The notes below the pieces were generated by a model that was given only the letters and a program-made list of their open reading frames with translations, had not been told where the DNA came from and made no database searches. Positions 1-53,663 of a DNA stretch of 53,663 nt are shown here, one piece after another (within the stretch, counting starts at the first letter, position 1; each line of letters begins with the position of its first letter). The translations under genes and the position numbers were made by a program. Source of the stretch: Ignavibacteriaceae bacterium (GTDB lineage: Bacteria; Bacteroidota; Ignavibacteria; Ignavibacteriales; Ignavibacteriaceae); assembly GCA_013360295.1 (NCBI GenBank), contig JABWCL010000031.1:1-53663 (forward strand). The letters are read 5' to 3'.

Positions 1-580
1 GTAGCAGCCAACAATGCCACGACATCACCACCCCAAGTTCCGTAGGAACGACATATTAGTAGCAGCCAACAATGCCACGACATCACCACCCCAAGTTCCA
101 TAGGAACGACATATTAGTAGCAGCCAACAATGCCACGACATCACCACCCCAAGTTCCATAGGAACGACATATTAGTAGCAGCCAACAATGCCACAACATC
201 ACCGCCCCAAGTTCCGTAGGAACGACATATTAGTAGCAGCCAACAATGCCACAACATCACCACCGCCAGTTCCATGGGAACGACGTATTAGTAGCAGCCA
301 ACAATGCCACGACATCACCACCCCAAGTTCCGTAGGAACGACGTATTAGTAGCAGCCAACAATGCCACGACATCACCACCCCAAGTTCCGTAGGAACGAC
401 ATATTAGTAGCAGCCAACAATGCCACGACATCACCACCGCCAGTTCCATAGGAACGACGTATTAGTAGCAGCCAACAATGCCACGACATCACCACCGCCA
501 GTTCCATAGGAACGACGTATTAGTAGCAGCCAACAATGCCACAACATCACCGCCCCAAGTTCCGTAGGAACGACATATTA
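1..580. repeat. Tandem array of ten 58-bp units
   Basis: Ten consecutive units of exactly 58 bp begin at 1, 59, 117, 175, 233, 291, 349, 407, 465 and 523. Each starts GTAGCAGCCAACAATGCCAC and ends with GACATATTA or GACGTATTA. Each contains GTTCC-GTA-GGAAC or GTTCC-ATA/ATG-GGAAC, a 5-bp stem with a 3-nt loop. Variation is limited to a few positions, such as CCCCAAG versus CCGCCAG. The units have no spacers, so this is not CRISPR. The period is not a multiple of three, so it is not a coding repeat. The array starts at the window edge and may continue to the left. Confidence 0.95.
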
Positions 581-610
581 GTAACACAATCGCTCCCCCC
601 TACATCAAGA

Positions 611-756
611 GTTCCGTAGGAACGACATATTCTTCTGTAGTATCGGAGTAACAACAGGGAGATTCCAGAGACGACTTAGCAACATACCGTTCCTGCGGAA
701 CTTGTTATATGAGGGGGAGGATGAGTGTGTTACTTATATGCCACTGCTACGCAGTT
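611..756. repeat. 146-bp repeat block, copy A
   Basis: This copy matches 995-1140 over the same 146-bp length with five mismatches counted by eye. It carries three different mini-hairpins: GTTCC-GTA-GGAAC at its start, GTTCC-TGC-GGAAC in the middle and ACTGC-TAC-GCAGT at its end. Confidence 0.9.
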
Positions 757-994
757 CTGAAAAAAAGTTTAGAGTGCTTTCAGTTATCTGACTCATACAG
801 TTCTTTGTCATCTTCCTCAGTCATTAGTTCCGTTGAGACGATATGTTAGTAATACAAATCATTTTCTTCAAATAAGGAGTTCCGAAGGAACGGCATCTTA
901 GTAGCAACACCGGCAGACACGACATCACCACCGCCAGTTCCATGGGAAAGACGTATTAGTAGCAGCCAACAATGCCACAACATCACCGCCCCAA

Positions 995-1140
995 GTTCCG
1001 TAGGAACGGCATATTCTTCAGTAGTATCGGAGTAACAACAGGGAGATTCCAGAAACGACTTAGCAACATACCGTTCCTACGGAACTTGTTATATGAGGGG
1101 CAGGATGAGTGTGTTACTTATATGCCACTGCTACGCAGTT
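995..1140. repeat. 146-bp repeat block, copy B
   Basis: Second copy of the block at 611-756. One of the five mismatches changes the middle hairpin loop from TGC to TAC while keeping its GTTCC/GGAAC stem. Copy B follows directly on a 58-bp-type unit, so the two repeat types share the GTTCCGTAGGAAC hairpin. Confidence 0.9.
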
Positions 1141-1186
1141 GAGCAAACATTGTTTAAACTTCAGAAGATTGGACGCATTGTGAAAA

Positions 1187-1972
1187 TTATCGCACAAACA
1201 TCTCTATCATCTCCCGGATTCCTTCCATCGTGGCTCTTTCGGGCATTAGCACATTTGTAATTCCCGCTGATTCTATTTCATTCTTCGTAACGGGACCAAT
1301 AGCAACAACTTTTTTCCCTTCAAAATATTTTGACGGCTTTTCTATTTCCGCAAGGATAAGGAAATTATTAAATGTGGATGGGCTGGAAAAAATGAAATAG
1401 GCATCTTTAAAATCATCCAGCTTTTCTTTCAGATCGGGTAAGCGGTTTTCGGCAGGAATTACATTCCTGTAAACCACTGCACTTATTACATCGGCCCCTG
1501 CCGCATCAAGCGCATCCGGAAGCGTGTTCCTTCCTATATCCGATCTTGGAATGAGTACTGTTTTATTCTTTATTTCGAAAGTATTTTTTATCTCCTCAGC
1601 AAGCGTAGACGAATCAAAATTTGCCGGAATATATATTTCACCCGCGTAGTGTTCCCGGAGTTTTTTTGCTGTCTTATCGCCTACCGCAATAAATAAAGAA
1701 CCGGTCAAATTCAGTTTCAGATTATGTTTTTCGCGATATTCGTAAAAATATTTAACCGAGTTACTTGACGTAAAGATGATATAATCAATAATTTTAAAGT
1801 CCGCCGCGAGCCTGAGCAGTTCCGGGACTTTCTCCGCCGGTTTGATTTCAATCGCAGGAACAGCCAGCACCTCTGCGCCCCGCGACCTGAACATCTCTGC
1901 AGACTCCGCCGACTGAACAGCGCTGCGCGTTAAAACTATTTTTACTCCGTTAAGGGTTTTAAGATTTTCCAT
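1187..1972 (-). CDS. hemD: Uroporphyrinogen-III synthase
   Basis: Cyclises hydroxymethylbilane to uroporphyrinogen III in cytoplasmic tetrapyrrole (heme/siroheme) synthesis. The start used gives 261 residues, normal for the family. The N-terminal strand-turn GVKIVLTRSA, the FTSSNSVKYF segment and the late VVAIGPVTKNEIESAG segment fit the two-lobed HemD fold, which is otherwise poorly conserved. An in-frame ATG lies 24 bases upstream (to 1996). I prefer the internal ATG because the MENLKTLNG start leads straight into the first strand. No other heme genes are adjacent. The gene is divergent from secA, and its 3' end abuts the repeat region. Confidence 0.88.
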   Translation of the reverse strand: MENLKTLNGVKIVLTRSAVQSAESAEMFRSRGAEVLAVPAIEIKPAEKVPELLRLAADFKIIDYIIFTSSNSVKYFYEYREKHNLKLNLTGSLFIAVGDKTAKKLREHYAGEIYIPANFDSSTLAEEIKNTFEIKNKTVLIPRSDIGRNTLPDALDAAGADVISAVVYRNVIPAENRLPDLKEKLDDFKDAYFIFSSPSTFNNFLILAEIEKPSKYFEGKKVVAIGPVTKNEIESAGITNVLMPERATMEGIREMIEMFVR

Positions 1973-2069
1973 AATTAAAAATACAAACTTGAACAAAATT
2001 TCCGCAATCCGAAATAATGCTGAGTGAGGGCTTTCAGAATGTGCTACGATTATGTTTTATGATTGTTTC

Positions 2070-2101
2070 TCTGTTTTGCAGCATATTTACTGCAAAACAG
2101 A
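2070..2101. repeat. Perfect 12-bp inverted repeat (hairpin)
   Basis: TCTGTTTTGCAG at 2070-2081 pairs perfectly with CTGCAAAACAGA at 2090-2101 around an 8-nt loop. Neither strand has a following T-run, so it is not a clear intrinsic terminator. It lies between two divergent genes and could be a protein-binding site or an RNA structure. Confidence 0.8.
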
Positions 2102-2302
2102 AATAAAATAAGAACAACTTACTTCGTTTTCCAAAAATTGACCACTTCAGATACTGCTCTGCCATAAGGGAGGCCAACAGCTAATAGACTTCCCAGAGCA
2201 TTATACTTTATCTTACCATAGGATAATCCTCATCATTGCTTCCTAAAAGGGCACTTTACCTGACATTTTTGTCACACAACCGGACGTATATAAATAAGTT
2301 AA

Positions 2303-2333
2303 TTGCATATTCTTTTAACAGTAATTAACTTTA
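2303..2333 (+). promoter_or_regulatory. Predicted secA promoter (TTG-N20-TAACTTTA)
   Basis: TTG at 2303-2305 and TAACTTTA at 2326-2333 are separated by 20 nt. This matches the Bacteroidota sigma-factor pattern (TTG near -33, TAnnTTTG near -7) except for the last base. The same spacing and -7 sequence occur before sufB. It lies about 30 bp upstream of the secA ATG. Confidence 0.5.
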
Positions 2334-2364
2334 GAGCTTATAATATTTTTGGAGATTTATTTAG

Positions 2365-5300
2365 ATGCTCGATTTTCTAAAGAAGTTGTTCGGGGATAAG
2401 AAGACCCGCGACCTGAAAGAAATGCAGCCGATTGTTGAAGAGATTAACGGTATTTATGAACAGTTATCAACTCTTTCGGATGAACAACTTAAGGCAAAAA
2501 CCCTCGAATTCAAAGCAAAATTACAGGAAGGTACTGCCGAAATAAGGGGTAAGATTGAAGAGCTTGAGAACCAGCTGCGTTCTGATGAGGAATTTGACAG
2601 CCAGGCCATTCACGATGAACTTACTGAATTACAAACTGAACTGACCGAAAAGTACGAAGAGATCCTTGATGAGATTTTACCTGAAGCATTTGCCGTTGTA
2701 AAAGATACCTGCCGCAGGCTTGTTGGCAAAAGCTGGGATGTTATGGGGCATAAAACCCTATGGGAAATGATCCCCTATGACGTGCAATTGATGGGCGGTA
2801 TCGTTCTCCATAACGGCAAGATTGCTGAAATGGCAACGGGCGAAGGAAAAACGCTTGTGGCTACACTTCCTATCTACCTGAACGCACTCACCGGAAGAGG
2901 TGTGCACCTTGTAACAGTTAACGATTATCTGGCTCAGCGCGACTCCCAGTGGATGGGTGAAATTTTCCGTTTCCACGGACTTACTATCGGCGTTATCCTC
3001 AGCAGCATGGATCACGAAACCCGTAAACAGCAGTACCAGTGCGATATAACCTACGGTACCAATAACGAATTCGGTTTCGATTACCTCAGGGACAATATGG
3101 CGATCGCTCCTGAGTTCCAGGTCCAGAGGGTGCATAATTACGCTATCGTGGATGAGGTTGACTCAGTACTTATAGACGAGGCCAGAACACCGCTTATTAT
3201 TTCCGGCGCGGTTGATTCCGATGACCAGAAATTTGATGAAATGAAACCCGCGGTTGAAAGGCTTTACCGCCAGCAGTCAGCGCTCGTGGCTAATATTGTT
3301 GCAGAGGCTGAGAAAATGCTTGAGAACGGAGAAAGTAAAGACAGTGTTTATGCAGCGGGTAAACTGCTCCTGCGCGGGCACCGAGGTCTGCCAAAAAGCA
3401 AAAAATTACTGAAGGTTCTTTCTGAGCCTTCATACAAACGCTTGCAGCAGGAGACCGAACTGGAGTTCCTGCGCGAAAAAGGAAAGAATATGCACATCAT
3501 TGATGACGAACTTTATTTCGTTATTGATGAAAAGAACAACTCTATCGACCTGACTGAAAAAGGAAGAGAAGAACTTTCCAAAGGGACACGCGAAAACAAA
3601 AACTTTTTTGTTCTTCCTGACCTGGGAACTGAAATCAGCAAACTGGAAAATGACCCTTCCATTTCCTTCGAGATGAAAAATAAAAAGAAGGACGAACTTT
3701 ACCACGATTATTCCGAAAAGAGCGACAGGCTCCATACAATCTACCAGTTATTAAAAGCTTACACGCTTTTTGAAAAGGACGACCAGTATGTCGTAACCGA
3801 TGAAGGAAAGATCGCGCTTGTTGATGAGTTCACCGGCCGTATTCTTCCCGGAAGAAGATACTCCGACGGGCTTCACCAGGCAATCGAAGCGAAAGAGAAT
3901 GTTAAAGTTGAAAGAGACACACAGACTCTCGCCACCATTACCCTTCAGAACTACTTCAGGATGTATAAAAAGCTCGCGGGTATGACCGGTACTGCGGAGA
4001 CAGAAGAAGGCGAGTTCTTCCAGATCTATAAACTTGAAGTCTCGGTAATTCCCACAAACAAAGACATCGTGCGCGATGATATGGACGACGCGGTCTATAA
4101 AACCAAGCGCGAAAAATACAACGCGGTCATAACCCAGATAGAGGAACTGCGTGCGGAGGGAAGGCCGGTGCTTGTAGGTACAACTTCCGTTGAAGTTTCT
4201 GAAACCATAAGCAGGATGCTGAAGAGGAAGAATATCCCTCATAACGTTCTGAACGCTAAACAGCATCAGCGCGAAGCGGAAATTGTGGCGTTCGCCGGAC
4301 AGGTTGGCGCGGTTACTATCGCCACCAATATGGCGGGCCGCGGTACGGATATTAAACTCGGCGCGGGTGTTAAAGACCGCGGCGGTTTGTTCATTCTTGG
4401 TACTGAAAGGCACGAGTCGCGCCGTATTGACAGGCAGCTCCGCGGACGATCCGGAAGGCAGGGAGACCCGGGAGCATCAAAGTTTTTCCTCTCGCTTGAA
4501 GACGACCTGATGCGCCTCTTTGGCAGCGACAGGATTGCTTCTGTAATGGAAAGAATGGGACTGCAGGAAGGCGATGTTATTCAGCATCCCCTCATCACAA
4601 AATCTGTTGAGAGAGCACAAAAGAAAGTTGAAGAAAATAACTTCTCTATCCGTAAAAGGCTGCTTGAGTACGATAACGTGATGAACCAGCAGCGCGAAAT
4701 CATTTATACAAAACGAAACCGCGCGCTTAAAGGCGAAAGGCTGAAAACAGAAATATTCGAGATGCTCGATGAATATACCGCTGACCTTGTACACAAACAT
4801 TTCGAAAGTGCGGATATTGACGGGATCAGACAGGATATGATGATGTCGCTGATGGTCAATGTTGATCTTACGCCCGATGAATTTGATAAGCTCGGTGAAA
4901 CGGGATTACAGCAGAAACTATCCGACGAAGCAAAAGAATTTTACCGTAAAAAAGAAGAGATTCTCGGCGCTGAAATTATGGGAAGGATCGAAAGGTACGC
5001 GATGCTTTCCGTAATAGACAATAAGTGGAAAGAACACCTGAGAGAAATGGACGACCTGAAAGAAGGAATCGGGCTCAGGGCGTTTGGCCAGAAAGATCCG
5101 CTCGTTGAATATAAAAATGAAGCATATGATATGTTCGTCCAGTTGGTAAAGACAATCCGTGACGAGACTGTGATAGGCAGTTTCAAGTTCTTCCCGCAGG
5201 CAAGCGAGGAAATGCAGGCACGCGCCTCAGCTTCTTCGCGCAGGGTGGTTACTACAAAGCAGGAGAGCACTAACCTTGTTTACCGGAACCCCCAGACAGA

Positions 5301-5421
5301 GGCAGCCAGCCGCGGAGGGCAGGTAAAAATGCAGCCCGTGCGGGTAGAGGAAAAAACCGGTAGAAACGAACTTTGCCCTTGCGGAAGCGGAAAAAAATTC
5401 AAAAACTGTCACGGTAAATAA
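2365..5421 (+). CDS. secA: Preprotein translocase ATPase SecA
   Basis: Motor ATPase that pushes unfolded preproteins through SecYEG. Of 1018 residues, the Walker A is MATGEGKT at 156-163, the Walker B/DEVD is at 263-266 and ATNMAGRGTDIKL is the NBD2 motif. The C-terminus has the zinc-binding motif CPCGSGKKFKNCH (about 1004-1016), which binds SecB or ribosomes. It is longer than the roughly 900-residue E. coli protein. The extra length is mainly a charged insertion of about 100 residues after the first ATPase segment, as in Bacteroidota SecA. Several open frames overlap it on the other strand and are shadows. glnB starts 24 bp downstream, probably in the same transcript. Confidence 0.98.
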   Translation: MLDFLKKLFGDKKTRDLKEMQPIVEEINGIYEQLSTLSDEQLKAKTLEFKAKLQEGTAEIRGKIEELENQLRSDEEFDSQAIHDELTELQTELTEKYEEILDEILPEAFAVVKDTCRRLVGKSWDVMGHKTLWEMIPYDVQLMGGIVLHNGKIAEMATGEGKTLVATLPIYLNALTGRGVHLVTVNDYLAQRDSQWMGEIFRFHGLTIGVILSSMDHETRKQQYQCDITYGTNNEFGFDYLRDNMAIAPEFQVQRVHNYAIVDEVDSVLIDEARTPLIISGAVDSDDQKFDEMKPAVERLYRQQSALVANIVAEAEKMLENGESKDSVYAAGKLLLRGHRGLPKSKKLLKVLSEPSYKRLQQETELEFLREKGKNMHIIDDELYFVIDEKNNSIDLTEKGREELSKGTRENKNFFVLPDLGTEISKLENDPSISFEMKNKKKDELYHDYSEKSDRLHTIYQLLKAYTLFEKDDQYVVTDEGKIALVDEFTGRILPGRRYSDGLHQAIEAKENVKVERDTQTLATITLQNYFRMYKKLAGMTGTAETEEGEFFQIYKLEVSVIPTNKDIVRDDMDDAVYKTKREKYNAVITQIEELRAEGRPVLVGTTSVEVSETISRMLKRKNIPHNVLNAKQHQREAEIVAFAGQVGAVTIATNMAGRGTDIKLGAGVKDRGGLFILGTERHESRRIDRQLRGRSGRQGDPGASKFFLSLEDDLMRLFGSDRIASVMERMGLQEGDVIQHPLITKSVERAQKKVEENNFSIRKRLLEYDNVMNQQREIIYTKRNRALKGERLKTEIFEMLDEYTADLVHKHFESADIDGIRQDMMMSLMVNVDLTPDEFDKLGETGLQQKLSDEAKEFYRKKEEILGAEIMGRIERYAMLSVIDNKWKEHLREMDDLKEGIGLRAFGQKDPLVEYKNEAYDMFVQLVKTIRDETVIGSFKFFPQASEEMQARASASSRRVVTTKQESTNLVYRNPQTEAASRGGQVKMQPVRVEEKTGRNELCPCGSGKKFKNCHGK

Positions 5422-5784
<363 letters not shown>

Positions 5785-5797
5785 AACCGGCTCTGAT

Positions 5798-8038
5798 ATG
5801 AACAAAATTAAAATTCCGCTTCTCGCCGCGGCTTTTGCCGCGCTTTTTTCCCTTTCGGGATGCACTGTGTGGTATGATTTTACCACCTACTTTAACCTTT
5901 ACTACAATGTCTCGCTCGACTTCGAACAGGCTGAAGCCCAGATAATCGAACAGAGGAAAGACCTCTTTTCTCTTACCGAACCTGCGCTCCCGGGCAATTC
6001 TAATCAGCTTATGAATAAGGTGATTGAGAAATGTTCAAAGCTCCTCCAGTTCAACTCTGAATCTTCCTTCGTTGATGACGCGCTGATGATGCTTGGTAAG
6101 TCTTTCTTCTACCAGAAAAATTATCTCAAATCTCTGAGGAAGTTCCAGGAAATTATTGCCACACAAAAGGAAAGCGGCCTCATTCTCGAAGCCCGTCTGT
6201 GGGAAGCCAAAAGTGAAATCGCGCTCAGGAATTATTCCACCGGTGTACCAATGCTTGAAGAAGTCATCCAGGAAGCATATGCAGCCAAAGAGGAAGACCT
6301 TATGATCGAAGGCTATGTTTCCCTCATCAGGTACTACCTTCAGGAGGAAGATGACCAGCGGGCAATACGTTTCCTCCTTGAACTTGTCGGCAGAAGCGAT
6401 AACTCACAGGTAAACAGTCTTGCGATGTACAAGGTCGGAGAACTGTACCTAAAAAATAACGATCCCCGGTTGGCAGGCGATGCATTTGAAAGAGTGCTAA
6501 CCTACACATCAGATTATGAAACAGAATTTAACGCCCTGGTCAAAAGGTCAAGAGTTAAGAGAGAACTTGGTGAAACACAGCAGGCTCTTTCTGATTTCAG
6601 ATCTCTCCGCTCCGAAGCGAAATATTCAGATAAATATGACGTGATCGACCTTGAGATCGGTATTAGTCTTAATGCCGCCGGGAGGCCCGACGCTGCTCTC
6701 GAGCATTTCTACTTTATTGATACTTCTTACGCAAGTTCAGTAAACGCCGCGGGAATAAAATATGAGATCGCTTCCCTGTATGAAGAGGTTTATAAAAACT
6801 ATGACAGCGCTTCCGTTTATTATCAGAAAGGGCTAACTGTCCCTTCTACAGCAGACTATCTTGAAAAGCTAAGATTCAAGGCGCAGTTATTCACTAAATA
6901 CACCTCGCTTACAACTCTGCTCAACGGGTACAAGAGGGACCTCACTTACACCCTCGATCCCGCAAAATATTCGGCAGACTCCGCTGCAATCGCGGATACT
7001 CAGCAGGTACTTCAGTCAGAAACGGCCCGGGTACAGCAGGAAGAAGAAAAACAACCCGCGGGGCGTAATCGTGAGAGGGACTTCGAAGAAGAGGAGGAGG
7101 AAATTACAAAGAAGGAAGAACCCGTTCCTGCCGCTGCTCCCGGAAAATCTTCCGCTCTTCAGAAACCGACTCTCACCGCTGATTCGCTCAGTTCGATGAT
7201 AATCAAGGCGTCACTCGACCTCGGTAATTTATTTTTTACCGAATTTGAAATAAACGATTCCGCGTTTTATCATTATAACTACATCACGGAAAACTTCAAA
7301 TCAGGTTACGCCCTTGAACCAAAAGTACTTTTTGCTCTTGGAAGCTTTTACCTGAGTGAGGATGATACAGCACGCGCCGACAGCTTGTTTAATTACATCT
7401 ACGACAATTTTAAAACTGACAGGATCGTGAACGCCGCCGCCGATAAGATCGGGAAACCTACTATTGACTTTGACTTTGATCCCGCCAAGCAGTTGTTTAT
7501 AGAAGCGGAAAAGAAAATGCTTAGCGGCGATGTTACAAATTCGTACAACGATTTTTATAATATATTTATTAATCACCCTTCTTCCCCGTTCGCGTCCAAA
7601 TCTCTCTACACCTGCGGTTTCCTGCTGGAGAATGATCTCAGGCTCGGAGATTCGGCCGTTTCTGTGTATGACACTCTGGTTAAGTATTACCCATCATCGC
7701 AGTACGCTTCCGCGGTGACACCCAAAGTATCATTTTACCGCTCTGAGAAACTGCGGATTGAAGCTAACCGGAAAGATTCACTGATGCGGATTGAGATGGA
7801 GAAAACCAGGAAAGCGAAAGAAGATTCACTGAAAAACGCTCAACCGCAGCAGATAATCGAGGAGCAGAAACCCGGTGAAGAAAAGCCTGAAGGTGAAGAT
7901 AACCCTGAGGGAGAAGAAAAGAAAGCAGAGGAACCCGGCCGGTATTCTTTAGTCATAAGGAAGCTGCAAATTGATAATTATAATTCTTTTTACATTGTCA
8001 TTGACCACAGGTACCGTTTGGTAAGCGGTATCGCATAG
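5798..8038 (+). CDS. TPR lipoprotein, PorW/SprE-like
   Basis: A 746-residue lipoprotein. The start at 5798 gives a lipoprotein signal ending LFSLSGC (Cys22); an upstream in-frame start would overlap glnB and bury this signal, so I reject it. The mature N-terminus (YNVSLDFEQAEAQI) is followed by helical TPR-type repeats such as DDALMMLGKSFFYQKNYLKSL. A Glu/Lys-rich linker lies near residues 440-470, and a second TPR block and an acidic tail follow. The opening layout resembles PorW/SprE lipoproteins, which support type IX secretion and gliding in Bacteroidota. The T9SS cargo gene at 10875 fits that idea. The TPR lipoprotein call is firm; the PorW/SprE assignment is inference from family pattern. 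Confidence 0.8.
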   Translation: MNKIKIPLLAAAFAALFSLSGCTVWYDFTTYFNLYYNVSLDFEQAEAQIIEQRKDLFSLTEPALPGNSNQLMNKVIEKCSKLLQFNSESSFVDDALMMLGKSFFYQKNYLKSLRKFQEIIATQKESGLILEARLWEAKSEIALRNYSTGVPMLEEVIQEAYAAKEEDLMIEGYVSLIRYYLQEEDDQRAIRFLLELVGRSDNSQVNSLAMYKVGELYLKNNDPRLAGDAFERVLTYTSDYETEFNALVKRSRVKRELGETQQALSDFRSLRSEAKYSDKYDVIDLEIGISLNAAGRPDAALEHFYFIDTSYASSVNAAGIKYEIASLYEEVYKNYDSASVYYQKGLTVPSTADYLEKLRFKAQLFTKYTSLTTLLNGYKRDLTYTLDPAKYSADSAAIADTQQVLQSETARVQQEEEKQPAGRNRERDFEEEEEEITKKEEPVPAAAPGKSSALQKPTLTADSLSSMIIKASLDLGNLFFTEFEINDSAFYHYNYITENFKSGYALEPKVLFALGSFYLSEDDTARADSLFNYIYDNFKTDRIVNAAADKIGKPTIDFDFDPAKQLFIEAEKKMLSGDVTNSYNDFYNIFINHPSSPFASKSLYTCGFLLENDLRLGDSAVSVYDTLVKYYPSSQYASAVTPKVSFYRSEKLRIEANRKDSLMRIEMEKTRKAKEDSLKNAQPQQIIEEQKPGEEKPEGEDNPEGEEKKAEEPGRYSLVIRKLQIDNYNSFYIVIDHRYRLVSGIA

Positions 8039-8051
8039 CAGAACTGTTCCG

Positions 8052-8792
8052 GTGCAGGATATCTATAGCTCCCCTTTTGAACTGACCGCGCCCATTCACA
8101 AGGTGCTGGATTACGCGCTTTCGCATAAGTTCAAAGCGGGTGTGTTATACCTTGTTTTTCTTTTTTACTTCAGCCTTCCGGGACTGAGTATTCCCCTTAT
8201 TGAGTATCGCGGAAACTCTGTAAGCTCGCTGATGGATCAGCGCGCGCGTGAAAGTTTCCTGTTCTATTATCCTTCTTTCAGTTACGTTGATATAGATAAC
8301 GTTTCCCCTTATTTTCTGCGGGGCGTGGTCTCGATGGAAGACGGCAACTTCTTTGATCATAAAGGAGTTGACTGGAAAGAACTTAAAAAGTCGATGAAGG
8401 TAAACACGAGACGCAAAAAGTTCGCCCGCGGAGGAAGCACCATCACAATGCAGCTTTCAAAAAATCTTTATTTTACAACGAACAAAAGTTTTATCAGAAA
8501 AGCAAAAGAACTCCTTGTAACCTTCCGCCTCGAAAAAGAAGTAAGTAAAAAAGCAATACTCGAAAATTATGTTAACATCATTGAGTGGGGCGATGGCGTA
8601 TTCGGAATACAGAAAGCTTCGCGGGAATACTTTAAAAAGGATGCGGATGAATTGAACCTTAATGAAGCTTCAAGGCTTGCCGCTGTAATCCCCTCCCCAC
8701 TTAAGTATAAACCCAACACAAATTCAGGCTATGTAACAAGGCGTGCCTCTATGATACGCGCCCGCTATTCGGATGTAACCCTCGACTTCTGA
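8052..8792 (+). CDS. mtgA: Monofunctional peptidoglycan glycosyltransferase
   Basis: Polymerises lipid II into glycan strands at the outer face of the inner membrane (GT51). The 246-residue protein has one N-terminal membrane segment (about 28-46). Next come the catalytic motif MEDGNFFDHKGVDW (Glu96 the likely catalytic acid), GGSTITMQLSKNLYF, and ENYVNIIEWGDGVFGI. No transpeptidase domain follows, which separates it from class A PBPs. Translation starts at GTG, 13 bp after the lipoprotein gene. The next gene begins one base after its stop, so the block is probably an operon. Confidence 0.93.
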   Translation: MQDIYSSPFELTAPIHKVLDYALSHKFKAGVLYLVFLFYFSLPGLSIPLIEYRGNSVSSLMDQRARESFLFYYPSFSYVDIDNVSPYFLRGVVSMEDGNFFDHKGVDWKELKKSMKVNTRRKKFARGGSTITMQLSKNLYFTTNKSFIRKAKELLVTFRLEKEVSKKAILENYVNIIEWGDGVFGIQKASREYFKKDADELNLNEASRLAAVIPSPLKYKPNTNSGYVTRRASMIRARYSDVTLDF

Positions 8793-8793
8793 T

Positions 8794-9447
8794 ATGAACA
8801 AAAGGGCGCTGCGGGATATCATCGAAGAAGGTGAGAATATAAATGTTGAATTTAAGCTTAAATTCTCCTCTCCGGAAAAAATCGCAAAAGAGATGATGGC
8901 CTTTGCGAATACCGGAGGAGGAGTTATTATTTTCGGCGTGGATGATGATAAACATATTGTCGGGGTTGAAAGCGAAAAAACCGAATCTGAGCTTATCCGC
9001 CAGGCAGCAAACGGGCTTTGTGAGCCTCCCCTGGAATATAAAGAGGAATTTATAAACCTTGATGATTGTGAACTTGTGGTTATTACAATCCCCGAATCAC
9101 GCCTGAAGCCTCACCGTTTCCAGGATTATGAAAAAACTTTCGACATAAATAAAGCCGTAGTTTACGTTAGAGTAAATGATAAAAGCGTACAGGCAAGCAA
9201 AGAAATGATAAGGGTTATGAGGGCATCTTCATCGGGTGCTGCGTTAAAAAAGTATACAATCGGAGAAATTGAAAAAAGCGTATTTAATCACCTCGAGAAG
9301 AACGAATTTATTACCGTAACCCAGCTAACCCAGATCGCAAATATTAGCTACCGGCGCGCCAGCCGGACCCTCGTCAAGCTGATCCGCGCGGGGCTCCTAA
9401 TTATACATACCCAGCCCAATTCGGAAGACCGTTTTTCTGCTGTTTAA
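8794..9447 (+). CDS. AlbA_2 (Schlafen-type) domain and winged-helix protein
   Basis: 217 residues. The first half is an AlbA_2/Schlafen-like putative nucleic-acid or ATP-binding domain: ENINVEFKLKFSS, then EMMAFANTGGGVIIFGVDD and FINLDDCELVVITIPES. The C-terminal 65 residues look like a winged helix (VTQLTQIANISYRRASRTLVKLIRAGLL). That layout is usual for predicted transcriptional regulators of this family, though most are longer. The start is one base after the mtgA stop. Its target is unknown; tight coupling to mtgA suggests a link to the envelope operon but does not prove it. Confidence 0.8.
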   Translation: MNKRALRDIIEEGENINVEFKLKFSSPEKIAKEMMAFANTGGGVIIFGVDDDKHIVGVESEKTESELIRQAANGLCEPPLEYKEEFINLDDCELVVITIPESRLKPHRFQDYEKTFDINKAVVYVRVNDKSVQASKEMIRVMRASSSGAALKKYTIGEIEKSVFNHLEKNEFITVTQLTQIANISYRRASRTLVKLIRAGLLIIHTQPNSEDRFSAV

Positions 9448-9544
9448 GGCTCCCTTTTTCCTCCGGTAAGAGATTCTTTTCACAGTTATTTTTATTAAAT
9501 TACAGTCTTACTAAAAAAAAATCCATAAATCCAAGGAAATATTT

Positions 9545-10801
9545 ATGAGTTCAGAACGCAGGATCGTTGTTACAGGGATGAGTGTACTCTCCCCAATTGG
9601 TTTAACGATTGATGATTACTGGAATAATCTGCTCGCGGGAGTAAGCGGCGCCGCGCCGATTACTTATTTCGACACAACCAAATATGAAACTAAATTCGCC
9701 TGTGAGCTTAAAGGCTTTGACGTAAATAACTATTTAGACAGGAAGGCAGCCAGGAGAATGGACCCTTTCTGCCAGTACGCAATAGCCTGCGCCGGTATGG
9801 TACTGAAAGATGCCGGAATAGATACTTCCACCCTGAGTGAGGATGAACGGAACAATTTTGGTGTTGTATTCGGAAGCGGTATAGGAGGCATTCAGACTTT
9901 CTATAATCAGGCTACCACTCTCAATAACAACGGTCCGGACAGGGTCTCCCCTTTCTTTATCCCGATGCTGATCCCTGATATTGCTCCCGGACATATTTCA
10001 ATTCAGTACGGACTGCGCGGCCCGAACCATTGTATAGTTTCCGCCTGCGCTACCGCGAATAATAATATCATTGATTCCTACCTGTTGATAAAAGAGGGCA
10101 TGGCTGACTGGATACTTACCGGAGGAAGCGAAGCGAGCATATGCGAAATGGGTATCGCCGGTTTTAATGCTAATAAAGCGCTATCCACCCGGAATGACTC
10201 GCCGGCAACCGCAAGCCGTCCTTTCGATAAAACACGAGATGGCTTTGTAATGGGTGAAGGCGGCGGCGCACTCATCCTTGAAGAACTCGGGCACGCTGTA
10301 AAAAGAGGTGCAAAGATCTATGCTGAACTGGTAGGTGTCGGCCTTTCCGCCGATGCTAACCACATTACCGCGCCGGAACCGGAGGGAAAGGGCGCGATCC
10401 TCGCGATGAAACGCGCTCTGGCTTCAGCGAAACTTAATCCGGAAGATATTGATTATATTAATATGCACGGAACCTCAACCGGATTAGGTGACATTGCTGA
10501 AACAAAATCAATAAAGGCGCTCTTCGGAGAACACGCTTACAAGATGAACCTCTCCTCTACAAAAAGTATGACCGGGCACCTTCTGGGGGCGGCAGGCGCA
10601 GTTGAAGCAATTGCTTCAATACTTGCGGCAAAGAACGACATCATTCCGCCAACAATAAATTTTGAGTTCCCTGATGAGGAATGTGACCTGAACTATACAT
10701 TCCACAAACCTCAGCAGCGTGCAGTTACATATGCGTTAAGCAACGCTTTTGGTTTTGGCGGACACAATACAACCGTCATCTTTAAAAAGTATGCAGAGTA
10801 A
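9545..10801 (+). CDS. fabF: Beta-ketoacyl-ACP synthase II
   Basis: Condenses malonyl-ACP with acyl-ACP in fatty-acid elongation. The 418-residue thiolase-fold protein has the expected active site: Cys168 in VSACATANN, His308 in NMHGTSTGLGD and His345 in KSMTGHLLGAAG. The GGHNTTVIF C-terminus is typical. No acpP or rnc flanks it, unlike the common fab order, and it stands between the mtgA operon and the T9SS cargo gene. A 97-bp A/T-rich gap precedes it. FabF is favoured over FabB by length and overall pattern. Confidence 0.94.
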   Translation: MSSERRIVVTGMSVLSPIGLTIDDYWNNLLAGVSGAAPITYFDTTKYETKFACELKGFDVNNYLDRKAARRMDPFCQYAIACAGMVLKDAGIDTSTLSEDERNNFGVVFGSGIGGIQTFYNQATTLNNNGPDRVSPFFIPMLIPDIAPGHISIQYGLRGPNHCIVSACATANNNIIDSYLLIKEGMADWILTGGSEASICEMGIAGFNANKALSTRNDSPATASRPFDKTRDGFVMGEGGGALILEELGHAVKRGAKIYAELVGVGLSADANHITAPEPEGKGAILAMKRALASAKLNPEDIDYINMHGTSTGLGDIAETKSIKALFGEHAYKMNLSSTKSMTGHLLGAAGAVEAIASILAAKNDIIPPTINFEFPDEECDLNYTFHKPQQRAVTYALSNAFGFGGHNTTVIFKKYAE

Positions 10802-10874
10802 ATTCCTTAAGTAAATTCAGAGACTAATAAAATAATAATTCTTAATTTTTAATTCTTAACTGAAATGGTGTAAT

Positions 10875-12278
10875 ATGAAAAAGATATCCTTACTTACCTT
10901 ATTCGTACTGTTAAGTATGAATGCTTTCGCTCAGCAGCCCGAGTGGACGTTTATTAAGCAGATTGGTTTCCCCCAGATAGATACTGATTCAAACTGGGTG
11001 CAGCCCTACCTGACCACAATGGACTCACAGGGCAGATTGTACGTTGCCTCTTCAAAAGTCACAAGGGCATCCGCGCATAACGCGATTTATTATCTCGATC
11101 CGGGTGACACAGTTTTTAAGAAATGGATCGATTACGATCTGAACGGCGATTCGGATACCCTCACGGGCAATATCGCCGCGATAAGAGGTATCGGGTCTCT
11201 CGGCACCGATCTTTTTATTGACGCGAATATTCCGTTTCAGCGGGTTGCCAACACCCTCTCCTCCCTATACCGCTACTCACAGGGTGATACCAACCTGGTC
11301 GAAAAGTTCGGATTTAACATTAATGGCTCAGGATACGGAACATATATCCACGGAATAGCTCTTACGAAAGATACTATTATTATGACTGGTATCACTTTCA
11401 ATACGAGCATCCGTTTTTATAATTTCAACAGGGCTATCACGACCCCGGCCTATGGATCCTGGGTTTCTTTAACAACCTACCCGATGGAGCCGGGCGGACC
11501 GCATAATAATGGTTTTGACGTGATCAGAGATATCGCGACTGTTCCAAACGCTGATTATTTGCTGCCCGAAACACCTTTTTATACTAGCCGTAATTCCTTA
11601 TCCGCGGCACAGGTTACAGGAGGTATCGCGATATGGACAGGTGGTAGCCAGTTAAATCCCGGCGGATACACCGGAACCAGAATTGCAGATGCTTCAGGCG
11701 AACTCGCTCTCGGCACTTCGATTGCGTATGGCATCAATGTTGATAAGGACGGCTATCTCTGGGTCGCCGGTAACGATACCACCCGTAAGTGGGTAAAGGC
11801 ATACCAGGTACTTATCAATTTCGCCAATAATGTTTACAGCCTCCCTTCAGCGACCGATCCTGTGAATCCTGATCCAAATGGCGCGCCATTTGCAAATCCC
11901 AATGACGTTGTAATCAGCGCGGACGGAAATACGGCTTATGTAACCGATGCAGGAACGAAGACAGTTCACTTATTCCGCAATATTGTTGTAGGAATAAAGG
12001 ATAAGATCAGCGACTTCGATTTCGCGTTGAACCAGAACTACCCGAATCCTTTTAACCCTTCAACTGTTATTTCTTACAAACTTGCACAGGCTGGTGATGT
12101 AAGACTAATCGTTACCAACTCTCTCGGTGAAGTAGTTGAAACCCTTATCAGCGGATACAAAGAAGCGGGTTCTCACGCAGTTCAGTTTGACGGAAGCAAA
12201 CTTTCGAGCGGTGTATATAACTACACACTTATCACCGCTAACGGAGTAACTTCCCGAAAAATGATCCTGGTTAAATAA
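10875..12278 (+). CDS. T9SS-exported beta-propeller-like protein
   Basis: 467 residues with a signal peptide (MKKISLLTLFVLLSMNAFA, cleavage before QQPEW). The body has strand-rich repeats resembling NHL/SMP-type propeller blades: MDSQGRLYVASS, VDKDGYLWVAGN and ISADGNTAYVTDAG. The last 80 or so residues are a type A T9SS sorting domain: NQNYPNPFNPSTVISYKL, a middle LGEVVETL and the ending SSGVYNYTL...SRKMILVK. It is therefore predicted to cross the outer membrane by type IX secretion and be anchored or released at the surface. No catalytic motif is visible, so the function of the body is unknown. A strong terminator follows. Confidence 0.85.
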   Translation: MKKISLLTLFVLLSMNAFAQQPEWTFIKQIGFPQIDTDSNWVQPYLTTMDSQGRLYVASSKVTRASAHNAIYYLDPGDTVFKKWIDYDLNGDSDTLTGNIAAIRGIGSLGTDLFIDANIPFQRVANTLSSLYRYSQGDTNLVEKFGFNINGSGYGTYIHGIALTKDTIIMTGITFNTSIRFYNFNRAITTPAYGSWVSLTTYPMEPGGPHNNGFDVIRDIATVPNADYLLPETPFYTSRNSLSAAQVTGGIAIWTGGSQLNPGGYTGTRIADASGELALGTSIAYGINVDKDGYLWVAGNDTTRKWVKAYQVLINFANNVYSLPSATDPVNPDPNGAPFANPNDVVISADGNTAYVTDAGTKTVHLFRNIVVGIKDKISDFDFALNQNYPNPFNPSTVISYKLAQAGDVRLIVTNSLGEVVETLISGYKEAGSHAVQFDGSKLSSGVYNYTLITANGVTSRKMILVK

Positions 12279-12296
12279 ATATTAATCTTTTTAATG

Positions 12297-12330
12297 AAGG
12301 CGCGCTCACCCCGCGCCTTTCTTATTTTAA
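12297..12330 (+). terminator. Intrinsic terminator after the T9SS cargo gene
   Basis: AAGGCGCG at 12297-12304 pairs with CGCGCCTT at 12312-12319 around a 7-nt loop. A T-rich tract (TCTTATTTT) follows. It lies about 20 bp after the stop codon at 12278. Confidence 0.88.
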
Positions 12331-12390
12331 CAGAAAATTTTGCAATATCTTCTAAAGTAGTTATTATGTTTAAATGTGGGAAATAAAAAA

Positions 12391-12472
12391 GCATCCTTTC
12401 CACAAATAAGAAATACTTATTAAGTTAGTGAAATTAATCAAAGAATCATTAACTAAAGTGGTAAAGGATGCC
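12391..12472 (+). ncRNA. Structured leader of the IS110 transposase (possible bridge RNA)
   Basis: An outer stem pairs GCATCCTTTCCAC (12391-12403) with GTGGTAAAGGATGC (12458-12471), allowing one bulged base. It spans the transposase ATG at 12468. Two inner hairpins fit inside: AATAAG/CTTATT (12405-12421), and AGTTAGTG (12423-12430) with CATTAACT (12447-12454). IS110 elements are known to encode a guide (bridge) RNA in a non-coding end. Here the fold could be that RNA, part of it, or a translational control hairpin. Confidence 0.4.
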
Positions 12473-13532
12473 AATGGAAAATACAAAAATAGATTTCACG
12501 GGACAAACCCTGTATATAGGGATAGACGTACACAAGACCCAGTGGTCGTTAGCAGTATACTGGTCGGGTGGCAAGTTAAAGAATACGGTAACAGGCAGTT
12601 CGCCGGAAGAGGTTAACAGTTTTTTAAGGCGCAATTACCCTGGTGCAGAATACCATAGTGTATACGAAGCAGGATTTAGTGGATTTAGCGCTCATCGGAG
12701 ATTGAACGAATTGGGGATAAAAAACATAGTGATCAACCCGGCAGACGTACCAACAAACCATAAGGAGCGTATAACTAAAAATGACCGAAACGATGCCAAT
12801 AAACTGGCAGTGAATCTTATGAAGGGGAATTTGAAGGCGATATATGTATTAGATCGTAGAGCTGAGGCAATAAGGACACTGTGCAGGGATAGGTATACTC
12901 TAACGGGAGATATTACGCGAGAGAAGAATCGGATAAAGACATTCTTGAATTTCAAGGGGATAAAGATGGCTGATGGTGATAAATGGAGTTGTAAATTCAT
13001 AGCCAGACTAAAGCAAATGTCGTTCGAATATAAGCAGGAGAAACAGGTATTAAGCAGACACATCGAAAAGCTTGAAGATTTGCTGAGGAAAAGACGGGAA
13101 GTTGAAAAAGAAATAGAAGAAGCAATTAAAGAAGGCGGAAATGAAGCGCTGCTCAATAGGCTACGTAAGAGTGTGCCGGGAATAGGGAAAATAACTGCAT
13201 ACTATCTTATGTGCGAGATAGTTGAAATGAAGAGATTCAAAAACATTGAAACCTTGTCAGCGTTTGTAGGTCTTATACCAATAATGAAGGAATCGGGAGA
13301 AAAAAAGAAAAAGTCCGGAATAACCGGCAGGAAAAATAAATACCTACGCTACTATTTAATCGAAGCAGCTTGGATAGCCGTTAGAAGAGATCCGGCGATG
13401 AGTGCATACTATATGAAGTTATGTAAAAGAATGAAAAAAACCAGAGCGATAGTTTCCGTAGCCAGAAAACTATTGAACAGAGTAAGGCATATCTGGTTAA
13501 AAGAAGAAGATTATCAAGAAGGAATAAAATAA
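12468..13532 (+). CDS. IS110-family transposase
   Basis: Serine/RuvC-like recombinase of 354 residues. The N-terminal DEDD domain shows GIDVHK (Asp20), VYEAG (Glu67) and NDRNDANK (Asp106 and Asp109). A coiled central region (about 185-230) precedes the Transposase_20 domain, with SVPGIGKITAYYL and then ESGEKKKKSGITGRKNKYLR. The Ser276/Ser283 region is the likely nucleophile site. The frame is full length with no stops, so the element could be active. Codon and base use is more A/T-rich than in neighbouring housekeeping genes, consistent with transfer. It sits between the cargo gene terminator and pyrH and does not interrupt a recognisable gene. Confidence 0.93.
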   Translation: MPMENTKIDFTGQTLYIGIDVHKTQWSLAVYWSGGKLKNTVTGSSPEEVNSFLRRNYPGAEYHSVYEAGFSGFSAHRRLNELGIKNIVINPADVPTNHKERITKNDRNDANKLAVNLMKGNLKAIYVLDRRAEAIRTLCRDRYTLTGDITREKNRIKTFLNFKGIKMADGDKWSCKFIARLKQMSFEYKQEKQVLSRHIEKLEDLLRKRREVEKEIEEAIKEGGNEALLNRLRKSVPGIGKITAYYLMCEIVEMKRFKNIETLSAFVGLIPIMKESGEKKKKSGITGRKNKYLRYYLIEAAWIAVRRDPAMSAYYMKLCKRMKKTRAIVSVARKLLNRVRHIWLKEEDYQEGIK

Positions 13533-13568
13533 AAATAATTACTTAGTAAACCTTAGGAATAGAATTTA

Positions 13569-13642
13569 GTGTAGACCACCCCGACTCGCACTGTCACTTG
13601 ATCAAGTGATTCTATTGTAGTTTGTGGCTGCACACCTTTTTT
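13569..13642 (+). terminator. Terminator-like structured element 3' of the transposase
   Basis: GTGTAG (13569-13574), one bulged A, and CCAC (13576-13579) pair with GTGG-CTGCAC (13624-13633), with one G-U pair. This encloses the 16-bp palindrome at 13594-13609. A run of six T follows at 13637-13642. It may end the transposase transcript or be the right-end RNA structure of the IS. Confidence 0.5.
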
Positions 13643-13761
13643 AAGTTAATAAATAAAATGTGGCATTAACTTGACCACTGATAACAGGATGCCGAAAGGT
13701 TATTGAGTAAGAAATTAAGAAAATAGTTGAAATAACTCTCCCTCAACAAATACACAGAGGA

Positions 13762-13789
13762 AGGTGGAATTGCTTTGTCAACTCCACCT
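13762..13789. repeat. Imperfect hairpin in the IS-pyrH gap
   Basis: AGGTGGA (13762-13768) pairs with TCCACCT (13783-13789). An inner TTG/CAA extends the stem past one mismatch. No T-run follows. It lies outside the tentative IS end. Confidence 0.5.
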
Positions 13790-14023
13790 CCATTGTGAAT
13801 AGATTTGTGGTTGGTTTGCAATAAGTTTGCGAAAAAATAAAAAAATATTCCGCCGCCTATTGACATTTAACATAACAGTGCGGGTCGTGACCTGCGCATC
13901 AATATTGTAGTCCCCCAAATACCTCTATAATTCTAAAACAGTAATTCAAATCGTGACTTTCGCGATAATACTGACATTTCCCATACTCCCTCGCCTCGCC
14001 TGCCCAAATGATTTACTGATTCG

Positions 14024-14149
14024 TTACGGATATGTCCGGGTCTCTATTCCGTTCACCAGCAGAACCGCAATAAGCCGTAAGCCATACTTTTCATAGAACA
14101 CGACTGATGCCCCCTGTTCACCGAAATTGTCATACTTATTTCTAAATTT
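14024..14149 (-). pseudogene. Protein-like fragment without a start
   Basis: A 41-codon open stretch on the minus strand reads KFRNKYDNFGEQGASVVFYE and continues KYGLRLIAVLLVNGIETRTYP before a stop. It has a protein-like composition, but there is no start codon and a stop lies directly upstream. It may be a gene remnant or part of a dispersed element; it could also be chance. I do not recognise a family. Confidence 0.25.
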
Positions 14150-14221
14150 TTAATTCCTAATTTTTTCACTAATTCGTAAATTGTAAGGTTAATTTTTCAA
14201 TATTCAGAATAAGAGAAACCG

Positions 14222-14938
14222 ATGGCAAAATTGAAGTATAAGAGAGTATTATTAAAACTCAGCGGCGAATCGCTAATGGGTCAAAAGGGCTTTGGGATAG
14301 ATCCCGATAAGCTCGACTTTTTTGCTTCGGAAGTCAAGCAGATACACGACGCAGGGGTTGAGGTCGGGATTGTGATCGGCGGAGGAAACATTTTCAGGGG
14401 GCTCAGCGCTTCAGCACAGGGGATTGACAGGGTTACAGGCGATCAGATGGGAATGCTCGCAACTATGATCAACTCACTCGCTCTCCAAAATGCGATTGAG
14501 CAGAAAGGGGTCTTCTCAAGGCTTATGAGTTCAATACACATGCAGGAGATCGCAGAACCCTACATTAGGCGTCGTGCGATCAGGCACCTCGAAAAAGGGC
14601 GCATTGTGATCTTCGGCGCGGGTACCGGGCACCCCTATTTCAGTACGGATACAGCTGCTTCCCTCAGGGCAGTCGAAATTCAGGCTGATGCTATCATGAA
14701 GGGTACAAGAGTTGACGGTGTGTTTGATTCTGACCCGGAAAAGAACCCTGACGCTCTTAAGTTTGAGAACATCACTTACATAGATATTCTGAAGAAAAAT
14801 CTCCGGGTTATGGACCTCACGGCGATAAGCCTCTGCCAGGAGAACAATCTCCCGATCATTGTTTTTAATATGGATCAGCCAGGGAATTTATTATCACTCG
14901 TTACCGGTGAGAACATCGGTACATTAGTCACGCATTAG
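14222..14938 (+). CDS. pyrH: UMP kinase
   Basis: Phosphorylates UMP to UDP in pyrimidine nucleotide synthesis. The 238 residues match the bacterial amino-acid-kinase-fold enzyme. Motifs seen are KLSGESLMG for phosphate binding, [12 protein letters not shown], the UMP/UTP-sensing [11 protein letters not shown], and [15 protein letters not shown]. The start [16 protein letters not shown] is standard. It is followed 19 bp later by frr, the conserved pair. In many bacteria the pair continues from rpsB-tsf; here those genes lie near 31 kb on the opposite strand. Confidence 0.97.
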
Positions 14939-14957
14939 AAATCATTTTGAGGAATAG

Positions 14958-15512
14958 ATGGAAAACATAATAAAAGACGCTAAACAAAAAATGGATAAAA
15001 CTATGGAAGCTCTTAGGAATGAGCTTTCCAAGATCCGCACGGGCAAGGCTACGACAGCCCTGCTTGATGCTATTAAAGTGGATTACTACGGAACGATGAC
15101 TCCTCTCAAACAGGTTGCAAACGTTACCGTTCTCGATGCCCATACACTCTCGGTTACACCGTGGGATAAAAGCCAGATTCAGATCATTGATAAGGCTATC
15201 CTCGCGTCGGAACTCGGGCTGAACCCAATTAGCGACGGGACTAACCTGAAGATTCCCATTCCGCCGCTCACGGAAGAGAGAAGAAAAGATTTTGTTAAAC
15301 TCGTTAAAAAATTCGGCGAGGACTCGAAAGTTGCCGTAAGGAACGTGAGGCGCGACGCTAACGAACACCTCAAGAAGAAACAGAAGAATGACAAACTGCC
15401 TGAGGATGCTCTGAAGCAGGCTGAAGAAAAAATTCAGAAGCTGACCGATGAACACGTTGCGCTTGTTGACCAGATACTGAAACATAAAGAAAAAGAAATT
15501 ATGGAAGTCTGA
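14958..15512 (+). CDS. frr: Ribosome recycling factor
   Basis: Splits post-termination ribosomes together with EF-G. The 184 residues match the family. Diagnostic segments are LRNELSKIRTGKATTALLD, LKIPIPPLTEERRKDFVKLV and AVRNVRRDANEHLKK. It is translated from an ATG 19 bp after pyrH, and a strong terminator follows at 15532, so pyrH-frr forms a two-gene unit. Confidence 0.97.
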   Translation: MENIIKDAKQKMDKTMEALRNELSKIRTGKATTALLDAIKVDYYGTMTPLKQVANVTVLDAHTLSVTPWDKSQIQIIDKAILASELGLNPISDGTNLKIPIPPLTEERRKDFVKLVKKFGEDSKVAVRNVRRDANEHLKKKQKNDKLPEDALKQAEEKIQKLTDEHVALVDQILKHKEKEIMEV

Positions 15513-15531
15513 TTTCCGGCCCATTATTTTC

Positions 15532-15568
15532 TGCCGTTTGCTGGCTTATTTCAGCAAACGGCATTTTT
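15532..15568 (+). terminator. Intrinsic terminator after frr
   Basis: TGCCGTTTGCTG (15532-15543) and CAGCAAACGGCA (15552-15563) form a perfect 12-bp stem with an 8-nt loop. TTTTT follows directly. Confidence 0.95.
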
Positions 15569-15591
15569 ATTTATTAAAAACTTAATTGACT

Positions 15592-16977
15592 ATGATACAG
15601 CTTTATAATACACTTACACGAAGGAAAGAACCTTTTAATCCGCTTGAAAAGGGGAAGGTGAAAATGTATGTTTGCGGCCCTACCGTTTACGACTTTTTCC
15701 ACATCGGCAACGCCCGCTCTTTCATTAACGCGGACTTCGTTCATCGCTACTTCCGTTATCTCGGGCTTGAAGTTAAGTTTATTATGAATCTTACCGATGT
15801 TGACGATAAGATTATCAAAAAGAGTAACGAAGAAGGTGCGGGTTTTAGCGCGATAGCGAAAAAATACTCCGACGCGTTCCACGAAGATATCAGGAAGTTA
15901 AAAATACTCCCGGCTACTATATATCCCGCGGCTACCGCGCACATGGCTGACATTATCGCTATGATAGAGAAACTGGTCGAAAAAGGTTTCGCGTACAATG
16001 TTGAAGGAAACGTTTTCTACGATATCTCGAAATTCACCGGTTACGGAAAACTCAGCGGTAAGAACACGGAAGAACTTGAAGCAGGATCAAGGGTCGAAGT
16101 TAATTCCGAAAAGAAAAACCCTCTTGATTTTTCACTCTGGAAAAAAGCAAAAGAAGGCGAACCATACTGGGAAAGCCCCTGGGGTAAAGGGCGGCCGGGC
16201 TGGCATATTGAGTGCTCAGCTATGAGTTGCAAACATCTTGGCAAAACTTTCGATATACACGCCGGCGGAAGTGATCTGATCTTCCCACATCACGAAAACG
16301 AAATCGCGCAAAGCGAGGCTGCTAACGGAAAACCATTTGCGAATTACTGGCTGCACTTCGGATTCCTGAATATTGACAGTGAAAAGATGTCAAAGTCACT
16401 TGGTAATTTCTTCACAACAAGGGATATTCTGCAGAAATTCCAGGCGGAAACGTTAAGATTCTTTTACGCGCAAACTCACTATGCTTCCCCCCTGAATTTT
16501 ACTGCGGAGGCGCTGGAGGCTGCCGACTCAGGCAGGCTGAAAATCGACAACCTTTTCTTCAGGCTTGAAGAACTTGCGAAGGATGCTTTGCCCGATGACT
16601 CCCTTTTCCGGGAAGAGTACGCAAGGTTCGAAGAAGCAATGAATGATGACATTAATACACCAAAGGCGTTGGCAGTCGTATTCGACGCTGTAAAGGATAT
16701 TAACAGGCATCTCGCGGAAAGCAATACTGCGACCGCGTATCTTGCCTCAGCGAAGAAATTCATTCAGCATACCGCGGGTGATGTCCTTGCAGTTTTGGGT
16801 GAAGCGAAAAAGGAAGCCGGTCTCGAATCAAAACTAATTGAGCTACTCATTCAGTTAAGGCTCGAAGCGAGAAAAGAAAAAAACTTCGCGCTATCGGACA
16901 AGATCCGCGACAGGTTGAAGGAAATTGGTGTGATACTTGAAGATGGTAAAGATAAGACAAGCTACAAAATAGTTTAG
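15592..16977 (+). CDS. cysS: Cysteinyl-tRNA synthetase
   Basis: Charges tRNA-Cys. A class I synthetase of 461 residues from the ATG at 15592; a TTG six bases earlier is a weaker alternative. It shows the HIGH-type motif FHIGNARS (HIGN 37-40), zinc ligands at Cys28 (YVCGPTVYD), HIECSAM and HHENEIAQ, and EKMSKSLGNFF (KMSKS 265-269). The C-terminal helical anticodon region is complete. It begins 24 bp after the frr terminator, so its promoter must overlap that region or it depends on readthrough. Confidence 0.97.
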   Translation: MIQLYNTLTRRKEPFNPLEKGKVKMYVCGPTVYDFFHIGNARSFINADFVHRYFRYLGLEVKFIMNLTDVDDKIIKKSNEEGAGFSAIAKKYSDAFHEDIRKLKILPATIYPAATAHMADIIAMIEKLVEKGFAYNVEGNVFYDISKFTGYGKLSGKNTEELEAGSRVEVNSEKKNPLDFSLWKKAKEGEPYWESPWGKGRPGWHIECSAMSCKHLGKTFDIHAGGSDLIFPHHENEIAQSEAANGKPFANYWLHFGFLNIDSEKMSKSLGNFFTTRDILQKFQAETLRFFYAQTHYASPLNFTAEALEAADSGRLKIDNLFFRLEELAKDALPDDSLFREEYARFEEAMNDDINTPKALAVVFDAVKDINRHLAESNTATAYLASAKKFIQHTAGDVLAVLGEAKKEAGLESKLIELLIQLRLEARKEKNFALSDKIRDRLKEIGVILEDGKDKTSYKIV

Positions 16978-17056
16978 CATTATTCTGCTTTTTATAAGGG
17001 GGAATTGATTAAATTTTGCCAGTAATTATTACCGTTTAATTTACGAGTCATATACT

Positions 17057-18184
17057 GTGCGATGTTTGTTCTTAATATTTCTATCACTGCCTGGCTATTA
17101 TGCTTGCCTCGCACAGGATTATTTCACCTTTAGCGGGCAGTTTTCAACCGGCTTCAGCCTGAATTCCGCGAAAGTCCCCGGTGCTCTGCTCCCGTCACGC
17201 TATATCCCCCGGCTCAACTATACAGTCCCCGGCCTAAATTCGACCGATATCGAGTTATCAGTAAACGGTTATGCGGGCGCTGTTTACCAAAATACCCGGA
17301 CGCCTGAATACACCGCGAAAATAAAACCTTATCGAATATGGCTGAGATATTCAGGAGAACAATACGAAATACGTGCGGGATTGCAGAAAATAAATTTCGG
17401 GTCCGCTTCAATGCTCCGCCCGCTGATGTGGTTTGACAAAATTGATCCCAGGGATCCGCTCCAATTGACTGACGGAGTTTGGGGGTTGCTTACAAGATAC
17501 TACTTTATTGATAATACAAATGTCTGGTTGTGGGGTCTATACGGAAACAGTGAATTAAAAACCTGGGAATTCATTAAAACATTAAGATCCACTCCTGAAT
17601 TCGGCGGAAGGATTCAGTCTCCCCTGCTGAACGGTGAGGCCGCAATCACTTATCATTTCCGCAAAACGGATCTAACCACCGCGCCTTTGCTGATCAGCAC
17701 AAAAAACAAATCATCTGAGCACCGCATCGGAATTGACGGCAAATGGGATTATGAAGCCGGAATATGGATAGAATCGGCGTTCATATTTCGGGATGCGGAG
17801 ATGGGAATACTGCGAAACCAGGAACTCATCACCGCGGGTTTAGACTACACTATCGGATTAGGTAACGGTTTGAACATCTCCGCGGAGCATCTTTTAAGCA
17901 CAGCGGGAGAAAAGCCGGCTCAATTTTCCAATAAAACCGATTTAACCGCGCTCTCTTTTTCTTATCCCATTTCTATCTCTGATCAAATTACTTTTATCAG
18001 CTATTATGACTGGAAAAGAAATAATTCATATAATTTTCTCAATTGGCAACTAATCTGGGATAATACATCATTAAGCGTTATGGCTTTCAGTAATCCGGCT
18101 GAAGCGCCGCTTCCGCAACAAAGCGGAAACACTACTTCGTTCAGTGGCGCCGGTTTCCAGCTACTTTATATTTACAATCATTGA
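17057..18184 (+). CDS. Predicted outer-membrane beta-barrel-like protein
   Basis: 375 residues from a GTG start with an N-terminal signal peptide ending near YYACLAQ. The mature chain is rich in alternating aromatic strands (GQFSTGFSLNSAKV, YRIWLRYSGEQYEIRAGLQK, YYFIDNTNVWLWGLYG) and ends in aromatic strands (FQLLYIYNH). Both traits suggest an outer-membrane barrel, with RAGLQKINFGSASMLRPLMWF reminiscent of porin or alginate-export-type proteins. No named family is certain. It overlaps no neighbour, and the ABC ATPase starts 7 bp downstream. It is therefore probably the outer-membrane member of this five-gene system. Confidence 0.65.
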   Translation: MRCLFLIFLSLPGYYACLAQDYFTFSGQFSTGFSLNSAKVPGALLPSRYIPRLNYTVPGLNSTDIELSVNGYAGAVYQNTRTPEYTAKIKPYRIWLRYSGEQYEIRAGLQKINFGSASMLRPLMWFDKIDPRDPLQLTDGVWGLLTRYYFIDNTNVWLWGLYGNSELKTWEFIKTLRSTPEFGGRIQSPLLNGEAAITYHFRKTDLTTAPLLISTKNKSSEHRIGIDGKWDYEAGIWIESAFIFRDAEMGILRNQELITAGLDYTIGLGNGLNISAEHLLSTAGEKPAQFSNKTDLTALSFSYPISISDQITFISYYDWKRNNSYNFLNWQLIWDNTSLSVMAFSNPAEAPLPQQSGNTTSFSGAGFQLLYIYNH

Positions 18185-18191
18185 TCGCATT

Positions 18192-18908
18192 ATGAATAAA
18201 GATACAATCATCAGGCTTGAAAGAATCGTTAAAAATTTTCCGGTAGGTACGGGATATTTCACCGCACTCAATAATATAACCCTGAAATTTGAGAAGGGCG
18301 AATTCGCGGGACTTGTTGGACCGAGCGGTTCCGGAAAAACCACCCTTCTGAATATTATCGGATCACTCGATACTCCTACGGAAGGTAAGGCCAGTATAAT
18401 GGATAAATCGCTGATCGGACTAAGCCATAAAGAGTCAGCACAACTCAGAAGTAAACATATTGGATTTATTTTCCAGACCTACAACCTTCTGCCTGTTTAT
18501 ACAGTTTACGAAAATGTTGAGTTTACTCTGTTATTGCAAAAGGTTCCTCTTTCTGAAAGGCGCAAGGCTGTAATGGAAGCGCTTGAATGGGTTGGGTTGA
18601 CAGATAAAGTAAACTCAAAACCGTCTATGCTCTCGGGGGGTGAGAGTCAGAGGGTGGCGATTGCACGCTCGATGGTGAAAAAGCCCGAAGTTGTGCTTGC
18701 TGATGAACCTACGGCAAATCTTGACTCAGTTAATTCGCACCATATACTTCAGACTATGAAGAAACTGAATGAAGAGTTGAAAGTAACATTCATCTTTGCC
18801 ACACATGATGAAAAAGTTATGCAATACCTGAGCAGGATAATTTCTCTTGCTGACGGTAAAATTGTGGGAGACACAATAAACCCTAATCACGGGAGCAATG
18901 CACAATGA
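18192..18908 (+). CDS. ABC transporter ATPase, LolD/MacB type
   Basis: 238-residue ATPase of the family that drives FtsX-domain permeases. Walker A is GPSGSGKTT (43-51), then the Q-loop in FIFQTYNLLPVYTVYENV, the signature LSGGESQRVAIARS, Walker B VVLADEPTANLDS and the H-loop ATHDEK. The start at the ATG 18192 is preferred over a longer frame that would overlap the previous gene by 41 bp. The next permease overlaps by 4 bp (ATGA), indicating translational coupling. The likely role is lipoprotein release or envelope remodelling, not small-solute import. Confidence 0.9.
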   Translation: MNKDTIIRLERIVKNFPVGTGYFTALNNITLKFEKGEFAGLVGPSGSGKTTLLNIIGSLDTPTEGKASIMDKSLIGLSHKESAQLRSKHIGFIFQTYNLLPVYTVYENVEFTLLLQKVPLSERRKAVMEALEWVGLTDKVNSKPSMLSGGESQRVAIARSMVKKPEVVLADEPTANLDSVNSHHILQTMKKLNEELKVTFIFATHDEKVMQYLSRIISLADGKIVGDTINPNHGSNAQ

Positions 18909-20065
18909 TAGCCTTCAAACTCGCTTACCGGAATTTAATTGGGGCGGGACTCAGAACGTGGCTGAACGTTACGGTGCTCTCTTTTGCATACGTCGTAATA
19001 ATATTTCATCAGGGGCTTATAGATGGCTGGCACAGGCAGGGATTGCTGGACCTTAAGGCGTGGGAAGTTGGCGGCGGGCACCTTTGGCATCCGGCGTATA
19101 ACCGATATGATCCTATCACCTTTCAGGACTCACACAGAAATATTGATGATAAACTTATAAAAAAATTTAATGAAGGTCAGATTGCTCCTGTTCTTGTCGT
19201 ACAGGCTTCAGCATACCCGGACGGGAGATTAATTAGCGTAATACTTAAAGGTATTGCACCCCGTCAGGAGATTGTAAGCATACCAACGAGATATCTTGCC
19301 GATAATAACGCAGTGAACGCGGTCATCGGCACACGGATGGCGAAATTAATGAAAGTTAAAGAGGGCGATAATATCCTGATCAGGTGGCGTGATAAAAACG
19401 GAGTATTTGACGCTACTGAAGTTCATATCATAAAAATATTTAAATGCGATGTTCCTTCGGTTGATAATGGACAAATCTGGCTATCACTTGAGAATCTGCA
19501 AAAGATGACCGGGCTTGTAAATGAAGCAACATATTTTATTCTTTCAGAGAGTTACAACGAAGGTAAAACCGATGAATGGAAATTCATCCCCCCTTCCTAC
19601 CTAACCCGCGAACTTGATGAGATCATCCGCTCGAAACGAGGCGGAGGAATGATAATGCAGGGGATACTTCTCATTATCGCCCTTCTTGCAATTTTTGATA
19701 CACAAGTTCTTTCCATTTTCAGAAGGCAAAGGGAGATCGGAACATACATTGCACTTGGAATGACCCGCCCTCAGGTAATAGGTATATTCACGGTTGAAGG
19801 GGCGGCACACAGTGTGTTTGCGGCTCTCGCCGGCGCGGTCTACGGAATTCCTCTCTTTATCTATTTGGCAAAATATGGTATTTCATTCGGTTTCGGTGAT
19901 ATGGGGCTGACCCTTGCAGATACACTTTATCCTTATTACAGCCTTGAATTGATTTTCTGGACAGTACTGATAGTAGTGCTTGCGGCAACTATCGTTAGTT
20001 ACCTTCCCGCCAGAAGAATCGCGAAAATGAAGCCGACGGAAGCCCTGAAAGGAAAGCTGCAATGA
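18905..20065 (+). CDS. FtsX/LolCE-type ABC permease 1
   Basis: 386-residue membrane protein with one N-terminal membrane segment, a large periplasmic domain (about 45-250) and three C-terminal membrane segments with the FtsX domain. QVLSIFRRQREIGTYIALGMTRPQVIGIFTVEG is the coupling-helix region, and it ends SYLPARRIAKMKPTEALKGK. This is the LolC/LolE/MacB layout. It overlaps the ATPase before it and the second permease after it by 4 bp each. It probably forms a heterodimer with the next gene product. Confidence 0.88.
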   Translation: MIAFKLAYRNLIGAGLRTWLNVTVLSFAYVVIIFHQGLIDGWHRQGLLDLKAWEVGGGHLWHPAYNRYDPITFQDSHRNIDDKLIKKFNEGQIAPVLVVQASAYPDGRLISVILKGIAPRQEIVSIPTRYLADNNAVNAVIGTRMAKLMKVKEGDNILIRWRDKNGVFDATEVHIIKIFKCDVPSVDNGQIWLSLENLQKMTGLVNEATYFILSESYNEGKTDEWKFIPPSYLTRELDEIIRSKRGGGMIMQGILLIIALLAIFDTQVLSIFRRQREIGTYIALGMTRPQVIGIFTVEGAAHSVFAALAGAVYGIPLFIYLAKYGISFGFGDMGLTLADTLYPYYSLELIFWTVLIVVLAATIVSYLPARRIAKMKPTEALKGKLQ

Positions 20066-21336
20066 TCGGATTTACTTTAAAAGGTATCGTGCGTGACAGG
20101 AGCAGGAGCCTCCTGCCGGTGATCATCGTCTCCATTGGCGCGATGCTCACGGTTGCTGGTACAGGATGGATTAAGGGGATATTCGGAGATATTATCGCGA
20201 TGAACGCGAAATACTCCACAGGACACGTTAAGATCCTTACGGCGGCTTACGCGGAAAATGAAAGCCAGGCCCCGAATGACCTCGCTCTTACTGACATTTC
20301 CTCCCTGCTTTCATCGCTTAAGAAAGATTTTACCGGCGTTGAGTGGGTACCCCGCATCCATTTTGGCGGGCTAATTGATATTCCTGACAGCAGCGGAGTT
20401 ACGAAGTATCAGGGAAATGTTGTCGGGCGTGGTGTTGATCTCTTTTCGGCCGGCTCACGGGAGAATGAGAGAATGAATATTGCTCCTTCCATCGTTGAGG
20501 GAAAGCTGCCGGAAAATGGAAAAGAAATTTTAATCAGCCACGACTTCGCAAAAAGATTTAACCTCAAACCCGGCGATAAAGTAACTTTCTTTGGCTCTTC
20601 GATGAACGGGGGTATGGTTTTCAGCGAACTCACTTTATGCGGCACCATCAAGTTCGGTTCTCAGATCTTGGACCGCGGAGGAATTATTTGCGATGTTTCA
20701 GACGCACAGCAAATGCTTGATATGGAGGACGCCTCAAGTGAAATATTGGGATACTTTAAAGATGATATTTATTCGGAGGAAAGAGCAGATTCGCTGAGAT
20801 CCACTTTTAATTCTGTCTATTTTGATCCCGGTGATGAATTCTCGCCAAAAATGTTAAAATTAAGTGAGCAAAATGACCTGGACGAATACCTTGCGTACGC
20901 GGACAGAATGGGGACTATCATCGCATTGATCTTTATCTTTACGCTATCAGTCGTACTTTGGAATACAGGCTTGCTCGGGGGACTCAGGCGATATAATGAA
21001 TACGGAATAAGGCTCGCTCTCGGTGAGGAGAAAAAGCATATTTATTTTATGATGCTTTACGAAGCTTTGATAGTGGGCATCATCGGCTCAGTAGTTGGCT
21101 CCGCGGCGGGGCTTTCATTCAGTTACTGGCTGCAGGAAACAGGACTCGATTTTGGGGATTCTTTCGGCAATATAACTATGATGATGCCGCAGGTTTTCCG
21201 GGCAAGAGTCGTACCGGAGATGTTCTATATTGGGTTTATTCCCGGTGTCGTGGCAATGCTTATTGGTACCGCGATCGCCGGCATTGGTATATTTAAAAGA
21301 GATACTGCCCGATTATTTACAGAGTTAGAGGTGTGA
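20062..21336 (+). CDS. FtsX/LolCE-type ABC permease 2
   Basis: 424 residues with the same layout as its neighbour. An N-terminal membrane segment (SLLPVIIVSIGAMLTVAGTG) is followed by a MacB-like periplasmic domain (about 50-270) with GNVVGRGVDLFSAGSRENE and GKEILISHDFAKRFNLKPGDKV. Three C-terminal membrane segments follow, with the coupling region RRYNEYGIRLALGEEKKHIYFMMLYEALIVG. It differs enough from permease 1 to suggest a LolC/LolE-type heterodimer. The start overlaps the previous stop (ATGA), and the LolA-like gene follows 4 bp after its stop. Confidence 0.88.
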   Translation: MIGFTLKGIVRDRSRSLLPVIIVSIGAMLTVAGTGWIKGIFGDIIAMNAKYSTGHVKILTAAYAENESQAPNDLALTDISSLLSSLKKDFTGVEWVPRIHFGGLIDIPDSSGVTKYQGNVVGRGVDLFSAGSRENERMNIAPSIVEGKLPENGKEILISHDFAKRFNLKPGDKVTFFGSSMNGGMVFSELTLCGTIKFGSQILDRGGIICDVSDAQQMLDMEDASSEILGYFKDDIYSEERADSLRSTFNSVYFDPGDEFSPKMLKLSEQNDLDEYLAYADRMGTIIALIFIFTLSVVLWNTGLLGGLRRYNEYGIRLALGEEKKHIYFMMLYEALIVGIIGSVVGSAAGLSFSYWLQETGLDFGDSFGNITMMMPQVFRARVVPEMFYIGFIPGVVAMLIGTAIAGIGIFKRDTARLFTELEV

Positions 21337-21340
21337 TTAT

Positions 21341-22072
21341 ATGAAGCATTTTCTTTTGCTTATTTTATTGATTTCCGCAACGGAGGTTTTATCGCAGGAT
21401 GCGGAAGCAATACTGCAGAAAGTGGACAGGAACCTTTCATCAGAAAACCGGATCTTTGAATCAGCTATGTTGATTCACGGCAGGCGGAACGACAGGACTG
21501 TTACTTCCCGGACATATTCGGTGGGAAATAAGAAATCGTTCACCGAGTATCTGACTCCACCCCGCGAGCAGGGGACAAAAATGCTGAAGCTTGAAAGTCA
21601 GTTATGGATTTATTCCCCTTCCACCGACAGAATAATTCAGATATCCGGCCATATGCTTCGCCAGTCCGTAATGGGCTCCGATCTTTCATATGTAGATATG
21701 ATGGACGACAGGAAACTGACTGATGTGTACTCGGCAATCTACGCCGGAGATGAAATATTTGATGACAGAAAAGTACACGTTCTCGAATTAACGGCAAAAG
21801 TAACTGACGCGGCTTATTACAAACGGAAAATGTGGATTGATAGGGAGCGGTTCGTTCCGCTCAAAGAAGAACTCTATGCAAAAAGCGGTCAGCTTCTTAA
21901 ACGAACTACTCTTTCAGAAGTTAAGCAGATCGGCGGCAGGTGGTTTCCGACAAAAATTGTGTTCAAAGATATGTTAAAGGAAGGTGAAGGCACCGAATTC
22001 CGGATGAGTAATATCAAATTCAACCAGAAGATTCCCGATTATATTTTTTCTAAGGCGGCGTTAAAAAAATAA
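21341..22072 (+). CDS. LolA-like outer-membrane lipoprotein-sorting protein
   Basis: 243 residues with a signal peptide (MKHFLLLILLISATEVLS). The mature part fits the LolA_like family: AEAILQKVDRNLSSENRIFES, SFTEYLTPPREQGTKMLKLES, LWIYSPSTDRIIQISGHMLRQSVMGSDLSYVD and YYKRKMWIDRERFVPLKEELY. Proteins of this half-barrel fold ferry lipid or lipoprotein through the periplasm. As last gene of the operon it would take cargo from the permeases, possibly to the barrel protein. Classical LolA is usually shorter and encoded alone. Confidence 0.82.
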   Translation: MKHFLLLILLISATEVLSQDAEAILQKVDRNLSSENRIFESAMLIHGRRNDRTVTSRTYSVGNKKSFTEYLTPPREQGTKMLKLESQLWIYSPSTDRIIQISGHMLRQSVMGSDLSYVDMMDDRKLTDVYSAIYAGDEIFDDRKVHVLELTAKVTDAAYYKRKMWIDRERFVPLKEELYAKSGQLLKRTTLSEVKQIGGRWFPTKIVFKDMLKEGEGTEFRMSNIKFNQKIPDYIFSKAALKK

Positions 22073-22090
22073 AAGTAAGTATAAGAATAT

Positions 22091-22498
22091 TCACTCATTT
22101 TTTTCTTCATCACTTACTTTTTGTCTGACAAAACCAATAAAGTTATTGACCTTGTCAATTATTTCACGTCTGTTTATTGAAGGGTCATCTGATTCCAGAG
22201 GTTCGTAACGATAATCAACTGCATAATCCGTTAAATCCTGAAGTTCTAAAAATTCTAACGGGATTTGCTGACCGTTTAGTCGGAGTAAATTAAAGAGTTC
22301 ACCAATATCATGAATTCTTCTATACTCGACTTTTAATAAATCTAACCAGGCTTTTGATGCCTTCTCAATAGCTTGCTGTGCATGGAATCCAAATACTTCA
22401 TCAGAAAAATGTTCCGGGTGGTTCAGCATTCCGGTAAGAGCATTGAAATCCTTGGTACTCATCCTCAACATCTTATTAGCGTGATCAAGATGCAGCAT
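22091..22498 (-). CDS. HEPN-domain protein (putative toxin of a HEPN/MNT pair)
   Basis: 135-residue all-helical protein. HAQQAIEKASKAWL and VEYRRIHDIGELFNLL (Arg60/61, His63) match the HEPN family found beside minimal nucleotidyltransferases. HEPN proteins of such pairs can act as RNases. Its start overlaps the end of the MNT gene by 14 bp, so the two are co-translated. Toxicity is not shown by sequence. It converges on the LolA-like gene with an 18-bp gap. Confidence 0.85.
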   Translation of the reverse strand: MLHLDHANKMLRMSTKDFNALTGMLNHPEHFSDEVFGFHAQQAIEKASKAWLDLLKVEYRRIHDIGELFNLLRLNGQQIPLEFLELQDLTDYAVDYRYEPLESDDPSINRREIIDKVNNFIGFVRQKVSDEEKNE

Positions 22499-22820
22499 AG
22501 ATCTCCTTACCCTGAGTTAAACAGGTTGACAGAATGTGATTAGGATAATCCTTCCAGTATTCTGCTTCTACGGTTGAATATAGTAAAATATCTTTAGGAA
22601 CATTTATATCTGAAAGCGCTCTCCTGATCCTTTTCCTTAATTCGAAACGACCACCGTCCTTCTCAAAATTTCTTTTATCAATTATGAGAAGATCAAGATC
22701 AGCATCCGGAGCATTATCTCCCCTCCCCCGTGAGCCAAAGACGATTATCTTTTCAGGCTTTGTTTCACTGAGGATGCGGCGAACAATAATATCGTAATCA
22801 ATCTGGTTAAAATTATTCAT
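22485..22820 (-). CDS. Minimal nucleotidyltransferase (MNT) antitoxin
   Basis: 111 residues with the pol-beta nucleotidyltransferase signature GS-X10-DXD (Gly29-Ser30, Asp41, Asp43). In characterised HEPN/MNT pairs the MNT neutralises HEPN by AMP transfer to a tyrosine. The motif here is intact, so catalysis is possible. It is the upstream gene of the pair. A weak TATATTTC -7-like element lies about 30 bp upstream. Confidence 0.88.
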   Translation of the reverse strand: MNNFNQIDYDIIVRRILSETKPEKIIVFGSRGRGDNAPDADLDLLIIDKRNFEKDGGRFELRKRIRRALSDINVPKDILLYSTVEAEYWKDYPNHILSTCLTQGKEIYAAS

Positions 22821-23142
22821 TGAGTTTTTTATTTATTCAGAAATATACAAAATGATCAGACAATCTTAAAACTCAGGATTAATGATGAGCAGAAACTATG
22901 GTTGTTTTTATTTAATAACTGTTATGATACTTAATAAATGAAATGCATCTTTATGAAAATTCAATTTTGTTTATAATGAGCTTCCTTAAGATGGGTGGCT
23001 GGCAGGGAAGGATCAGTTGTTGCCTTACGACGAAAAAATGCACACTGATATTTAAAGAACGAGTTTGCTCCGGGATTAAACAACCAAATAAAAAAAGGCT
23101 GAGCTTAAATCTCAGCCTTATTGTCAAAACAATAAATAATTG
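22821..23142. other. Intergenic region between rrf2 and the MNT gene
   Basis: About 320 bp without a gene. The left part carries the likely promoter of the MNT/HEPN pair and the right part holds the rrf2 terminator. An open frame crossing 22943-23590 on the plus strand lies mostly antisense to rrf2 and lacks protein-like character. Confidence 0.65.
23089..23119 (-). terminator. Intrinsic terminator of the SUF operon
   Basis: On the minus strand, AAGGCTGAG, a 7-nt loop and CTCAGCCTT form a 9-bp stem (23095-23119). A T-run follows. It sits 24 bp after the stop of the last gene (rrf2). Confidence 0.92.
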
Positions 23143-23604
23143 CTACCCGGCTTCTTCAATGAGTGTGCCAACCACAGATTTCACCTTCTCCTCACTATTC
23201 ATCATATCACGTAGAGTAAGGTTCATCGTAACGCTGTCCACGGCGTTTTGCACGGCACGCCAGAGCGAACGAAGAGAACAATCTATTGAGTGTGTACAGA
23301 TATTGTCCACCCCGGCGTGGTCGAGGCAGAATGTAGATTCAAAGAGCCTTCCTCCGAGAGCATTAAGCACCTGTGACACAATTATCTCTTCAGGCTTTCT
23401 GGAAAGTTTGTATCCCCCGGTCTGCCCTCTTGAACTTTCAATAAATCCGCCCATTCTGAGTATGCGAAGAAGTTTTGCCACGTTCGCCTGTGTTAGCCCT
23501 TCAGCGGTGCTTATCTCCGGGATTGTTAATCCTTCCGCGGGACTCACCTTCGCTATCCGCAAAAGGCATCTTAACCCATACTCTTCCTGAGAACTGAACT
23601 TCAT
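23143..23604 (-). CDS. Rrf2-family Fe-S-sensing regulator (IscR-like)
   Basis: 153 residues from the internal ATG (MKFSSQEEYGLRCL), the usual family start; the longer frame adds 13 unrelated residues. The winged helix (LTIPEISTAEGLTQANVAKLLRILRMGGFI) is followed by a GQTGGYKL wing. Three cysteines (Cys93, Cys103, Cys109) are placed like the [2Fe-2S] ligands of IscR. As last gene of the SUF operon it probably reports cluster status back to the sufB promoter, an inference from family and context. Confidence 0.88.
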   Translation of the reverse strand: MKFSSQEEYGLRCLLRIAKVSPAEGLTIPEISTAEGLTQANVAKLLRILRMGGFIESSRGQTGGYKLSRKPEEIIVSQVLNALGGRLFESTFCLDHAGVDNICTHSIDCSLRSLWRAVQNAVDSVTMNLTLRDMMNSEEKVKSVVGTLIEEAG

Positions 23605-23606
23605 TC

Positions 23607-24140
23607 TTAATTGCCCTTGAACACAGGGATCTTTGAACCGCACGATTTAGCGTACATCACCTGCGCGTACTGCTCAGGCGGAATGGATGGCCCGGGAGCC
23701 GAGCATAATTCATTAAATTTATTTACGAGTTTATCTGCGATCTGCTGCGGAGTATATCCTTCTATTTCATAACGCGGCATAAAATAAACTACCTGTCCGT
23801 TCTTAAAAATCGCCATACTGGGTGATGACGGGGGAAGCTTTATGTGTGCCCTCATCTGGTCAACCGCGTCACGATCCTGCCCGGCAAATACCGTGGTAAG
23901 CCTGTCTGGGATAATATTATTCTGCAGCGCGAGAGATACTCCCGGGCGCGCGCCTCCGGCAGCGCATCCGCAAACCGAATTGATCATTACCAGTGTTGCC
24001 TTATCATCATGCATACCGATTACTTCGTTTACAGCGGCAGGGGTCCGGAGTTCCGTAAAACCTACTGCAACTAATTCATCACGCATCGGCTGGACTGCGT
24101 CCTCATCATACAACGGGGGACGCGACATTACATTAAACAT
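23607..24140 (-). CDS. BrxA/BrxB-family bacilliredoxin
   Basis: Thioredoxin-fold protein with the CGC motif (Cys57-Gly-Cys59 in NSVCGCAAGGARPG) that defines bacilliredoxins, which remove bacillithiol or similar thiols from proteins. It has 177 residues against about 145 in Bacillus. The extra C-terminal part (about 142-177) carries two more cysteines, one in YAKSCGSKIPVF. It sits between the sufT-like gene and rrf2, 2 bp from the latter, so it appears to be a SUF operon member. A second ATG four codons in is possible. Confidence 0.88.
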   Translation of the reverse strand: MFNVMSRPPLYDEDAVQPMRDELVAVGFTELRTPAAVNEVIGMHDDKATLVMINSVCGCAAGGARPGVSLALQNNIIPDRLTTVFAGQDRDAVDQMRAHIKLPPSSPSMAIFKNGQVVYFMPRYEIEGYTPQQIADKLVNKFNELCSAPGPSIPPEQYAQVMYAKSCGSKIPVFKGN

Positions 24141-24168
24141 ATTCTCTTCTGCTCCTTATAGTTTTGGT

Positions 24169-24483
24169 TTATAAAAATCCAAGTTCCAATTTTGCCACTT
24201 CGCTCATCATATCTTTATTCCATGGCGGATTCCAAACAAGTTCAACTTTTACTTTCCCGATCCCTTCAATACTCTGAAGTTTCGACTCCACTTCAGGCGG
24301 AAGTGAGCCCGCGACCGGACACATCGGCGAGGTAAGAGTCATAATAACAGTAAGGTTTTTTTCTTCATCAAACCTTAACTGGTATATCAGTCCCAGTTCC
24401 CATATATCCACAGGTATTTCGGGATCGTAACAAGATTTTAATACCTTAATAGCTTTTTCCTGCAATTCCTGGTAAGTCGACAT
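24169..24483 (-). CDS. SufT-like MIP18-family Fe-S assembly protein
   Basis: 104 residues of the DUF59/MIP18 family: SCYDPEIPVDIWELGLIYQL, MTLTSPMCPVAGSLP with the conserved cysteine, and VKVELVWNPPWNKDMMS. The family assists Fe-S cluster maturation or carriage. It lacks the N-terminal extension of SufT proper, so SufT-like is safer. Its ATG overlaps the sufU stop by one base, evidence of coupling. Confidence 0.88.
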   Translation of the reverse strand: MSTYQELQEKAIKVLKSCYDPEIPVDIWELGLIYQLRFDEEKNLTVIMTLTSPMCPVAGSLPPEVESKLQSIEGIGKVKVELVWNPPWNKDMMSEVAKLELGFL

Positions 24484-24941
24484 TACGGCTCCGCTGTTAC
24501 TTTTGTGGGTTCATCGCGAAGCGCCGACTTCATAGTATGCCACGGAAGGCTCGCGCACTTTACTCTCGCCGGGAAATCCCTTACTCCCTGGAAAACACCC
24601 AGCTTCCCAAGTGAAGCTATTTTTTCTTCATCTGTCAGTTTCCCGGTTACCAGATCGTGGAAATCTTCAAACAGGCTTTCTGCTTCTTCCACTGTCTTCC
24701 CTTTAACGATAGTCGTCATTAGTGAAGCGGAAGACTTGGAGATCGCGCATCCGCTTCCCTCAAACCTTACGTCTTTAACAATTCCCTCATCTACCACCAG
24801 GTAAACATCAACGTGATCGCCGCAGAGCGGGTTATAACCTTCGGCTGAATGATTAAACTCCCCCGGTTTGCCGTAGTTACGGGGGCTTTTATTATGGTCG
24901 AGTATGACCTGCTGATACAGTTCTTTTAATTCATTATTCAT
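24483..24941 (-). CDS. sufU: SUF sulfur-transfer/scaffold protein SufU
   Basis: 152 residues. Zinc/sulfur ligands are Cys40 and Asp42 (NPLCGDHVDV), Cys65 (GSGCAISKSSASL) and Cys129 (VKCASLPWHTM). It has the GKLGVFQGVRDFPARVKCA region that marks SufU versus IscU. SufU accepts persulfide from SufS and passes it to SufBCD. The gene starts at the base where sufS ends, a one-base overlap. Confidence 0.95.
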   Translation of the reverse strand: MNNELKELYQQVILDHNKSPRNYGKPGEFNHSAEGYNPLCGDHVDVYLVVDEGIVKDVRFEGSGCAISKSSASLMTTIVKGKTVEEAESLFEDFHDLVTGKLTDEEKIASLGKLGVFQGVRDFPARVKCASLPWHTMKSALRDEPTKVTAEP

Positions 24942-26224
24942 TAAGCGAAAACCTCAAATACTTTATTAATTGCACGTACAAAGTGGTCAATTTCTTCCTT
25001 TGTATTATACATTGCTATAGACACGCGCGCAGTGGCGGGAATATTAAACCTCTTCATAACCGGCTGCGTGCAGTGGTGCCCGGTTCTGATCGCTATTCCC
25101 TCGAAATCCAGTATAGTTCCGATGTCGTGCGGATGTATGCCGGCAAGGATAAATGAAAACACTGATACCTTTTCCTTGGCGCTGCCGATGGGACGGAACT
25201 TTGGAATATCCACAAAATGACTCGCCGCATAGTCGCTGAGATATTTTTCGTAAGAGGCGATCTTTTCAATACCTATACCCCTTACGTAATCAATCGCGGC
25301 ACCTAAGCCGATCATCCCCGCGATGTTGGGGGTTCCGGCTTCGAACTTGAACGGCAATTCATTGTAGAGAGTCTTTTCGAAAGAAACAGCGGCTATCATA
25401 TCCCCTCCTCCCTGGTAAGGAGGCATAGACTCCAACAATTCCTCTTTGCCATACAGAACACCGGTTCCGGTTGGCCCGTATAGTTTATGTCCCGAGAATA
25501 CAAAAAAGTCGCAATCAAGTTCGCGTACATCAATCTTAAGATGCTGAATTGACTGTGATCCGTCCACAAGTACGGGTATCCCTTTCGAATGCGCGAGATC
25601 TATAATTTCTTTAACAGGATTGATAGTTCCCAATGAATTTGAAACGTGCACAATCGAGATCAGTTTTGTTTTTTCCGAGATAAGACCGGGGAGTTTATCC
25701 ATTTCAAGTTCCCCGTGATCGTTAATCGGAACTACTTTAAGCACGGCACCTTTTTCCTGTGTGAGCATTTGCCAGGGCACAATATTGGAATGATGCTCCA
25801 TATAGGAGATAATTATCTCATCGCCAGCGTTAATATTCATCCGTCCAAATGTAGAAGCAACGAGATTTATCGACTCGGTCGCCCCTTTTGTAAAGATGAT
25901 CTCTTTCAGACTTTTCGCGTTAATGAAACTGCGGACTTTTTCGCGAGCTTCTTCATATTCATTCGTGGCTTTCTGACTCAGGAAATGCACACCCCTGTGA
26001 ATATTTGAATTGGTTTCTTCAAAGTATTCCCGGGTTTTCTCAATCACAACAAGCGGTTTATGGGTTGTTGCGGCGTTATCCAGATAGACAAGCGGCTTAC
26101 CGTGGACGGTAGTATTTAAAATGGGAAAATCCTTCCGGATACTTCCGGCATCAAAACCGGAAGTATCTTTCAGGATTAAATTCTCACTGGCATCAGTTTT
26201 GGTTTTCGTACTTGTATTAATCAC
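24941..26224 (-). CDS. sufS: Cysteine desulfurase SufS
   Basis: PLP enzyme that releases sulfur from cysteine for cluster assembly. 427 residues: about 25 N-terminal residues precede the usual GSIRKDFPIL start. Motifs are LDNAATTHKP, EHHSNIVPW, the PLP lysine Lys247 in SGHKLYGPTG, and the persulfide Cys385 in RTGHHCTQPVM. It is coupled to sufU and lies 19 bp after sufD. The long N-terminus might be removed by a later start, but no better ATG is obvious. Confidence 0.96.
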   Translation of the reverse strand: MINTSTKTKTDASENLILKDTSGFDAGSIRKDFPILNTTVHGKPLVYLDNAATTHKPLVVIEKTREYFEETNSNIHRGVHFLSQKATNEYEEAREKVRSFINAKSLKEIIFTKGATESINLVASTFGRMNINAGDEIIISYMEHHSNIVPWQMLTQEKGAVLKVVPINDHGELEMDKLPGLISEKTKLISIVHVSNSLGTINPVKEIIDLAHSKGIPVLVDGSQSIQHLKIDVRELDCDFFVFSGHKLYGPTGTGVLYGKEELLESMPPYQGGGDMIAAVSFEKTLYNELPFKFEAGTPNIAGMIGLGAAIDYVRGIGIEKIASYEKYLSDYAASHFVDIPKFRPIGSAKEKVSVFSFILAGIHPHDIGTILDFEGIAIRTGHHCTQPVMKRFNIPATARVSIAMYNTKEEIDHFVRAINKVFEVFA

Positions 26225-26243
26225 TTTTTAGTGTCTTACATTT

Positions 26244-27581
26244 TTAATTTTCTAGTCCTGTGGCTAATTTTTCCGCTATCTTCTTCTCAAGATAATCGCG
26301 AATCTCAGGTATATCTATGGCGTGCACAACATCGCTCGCGAAAGCGTAAATCAATACCCGCATTGCCGTATCGTGTGAAAAACCGCGTGATTTAAGATAA
26401 AAGAGCGAGTCTTTGCTCAGCTGCCCGACCGTCGCGCCGTGTGTACATTTTACATCATCAGCAAAGATTTCAAGCTGAGGTTTTGTGTTTACAAGTGCGT
26501 CTTCCGAGAGAAGCAGGTTTTTGTTTTCCTGGAAAGCGTTTGTTTTCTGAGCGTCTTTCCTTACCATCACCTTCCCGTTGAAGACAGCGCGGGAACTGTC
26601 ATTCAGCACTCCTTTATATAATTCGTGGCTGAGGCAGTGCGGCATCGCGTGGTCAATCCTGGTATGATTATCCACTAACTGGCTGCCTGAAGTGAGATAT
26701 AAACCGCGAAGGTTATTCTCAGCGCCCGATTCATCAAATCTTGTGTGCAGGTTGTTTCTTACTATTGATCCGCCAAAGTCGACGTTATAAGAAAGATAAT
26801 TACTGGCTTTCTTTTGTGATACTTCCGTCCGCGCGATATGATACGCGCCGAGGGCTTCGTCCTGTATCTTGATATGCTCTACGACCGCTCCTTCTTCTAA
26901 GAAGATTTCCGTTACAACATTCGTGAAATAAGCGGCTGAAGATAACGCTTCATAACTCTCGATAACCTTTATCTGGCTGTTCGCGCCCGCGATAAAAAGG
27001 TTTCGCGGCGCGTTCATTATCTCTTCATTTGAATTTGTCACATAAAATATATGAACAGGTTTTTCCACCACGGTATTTTTGTTCACATATATGAATGTGC
27101 CGTCTTCAATAAAAGCAGAACTGAGCGCGGTAAATATATTATCTTCGATCACCGCGTTTTTACCGATATAACCTGAAACAATTTCGGGTTTATCCTTTAT
27201 CGCGGTTTTGAGATTTGTTACGGTGAATCCCTCAGTCTCTTTCCAGCCAAAAGATAATTCATCCGAAAACCTGCCGTTCACAAATACAAGATGAATAAAG
27301 TCATTCCTGTTTATGAAAAACCTGTCCACTCCTTTAGCGTCAGCGATGACCGCTGAGTCAGCCGAAGGCTTAAAATATTTAGCGATGACCGGGCTGATGT
27401 TTGTGTACTTCCACTCCTCATCTTTAATTGTCGGAAAGCGAAGTTCGTTAAACCTCTTCAGCGCGTCTTTACGGTAAGTGTGAAGTTCGCCCTTAGTTCC
27501 GCCGTTAAGACGGTTTTCAAGGGAGGTGAATCCCTTATTAAAAAGTTCCTTTAATTCTTTATGTTTATCCATTACGGGCAA
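26244..27581 (-). CDS. sufD: Fe-S assembly scaffold subunit SufD
   Basis: 445-residue partner of SufB and SufC in the SufBC2D scaffold. The N-terminal helical part holds FNELRFPTIKDEEWKYTNIS. The beta-helix core includes HTRIDHAMPHCLSHELYKGV, AFQENKNLLLS, FADDVKCTHGATVG and LKSRGFSHDTAMRVL, which are family hallmarks. The gene begins 3 bp after sufC and is followed by sufS. It is shorter and less conserved than sufB, as expected. Confidence 0.95.
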   Translation of the reverse strand: MPVMDKHKELKELFNKGFTSLENRLNGGTKGELHTYRKDALKRFNELRFPTIKDEEWKYTNISPVIAKYFKPSADSAVIADAKGVDRFFINRNDFIHLVFVNGRFSDELSFGWKETEGFTVTNLKTAIKDKPEIVSGYIGKNAVIEDNIFTALSSAFIEDGTFIYVNKNTVVEKPVHIFYVTNSNEEIMNAPRNLFIAGANSQIKVIESYEALSSAAYFTNVVTEIFLEEGAVVEHIKIQDEALGAYHIARTEVSQKKASNYLSYNVDFGGSIVRNNLHTRFDESGAENNLRGLYLTSGSQLVDNHTRIDHAMPHCLSHELYKGVLNDSSRAVFNGKVMVRKDAQKTNAFQENKNLLLSEDALVNTKPQLEIFADDVKCTHGATVGQLSKDSLFYLKSRGFSHDTAMRVLIYAFASDVVHAIDIPEIRDYLEKKIAEKLATGLEN

Positions 27582-27584
27582 TCC

Positions 27585-28349
27585 TTACTGTCCGACAAAT
27601 TCTGTAATGTGCTCTTTCACCCAGTCATAGCCCTTTTCTTCAAGCTCAAGTGCCAGGCTCTTATCACCGGATTTTATTATCCTGCCATTGAATAATACGT
27701 GCACATAGTCAGGTACAATGTAGTTGAGAAGCCTCTGGTAGTGCGTCACCACGACAAATGCATTTTCCGGGGAACGAAGTTTAGTAACGCCGTTGGCTAC
27801 AATCCTGAGCGCGTCTATGTCAAGCCCTGAATCAGTTTCATCAAGGATACCTAGCGCCGGATTTAAGACCGCCATCTGGAAAATTTCATTTCTCTTCTTC
27901 TCGCCGCCTGAGAAACCTTCATTTACAGATCTCTGCATTAAGTCGTTGGGCATATCAACAAGCGACATTTTAGATTTGATCATGTTGAGAAAATCCATTG
28001 AATCGAGAGGTTCCTCGTTACGGTACTTTCTAATTTCATTCAGCGCGGTTTTCAGCAGGTTTACATTTGATACGCCCGGGATTTCAATCGGGTACTGGAA
28101 TGCAAGGAAAACTCCTTCTCTTGCCCTGTCTTCAGGAGCCATTTCAAGGAGGTTTTTACCGTTGAATAATACTTCTCCTTCGGTGACTTCATATTCTTCC
28201 CTGCCGGCAAGAACCTGAGCGAGTGTACTCTTACCGGAACCGTTAGGTCCCATTATGGCATGGACCTCGCCAGCCTTTACCGTAAGATTGATTCCCTTTA
28301 AAATATCTTTTCCGTCGATTGATGCGTGTAAATTTTTTATTTCTAACAT
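27585..28349 (-). CDS. sufC: Fe-S assembly ATPase SufC
   Basis: 254-residue ABC-type ATPase. Walker A is GPNGSGKST (34-42), then the Q-loop in FLAFQYPIEIPGV, the signature FSGGEKKRNEIFQM, Walker B LGILDETDSGLD and VTHYQRLLNYI. The EKKR signature variant and the Tyr after the His loop are SufC-specific. It lies 32 bp after sufB and 3 bp before sufD. It binds SufB and SufD in the cytoplasm and powers scaffold rearrangement. Confidence 0.96.
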   Translation of the reverse strand: MLEIKNLHASIDGKDILKGINLTVKAGEVHAIMGPNGSGKSTLAQVLAGREEYEVTEGEVLFNGKNLLEMAPEDRAREGVFLAFQYPIEIPGVSNVNLLKTALNEIRKYRNEEPLDSMDFLNMIKSKMSLVDMPNDLMQRSVNEGFSGGEKKRNEIFQMAVLNPALGILDETDSGLDIDALRIVANGVTKLRSPENAFVVVTHYQRLLNYIVPDYVHVLFNGRIIKSGDKSLALELEEKGYDWVKEHITEFVGQ

Positions 28350-28381
28350 TATTTTTCCTTTTCTTTTAAACTTTATTCTGA

Positions 28382-29830
28382 TTAACCTACGCTGCCTTCA
28401 AGGCTAACGCTTAATAATTTCTGTGCTTCCACGGCGAATTCCATCGGGAGTTCCCTGAATACTTCCTTGCAGTACCCGTTAACGATCATGCTCACCGCGT
28501 CTTCGGTAGATAAGCCTCTCTGATTGAGATAAAATATCTGATCTTCACCGATCTTTGAAGTTGTGGCTTCATGCTCAATGATTGCAGTCGGGTTATTAAC
28601 TTCAAGGTACGGGAATGTATGGGCGCCGCACTTATCTCCGATAAGAAGCGAGTCGCACTGAGAATAATTCCTGGCGTGAGAGGCTTTTTTACCGACTTTC
28701 ACCAGACCGCGGTAAGTATTATTGCTCACACCGGCCGAGATTCCTTTGGAAACAATTGTAGAGCGGGTATTATGTCCGATATGGATCATTTTTGTTCCGG
28801 TATCAGCCTGCTGCATATTGTTTGTAACTGCAACGGAGTAGAATTCACCAATTGAATTATCCCCCTGCAGGACACAGCTCGGGTATTTCCAGGTGATCGA
28901 AGAACCTGTCTCAACCTGTGTCCAGGAAATTTTCGAGTTAACTCCCTTGCACAGGCCGCGTTTGGTAACGAAATTATATATTCCGCCCCTCCCTTCCTTA
29001 TCGCCTGCGTACCAGTTCTGTATTGTAGAATACTTTATTTCCGCGTTATCAAGCGCTACAAGTTCCACGACAGCAGCGTGAAGCTGGTTCTCATCCCGCA
29101 TCGGAGCGGTACAGCCTTCAAGATAACTAACATAGGCGCTATCCTCAGCTACGATGAGTGTTCTTTCAAACTGTCCTGTATTTGAAGCGTTTATTCGGAA
29201 ATAAGTCGAAAGTTCCATAGGGCACCGCACTCCCTTCGGGATGAAGGCGAATGAACCATCGGTGAACACGGCTGAGTTAAGAGCCGCGTAAAAGTTATCG
29301 GTGTATGGAACGACTGAACCAATGTACTTTTTTACCAGGCCAGGGTGCTCCTGGATTGCTTCGGACATCGAGCAAAAAATGATGCCCATCTCTTTTAATT
29401 TTTCTTTATAGGTTGTCGCGACGGAAACACTATCGAATACCGCGTCAACCGCCACGCCGGCAAAGATCTTCTGTTCTTCGAGCGGTATACCAAGTTTCTC
29501 AAATGTTTTAATCAGCTCAGGGTCAACTTCATCAAGGCTGTTATACTTCGGACGATTCTTGGGCGCGGAATAATATATAATATCCTGAAAATCCGGCTTT
29601 GTGTAGCTTACGTTCGGCCATTCCGGTTCCTCCATTTTCAGCCAGTGGCGGTATGCTTTGAGCCTGTACTCAAGCATCCATTCCGGTTCATTTTTCTTTT
29701 TGGAGATGAGGGCGATAATATCTTCATTCAGTCCCTTCGGGGCGCTCTCCGTCTCAATATCCGTGACGAATCCGTACTTATATTCCTGATTCGCCAGTTT
29801 TTCAATTTCATTTGTTTCTGTGGTACTCAT
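28382..29830 (-). CDS. sufB: Fe-S assembly scaffold subunit SufB
   Basis: 482 residues, normal length. Hallmarks are YKFGF-like [66 protein letters not shown] and the C-terminal [20 protein letters not shown]. First gene of the operon. A ribosome-binding site (GGAG) lies a few bases upstream of the ATG. A promoter of the same type as that of secA lies 38-68 bp upstream. Confidence 0.97.
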
Positions 29831-29867
29831 TTATCTCCGTTTGGAATAAATAATATATTTAATTACT

Positions 29868-29898
29868 TAAAGTTACTGAATCTTTACAAAAAAGTCAA
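29868..29898 (-). promoter_or_regulatory. Predicted SUF operon promoter (TTG-N20-TAACTTTA)
   Basis: On the minus strand, TTG (29896-29898), 20 nt, then TAACTTTA (29868-29875). The -7 sequence and spacing are identical to those before secA. The sufB start codon lies about 38 bp downstream. An IscR-like site might overlap but is not identifiable by eye. Confidence 0.55.
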
Positions 29899-30032
29899 GA
29901 TTGATTTATAATAAATAGAAGCAAATTTTTACGAAAATAGTTCCAAAAGTTATAAGGGCCTGCCTGTTTATATGGTAATTCTGATAGATCAACCAAAAAA
30001 TTCCTGACAGGATAAAAACTCCGCGGAAAAAC

Positions 30033-30064
30033 AAAAAAGCCGCCCGATTTTGAAAAGGGGCGGC
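30033..30064 (-). terminator. Intrinsic terminator after tsf
   Basis: On the minus strand, GCCGCCC (30058-30064) and GGGCGGC (30039-30045) form a 7-bp G/C stem around a 12-nt loop. TTTTTT follows (30033-30038). It ends the rplM-rpsI-rpsB-tsf unit about 20 bp after the tsf stop. Confidence 0.92.
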
Positions 30065-30084
30065 CTTAAACTGAGGAGGTTAAG

Positions 30085-30939
30085 TTACTGCTTGTTCTCG
30101 TCGCCGAGGTGGAAACGGAGGAAGGTGTTCAACTTAACATCGGCGGAATTCTGTTTATTGAATTCGGCAATAAGGTCCTTCACTGACTTGGAATTGTCCT
30201 TTATATAAGCCTGTTCAAACAAACAGTTCTCGCTGTAGAACTTATTAAGTTTTCCGGTGGCGATATTCTCTAGTATCTTATCCGGTTTCCCTTCTTTACG
30301 TGCGATCTCTTTGTATATTTCGATCTCTTTCTCAACGATATCTTTCGGCATTTCTTCGCGGAAAGTTACGAGCGGGCGCATAGCTGCAACCTGCATAGCT
30401 ATATCTTTCGCGATAGGGTTAAACTTCTCCATATTTGTCGCGTCAACGTTATCGAAGTTAACAACCACACCGAGCTTTGAGCCGGGATGAATGTAATCAA
30501 CAACGTATCCACCCGGATTGTCTATGAACCTGGCGCGTGATATCTCAATTTTTTCACCGACTTTGCCGATAAGATCTGTCAGTGCAGACTGATTCGCGTT
30601 CATAATATCAGCCGCGCTTGAAGCCTTGCTGCTGAAAGCTGAATCAATAACGGATTGTGAAAACTTAACAAAGTCATCTGATTTCGCGACGAAATCAGTT
30701 TCGCAGTTAATTTCAACTATACTTACCGAACGATTATCCTGTGCAACTTTGGTCAGTACAACTCCCTCGTTAGCGCTCTTTTCTGCTCTTTTGGCAGCAA
30801 CTGCGGCGCCTTTTTTACGAAGAATATCAACCGCCTTTTCCATGTCGCCATTGGCTTCGGTGAGGGCTTTTTTGCAGTCCATCATACCGGCGCCGGTCTT
30901 GGCTCTTAAATCATTTACTTGTGATGCTGTAATACTCAT
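30085..30939 (-). CDS. tsf: Elongation factor Ts
   Basis: GDP/GTP exchange factor for EF-Tu, 284 residues. The N-terminal UBA-type segment (ASQVNDLRAKTGAGMMDCKKALTEA) and the catalytic core (EINCETDFVAKSDDFVKF) are exact family hallmarks; DIAMQVAAMRPL follows. It lies 20 bp after rpsB in the conserved pair and is ended by the terminator at 30033-30064. Confidence 0.97.
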   Translation of the reverse strand: MSITASQVNDLRAKTGAGMMDCKKALTEANGDMEKAVDILRKKGAAVAAKRAEKSANEGVVLTKVAQDNRSVSIVEINCETDFVAKSDDFVKFSQSVIDSAFSSKASSAADIMNANQSALTDLIGKVGEKIEISRARFIDNPGGYVVDYIHPGSKLGVVVNFDNVDATNMEKFNPIAKDIAMQVAAMRPLVTFREEMPKDIVEKEIEIYKEIARKEGKPDKILENIATGKLNKFYSENCLFEQAYIKDNSKSVKDLIAEFNKQNSADVKLNTFLRFHLGDENKQ

Positions 30940-30959
30940 TTCAATTTACCTGATAATTA

Positions 30960-31739
30960 TTATTCTTTTCCTGAAGGCGTTTCGGGTTCTTCCCTGATGC
31001 CTTTCTCTTTTTTAACTCTTTCACCCTCAGCAGCCTGCTCTGCTTTCACTTCTTTTGCCTTGGCTCCGCCTTCTATCGCGGCATCAGCCATTAACTTTAA
31101 GATCAGTTCAATTGTCTTAACGGCATCATCATTAGCGGGAATGATGTGGTCAATCGGATCGGGGTCGCAGTTAGTGTCCACAATGGCAAACACGGGGATT
31201 CCCAGCCTCTTAGCTTCCATTACCGCGATCTCTTCTTTCTTCACGTCAACTACAAAGAGCGCTCCGGGAAGCCTGTTCATTGTTTCGACTCCCTCCAGAA
31301 TCTTTTTCAGTTTATCCTTTTCTCTTGAAAGGAAGAGCCTTTCCTTTTTAGTAAGCATTTCAAATGTACCATCGCTCTCCTGTTTTTCAATGTTATGAAG
31401 GCGTTTGATACTTTTCCTGATGGTAGAAAAATTGGTAAGCATACCGCCGAGCCATCTTTCACTTACCCAGTTCATTTCGCTTCTTTTGGCTTCGGTCTCG
31501 ATAATATTTTTAGCCTGCTTCTTTGTACCGACAAAAAGGACCTTGTGTCCATCGGCGGTAATTTTGGCTAACTGTTCGTAAACTTCGTGAATATTGATCT
31601 GGGTTTTCTTAAGATCAATGATGTGAATCCCGTTTTTTTCCATAAAGATATATGGTTTCATTTTCGGGTTCCAACGGCGTGTCAAATGGCCGAAATGCGC
31701 TCCCGCCTCGACCAGTTGAAGGATATCAACTTTGTTCAT
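30960..31739 (-). CDS. rpsB: Ribosomal protein uS2
   Basis: Small-subunit protein uS2, 259 residues from the ATG at 31739. I prefer this start because the ribosome-binding site AGGAG lies just upstream and [23 protein letters not shown] is the family start; an earlier in-frame start adds 11 residues. The motifs [19 protein letters not shown] and [17 protein letters not shown] are conserved. The C-terminal 30 residues are charged and variable. Confidence 0.96.
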
Positions 31740-31857
31740 GGTGTCTCCTGTTGATTCATTTACTCCCGTCACTTTCGCCTTTCATGCCACATTAACGGGC
31801 ACACAGGGGGCAAATCGGGGAGTATGGTTAATAATTAAGTTAGTTAAATAAAAAATT

Positions 31858-32244
31858 TTAGCGTTTAGAGAACTGGAATCTTTTTCTTGCTTTCGGCCTG
31901 CCGTATTTTTTGCGTTCAACCATTCTCGGGTCTCTGGTAAGAAGTCCTTCAACTTTAAGTTTAGGCTTCAGTTCAGGATCCATATCAATGATCGCCCTTG
32001 AAATGGCTAACCTTGTAGCCTGAGCCTGGCCGGTTGTTCCGCCGCCGGAAACATTAACAACAATATCAAACTTCCCTTCGTTATCGGTAAGTTTCATAGG
32101 GGTTAAGATATCTTCCGCATTGACGCCCTCACCAAAGTAAGCGACATAATCCTTACCGTTGACTTCAATTTTTCCGTTCCCGCTTTTCAGGGATATCCTG
32201 GCTACGGATGTTTTTCTTCTGCCGATATAAATTTTATCGTTCAT
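31858..32244 (-). CDS. rpsI: Ribosomal protein uS9
   Basis: 128 residues: YIGRRKTSVARISLKSGNG at the start, GGGTTGQAQATRLAISRAI in the middle and the invariant C-terminus RKRFQFSKR that reaches the decoding centre. It follows rplM by 15 bp, the universal pair. About 120 bp separate it from rpsB with no clear terminator, so read-through is likely. Confidence 0.97.
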   Translation of the reverse strand: MNDKIYIGRRKTSVARISLKSGNGKIEVNGKDYVAYFGEGVNAEDILTPMKLTDNEGKFDIVVNVSGGGTTGQAQATRLAISRAIIDMDPELKPKLKVEGLLTRDPRMVERKKYGRPKARKRFQFSKR

Positions 32245-32259
32245 TAAAAAATTTTCCTC

Positions 32260-32697
32260 TTAGTTTAATATTTCCGGTTTCTGCGCAACATGCGGATGCT
32301 CAGTACCACGATATACTTTTAATTTCTTAATAAGTTTATTCCCAAGCCTGGTCTTCGGCAGCATACCTCTGACGGCCTGTTCAACTACATATTCCGGTTT
32401 CTTATCCATAAGTTCCCTGAAGGATTTAATTTTTAATCCTCCCGGATAGCCTGAATAGTGGTAGTATTCTTTTAAGCTTGACCTTTTACCGGTTACGCGA
32501 ACCTGGTCAGCATTTAACACGATCACAAAATCACCGGTATCCATATTAGGAGTAAACACAGGTTTGTCTTTACCTCTGATGATACGGGCTATTTTGGTCG
32601 CCATTCTACCGAGTGTTTTGTCCTTTGCGTCGATTACATACCATTTCTTCGCGACTTCCTCGGATTTGTAAAATTTCGTAGCTTTTTCTTTTTTCAC
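32260..32697 (-). CDS. rplM: Ribosomal protein uL13
   Basis: 145 residues from a GTG start with an AGGAG-like site upstream. Hallmarks are WYVIDAKDKTLGRMATKIA, PNMDTGDFVIVLNADQVRVTG and AVRGMLPKTRLG. First gene of rplM-rpsI-rpsB-tsf. The TTG-N20-TAAATTAG promoter at 32743-32773 leaves a short leader; no known r-protein leader structure is recognised. Confidence 0.97.
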   Translation of the reverse strand: MKKEKATKFYKSEEVAKKWYVIDAKDKTLGRMATKIARIIRGKDKPVFTPNMDTGDFVIVLNADQVRVTGKRSSLKEYYHYSGYPGGLKIKSFRELMDKKPEYVVEQAVRGMLPKTRLGNKLIKKLKVYRGTEHPHVAQKPEILN

Positions 32698-32742
32698 TTA
32701 AAAAAGTCTCCTGATTCCATTATCTCAATTTTTGCAAGACTA

Positions 32743-32773
32743 CTAATTTAAGCATAATTAGTTACAAAGTCAA
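32743..32773 (-). promoter_or_regulatory. Predicted rplM operon promoter (TTG-N20-TAAATTAG)
   Basis: On the minus strand TTG (32771-32773) is followed after 20 nt by TAAATTAG (32743-32750), one mismatch from TAnnTTTG. It lies about 45 bp before the rplM GTG. Confidence 0.5.
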
Positions 32774-32830
32774 CAAAAACAGCACGGAAAATTATTTTAA
32801 AATACGTGACTGCAATCACATCAACCTTCT

Positions 32831-34336
32831 CTAACCGCTGATTTTTATCTTCAGTGAGAGTCCTTTTTTACTTTCCTGGTAGAGCCTGTTATAGGCTGAT
32901 ATAATATAATTGAATTCTCCGGTCGCGCCTTTAAGGTCTTCCGTATACTCTGCTGAATCCGCGCCCGGAATCACTCCAACAATCTTTGAAGAATTATTCA
33001 GGTTGATCTCTTCATCAGCGCTGAACCTGTATATGATGTAACCGGAGACATCTTTCTTGTCTGTCTGCTCCCACGTAAGTTTAACCTTTCCACCAGAATA
33101 CACTGCGTTCATTTTCAGCGGAGCGGCAGGCACGACAAAATTCTGCCACGCCATCACCGGGGGTAGAGCCGGATGAGAGTGAAGTTCGTTCTTAAGGCGG
33201 ACGGAAAAATCTTTGAATGCATTTGAGGTAATGGATTTCGAACTGAAAAAGATATGCCCTGAAACATTGGCCGTTTCACGGTTAAGTTTGATCTGCCTGT
33301 CAATCTCATCTTTTTCCTTTTCGTATCTCGGAGAGGCTAACCTACTGGAATAAAGACCTACATACAAATGAACATCCCCAGAGACTGATGCCCACCAGGG
33401 AAGCAGTTTGGAGTAAGGAGCTTTTTCGTGCTCCATCTCCCAGTAAAGCTGAGGAACGATATAATCCACTGTCTTATCCTTAATCCAGGTAAGCGGGTCG
33501 CAGTACAAAATGGAGTATGAGTTAAAGCCGGAAGTTCCTGCATACTTGTTTTCAACAATACCAAAGGGGCTGACACCGAATTTGATCCACGGTTTTACCT
33601 GTTTAATGGTGTCATTAACCTGGGCAATCATAGTATTGATATTATATCGCCTCCAGTCATCAACATTATTTATGCCGTTATTATAGAGAGCGTATGTAAG
33701 CGAATCCTCGCTTGATACTTTTGGTGAATATGGATAGAAATAATCATCGAAGTGGATACCGTCAACATCATACTTGCGGACAATATCTCCGACAACCAGT
33801 TTAATATAATTGCGCACCGCGGGGAGCCCGGGATCAAGCATTTTATAATCGTTGAATGTCAGAATCCAGGAAGGGAACGTAACAGCGATATGATCAGGCG
33901 AGGCCGGATAATCTCCGACTTTTTTAACCGCACGGTAAGGATTGAGCCAGGCGTGCAGTTCCATCCCTCGTTTGTGGGCTTCTTCAATCACAATTTTCAG
34001 CGGATCAAAATATGGCGAGGGTGCCTCCCCCTGCTTGCCGGTCAGCCAATATGACCAGGGTTCATAATCAGATTCATACAACGCGTCGCATTCGGTCCTG
34101 ACCTGAAAGAAAACCGCGTTTATCCCAGCGTCTTTTAGTTTATCGAGTTCCTGTTTGAGATCATTGATTTTTTGCTCTGTGGTTTGATTGCGTGAGGCAG
34201 GCCAGTCAATATTAGCGACTGTGGCAATCCAGACTCCTCTCATCTCCCTTTTACCGGTGTACTCATAAGGGGCACAGCCATAAAGGAATAAAAGTGAGAG
34301 GGAAACGAATAGTGATAACTGAATTTTCTTGGTCAT
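32831..34336 (-). CDS. GHL10-type glycosidase-like lipoprotein with Fn3 domain
   Basis: 501 residues. Lipoprotein signal ends SLLFLYGC (Cys21). The main domain (about 33-380) is GHL10/DUF187: REMRGVWIATVANIDWPAS, INAVFFQVRTECDALYES, RGMELHAWLNPYRAV and VDGIHFDDYFYPY, a TIM-barrel family of predicted glycosyl hydrolases acting on envelope or peptidoglycan-derived glycans. The last 95 or so residues are a fibronectin type III module (GGKVKLTWEQTDKKDVSGYIIYR). Likely anchored in the outer or inner membrane facing the periplasm. Substrate unknown. Stands alone between the rplM promoter and the marR terminator. Confidence 0.85.
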   Translation of the reverse strand: MTKKIQLSLFVSLSLLFLYGCAPYEYTGKREMRGVWIATVANIDWPASRNQTTEQKINDLKQELDKLKDAGINAVFFQVRTECDALYESDYEPWSYWLTGKQGEAPSPYFDPLKIVIEEAHKRGMELHAWLNPYRAVKKVGDYPASPDHIAVTFPSWILTFNDYKMLDPGLPAVRNYIKLVVGDIVRKYDVDGIHFDDYFYPYSPKVSSEDSLTYALYNNGINNVDDWRRYNINTMIAQVNDTIKQVKPWIKFGVSPFGIVENKYAGTSGFNSYSILYCDPLTWIKDKTVDYIVPQLYWEMEHEKAPYSKLLPWWASVSGDVHLYVGLYSSRLASPRYEKEKDEIDRQIKLNRETANVSGHIFFSSKSITSNAFKDFSVRLKNELHSHPALPPVMAWQNFVVPAAPLKMNAVYSGGKVKLTWEQTDKKDVSGYIIYRFSADEEINLNNSSKIVGVIPGADSAEYTEDLKGATGEFNYIISAYNRLYQESKKGLSLKIKISG

Positions 34337-34444
34337 ATACAGAATGAGATTAATTTATTAAGTCAAAATAGCAAACATAAATAAATATTGAAATTAAATA
34401 GAGCGCGGCGTGTCCGGAAATTATATGCCTGATCAGAATGGTTT

Positions 34445-34475
34445 AAAATAAAACAACCACCCCTTGCGGAGTGGT
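34445..34475 (-). terminator. Intrinsic terminator after the marR gene
   Basis: On the minus strand, ACCACTCC (34468-34475) and GGGGTGGT (34456-34463) pair (one G-U) with a GCAA loop. A T-rich tract GTTTTATTTT follows. Confidence 0.85.
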
Positions 34476-34498
34476 CGTTAATTAAGAATCAAAGAACA

Positions 34499-34948
34499 CT
34501 ATTTTGAAAGAGCTTTGTGCAGCTTTCCAATATAGGCGCTGGCCTTACGGCTATTCGCGGCTCCCACCAAACCATTTATCCTGCGGTTCAGTGCATTCCA
34601 AGCAGTTTTTATTTTCGGAGTCAGTGCAAGAGATTTCTTCGTCGGAACGAGAGACATATTCCTGCCGGCTGCTTTCCTTTTTACATACTGCTTTGCTTCA
34701 AGAGCGTCAACTAATCGGGTGATTGTTGATGGCTGGAGATTTAAGAACATACTAATCTCCTTCGCGCTTATACCCGGCATCTTATTCGCAAGTAAGAGTA
34801 TAAATGCAGAGGATGGCGCTAAGCCAGTAATCTGGAATTCTTCATCGGCAACGGCATTTATGGTGCGGGCTAATGAGGTGATGTTAAAGAATAAATCTCC
34901 GTCGAAATCTACTGGAGATTTAACCGGGGCAGTTTTTTTTGTTTGCAT
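34499..34948 (-). CDS. MarR-family transcriptional regulator
   Basis: 149 residues. The winged helix is central: ISAKEISMFLNLQPSTITRLVDALEAKQYVKRKAAGRNMSLVPTKKSLAL. Helical dimerisation arms flank it. MarR proteins repress nearby genes and respond to small phenolic or lipophilic ligands. Here the flanking genes are unrelated, so targets are unknown; a promoter lies within the end of the pseudouridine synthase gene. Confidence 0.88.
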   Translation of the reverse strand: MQTKKTAPVKSPVDFDGDLFFNITSLARTINAVADEEFQITGLAPSSAFILLLANKMPGISAKEISMFLNLQPSTITRLVDALEAKQYVKRKAAGRNMSLVPTKKSLALTPKIKTAWNALNRRINGLVGAANSRKASAYIGKLHKALSK

Positions 34949-34980
34949 GGTAAATCTTCTTTAATTATTGATTACGAATG

Positions 34981-35011
34981 CAAATTAAGCAAAATATTTA
35001 TTTAAATCCAA
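34981..35011 (-). promoter_or_regulatory. Predicted marR promoter (TTG-N20-TTAATTTG)
   Basis: On the minus strand, TTG (35009-35011), 20 nt, then TTAATTTG (34981-34988), one mismatch from TAnnTTTG. It lies about 33 bp before the marR ATG and overlaps the 3' end of the pseudouridine synthase gene. Confidence 0.4.
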
Positions 35012-35573
35012 TTCTATGTAAAAAATTTTCTTTTTCCCGGTCCGTAAGCTCCCGAACCCCGCCCTGCTTGAGCCCCTCGATAGTTAGATTTACAATTCTA
35101 TACCGTAATAGCCTCAGGGTAGGATGACCTACCGCGGCGGTCATTTTCCTGACCTGACGGTTCCTGCCTTCTACCAAAGTAATTGAGAGCCAGCTTGCCG
35201 GAATATTGGCACGAAACCGGATCGGGGGAATTCTGTTGTCCGGAACGGGGGGAGGGATGATCCGGCACTTCGCGGGGAGGGTCATTTTCTTTTCAATCTC
35301 AACTCCGGCACTGATTCTCGCGAGCGCTTCGGCATCAGGGACCCCTTCAACCTGCGCAAAATACTCACGTTCGTGATCTTTCTCATTAAGAAGAATATGG
35401 GTTAACTTCTTATCGTTTGTAAGTAATAGGAGTCCCTCCGAATCAAAGTCCAGCCTGCCGACAGGGTAAATCCCCTGTGGAAAGGGGTAAAGACTGCCGA
35501 GTGTTTGTCTCCCTTCCTTATCAGTGAACTGGCTTAAAACCCCGTAAGGTTTATTGACAATGAAGTACTTCAG
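34998..35573 (-). CDS. rluE: RluE-type 23S rRNA pseudouridine synthase, non-standard start
   Basis: Converts a uridine in 23S rRNA to pseudouridine. Reading back from the stop, the frame is open to 35573 and gives 191 residues in full family register: KYFIVNKPYGVLSQFTD, then YPVGRLDFDSEGLLLLTND (catalytic Asp42), the EREYFAQVEG segment and the C-terminal LVEGRNRQVRKMTAAVGHPTLRLLRY. No ATG, GTG or TTG exists between an upstream in-frame TGA and the conserved NKPYG. The only plausible start at the expected place is CTG at 35571-35573 (ATA or ATT are further options). It lies 8 bp after the previous gene's stop, suggesting coupling. A call from the internal ATG would lose half the protein. Confidence 0.85.
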   Translation of the reverse strand: MKYFIVNKPYGVLSQFTDKEGRQTLGSLYPFPQGIYPVGRLDFDSEGLLLLTNDKKLTHILLNEKDHEREYFAQVEGVPDAEALARISAGVEIEKKMTLPAKCRIIPPPVPDNRIPPIRFRANIPASWLSITLVEGRNRQVRKMTAAVGHPTLRLLRYRIVNLTIEGLKQGGVRELTDREKENFLHRIGFK

Positions 35574-35581
35574 GCCTGTTA

Positions 35582-36790
35582 TTACTGGGCCTCACCGGTT
35601 TTATCAGATTTGTCATCGGCATCCGGTGTGGCTTCATGCTGAAACACACTGACCTTAGTTTTCAAATCGGCGACCACGGCGCTGAATTCGGTTAATTTCT
35701 TTTTCTTCGAATCAATCCAGTTCTGCACTTTAGTCCTGTATTCTTCACCGGAAGCAGAATCTCTCTTTATTTCAAGATCTGCAATCTCACTTTCAATAGT
35801 CGTGATGAGTTTCGTCAGCTTATCAAGCCGCTCAGCGTCACGCAGATGCAAGGTTTGTTCCGTTGCTTTTCTCTGCTTTCTCTTGGCGTTCCTCGCTTCC
35901 CGCTTCGTTTTCCTTTCGAGTTTGAACCCGTCAAGCCTGACGGCAAGTTTAGCCCAAAGCTCGTTGAACTGTTTTATTATTTCGTCGGTGTCCTCTTTTG
36001 AAAGTATCAGGTCCTTGGTTTTATTCCGCTCCTCAATCACGATCTTCATGGCTTCAAAGGGATTCGACTCGCTTTCAAAGCCCTTAAGAGCGGTCGCGAG
36101 GTACCCTTTTGCTTCCTCCATAGCCGAAGCGTTAAGAGATTCGGCTTTTTTATCGAGCTGTTCTTTGCATTTCCGGAATGCCTGCCAGCAATAGTCAGCG
36201 TCCGGTTTATGCATACTTTTTGTCCGGTTAACGAGGTGGTTATTCATCGTCTTGAATTTATCTCGCGCGCTTTGCATTGTAGTTTTATCATAAGCCCCTC
36301 CGATAAAATGAATAACTTCCTTGATCAACTCAACAGTATTTTCCTTAAGCTGCGTGGAAATAGCATCGCTGGTAGGATACTTTTCAATTCTCAGGTGAAC
36401 TACACCGTCGTACAGTTTTCGGCACTTATCCCATAACTCTTTTCGATGAGCGTCGGAGATATCGCGGGTTTTCTTGAAGAGTTCAATGATCTGCCTGGCA
36501 TGGATAAAGAAGGAACGGAAATCATACGATTCGCCGGCTTTATGTTCGGCGGCAAGTTTTTCAATTTCGTTGCTGATCTTTTTAAAACCTTTGGTTTTAA
36601 CATTTGTATGCCGGGAAGAAGGGCTTGCAACGTGAGTTGGTTCATTGGGCAATTCAATCGTTTCAGATTCCGCTGATGAACTGCCGGGGACGGAGTCCTC
36701 CATTGGAACCGGCGCAGCAGGTTCAGGAGTAATTACGGGTTCCGGTTGAATTCCCGGATCGTTTGTGTTGAGTAATTCGTTTTCTGACAT
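35582..36790 (-). CDS. Coiled-coil protein of unknown function (DUF349-like?)
   Basis: 402 residues from the ATG at 36790 (a TTG nine codons upstream is possible). An acidic Pro-rich N-terminus (about 1-55) precedes long charged helices with evenly spaced Trp/Phe-Leu patterns, such as DYCWQAFRKCKEQLDKKAE and IIKQFNELWAKLAVRLDGF. A basic stretch (KTKREARNAKRKQRKA) and a C-terminal coiled coil (about 325-390) follow. This resembles DUF349-type helical repeats but is not diagnostic. No signal peptide, so it is cytoplasmic. Upstream of the rluE-like gene, which it probably co-expresses. Confidence 0.6.
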   Translation of the reverse strand: MSENELLNTNDPGIQPEPVITPEPAAPVPMEDSVPGSSSAESETIELPNEPTHVASPSSRHTNVKTKGFKKISNEIEKLAAEHKAGESYDFRSFFIHARQIIELFKKTRDISDAHRKELWDKCRKLYDGVVHLRIEKYPTSDAISTQLKENTVELIKEVIHFIGGAYDKTTMQSARDKFKTMNNHLVNRTKSMHKPDADYCWQAFRKCKEQLDKKAESLNASAMEEAKGYLATALKGFESESNPFEAMKIVIEERNKTKDLILSKEDTDEIIKQFNELWAKLAVRLDGFKLERKTKREARNAKRKQRKATEQTLHLRDAERLDKLTKLITTIESEIADLEIKRDSASGEEYRTKVQNWIDSKKKKLTEFSAVVADLKTKVSVFQHEATPDADDKSDKTGEAQ

Positions 36791-36887
36791 AGGTGTATTT
36801 AAATCGTCAATGCTCAATTTGTGTCCCTCGATTGTTCCATGAATACTATCAATAAGTAAATGAGTACTACTAAATCATAACAATCAT

Positions 36888-36919
36888 CAAATATAGTAAT
36901 CTTTATCAGGCATTGTCAA
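36888..36919 (-). promoter_or_regulatory. Predicted promoter (TTG-N21-TATATTTG)
   Basis: On the minus strand, TTG (36917-36919), 21 nt, then TATATTTG (36888-36895), a perfect TAnnTTTG. It precedes the coiled-coil gene by about 100 bp and follows the GNAT gene. Confidence 0.5.
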
Positions 36920-36967
36920 ACCATATAGAAGTTCCCCGTTGATTTTGGGGAGTATTAACGCAAAATT

Positions 36968-37468
36968 TCAGTTTTTTTCAAGAATTTCCAGCGCGGGACC
37001 AAAGTTATTTTCCCTGAGCCTGTATAGTTTCCATTCTTCCATACATTCCGCCCCGAGTTTATTGTAGAAATCAAGAGCGGGTTTGTTCCAGTCCAGCACA
37101 CACCATTCAATTCTTCCGTTGTTATTCGTTTTCGCCTCACGGATAAGATAAGCAAACAGTTTCGCCCCGATCTTATTCCGACGGTACTCAGGGCGAATAA
37201 ATATATCTTCGAGGTATATTCCGTTCCTTCCGACGAAAGTGGAAAAGTTATTGAAGTATACCGCGTAACCGACTGCTTCGTCACCCATAAAGGCGAATAC
37301 TACTTTAGTGGTTGAGCCAGCGGAGAAAAGCGCGCGGCGCAGTGTATCCTCCGTTGCAGTTACTTCATGTGAAAGTTTCTCATATTCCGCAATCATCCTG
37401 ATGAAATCAAGGATCATAGGAATATCTTTTTCTTCGGCTTTGGTTATTCTGACTTCGCTGTTGCTCAT
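36968..37468 (-). CDS. GNAT-family N-acetyltransferase (diamine acetyltransferase-like)
   Basis: 166 residues with a single GNAT fold. The acetyl-CoA loop is IFIRPEYRRNKIGAKLFAYLI (R-R-N-K-I-G). GIYLEDIFIRPEYR and IEWCVLDWNKPALDFYNKLGAE match the spermidine/diamine (SSAT-like) branch, which acetylates polyamines or thialysine. The substrate is inferred only. It lies 10 bp after the MOSC gene, probably co-transcribed. Confidence 0.88.
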   Translation of the reverse strand: MSNSEVRITKAEEKDIPMILDFIRMIAEYEKLSHEVTATEDTLRRALFSAGSTTKVVFAFMGDEAVGYAVYFNNFSTFVGRNGIYLEDIFIRPEYRRNKIGAKLFAYLIREAKTNNNGRIEWCVLDWNKPALDFYNKLGAECMEEWKLYRLRENNFGPALEILEKN

Positions 37469-37478
37469 AGTGGATCCT

Positions 37479-38267
37479 TTAATAATTATTTATACTCACA
37501 ATATCTCCGACGCGAATATACTTCCCCGTTTCGGTGAGAGGTATTTTTGTATTCACGGCGAATTTGTAATAATGGTTAAACCTTGCCGTATCTTTTTCCG
37601 GCAGTAAAGTTTCCTCCCGTTTTTCAGAAAATATCTTTTGAAAATCACTTATCGGCTCTCCTGTATCCGGATGCCGCGAGGGGACCGGACAGCGATTGCA
37701 CGGATTAATTCCGAGGAACTTAACCGCGCCAACCTGAAATTCCTTCTCTTCACCGGTATCACTAAACAGGGTATCTTCCCAAAACGGAGGGCATCCGGAT
37801 AAAACAATATTAGTGCGGAACCTGCGATGCGTCTCCTCCACCGAACTGAGATTAAACCACTGCATAACAGCTTGATATGATCCGAGAGAGGCAATAGTCG
37901 GGCCATAAGCCTTCAGGTCGTCGGGAAAACCGGAGTGACGGTCTTCTAAAAAAAAGACTCTGGTCGAAAAAAAACTGCCTAACCATTCTTCAAGGAGAGG
38001 ATTCCCCGCTATGAGTTCAAAAGAAGGGCTGGTCTCAAATGACTCTCCGGAAAAGGTTACGGAAATCAGATCCTCGCTGAAAGTCGCCCGAAGTGAATGA
38101 AGAAGCGGATATTTTTTTCCGTTAATATATTTCCCTTCCGTATTCTTAAGCGCGAAGCGGCGGTCATTCATTAACGAACCACCAGGGCTTATCTCAACGT
38201 TATCAGTGCTGATTCCATCCATCGATTTCACGGGATAGATGGTTATCTGTTCAATTACAGGGTTCAT
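37479..38267 (-). CDS. MOSC-domain protein
   Basis: 262 residues: an N-terminal MOSC beta-barrel (about 1-90; ITIYPVKSMDGIS, DRRFALKNTEGKYI) and a C-terminal MOSC domain with the conserved cysteines in FLGINPCNRCPVPSRHPDTGEP. This is the arrangement of mARC/YcbX-type molybdenum cofactor enzymes, which reduce N-hydroxylated compounds. A YcbX-type C-terminal ferredoxin domain is absent. No moa/moe genes are nearby. It has a perfect TAAATTTG -7-like motif at 38290-38297 but no clear TTG at the right spacing. Confidence 0.87.
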   Translation of the reverse strand: MNPVIEQITIYPVKSMDGISTDNVEISPGGSLMNDRRFALKNTEGKYINGKKYPLLHSLRATFSEDLISVTFSGESFETSPSFELIAGNPLLEEWLGSFFSTRVFFLEDRHSGFPDDLKAYGPTIASLGSYQAVMQWFNLSSVEETHRRFRTNIVLSGCPPFWEDTLFSDTGEEKEFQVGAVKFLGINPCNRCPVPSRHPDTGEPISDFQKIFSEKREETLLPEKDTARFNHYYKFAVNTKIPLTETGKYIRVGDIVSINNY

Positions 38268-38289
38268 ATATCTCTTCTATATTGTTCCG

Positions 38290-38297
38290 CAAATTTA
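38290..38297 (-). promoter_or_regulatory. -7-like element before the MOSC gene
   Basis: TAAATTTG on the minus strand matches TAnnTTTG fully and lies about 23 bp upstream of the MOSC ATG. No TTG is found 19-21 nt further upstream, so it is weaker than the others. Confidence 0.3.
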
Positions 38298-38400
38298 ACT
38301 AACCCCGCACAGAATTAATAATTTAATTATTAATTCCCTCTGCAAACTGAGTCCCGCTCTTATTATATTTACTGGTTATTTTTTTCATATTGGAGACTTG

Positions 38401-38754
38401 ATGAAAATTAAAATATTGCTCCTGGCGTTTATACTATCAATGTCCTTATCCTTTTTCCTCCGGGCTGATGATATGGAAAACGAAATCACGGCCGCTTTGC
38501 AGAACGCAAAAAAAGGGATCATGTTCGGGCTGAGCAACCTAAAGACCAAAAAGAATAAGCTGGACAACACACTGATCGCGGAAGACAAACTGATCGCGGA
38601 TATTAAAATCACTAAAGAGATTAACGGAGTCAAGGTTGAATCAATCGGCTATTTTAATTCCACCACTGTAACTGTAGTCCTCTACCGTTCCTACGAGAGC
38701 CTCCTCCGCGATAAGTATATTGACCGGATACCTGAATCCCTTAAAGAAGACTAA
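38401..38754 (+). CDS. Small secreted protein of unknown function
   Basis: 117 residues from ATG 38401 (a TTG codon directly precedes it). A signal peptide (MKIKILLLAFILSMSLSFFL) ends near ADD, and no lipobox is present. The mature part has a helical start (ENEITAALQNAKKGIMFGLSNLKTKK) and then alpha/beta content (IADIKITKEINGVKVESIGYF). No recognised domain. The GT-C-like membrane protein starts 13 bp downstream on the same strand, suggesting co-expression. Divergent from the MOSC gene. Confidence 0.7.
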   Translation: MKIKILLLAFILSMSLSFFLRADDMENEITAALQNAKKGIMFGLSNLKTKKNKLDNTLIAEDKLIADIKITKEINGVKVESIGYFNSTTVTVVLYRSYESLLRDKYIDRIPESLKED

Positions 38755-38767
38755 GCGTGGTACCGTT

Positions 38768-40126
38768 ATGTCCGGCCTGACCCGTGACAGATTAATAATT
38801 CTGGCAGCGGGATTAATGCTTTCCCCGCTTTGTTTTAACTCTTTTGGTATTGACGGCGACGGGTGGGGAATGATTCTAAGCGGGATAAGATTAGCCGAAA
38901 CGGGTGAATATATCCCGTCCCGTTTTCCGGGCTACCCACTGCCTGAATACCTGTTCGCTTTCGCGACAGCTTTACAAATACATCATCTGACGCTATATAT
39001 TTATAATCTTATCGTGTTCCTCTTTTCCATAGGAACGGTTTTGGTTTTCTATTCCCTCCTACCTGCTTTTGATCTTAATAAACCTTTATATCCTGCCCTG
39101 GCATTCTTATTTACCCCCCTGTTCATTATCAATGCCACGGGTCCGATGGACTACAATGTCTCTCTCTTTTTTCTGATCACGGCCGCAAAAACAGCGATTA
39201 ATAAAAAATATTTTTTCAGCGGGATGATGTTCGGGCTTGCAATCGCGTCCAGACTCAGTGCCGGACCGTTAATTATAGCCTTTATTTTTCTTATTTATAT
39301 GTCGGAGAAAGAATTTTATCTTAAGAGAAGTATGGAATTTGCACTGGGCATTCTTCTAACATCAGCTCCATTTTTAATTGTTCTATATTACAACTTTGGA
39401 CCTGGCTTTCTTACATATTTTAGCGACTCATACCCCGCAGTCAGTATAGTAACAGGCAGGTTAAGCGTCCGCATATGGGGGATTATTGGATCACTCTTTA
39501 TTCTGATTATTCTGATTCTAAACTTAAAAAAAGTAATTCCGCTATTATATGTTCAGCAAGGCCACAGAGTAATTATTCTTTTCTCACTCATTATCATTTT
39601 ACTGACTCTCATCCAGTTTTTCCTGATGCCGCTTGGAAGCGGATATCTTTTACCGATGATACCTTTCATTATATTAATTGTTACAAAACTTTCCGGCGCC
39701 AAGCAGACTTATTTATTTCCTTTGATGATGTTCGCATCGGCTTTACTTACAGATATCCAACCATCCGGATTAACAATTCAGGGACCGGTAATAAATGATA
39801 TTCTAACAAGAAAGTTACAAGATTACAGGAACAGTATTATTCTGGATCTTGCAAAGACAAATCACACTCTTAATAACGCCATTATCGCCGGACGCACGGC
39901 GGAAGTGCTAAGCGTTCACGGTTATCTGCACAAAAATGAAGAGCCCCTCCCTGAGAATGTTTATGATCTTCCCGGGGAAAAGGAATTTATCAATCTATTG
40001 CAAAAATATGACAGGATCATAATCCTCGATGAAGCCTTTGAAGCTTACAATGATTACTCTGACTTTGACGTGCTGAGACTAAGCGACAGGATTTCCGTAT
40101 ATCCTCTAAAAAAGATAAAACCATAA
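38768..40126 (+). CDS. GT-C-like polytopic membrane protein
   Basis: 452 residues from the internal ATG at 38768; the longer frame adds 16 residues that overlap the previous gene. About ten membrane segments. An acidic DGDGWG in the first loop after TM1, followed by SRFPGYPLPEYLFA, resembles GT-C (PMT/ArnT-type) glycosyltransferases that use polyprenyl-phosphate sugars. A C-terminal soluble tail (about 370-452) ends it. The substrate is unknown and the family call is tentative. Followed by an MFS transporter 30 bp later. Confidence 0.65.
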   Translation: MSGLTRDRLIILAAGLMLSPLCFNSFGIDGDGWGMILSGIRLAETGEYIPSRFPGYPLPEYLFAFATALQIHHLTLYIYNLIVFLFSIGTVLVFYSLLPAFDLNKPLYPALAFLFTPLFIINATGPMDYNVSLFFLITAAKTAINKKYFFSGMMFGLAIASRLSAGPLIIAFIFLIYMSEKEFYLKRSMEFALGILLTSAPFLIVLYYNFGPGFLTYFSDSYPAVSIVTGRLSVRIWGIIGSLFILIILILNLKKVIPLLYVQQGHRVIILFSLIIILLTLIQFFLMPLGSGYLLPMIPFIILIVTKLSGAKQTYLFPLMMFASALLTDIQPSGLTIQGPVINDILTRKLQDYRNSIILDLAKTNHTLNNAIIAGRTAEVLSVHGYLHKNEEPLPENVYDLPGEKEFINLLQKYDRIIILDEAFEAYNDYSDFDVLRLSDRISVYPLKKIKP

Positions 40127-40156
40127 CGAGTGACTCCTTTGAGACAAAATTTATAA

Positions 40157-41440
40157 ATGATAAACCTGTTCAATTATCTTTTTCCGGTTCAACGCTTCAG
40201 TGATTTTGATTCGCAAACACTGTCACACAATCTCAGGATGCATCTCTCAGACGGGGTGCTCTTCTTTTTCGGAATGAGTATGATTTCAATGCAGACCGTA
40301 ATACCGGTGTTCATTGAACAGGCTGGCGGAACGGCAGTTGCGATAGCAGCAGTCCAGGCGCTGAGCATAATCGGGATGAATCTTCCTCAACTGCTGGTGA
40401 TTAATTCAGGTTTCAATCCGCCGAAACTTTTACCGCTAATACTCAGATATTCGGGACTTTACAGACTGATGTTTTTAGTAATAGGTATTTATGCGTTTAT
40501 TATTCCTCTATTCTCCCCGGATACTGCGGTCTTTATACTCGCGGTTTTAATCATATCCCCCGCTATCCTTGGAAGCCTGGCAGGTCCACTATGGTTTCAT
40601 TTAATGTTCCTGACAACACCGGTTAATCTGCGCGGAAGGCTTATGGGTGTCAGGCAGTTTATCGGTGCTTTGCTGGGAGTTATAGGCGGGTATGTCGTTA
40701 AACTAATCCTTGACGGGCTTCCATTCCCGGTTAACTTCGGTACGATTTTCCTGATAGCGTTTGTTTTCCTTCTTGGCTCATACCTCTTCCTGATGAACGT
40801 TAAGGAACCGGATCGGATAATTGAAGCCGGGCAGACGACGGTAATCAGGCTTAAAGAGAGAATCGGTTCAGTCCTTAAGCAGGATAAGAACTTCAGAAAT
40901 TACCTGATCGCTGATTTTCTTTCGCTTATGTCTTTTACATCCACTTCATTCTTCGCCGTGTATGGTATTGCGAAGTTCGGACTGAAACCCGGAACCGCTG
41001 GAGCATATACAATGGTGATGATGGCGACAATGTCAGCGGCAAATATCGTTTTCGGGATTATCGCCGACAGGTACGGGCACAAGGTAAACATTCAAATTCT
41101 TACTATCGCCGCCTTCTTATCAGTTGTCACGGCTCTGACAGCTCCCTCCGCGTTCCTGTTCGGAATTGTTTTTGTATTCACAGCATTGATCCTTGCCATT
41201 CAGGGAATTTCAAGAATGTCATTTCTCGCTGAACTTTGTGAAGAGAAAGAAAGAATCGCTTACATTGGAATTTTAAATTCAGTAACCGCGCCGGCTCTAT
41301 TATTCGGGCTGTTATCAGGTTTACTTATTAATTATTGGGGATATGAGATTGTATTCGTGATTGACGGAATCTGTTCAGCGGCGGCGCTCTTGATAATAAC
41401 ACGGTTTGTGGTAAATCCGAGAAAAATCCGTGCGGATTAA
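40157..41440 (+). CDS. MFS transporter
   Basis: 427 residues with about twelve membrane segments. The motif A-like loop RGRLMGVRQF lies in the first half and GIIADRYGHKVNIQ in the second half. A central cytoplasmic loop (about 215-245) is charged. Small-molecule efflux or uptake by proton antiport is likely; the substrate cannot be inferred. Ends 3' to 3' with the PG0541-like gene. Confidence 0.85.
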   Translation: MINLFNYLFPVQRFSDFDSQTLSHNLRMHLSDGVLFFFGMSMISMQTVIPVFIEQAGGTAVAIAAVQALSIIGMNLPQLLVINSGFNPPKLLPLILRYSGLYRLMFLVIGIYAFIIPLFSPDTAVFILAVLIISPAILGSLAGPLWFHLMFLTTPVNLRGRLMGVRQFIGALLGVIGGYVVKLILDGLPFPVNFGTIFLIAFVFLLGSYLFLMNVKEPDRIIEAGQTTVIRLKERIGSVLKQDKNFRNYLIADFLSLMSFTSTSFFAVYGIAKFGLKPGTAGAYTMVMMATMSAANIVFGIIADRYGHKVNIQILTIAAFLSVVTALTAPSAFLFGIVFVFTALILAIQGISRMSFLAELCEEKERIAYIGILNSVTAPALLFGLLSGLLINYWGYEIVFVIDGICSAAALLIITRFVVNPRKIRAD

Positions 41441-41489
41441 AAATAAAAATCCTTATAATCCCTGCGCCACGCGGGGGATCATAAGGATT
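41441..41489 (-). terminator. Intrinsic terminator of the 41516 gene (convergent)
   Basis: AATCCTTAT (41448-41456) pairs with ATAAGGATT (41481-41489), extended inwards by ATCCC/GGGAT. On the minus strand a T-rich tract TTTTATTTTT follows. The plus strand has no T-run, so it mainly serves the minus-strand transcript. Confidence 0.85.
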
Positions 41490-41515
41490 AATTAAAATAA
41501 AATACTTTTACCGCG

Positions 41516-41815
41516 TCAGATTATCCGCTCAAGGGGCATCACGAAGAGCCTGATCTTATCGTCATCGCGGTGAACATCAAGGTTAATGACTTTGATCTTT
41601 TCGATCAGTCCCTCAAGCATTTTATCCTGCGCGAATGCAATCATCCGCACCGAATTATAACCGGGGTAGACACGCGTACCAAGATGAGGATCAGTCTGAT
41701 GGCCTTTGCCCGTAACCTGTTCCCACTTTGTGTAAAAGTCCACCCCGCACGTTTCAAGCATTTTTGAAACGCGGGTATCAAGAATATCGTGATAAACCAA
41801 AAAAGCCAGTTTCAT
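41516..41815 (-). CDS. PG0541-family PII-like transporter-associated protein, copy 1
   Basis: 99 residues. The ferredoxin-like fold and the HLGTRVYPGYNSVRMIAF motif match PG0541-family proteins, PII-like and found next to RND efflux genes. It is a paralogue of the gene at 48895: GKGHQTDPHLGTRVYP versus GQGSEKGEPHFGTHIWP. It lies 40 bp after the PH-like membrane protein and so at the end of the first RND gene cluster. Its ligand is unknown. Confidence 0.8.
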   Translation of the reverse strand: MKLAFLVYHDILDTRVSKMLETCGVDFYTKWEQVTGKGHQTDPHLGTRVYPGYNSVRMIAFAQDKMLEGLIEKIKVINLDVHRDDDKIRLFVMPLERII

Positions 41816-41855
41816 TATTTTATCCTTGCTTCAAAAAATTCGGAAATAGTTTTAA

Positions 41856-42824
41856 CTATTTTTGCGAATCCCACAGTTGATTCGCCAGATCCGTTACTTT
41901 CCTTGCCTCTTTTTTGTTCGCAAGTTTGCTGCCTTTAACGACAAACATATGCTCGGAGGTAGTACGCTTCATTTGTAAAGACCAGCTTTTATCCACATAT
42001 CTTAGTGGCTGTCCGGGATTTCCAAAAGCCCTGTAGTTGATTCTGCTCGTGCTTGTATCGCGGGCGCCGAAGTATTCGATCATATTTGCGTCGGGCTCAA
42101 AATCAATCACACCCTTTTTCTCGCGCCAGCACCATAGCACATTCTTTTTCCAGTCTACCCCAAGCCTGAATTCGTGTTTTCCCCACTTCTTCAGAGGAAA
42201 CATAAGAAGGAACACTAATATTCCCACAAGATAAAAGAGCGGCGCTGCCTCAGCATCGTCGCCTCTTGCTTCCATCGTTACAACGAACCCAAGTAAAAAA
42301 CAAACTACCGCTGTTGCGATCGGGAAGGTGTAAGCAAACTGCTGCCATCCTGAACTCTTCCAAACCACGAGAGAGAACTGAGGAGATGAAGGGCCGGTAT
42401 CTATATTGTTCTTCTTTACTTTATCCCTGTCGGTAGGAGGAATATCGTGTTTTAGGGCAGGTGTCTTTCCCTGTGAATCACGGGCTTCTTTTAATTTTTC
42501 ACGTCTGTCCACTTTCACTTCTCCGAACGCTATCTTTACTGCATCCTTCGGATTAGTGGGCGTCTCAGTATCATTATCCACAAGCTTTCCGTCTCCGCCG
42601 CCGAGTGTCATTATTTTACCACCACCCAGTTCTATCATAACATTGGGGTAGCAGAAATCCTGATCCAGGTCAACATTGGGCAGGCGGATATTTTGCACCT
42701 TGGTTAAAAGATCATATAGTTCAAGATTATCTTTTTTCCCCAGCGCTATCTGGTCGTAACTGCCGGTCGCGACAGTCAGCTCTTTATTAAGTCCCTGAAC
42801 AGAAACTCTGACACTCTGAGACAT
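41856..42824 (-). CDS. Membrane protein with PH-like C-terminal domain, unknown
   Basis: 322 residues. An N-terminal domain of about 155 residues (VSVQGLNKELTVATGSYD, KIMTLGGGDGKLV) is followed by two membrane segments (about 168-186 and 197-213). The C-terminal domain (about 215-320; EFRLGVDWKKNVLWCWREKK, SWSLQMKRTTSEHMFVVKGS) resembles bacterial PH-like domains. No homologue is recognised. It sits between the first RND gene and a PG0541-like gene, all in one direction, so it may belong to that transport unit. Confidence 0.55.
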   Translation of the reverse strand: MSQSVRVSVQGLNKELTVATGSYDQIALGKKDNLELYDLLTKVQNIRLPNVDLDQDFCYPNVMIELGGGKIMTLGGGDGKLVDNDTETPTNPKDAVKIAFGEVKVDRREKLKEARDSQGKTPALKHDIPPTDRDKVKKNNIDTGPSSPQFSLVVWKSSGWQQFAYTFPIATAVVCFLLGFVVTMEARGDDAEAAPLFYLVGILVFLLMFPLKKWGKHEFRLGVDWKKNVLWCWREKKGVIDFEPDANMIEYFGARDTSTSRINYRAFGNPGQPLRYVDKSWSLQMKRTTSEHMFVVKGSKLANKKEARKVTDLANQLWDSQK

Positions 42825-42890
42825 CCGTACCTCGTATTGAAAGTGGAAAATATTATAGAATTAGTTTTATCTCACATCACAAAATTAGGA

Positions 42891-45800
42891 CTATTTATTA
42901 TTATTTCCATCACCATTCTTTTTAGAGCGGAAAAATTTGCTGAATCTGAATGATGCAATATCATCAAGTATTGTGTAAACCACTGGCACGATGAATAAAG
43001 TAAGTATCGTTGAGGTTATCAGTCCTCCGATTACCGCCTGCCCCATCGGCGCACGGAATTCAGATCCTTCTCCGAGTCCAAATGCAACCGGTACCATACC
43101 AAAAATCATCGCGAATGTGGTCATAAGAATCGGGCGCAGCCTTGTCGGGCCTGCCTGAACGAGTGCGTCAAACCGACTTAGTCCTCGTTCACGCAGTACG
43201 TTTGTGTAATCCACAAGGAGGATTCCGTTCTTAGTCACTAATCCCATCAGCATTATTATTCCAATAAGTGATATTACGGAAATTGAACTTCCGAATATCA
43301 GCAGGAATAGTATCGCGCCTATGATAGACATAGGCAACGCAAGCATTATGGAGAAAGGATGAATAAAGCTTTCAAACTGAGCCGCGAGAACTATGTAAAC
43401 GAATATAATCGCGAGAAATAACGAAAGGAATATATTGGCAAACGATTCTTCCTGCATCTCAGCTTCGCCCACCACTCCTATGGTATAACCCGGAGGAAGG
43501 TTAATATTCTTAATCTGAGCGTTTATATCTCCGACCGCATCTCCCAACAGTCTGCCGCTCAGATTCGCGTCAACTCTGATCTCTTTCTGCCGTTTATACC
43601 TGGTGATCTGTGACGGGCCGTAGCCTTCGTCCGCTTCGGTAACTTCCACCAGCGGCACCAGGATATCATTGCCCATCGGATCCTTTTTTCCGCTCTTAAG
43701 GTAATACTTTGAGAGGTCTGTAAGGTTGCGGCGGTCTTCTTCATTCAACCTCACTCGAACGTCATACTGTTCATCGCCTTCCTGGTACTTTGTCGCGATG
43801 TTACCATCAACTAACGCACGTACCGTTGACGCAATGAGATAAGGATTTACCGCAAGGTCATTTGCTTTTTCACGGTTGATCCTGATTCTTACTTCCGGCT
43901 TTGACGATTCCAGTGAGTTATCAATATCAACAGTTCCTGCAGTCGACCGGATGATCTGTTCAACCTTCCCTGCTAATTTCTCAATTACTTTCAGGTCATC
44001 GCCACGGACGCTGTATGTGACGGGTTTTTCGTTACCGCCCATGCTTTCAAGCGTAAAACTATACTTGGCGCCTGGGATGTACCTGATCTCCGAGCGAATT
44101 TCTTTTATCAAATCGAATACGCTTTTTTCCCGTTCATCCTTTTTGTTAAGTTTGACGGTTATATTAGCTAAAGTAACGGGATTGTTTCCAGAGCCGATAG
44201 TTGTAAGTACACTTACCACTTCCGGATGCTTCCTGATAGTGCTTTCAATTTCCGCGCATATCCTGTCAGTCTGCTCAATCGAACTACCGGTGGCCGCCTT
44301 TACTCCGAGAATGAACTCACCGCGGTCCTGCTCCGGAAAAAACTGGCTCCCCAGCATTCCGGAGAGGAAAATACTGCTGATAAAAATTATGCCTGCCACA
44401 ATAACCACAGTCCAGCGGTGGTTCAGCCCCCATTTCAGGGCTCCTTTGTACCATCTGCTTAATACTTCAAACTGATGATTATAATAATAGAGAATTTTCT
44501 GAAGGAAATTCTTTTTCGGGTCGAGCTCTTCATCGTGTTCTGAAAGCCATCTTGATGAAAGCATCGGCGTAAGAGAGAATGCGACAAACAGGGAAACGAG
44601 TACGGCTACAGAAATCGTGATACCAAACTGGTAGAAAAATCTTCCGACGATGCCTGGCATAAAGGCGACGGGAACAAACACGGCCACAATCGTAAATGTC
44701 GTTGCCATTACGGCTAGTCCGATCTCTTCAGTCGCAGACTTTGCCGCTTCAATCGGCGTCTCACCCTGCTGCATATGCCTGTAGATATTCTCGATTACTA
44801 CGATAGCATCGTCTATCAGCAGACCTACCGCAAGCGATAACGCGAGAAGCGACATCATATTAAGGGTAAAGTCAAGAGCGTACATTATAATAAAACTGGC
44901 GATGATCGAAGTCGGGATCGCCAACCCGCTGATTATTGTAGCTCTGAAATTCGCGAGAAAAAGATAAATCACAATTACTGCAAGAAGCCCGCCGTAGAAA
45001 ATATCAAATAATACATCGTGAATTGAAGCTTCAATAAAAACGCTGTTATCCTTCGATAAAGTCACTTTTATATCAGAAGGAAGTTCCTTTTCAAGTTTGG
45101 CAAGCTGCTTCTTAACTTCTGTAGCCACCTGCACGGTGTTGCTTCCGGACTGTTTTACTATTTCAAGTCCGACTGCCGGAGAACCGTTGTAGCGGGTGAG
45201 ACTTGTTCTTTCTTTTGATGCATCCTTTACGGTGGCGACATCGGAAAGGTAAACAGGGGTGCCCATCGGGTTTGCGACAACAACTTTATTGAAGTCTTCA
45301 ATCCGGGTGTACTTACCCATAGTACGAAGGAGAATCTGCCGTTTCCCTTCAATAAGGTTTCCTCCGGGTATCTCAACATTCGACATACCAAGATTCATAA
45401 TGACATCATTAACGGAAAGGCCGTAGGCTAATAGTTTTTCGGGATTCACCTCAACGAGGATCTCTCTCTCCGCTCCTCCGACAAGGTTTACGGCTCCCAC
45501 ACCGGGGATACTTTCGAGCCTCTTCTTAATCACATTCTTTGTAAAATCAGTTACGTCTCTTTCACTCCTGTCACCCGCGACCGTGAGTGTCATTATCGGG
45601 AAACTGGAGAAATCAAATCTCTGAACGACAGGATCTTCAATGTCAGTCGGGAGATTTCCCCTGATTGCCGCAACCTTCTCTCTCACATCCTGCGCGGCCT
45701 GTTTTCCGTCTATTTCGAGTTTGAAAGCTATAACTACAATGGACACGTTTTCCTGCGAGATTGACTGAATATAGTCAACTCCTTCAATAGGATTTACTGC

Positions 45801-46007
45801 GTCCTCAATTTTCTTGGTAACGTCAGTCTCAATCTGTTCCGGGCCTGCGCCGGGAAGTATGGATGTGATCATTACAAAAGGAATATCCACATTGGGATTC
45901 AGGTCAACATTAAGTTTATTATACGAAAACCAACCGAGCACAACCAGGGCAAGGATCATCATGGTCGCGAATACCGGGCGGTTTATCGAAACATCTGCTA
46001 GTTTCAT
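42891..46007 (-). CDS. RND efflux transporter, system 1
   Basis: 1038-residue AcrB/MdtB-type proton antiporter of the hydrophobe/amphiphile efflux-1 family. Twelve membrane segments and two large periplasmic domains. The relay aspartates are in [18 protein letters not shown] (TM4), and the proton-relay lysine is in [16 protein letters not shown] (TM10). The opening [17 protein letters not shown] and [16 protein letters not shown] are typical. It is the third gene of TolC-MFP-RND and shares its layout with the second system at 49199. Substrate unknown. Confidence 0.95.
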
Positions 46008-46030
46008 TTTATTTTACACCTCGGTTGAAT

Positions 46031-47089
46031 TTATTTGGCTTCGTACACGGTTGCCCCGTCATACACACTACCCGCACCGGTCGTAACGACTTTATCTCCT
46101 TTCGAGACTCCGCTTACAACCTCAGTGAACCTGCCGTCTGTTACGCCTGTTATGATCTTCCTGTAAGAGGCTTTACCGTTATTCACGACATAGGTTCCCG
46201 TTTCACTCCCCTTTAAGACAACTGCCGTGCTTGGCAGCACGAGTGATTTTGCTGATGAACGTTTTTCACTTTCAACGTTGCAAAACATTCCCGGTTTAAA
46301 CCATCTGTCACCGCTATTTGCAAATAAGGCTTTCATTTCAAACGATCTCGACTGTACATTCGCTGATTTTGAGATTTCAGATATTTTCCCTGTCACCTGA
46401 AAATCAGGGCGCAGCTCAGAATACACTTTTACGGTCTGACCGGCATACAAATCAGCCATATCTTTCTCACCAATGCTTACTACCGCTTTCATTCGGCTGA
46501 TATTGGCGATCGTAATGAGCGGCATCCCGGGCGATGCGAGATCGCCGGGATTGACGGTTATCGCAGTGACAATCCCCGAAATCGGGGCGGTAAGTTCGAT
46601 CGCGTCCTTCGCGGCATCGAAATTCGCTTTATAGATATTAAACTGTGTCTGGACACCATCAAGCATCTGCTGTGAAATTGCGCCTTCAGCAAAAAGCGAC
46701 TTCATCCTCTCCAGGTCTTTCTGCGCGTTCAGGAATGCAGCCTGTGCCTGGTAATACTGGGAGCCGGCCCCTGATTTGTTAAGTTCGATGAGCATCTGCC
46801 CTTTCTGAACAGGTGAGCCTACCCTGGCGTTTATCGCAACTATCCTTTCCGGAACTTTTGCCACAACATTCGCCTGCTCTTCGCCCTCAAGCGTGGCTAT
46901 AAATGTTTTCCTCAGCGTGAGGACATCTTCGGTCACTGACTCGGTCTGAACAGCGATTGTATCCACACCACTGCTTTTCTCCTGCGGTTGATCCTCAGTC
47001 TTCTTTGCCCCGCAGCCGGCGAAAATAATCAGACTAACTACTATTAAGCTTAATATTTTTCTGTTAAACATTTTAATTCCTAACTTCAT
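46031..47089 (-). CDS. RND periplasmic adaptor lipoprotein, system 1
   Basis: 352-residue HlyD/MFP adaptor. A lipoprotein signal ends SLIIFAGC (Cys26). Lipoyl/beta-barrel motifs (RIVAINARVGSPVQKGQMLI) flank a helical hairpin (about 110-165), and SGIVTAITVNPGDLASPGMPL closes it. An ATG six codons in is an alternative start. The start ATG overlaps the TolC stop by one base (TAATG), so the two are translationally coupled. It links the outer-membrane TolC to the pump. Confidence 0.92.
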   Translation of the reverse strand: MKLGIKMFNRKILSLIVVSLIIFAGCGAKKTEDQPQEKSSGVDTIAVQTESVTEDVLTLRKTFIATLEGEEQANVVAKVPERIVAINARVGSPVQKGQMLIELNKSGAGSQYYQAQAAFLNAQKDLERMKSLFAEGAISQQMLDGVQTQFNIYKANFDAAKDAIELTAPISGIVTAITVNPGDLASPGMPLITIANISRMKAVVSIGEKDMADLYAGQTVKVYSELRPDFQVTGKISEISKSANVQSRSFEMKALFANSGDRWFKPGMFCNVESEKRSSAKSLVLPSTAVVLKGSETGTYVVNNGKASYRKIITGVTDGRFTEVVSGVSKGDKVVTTGAGSVYDGATVYEAK

Positions 47090-48465
47090 TAATTATTTTT
47101 TACGGGTAAACTGACCGCGTATTCCCACTCGGATTTCGCTATCAGGTATTCGTAGATTGCCTGCGCGTGGTTTGTCATCGCGAATGTTAATGCCGTCTGT
47201 GTGTCAATTAATTCAAGCTGAGTCCCGATTCCGTTTTTAAACCTTGTCTGAGCGATCGAGACGGTTTTTTCAGCCTGCTTCAGATTTTTTTCCTGGGCGT
47301 AGATCTTCTTTTCGGCCTCTTTCATCTTCAGCCTCGCCTGCAGTACCTGGATCCTGACCCCTTCTTCTAGTTTCTTTCTGGTAAGCGCTACCTTTCCTTT
47401 ATCAATCAAGGCCTGCTCCATCCTCGCGCCTCTGCGGAAACCGTCGAAAAGCGTATAACTTAACTGCAGCCCTACCATCATACTCTTTGCCCAGTTATAG
47501 TCGCTGAACTTAAAGGTGTTGTCCTGTGTCTGGTATGAATACTGCCCGAAGAATGCGAGCGTGGGAAAGTATTCAGATTTTTCAATGATATAACTTTTAT
47601 CGAGCAGAGCTTCCTGAAGTTCCAGTTGGCGAAGGAACGGATTGTTATCCACCGCCAGTTCAGAAGTCTCCTCCATCAGAATGCTGTCAGTTCTCATATA
47701 CTCAAACTCGCCTTTAACTTCGAGTGGTTTTTTAAGGTCGATCGCCAGAAGGCTCTTGAGATAATTGAGCGACAGCTCCAGGTTATTCTCAGTCTGAATC
47801 ATCGCGGGTTGCACATTTGCCACCTGCACTTCAGCTCTTAACTGATCATACTCAGAAGCTACCCCCTGCTTATACAGCGCACTTATGTTGTTATACGAAG
47901 CAGCCGCGGACTCATAACTCTGTTTTGTAACTTTAACCAGTTCCTTCATCAGCAGTACATTATAAAAAGCCCGTTTGACCGACAGAACGGTTTCATTAAG
48001 AGTTGCTTTTGATCCCTGCTGAGCGTACTGTGAGTAGTCGTCGGCAATTTTAATTGCAGTATTGACTTTCTGGCTGTAGATAACCTGCGACAATGAGACA
48101 GTCGCGTCGTAGCTATTGTCTGAGCCTAATTTGAAAGTAAGCGTACTTGGTGTGGGATTAAACGCGGTATTAGGCGGAATAAATAATACGGGCAGTTCGA
48201 TGTATCTGATATATCTTCCGGTAAGGTCTATCCTGGGGAATGCATTCGCGTAAGCCTCATTTATTTGTTCCTCGGCTTTAAGCACATCCTGATTTGCGAT
48301 CTTGATATCCCAGTTTTTTTCGAGCGCCATACCTATGGCGTCTGTAAGCGTTAATGTAAGACTTTCCTTTTCCTGAGCTAACATCCCCGGCGGGGAAATA
48401 GTGACGAAGAGGAAGAAAATTAAAATAAAAGAAGGCGGGAGCCTTAAATTATTAACCTTGTTCAT
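47089..48465 (-). CDS. TolC-family outer-membrane efflux protein, system 1
   Basis: 458 residues. Signal peptide ends SPPGMLA. Two OEP domains repeat the TolC helical hairpins (LSVKRAFYNVLLMKELV, then GIGTQLELIDTQTALTFAM). Forms the outer-membrane channel for the pump. First gene of the unit; a consensus-like promoter lies at 48525-48555. The 430-bp gap upstream holds that promoter and the terminator of the second RND unit. Confidence 0.92.
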   Translation of the reverse strand: MNKVNNLRLPPSFILIFFLFVTISPPGMLAQEKESLTLTLTDAIGMALEKNWDIKIANQDVLKAEEQINEAYANAFPRIDLTGRYIRYIELPVLFIPPNTAFNPTPSTLTFKLGSDNSYDATVSLSQVIYSQKVNTAIKIADDYSQYAQQGSKATLNETVLSVKRAFYNVLLMKELVKVTKQSYESAAASYNNISALYKQGVASEYDQLRAEVQVANVQPAMIQTENNLELSLNYLKSLLAIDLKKPLEVKGEFEYMRTDSILMEETSELAVDNNPFLRQLELQEALLDKSYIIEKSEYFPTLAFFGQYSYQTQDNTFKFSDYNWAKSMMVGLQLSYTLFDGFRRGARMEQALIDKGKVALTRKKLEEGVRIQVLQARLKMKEAEKKIYAQEKNLKQAEKTVSIAQTRFKNGIGTQLELIDTQTALTFAMTNHAQAIYEYLIAKSEWEYAVSLPVKNN

Positions 48466-48524
48466 TTATAGAATGATATTTGTAACTTAAAAGAACGTGA
48501 TGATAAACTACAAAACGTAGTATT

Positions 48525-48555
48525 CAAAATTAGCTATTCTCAGAAATTATACCAA
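48525..48555 (-). promoter_or_regulatory. Predicted RND system 1 promoter (TTG-N20-TAATTTTG)
   Basis: On the minus strand, TTG (48553-48555) and TAATTTTG (48525-48532), 20 nt apart. Both elements match the Bacteroidota consensus exactly. It lies about 60 bp before the TolC ATG. Confidence 0.6.
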
Positions 48556-48826
48556 CAATCCGCGGGATGAGCGGAAAGATTTATGGGTTGAACGGATAAT
48601 ATCAGTTGGCAATTCCAGTTAAGTATTTTTCGAACTGACAGGCCCATCATCAGGAATAAACCGAGTCTAAGTATTTGTTTTTTCAGATTTTAATAAAACA
48701 CATTCGTTCCATTAGCAAAGAAGGGAAATGACAGTGAAATAACTTCCGTCCGGGATTAAATTTCCGGTGCACGATATTACGAAAATATAATCTGAAAATT
48801 CAGTGATTCCCGTGATGTTTCGGCAG

Positions 48827-48862
48827 AAAAAAGGCCCGGCAGTTCATTAAGAGCCTGCCGGG
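48827..48862 (-). terminator. Intrinsic terminator of RND system 2
   Basis: On the minus strand CCCGGCAG (48855-48862) and CTGCCGGG (48835-48842) form an 8-bp stem around a 12-nt loop. CC and a run of six T follow. Confidence 0.92.
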
Positions 48863-48894
48863 TAAGTTCAACCGTCACATTACAAGCAAATCCG

Positions 48895-49188
48895 CTAAAC
48901 CATCTTCTCGATGTTCCAAACAAACGCGTGGATCCCCTGCTCTTCGGCGTCCTTATTTATCTCTCTCACTTTTTCGAGAAGCGGATCGACCAGTTCATCT
49001 TTCACAACTGTAATAATCGCGGCATTCTCACTGGGCCAGATATGGGTGCCGAAATGCGGTTCCCCTTTTTCGGAGCCCTGCCCGTGTACTTTAAGGAATC
49101 TTGTATATCCGCGGATCTTAAGCGCTTCAAGTGCATCGTTTACTTCTTCCGAGATTCCGTGATTGAAGACTATCATTACTGATTTCAT
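48895..49188 (-). CDS. PG0541-family PII-like transporter-associated protein, copy 2
   Basis: 97 residues, PII-like fold. KSVMIVFNHGISEEVNDALEAL and GEPHFGTHIWPSENAAIITVV match the PG0541 family. It begins 10 bp after the RND gene and so is surely co-transcribed with it. The paralogue at 41516 occupies the corresponding place in the other RND unit. A role in pump regulation is inferred from this repeated placement; the ligand is unknown. Confidence 0.87.
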   Translation of the reverse strand: MKSVMIVFNHGISEEVNDALEALKIRGYTRFLKVHGQGSEKGEPHFGTHIWPSENAAIITVVKDELVDPLLEKVREINKDAEEQGIHAFVWNIEKMV

Positions 49189-49198
49189 ATAAAACTCC

Positions 49199-52100
49199 TT
49201 ATTCTATTGCTTTTTTCTTTTTTACTTTTGTCTCAAACACCGAATATAATACGGGAACAAGTATAAGAGTAATCAGTGTCGAAAACGTCAGGCCTCCGAT
49301 TGTTGATAAACCGAGCGGCCTCCATATTTCCGAACCTTCACCCGTACTTACCGCCAGCGGTAAGAGTCCGAGAAGCGTTGTAAGCGTGGTCATAAGAACA
49401 GGACGAAGTCTGTTCCTGCCGGAATATACTATAGCTTCCCGCAGTTCGACACCTCTTGCCCTGGTAATATTTGTAAAATCAACTAAGACGATAGCGTTTT
49501 TAACCACAATACCGACAAGAAGCACTGCTCCGAGAAAAGCTATTACGCTGAAAGTCGTGCCCGTTATAAAAAGTGAGATAAAAACTCCGGAGAACGCAAA
49601 GGGTACGGAAAACATAATAATAAACGGATCAAGCAGCGACTCAAACTGCGCCGCCATAACCATATATACAAGTATTACGCTCAGAGCCAAAAGCAGGAAG
49701 AGGTCCTGAAATGTATCTGTCTGCTGCTCTATCTGTCCCGCGTATTCAATTACTGTATTCGGCGGCAGTTCCAGCTTTGAAGCATATTCTTTAATATCAG
49801 CAGAAACTTCACCGAGCGAACGACCGGTAACATCCGCGAGAACGCCTATCACTCTCTCCTGCTCTTTTCTTTTGATTGTCGGCGGCGAGTATTCCTGTAC
49901 GACCTTTCCGACATCTTTTAATCGTACTGTAGTGCCCAACATTGTCTTCAGCGGAAGGTTTTCAATGTCGGTTATATTATCCTTCTTATCCGGAGGAAGG
50001 CTCACGAAAACATCATACTCGTCACCCATTTCACGGAATTTCGTCGGAGTTAAACCATAATAACTGTTGCGCAGCGCATTGCCCACCATAACGGTGTTCA
50101 GCCCTGTGAGCGCCATCTTATCTCTCTGAAGAATTACCTGAAGTTCAGGGCGCGGGTCACCGATATCAATCCGGATGTCTCTCGTTCCCGGAATTTTCTC
50201 CATTTGTTCCTTCAGTTTATTCGCGACTTTATACGACTCTTCAAGGTCGGGACCTATAATGTCAACCTCCACAGCCGCTCCGGTGGCACCGGTAAGGAAC
50301 GAAGCTCCGCCTGCAGTATTAATCACCAGGTTTTTCACTCCGGTCATATGCTTCAGTTTCGCCCTCATCTCATCAGCCATTTCAAAGATTGTGCGGTTTC
50401 TCTTATCGAGCTTCGTCGTTTTCAGTTGCATCCCTGCAATATTCGAACCTTCATTCTGTCCGAACAATATTGAAGAGAATCCCATATCATTCACACCTGA
50501 CCTGGCTGAGATGTAAATAACTTCAGGGAAATCTTTTCTTATGATATCTTCAATTTCTTTAACATACTGAATCGTTTCTTCAAGCCGTCGGCCTGGTTCG
50601 AGTTCAAGAGAAACCTGGAACTGTGATGAATCCGATTTCGGAATGAATTCCGTGCCGAGGAAAGGCAGAAGCATTATCGAGCCGATAAATATAGCCAGCG
50701 AAAGGACAATAACCGTCTTTTTATGGTCGAGAGCTTTCTCGAGGATTCCTTTGTAGAAATCATCAAGCACATCAAGCATCTTCTCGAGCATTGAATCAAT
50801 TTTTTTAAGCAGCGGATTTGTAATCGGCTTTGCTAGTTTTTTCGACTTGAGCATATAGGCAGCCATCATCGGGATAAGTGTAACTGCCGCAAGAAGTGAA
50901 ACCAGTATCATCACTGTCACAAGAAATCCCAACTGGTTAAAAAGAATACCGGCAATACCGGAGATAAAAACAAGCGGAAAGAATACAGCCACTATTGTGA
51001 ATGTCGCTGCAGCAACCGCAAGTCCAACTTCCGATGAAGCGAAAACGGCTGCTTCTCTCGGCCGCGCACCTTTTTCAATGTGATGGATAATATTCTCCAG
51101 GATCACTATCGCGTCATCCACCACCATTCCTATCGCTATTGAGAGCGATGAAAGCGAGATGATATTGATGGTGTTTCCCGTAAAATATAGATAGATAAAC
51201 GCTCCGATGAGGGATACAGGCAGTGTCACGATAATTATGATCGTAGCACGCCACTTCCGGAGGAAGATTAGAATTACGAATACAACAAACACGCCGCCAA
51301 GAAGAACTGCTTCCGTAAGATTATTTATTGAATAGATAATAAACTCGGAAGTATCCTGCACGATATCAATCTTAACATCCGAAGGGAGTTCTTTCTGAAT
51401 TTCCGCAAGTTTTGCTTTTACGTCATTCACTACCTGAACAGTATTCGCGCCGGATTGTTTCTGCACGATTATCTGCAGGCCCTTACCGCCGCCCAGCCTG
51501 ATATCAATTGTCCTGTGCCTCAGACTGTCTTTCACCTCAGCGACATCTTTGAGATAAACGACCCTGCCAGCCTGCGCTCCGACTACCACGTTCCTTATCT
51601 CTTCGGCATCTTTGAATTCTGCGGGCACACGAAGGTTATATTCCAGTTCTCCCATCTTGATCGAACCTGACGGGAGGTTAACATTTTCAACCTGCAAAGC
51701 CTGCCCGATCTGGGACACTGAAACATTATAAGCTTCCAGTTTTTTCTGATCAACATTTATAAGTATCTGCCTTACGGGACCGCCGAAAGCCTGTATAGTA
51801 CCCACACCGCTCACCCTCTTAAGCGGATCAGTTATCTTGTTTTCAACAAGTTTATTCAATCCTTCAAAACTCTGATCAGCCTGAACGGCTATGAACATAA
51901 TCGGAAAAATATTTGTACTGAACTTGAAGATGATCGGATCTTCAACATCATCCGGCAGGCCCCGCTTCGTGAATTCAAGCGCTGATCGGATGTCGTTTGA
52001 CGCTTCGTCAAGGTTTGTACCGTACTCAAATTCAAGTGTAACTACGGAAATATTATCAATTGATGTCGAACGGACTTTCTTCAGGTTTGTTACTGAACTA

Positions 52101-52312
52101 AGCCCGCTTTCAATCTTTTTAGAGACATTCAGTTCAACGTCCTGCGCGCTCGCGCCCGGATACTGAGTGAGCACGCTTATTACAGGCGGCTCAATCTCCG
52201 GGAAGAGGTCTATTGGCAGGCGTGAAAATGACACATAGCCGATGATAAGTATCGCCACGAAAAGCATTATCGTGGTAATCGGCCGCCTTACCGACACTTC
52301 TGGTAAATTCAT
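49199..52312 (-). CDS. RND efflux transporter, system 2
   Basis: 1037-residue pump. The TM4 motif GMVVDDAIVILENIIHHIE holds the relay Asp pair, and TM10 has VGIVVKNAIVLVDFTN with the Lys. The opening VSVRRPITTIMLFVAILII and YPGASAQDVELNVSKKIES are typical of heavy HAE-1 pumps. Second gene after the adaptor, 9 bp away. The roughly equal length and layout suggest an old duplication of the unit at 42891, but the sequences differ throughout. Confidence 0.95.
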   Translation of the reverse strand: MNLPEVSVRRPITTIMLFVAILIIGYVSFSRLPIDLFPEIEPPVISVLTQYPGASAQDVELNVSKKIESGLSSVTNLKKVRSTSIDNISVVTLEFEYGTNLDEASNDIRSALEFTKRGLPDDVEDPIIFKFSTNIFPIMFIAVQADQSFEGLNKLVENKITDPLKRVSGVGTIQAFGGPVRQILINVDQKKLEAYNVSVSQIGQALQVENVNLPSGSIKMGELEYNLRVPAEFKDAEEIRNVVVGAQAGRVVYLKDVAEVKDSLRHRTIDIRLGGGKGLQIIVQKQSGANTVQVVNDVKAKLAEIQKELPSDVKIDIVQDTSEFIIYSINNLTEAVLLGGVFVVFVILIFLRKWRATIIIIVTLPVSLIGAFIYLYFTGNTINIISLSSLSIAIGMVVDDAIVILENIIHHIEKGARPREAAVFASSEVGLAVAAATFTIVAVFFPLVFISGIAGILFNQLGFLVTVMILVSLLAAVTLIPMMAAYMLKSKKLAKPITNPLLKKIDSMLEKMLDVLDDFYKGILEKALDHKKTVIVLSLAIFIGSIMLLPFLGTEFIPKSDSSQFQVSLELEPGRRLEETIQYVKEIEDIIRKDFPEVIYISARSGVNDMGFSSILFGQNEGSNIAGMQLKTTKLDKRNRTIFEMADEMRAKLKHMTGVKNLVINTAGGASFLTGATGAAVEVDIIGPDLEESYKVANKLKEQMEKIPGTRDIRIDIGDPRPELQVILQRDKMALTGLNTVMVGNALRNSYYGLTPTKFREMGDEYDVFVSLPPDKKDNITDIENLPLKTMLGTTVRLKDVGKVVQEYSPPTIKRKEQERVIGVLADVTGRSLGEVSADIKEYASKLELPPNTVIEYAGQIEQQTDTFQDLFLLLALSVILVYMVMAAQFESLLDPFIIMFSVPFAFSGVFISLFITGTTFSVIAFLGAVLLVGIVVKNAIVLVDFTNITRARGVELREAIVYSGRNRLRPVLMTTLTTLLGLLPLAVSTGEGSEIWRPLGLSTIGGLTFSTLITLILVPVLYSVFETKVKKKKAIE

Positions 52313-52321
52313 AAATGCTCC

Positions 52322-53365
52322 CTATTCAAGATTCGATTTGATTTGAACTTTGGAACCGTCCTTAAGTAAGCCCTGCCCCTTTGAAACAAGATCATCTCCT
52401 TCTGAAAGCCCGGAAGTTATTTCAACGCGCGAATCAAATTCCTTACCTACATTCAGTTCAACCCTTACAGCTGTCCCGTTCTTAATAATAAAACCGTAAT
52501 ATGCTGTTGTACCAAGCTGCTTCAGAGCTGAAGCTCTTGATATCACAATTCCTTCTGTTTCACCGGCAAATATCTTTGCCCGCACAAACATGCCCGGACG
52601 CAGTCTCATCGAAGGATTTGGGATCCTCACCTCTATTTCGAATGTTCTCGAAGTGGAATTAATTGTCGGATTGATTTTACTCACGCTCCCTCTGAATACT
52701 TCACCCGGATAAATATCTGAAGTGATCTCCACCGGCTGATTCAGTTTTACATCCCTGAAGTTAGCCTCGCTGACGTATGTAATGAGTTTCAGTGTGCCCA
52801 GCTGCATAAGCTGTACTACCGCTGGCGCGCCGAAAGCTCCCGGCACCAGCATAAATATTTCGCCTTCATTCATTCTTTTCGCGGTGATGATACCATCGAA
52901 CGGCGCTCTGAACTGAGTATTAGTCAGCATAAGGTTGTAAGTCTTTTCCGAATTTTCATATCCTGCTTTAATACGGTCAAAATCAGATTGAGAAACCGAA
53001 CCCATTTCGAATAGTGGCTTGATTCTTTCATAATCATTTTTCGCCAGCTCATAAGCGATCTTAGTCTGTTTTAATTGCGTATCGTCCATCTGGAAAAGCA
53101 GGTCCCCTGCCTTTACAAATTTCCCTTCTTCAACAAATATTTTCTCAACTCTCGCGGTGGTCTGCGCTCCGAGGTTCGCTTCTTTCCAGGCGGCGAGTGT
53201 CCCGACCAGATCAATACTGCGTGAGATCTTCTCCTTTTTAACTTTAACTACTTCTACCGGAATAACTTCATCGCTTTTAGCAGTATTATTCTCATCTTTT
53301 TTTGAGCAGCCCGCGAAGATGATCATTCCCGCGAGAATAGCTGTTAGCAATAATTTTGATTTCAT
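52322..53365 (-). CDS. RND periplasmic adaptor lipoprotein, system 2
   Basis: 347-residue HlyD/MFP adaptor. Lipoprotein signal ends AGMIIFAGC. Barrel-sandwich halves are TTARVEKIFVEEGKFVKAGDLLFQMD and APFDGIITAKRMNEGEIF, around a short hairpin (about 85-130). It lies 9 bp before the RND gene and 37 bp after the TolC-type gene. Confidence 0.92.
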   Translation of the reverse strand: MKSKLLLTAILAGMIIFAGCSKKDENNTAKSDEVIPVEVVKVKKEKISRSIDLVGTLAAWKEANLGAQTTARVEKIFVEEGKFVKAGDLLFQMDDTQLKQTKIAYELAKNDYERIKPLFEMGSVSQSDFDRIKAGYENSEKTYNLMLTNTQFRAPFDGIITAKRMNEGEIFMLVPGAFGAPAVVQLMQLGTLKLITYVSEANFRDVKLNQPVEITSDIYPGEVFRGSVSKINPTINSTSRTFEIEVRIPNPSMRLRPGMFVRAKIFAGETEGIVISRASALKQLGTTAYYGFIIKNGTAVRVELNVGKEFDSRVEITSGLSEGDDLVSKGQGLLKDGSKVQIKSNLE

Positions 53366-53402
53366 TTATGTGGTCTCCTTGCTTATCAGATTTTCTAAAA
53401 TT

Positions 53403-53663
53403 CTATTTGACATTTACGATTTTACCGGTTAACGCTCCGAGGTCGGATTCGGCTATGTTCAGATCGTAGACCGCCTGAAGCCTGTTAAGCCTTGCCTGGC
53501 GAAGCGCGAGTTCCGCGTCATTCACTTCGAGTTGTGTTGCCAGTCCGTTCTCGAGCCGGGACTTAGCAATGTTGTATCCTTCAGCCGCCTGCTTAACCGT
53601 TTTCGATTGGGTTTCAATTCTCAGTATTGCCTGTTCAATCCTGTATATAATACTTTGTGCCTG
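53403..53663 (-). CDS. TolC-family outer-membrane efflux protein, system 2 (partial)
   Basis: The last 87 residues of a TolC-type protein, cut by the window's right edge. The reading includes SRLENGLATQLEVNDAELAL and LRQARLNRLQAVYDLNIAES, the second-hairpin signature of the OEP family, and it ends TGKIVNVK. The order TolC-MFP-RND-PG0541 mirrors the first unit. It has no ATG in the window because its 5' part is outside. Confidence 0.9.
   Translation of the reverse strand, partial: QAQSIIYRIEQAILRIETQSKTVKQAAEGYNIAKSRLENGLATQLEVNDAELALRQARLNRLQAVYDLNIAESDLGALTGKIVNVK

What the first reader, a model, noticed from the sequence alone, without database searches (positions are those of the whole stretch)
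12372..12472. Structured RNA at the IS110 transposase start, possible bridge RNA
A 13-bp outer stem (12391-12403 with 12458-12471) spans the transposase ATG and encloses two hairpins. One inner arm, CATTAACT (12447-12454), occurs again at 13664-13671 near the right end. IS110 bridge RNAs carry loops that match the element's own end sequences, so this identity is suggestive. It may instead be translational control or chance: an 8-bp match in A/T-rich DNA is weak evidence.
Basis: partly seen in the sequence, partly recalled or inferred. Interest (0 to 1): 0.6.

Follow-up and report, generated by a model that had tools for sequence, protein, structure and literature searches.

The report
Transposase leader stem hiding ribosome site
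The folded RNA at the start of this jumping gene is a real, conserved stem that hides the ribosome's landing site on the transposase message, so it most likely keeps the transposase scarce, while the element's guide RNA sits at its other end.

Summary
The fold is real: 13 bp with one bulge, z -5.14. Related elements keep the stem with other letters: on 19 leaders 9 of 14 pairs change on both sides, covariation 0.396 against 0.155 shuffled and at most 0.144 slid. It is not the bridge RNA. The element is IS1111-like: subterminal inverted repeats, and a second RNA downstream of tnp (13569 to about 13690) carrying both target guides. Its guides fit their own flanks better than swapped ones (0/2000 each); the left-end leader does not. 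The stem's 3' arm holds the Shine-Dalgarno sequence (12463-12468) of the probable start ATG 12474. Of 26 host genes, mean z is 0.13 against -5.29 for tnp. Best reading: a translation-blocking leader, as tested by others in the IS110-group element ISPpu9. Unexpected: in relatives an inverted copy of the stem's 5' arm recurs just inside the right end (0/5000 in two sets, 1/5000 in a curated third); the window's own copy is weak. There are no expression data, and what would lift the block is unknown.

The parts
12361..13878 (+). IS1111-like insertion sequence; ends placed to within about 4 bases
   Evidence: Subterminal repeats and guide-flank matches; no empty site was found
12350..12360 (+). 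left target flank TTCTAAAGTAG
   Evidence: 9 of 11 like the guide 13610-13620 (coordinates)
12364..12376 (+). left subterminal inverted repeat TTATGTTTAAATG, with -10-like TATGTT at 12365-12370
   Evidence: -10 role inferred
12391..12403 (+). 5' arm of the leader stem (anti-Shine-Dalgarno)
12405..12454 (+). two inner hairpins (12405-12421, 12423-12454), not conserved in relatives
12458..12471 (+). 3' arm of the leader stem, containing Shine-Dalgarno AAAGGA 12463-12468
12474..13532 (+). IS110-family transposase, probable start ATG 12474 (352 aa)
   Evidence: Pfam PF01548 and PF02371 on the 354-aa ORF; start from relatives
13569..13690 (+). right-end guide RNA (seekRNA/bridge RNA type), limits approximate
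   Evidence: fold z -2.40; guide-flank test
13582..13594 (+). guide for the right flank (pairs with the top strand of 13875-13887, 13 nt with one G.U)
   Evidence: (I16)
13610..13620 (+). guide for the left flank (TTCTATTGTAG)
13803..13810 (+). ATTTGTGG, complementary to 12400-12407: weak candidate for the right-end copy of the 5' arm
   Evidence: found by eye, position; the scored match of the window is near the swapped mean
13860..13878 (+). right end: TTGACA (13860-13865, -35-like) and right subterminal repeat CATTTAACATAA (13864-13875)
   Evidence: -35 role inferred
13875..13887 (+). right target flank ACAGTGCGGGTCG (overlaps the last bases of the element)

Best explanation
The fold is the 5' leader of the transposase mRNA of an IS1111-like insertion sequence. 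Its outer stem pairs a 5' arm (12391-12403) with the Shine-Dalgarno stretch just before the start codon (12458-12471), so ribosomes load poorly and little transposase is made, whether transcription enters from outside or starts at a junction promoter of the excised circle. SHOWN here: the stem, its covariation, its coincidence with the ribosome-binding stretch in elements from several phyla, and its absence as a rule upstream of host genes. INFERRED: that the leader is transcribed as one piece, that it lowers translation, and that something (an antisense RNA as in ISPpu9, the transposase, or right-end RNA) can open it. Target choice is made by a different RNA in the right end.
For: z -5.14. 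Covariation: 9 of 14 pairs change on both sides; score 0.396, shuffled 0.155 +/- 0.021, slid at most 0.144. In all 33 rows a GGA/GGAG-type Shine-Dalgarno motif lies within 14 nt before the ATG. In 30 leaders SD pairing averages 0.84 against 0.58 with the upstream part shuffled, mean z -3.63, 26 of 30 below -2 (my count). In 56 further leaders, stretch -15 to -5 paired 0.76 against 0.39 (n=39) and 0.74 against 0.53 (n=17); z below -2 in 31 of 39 and 14 of 17. Host genes: mean z 0.13, pairing 0.43 against 0.48 shuffled, 2 of 26 below -2. Precedent: in ISPpu9 mutations weakening the leader structure raised a reporter 26-fold (PMC8450116, passages).
Against: No expression or translation data. Taken singly, SD pairing beats its shuffles at the 5% level in only a minority of leaders, and only 13 of 30 have mean SD pairing above 0.9; the MFE of L014 does not mask the SD; L098, L128 and L129 have z near 0. 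The AUG itself is not paired more than in shuffles (0.46 against 0.49; 0.26 against 0.39). 'Further pair types' did not exceed shuffles (15 against 15.2). Promoter position is inferred; a start inside the stem would remove the 5' arm. Many leaders are near relatives, so counts are not independent.
Confidence: 0.8

Rival explanations
1. Bridge RNA: the left-end fold is the guide RNA that pairs with target and donor.
For: IS110-group elements carry the guide RNA in the left end (PMC11208160, passages). Window only: left flank CTAAAGTAGT is 9 of 10 like leader 12453-12462, and its longest exact match is 7 nt with the leader against 6 nt with the right-end RNA.
Against: As a group the leader does not fit its own flanks (1770, 1931, 827 and 69 of 2000 permutations; n=25, 25, 21, 21), whereas the right-end RNA does (0/2000 twice). 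Inner loops vary or vanish, e.g. a bare hairpin in L018. CATTAACT is at chance level.
Confidence: 0.04
2. DNA-level repeat: the 5' arm is the inner part of an extended terminal inverted repeat bound by the transposase, and pairing with the SD is a by-product.
For: The reverse complement of the 5' arm recurs in the last 110 nt of the right end: first set n=25, 6.84 against 5.21 swapped; second set n=17, 7.06 against 5.52 (0/5000 each); third set n=24, 7.08 against 5.50 (0/5000), curated n=13, 7.46 against 5.58 (1/5000). In L073 and L153 it lies 1-3 nt from the terminal repeat.
Against: It does not explain why the second strand of the stem is always the ribosome-binding stretch next to the ATG. 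The right-end copy is weak in the window (6.0). It can be true together with the leader reading.
Confidence: 0.08
3. The stem is chiefly an mRNA stability or processing element, or a mimic of the guide RNA bound by the transposase for feedback.
For: Long stem at the 5' end; transposases of this family bind RNA (PMC11187229, abstract and section 12).
Against: Neither predicts that the 3' arm should be the ribosome-binding stretch. Leader and right-end RNA are not alike in sense beyond swapped pairs (548/2000).
Confidence: 0.08

Closest known systems
ISPpu9 tnp leader of Pseudomonas putida (PMC8450116; abstract, outline and passages seen)
   Same: IS110-family transposase; leader structure thought to bury the ribosome-binding site; mutations weakening it raised a reporter 26-fold
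   Different: ISPpu9 has a long 5'-UTR (ATG at +245) opened by an antisense RNA, Asr9; here the leader is about 110 nt and no antisense RNA was looked for; this element is IS1111-like
IS1111-type seekRNA elements such as ISEc11 (PMC11187229; abstract, sections 6, 9, 12 and passages seen)
   Same: Subterminal inverted repeats, downstream guide RNA with the top-strand match 5' of the bottom-strand match, GL-P----SG motif
   Different: The passages I saw of that paper do not mention an SD-masking leader or an inverted copy of its arm in the right end
IS621 bridge RNA (PMC11208160; passages seen)
   Same: Same recombinase family and guide logic
   Different: There the guide RNA lies in the left end; here the left-end fold is not the guide
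Translation-limiting transposase leaders of IS10, IS50 and IS200 (recalled, not read here)
   Same: Structure at the transposase start limits translation
   Different: As I recall, in IS10 and IS50 it acts on transcripts from outside only; here transcripts from the inferred junction promoter would carry the stem too

Membership tests
IS1111 group of the IS110 family | DEDD and Transposase_20 domains | tested here: met
   PF01548 E 6.9e-16, PF02371 E 4.4e-23
IS1111 group of the IS110 family | subterminal inverted repeats of 7 or more bp | tested here: met
   TTATGTTTAAATG 12364 against CATTTAACATAA 13864, one-base gap; a left repeat in 48 and a right repeat in 46 of 54 elements by pattern search (my count)
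IS1111 group of the IS110 family | longer non-coding region downstream of tnp, holding the guide RNA | tested here: met
   about 346 nt downstream against about 113 nt upstream; flank test
IS1111 group of the IS110 family | guide order: top-strand match 5' of bottom-strand match | tested here: met
   13582-13594 before 13610-13620; same orientation across elements; order as in PMC11187229 section 9
IS1111 group of the IS110 family | GL-P----S(T)G motif; transposase 330-350 aa | tested here: met
   GLIPIMKESG in the window protein; 352 aa from ATG 12474, two above the stated range
IS1111 group of the IS110 family | placement in the IS1111 clade of a transposase tree; circle with active junction promoter | not tested
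   no tree with reference elements was built; circle needs an experiment
Bridge RNA (left end, IS110 group) | RNA loops that match the target flanks | tested here: not met
   leader against flanks 1770, 1931, 827, 69 of 2000
Bridge RNA (left end, IS110 group) | RNA loop that matches the donor ends | not tested
   only the CATTAACT match was examined, at chance level
SD-masking transposase leader (as in ISPpu9) | structure that covers the ribosome-binding site | tested here: met
   prediction with covariation:
SD-masking transposase leader (as in ISPpu9) | weakening the structure raises translation | not testable with these tools
   needs reporter fusions
SD-masking transposase leader (as in ISPpu9) | antisense RNA that opens the leader | not tested
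   no promoter scan of the opposite strand was made

The most novel reading that the evidence does not exclude
One element-specific sequence is used three times: as the 5' arm that masks the ribosome site, as its complement at the ribosome site, and as an inverted copy beside the right end. The right-end copy would free the ribosome site when the ends are joined in a circle or when a complete transcript with its guide RNA is present, so that the element couples transposase synthesis to an intact guide RNA or to the excised circle.
Probability: 0.12. Interest if true: 0.65.

Novelty: new variant of a known kind. Interest (0 to 1): 0.42.

Why it matters
IS110-family recombinases are being developed as RNA-guided tools for DNA rearrangement. 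A translation-blocking leader that is separate from the guide RNA in IS1111-like elements of several phyla warns against reading a left-end fold as a guide, and suggests removing or opening it when the recombinase is expressed. The recurring right-end copy of the leader arm is a concrete, testable lead on how these elements recognise their ends or time transposase synthesis.

Tried and rejected
Bridge RNA in the left end: rejected by the flank test and by the varying inner loops. CATTAACT as a guide-donor match: chance level. Known Rfam family: no match at gathering threshold in the window. Empty site: not found; in the sister genome G001 the two neighbouring genes match on different contigs, and I saw no recognisable target site upstream of pyrH in L040 (by eye). 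First genome-contig scan with the single protein: 11 pattern hits, no relative. Plasmids: 373 records, all under 60% identity, 40 listed; the one fetched (Gloeocapsa, a split transposase) showed no clear stem by eye; an L018 query found nothing there. Read-through switch: SD released by more than 0.3 in 4 of 40 elements. AUG masking as a general rule: not supported on average. A stem check on the right-end RNA gave 97 of 130 pairs in 26 of 31 elements, without a control and with register errors; I do not lean on it.

Rows dropped; 31 of 37 elements kept (L016, L017, L021, L026, L028, L029 out), of which 25 or 21 had enough flank. From then on: L016, L017, L021 (5'-truncated match) and L028 (second copy of L026) out, 33 left; 30 of 33 (L006, L010, L024 cut by the contig end); 19 of the 30 leaders, those with one stem type that align; alignment A1 misplaces the 3' arm of L005 and L030 by one base, which counts against the structure; first set 25 of 33, second set 17 of 21; the others lacked a located left or right end. 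I had read the second set by eye, and the statistic was narrowed to the last 110 nt after the first set; 56 of 80 loci (18 left out by me: contigs already held, an identical copy and one without leader; 2 flagged as duplicates; 4 without a usable start); the label 'Bacteroidia-type' is mine from titles and includes L111 and L114, titled Clostridiales; 24 elements, some with doubtful right ends (L152 probably a second inverted element); the 13 were picked for a plausible right repeat.

Full report
What was claimed and what is there. The stem exists as described (12391-12403 with 12458-12471, bulge 12462; MFE -27.4, shuffled -12.3, z -5.14). The gene has both IS110 Pfam domains and is single-copy in its genome. 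A named member of the same family, L139 (same contig positions as G112), is an Ignavibacteriota MAG.

Relatives. Transposase relatives were found in 22 of 97 genomes (E<=1e-30), 25 of 164 of the order (E<=1e-60), 10 of 395 drawn from the phylum and 29 of 391 drawn from the class (L003 as query); these tallies include the own genome. A second genome-contig scan with a protein alignment kept the best 80 of 214 relatives, titled Ignavibacteria, Calditrichota, Bacteroidales, KSB1, Deltaproteobacteria, PVC group and others.

Conserved stem. Nearly all leaders inspected have a stem in the same place with other letters, such as GGTATCC/GGATACC, GACATCC/GGATGTC and GAGTGTCC/GGACACTC. On 19 leaders, whose transposases are about 37-45% identical to the window's (one partial match 50%), 9 of 14 pairs change on both sides (shuffled 5.9, 6/500 reach 9), 83.3% of cells pair (shuffled 69.1, slid at most 47.4) and the covariation score is 0.396 (shuffled 0.155 +/- 0.021, slid at most 0.144). 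Shuffles do not remove relatedness; the slid controls keep it. Further pair types did not exceed shuffles (15 against 15.2).

The stem masks the ribosome-binding stretch. In all 33 rows an SD-like motif lies just before the ATG, which moves the window's likely start from 12468 to 12474. In 30 leaders the SD is paired 0.84 on average against 0.58 when only the upstream part is shuffled, mean z -3.63; by my reading of the structures 29 of 30 put the SD-to-ATG stretch into the stem (exception L014), but only 13 of 30 have SD pairing above 0.9 and many single leaders do not beat their shuffles at 5%. In 56 further leaders the stretch -15 to -5 is paired 0.76 (n=39) and 0.74 (n=17) against 0.39 and 0.53 in shuffles, while the AUG is not (0.46 against 0.49; 0.26 against 0.39); many of these are near relatives. 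In 26 host genes of the window the measures are ordinary (mean z 0.13; 0.43 against 0.48), while tnp has z -5.29 and 0.89.

The guide RNA is elsewhere. By pattern search a left repeat (TATGTTTAA type) was found in 48 and a right repeat (TTAACATA type) in 46 of 54 elements; a TTG lies beside the right one in 44 of 46, TTGAC in 18 (my counts). The window's right end holds CGACTCGCACTGT (13582-13594), which pairs with the right flank 13875-13887 over 13 nt with one G.U, and TTCTATTGTAG (13610-13620), 9 of 11 like the left flank 12350-12360. Across elements the right-end RNA matches its own left flank in sense (7.04 against 5.70 swapped, 0/2000, n=25) and its own right flank in antisense (7.60 against 5.67, 0/2000, n=25). 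The two other orientations are null (1382/2000, 540/2000), and the leader is null in three tests and marginal in one (1770, 1931, 827, 69 of 2000). Against this, in the window alone the longest exact left-flank match is 7 nt with the leader and 6 nt with the right-end RNA. The order, top-strand match first, is that reported for IS1111 seekRNAs (PMC11187229, section 9 read). Two identical copies in Sphingobacterium cellulitidis (L160, L161) share the element together with short flanks that the right-end guide fits by eye.

Unexpected: an arm copy at the right end. The reverse complement of the 5' arm is found in the last 110 nt before the right repeat more strongly in the same element than in others: n=25, 6.84 against 5.21; second set n=17, 7.06 against 5.52 (0/5000 each); third set n=24, 7.08 against 5.50 (0/5000), and 13 curated rows of it 7.46 against 5.58 (1/5000). 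Sense controls are null (2614, 4149, 2203 and 1091 of 5000), and the rest of the right end is not significant (673, 2785 and 577 of 5000). The SD arm itself also resembles the right end above swapped pairs, more weakly (15 and 42 of 5000). Strong cases are L073, L069, L018, L153, L034 and L007. The window scores 6.0, near the swapped mean; by eye its best exact match is ATTTGTGG 13803-13810 with 12400-12407. I think an extended DNA repeat is the likelier meaning: adding the own right end to the leader lowers SD pairing from 0.74 to 0.66 (swapped right ends 0.74; Wilcoxon p 9e-5), but releases it by more than 0.3 in only 4 of 40 elements.

How it probably works. Inferred from the above and from ISPpu9 (PMC8450116; abstract and passages): the leader keeps transposase synthesis low, so the inserted element stays quiet when neighbouring transcription runs in, and the circle's inferred junction promoter (TTGACA at the right end, TATGTT at the left; spacing about 17 if the ends are as I place them) gives limited protein unless something opens the stem. 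The opener is unknown.

What is known and what is new. Translation-blocking leaders and IS1111 guide RNAs are both known. In eight searches of the open-access library I saw no listing that points to a conserved SD-masking leader in IS1111-type elements or to a right-end copy of its arm. Most subscription papers are missing from that library and I read only abstracts, sections and passages of the three key papers, so this is not proof of novelty.

Noticed in passing
L160, L161 (Sphingobacterium cellulitidis): Two identical copies in one genome inserted beside the palindrome GGGCGTATCGCATACGCCC; useful for fixing ends and target.
   Followed up: partly
L018, L019, L020, L022, L023, L025: These Ignavibacteriota-order elements sit beside AACG (left) and, where the right end is held, often GCCGTTA-like (right) sequence that recalls integron attC sites, as in the IS1111-attC group (the resemblance to attC is recalled).
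   Followed up: no
window 14132-14197: A/T-rich stretch upstream of the AA_kinase gene (14222-14938, probably pyrH) with 30-66-nt matches at several other places in the same genome.
   Followed up: no
window 12032-12078: Sorting-tail coding sequence that matches many places in this genome and its sister; Por_Secre_tail domain.
   Followed up: no
window 12352-12361 and 12453-12462: Left flank CTAAAGTAGT and leader CTAAAGTGGT agree in 9 of 10 bases; not seen as a rule in relatives.
   Followed up: partly
L152: A second left-end-like sequence lies inverted downstream of the transposase, which may mean two facing elements.
   Followed up: no
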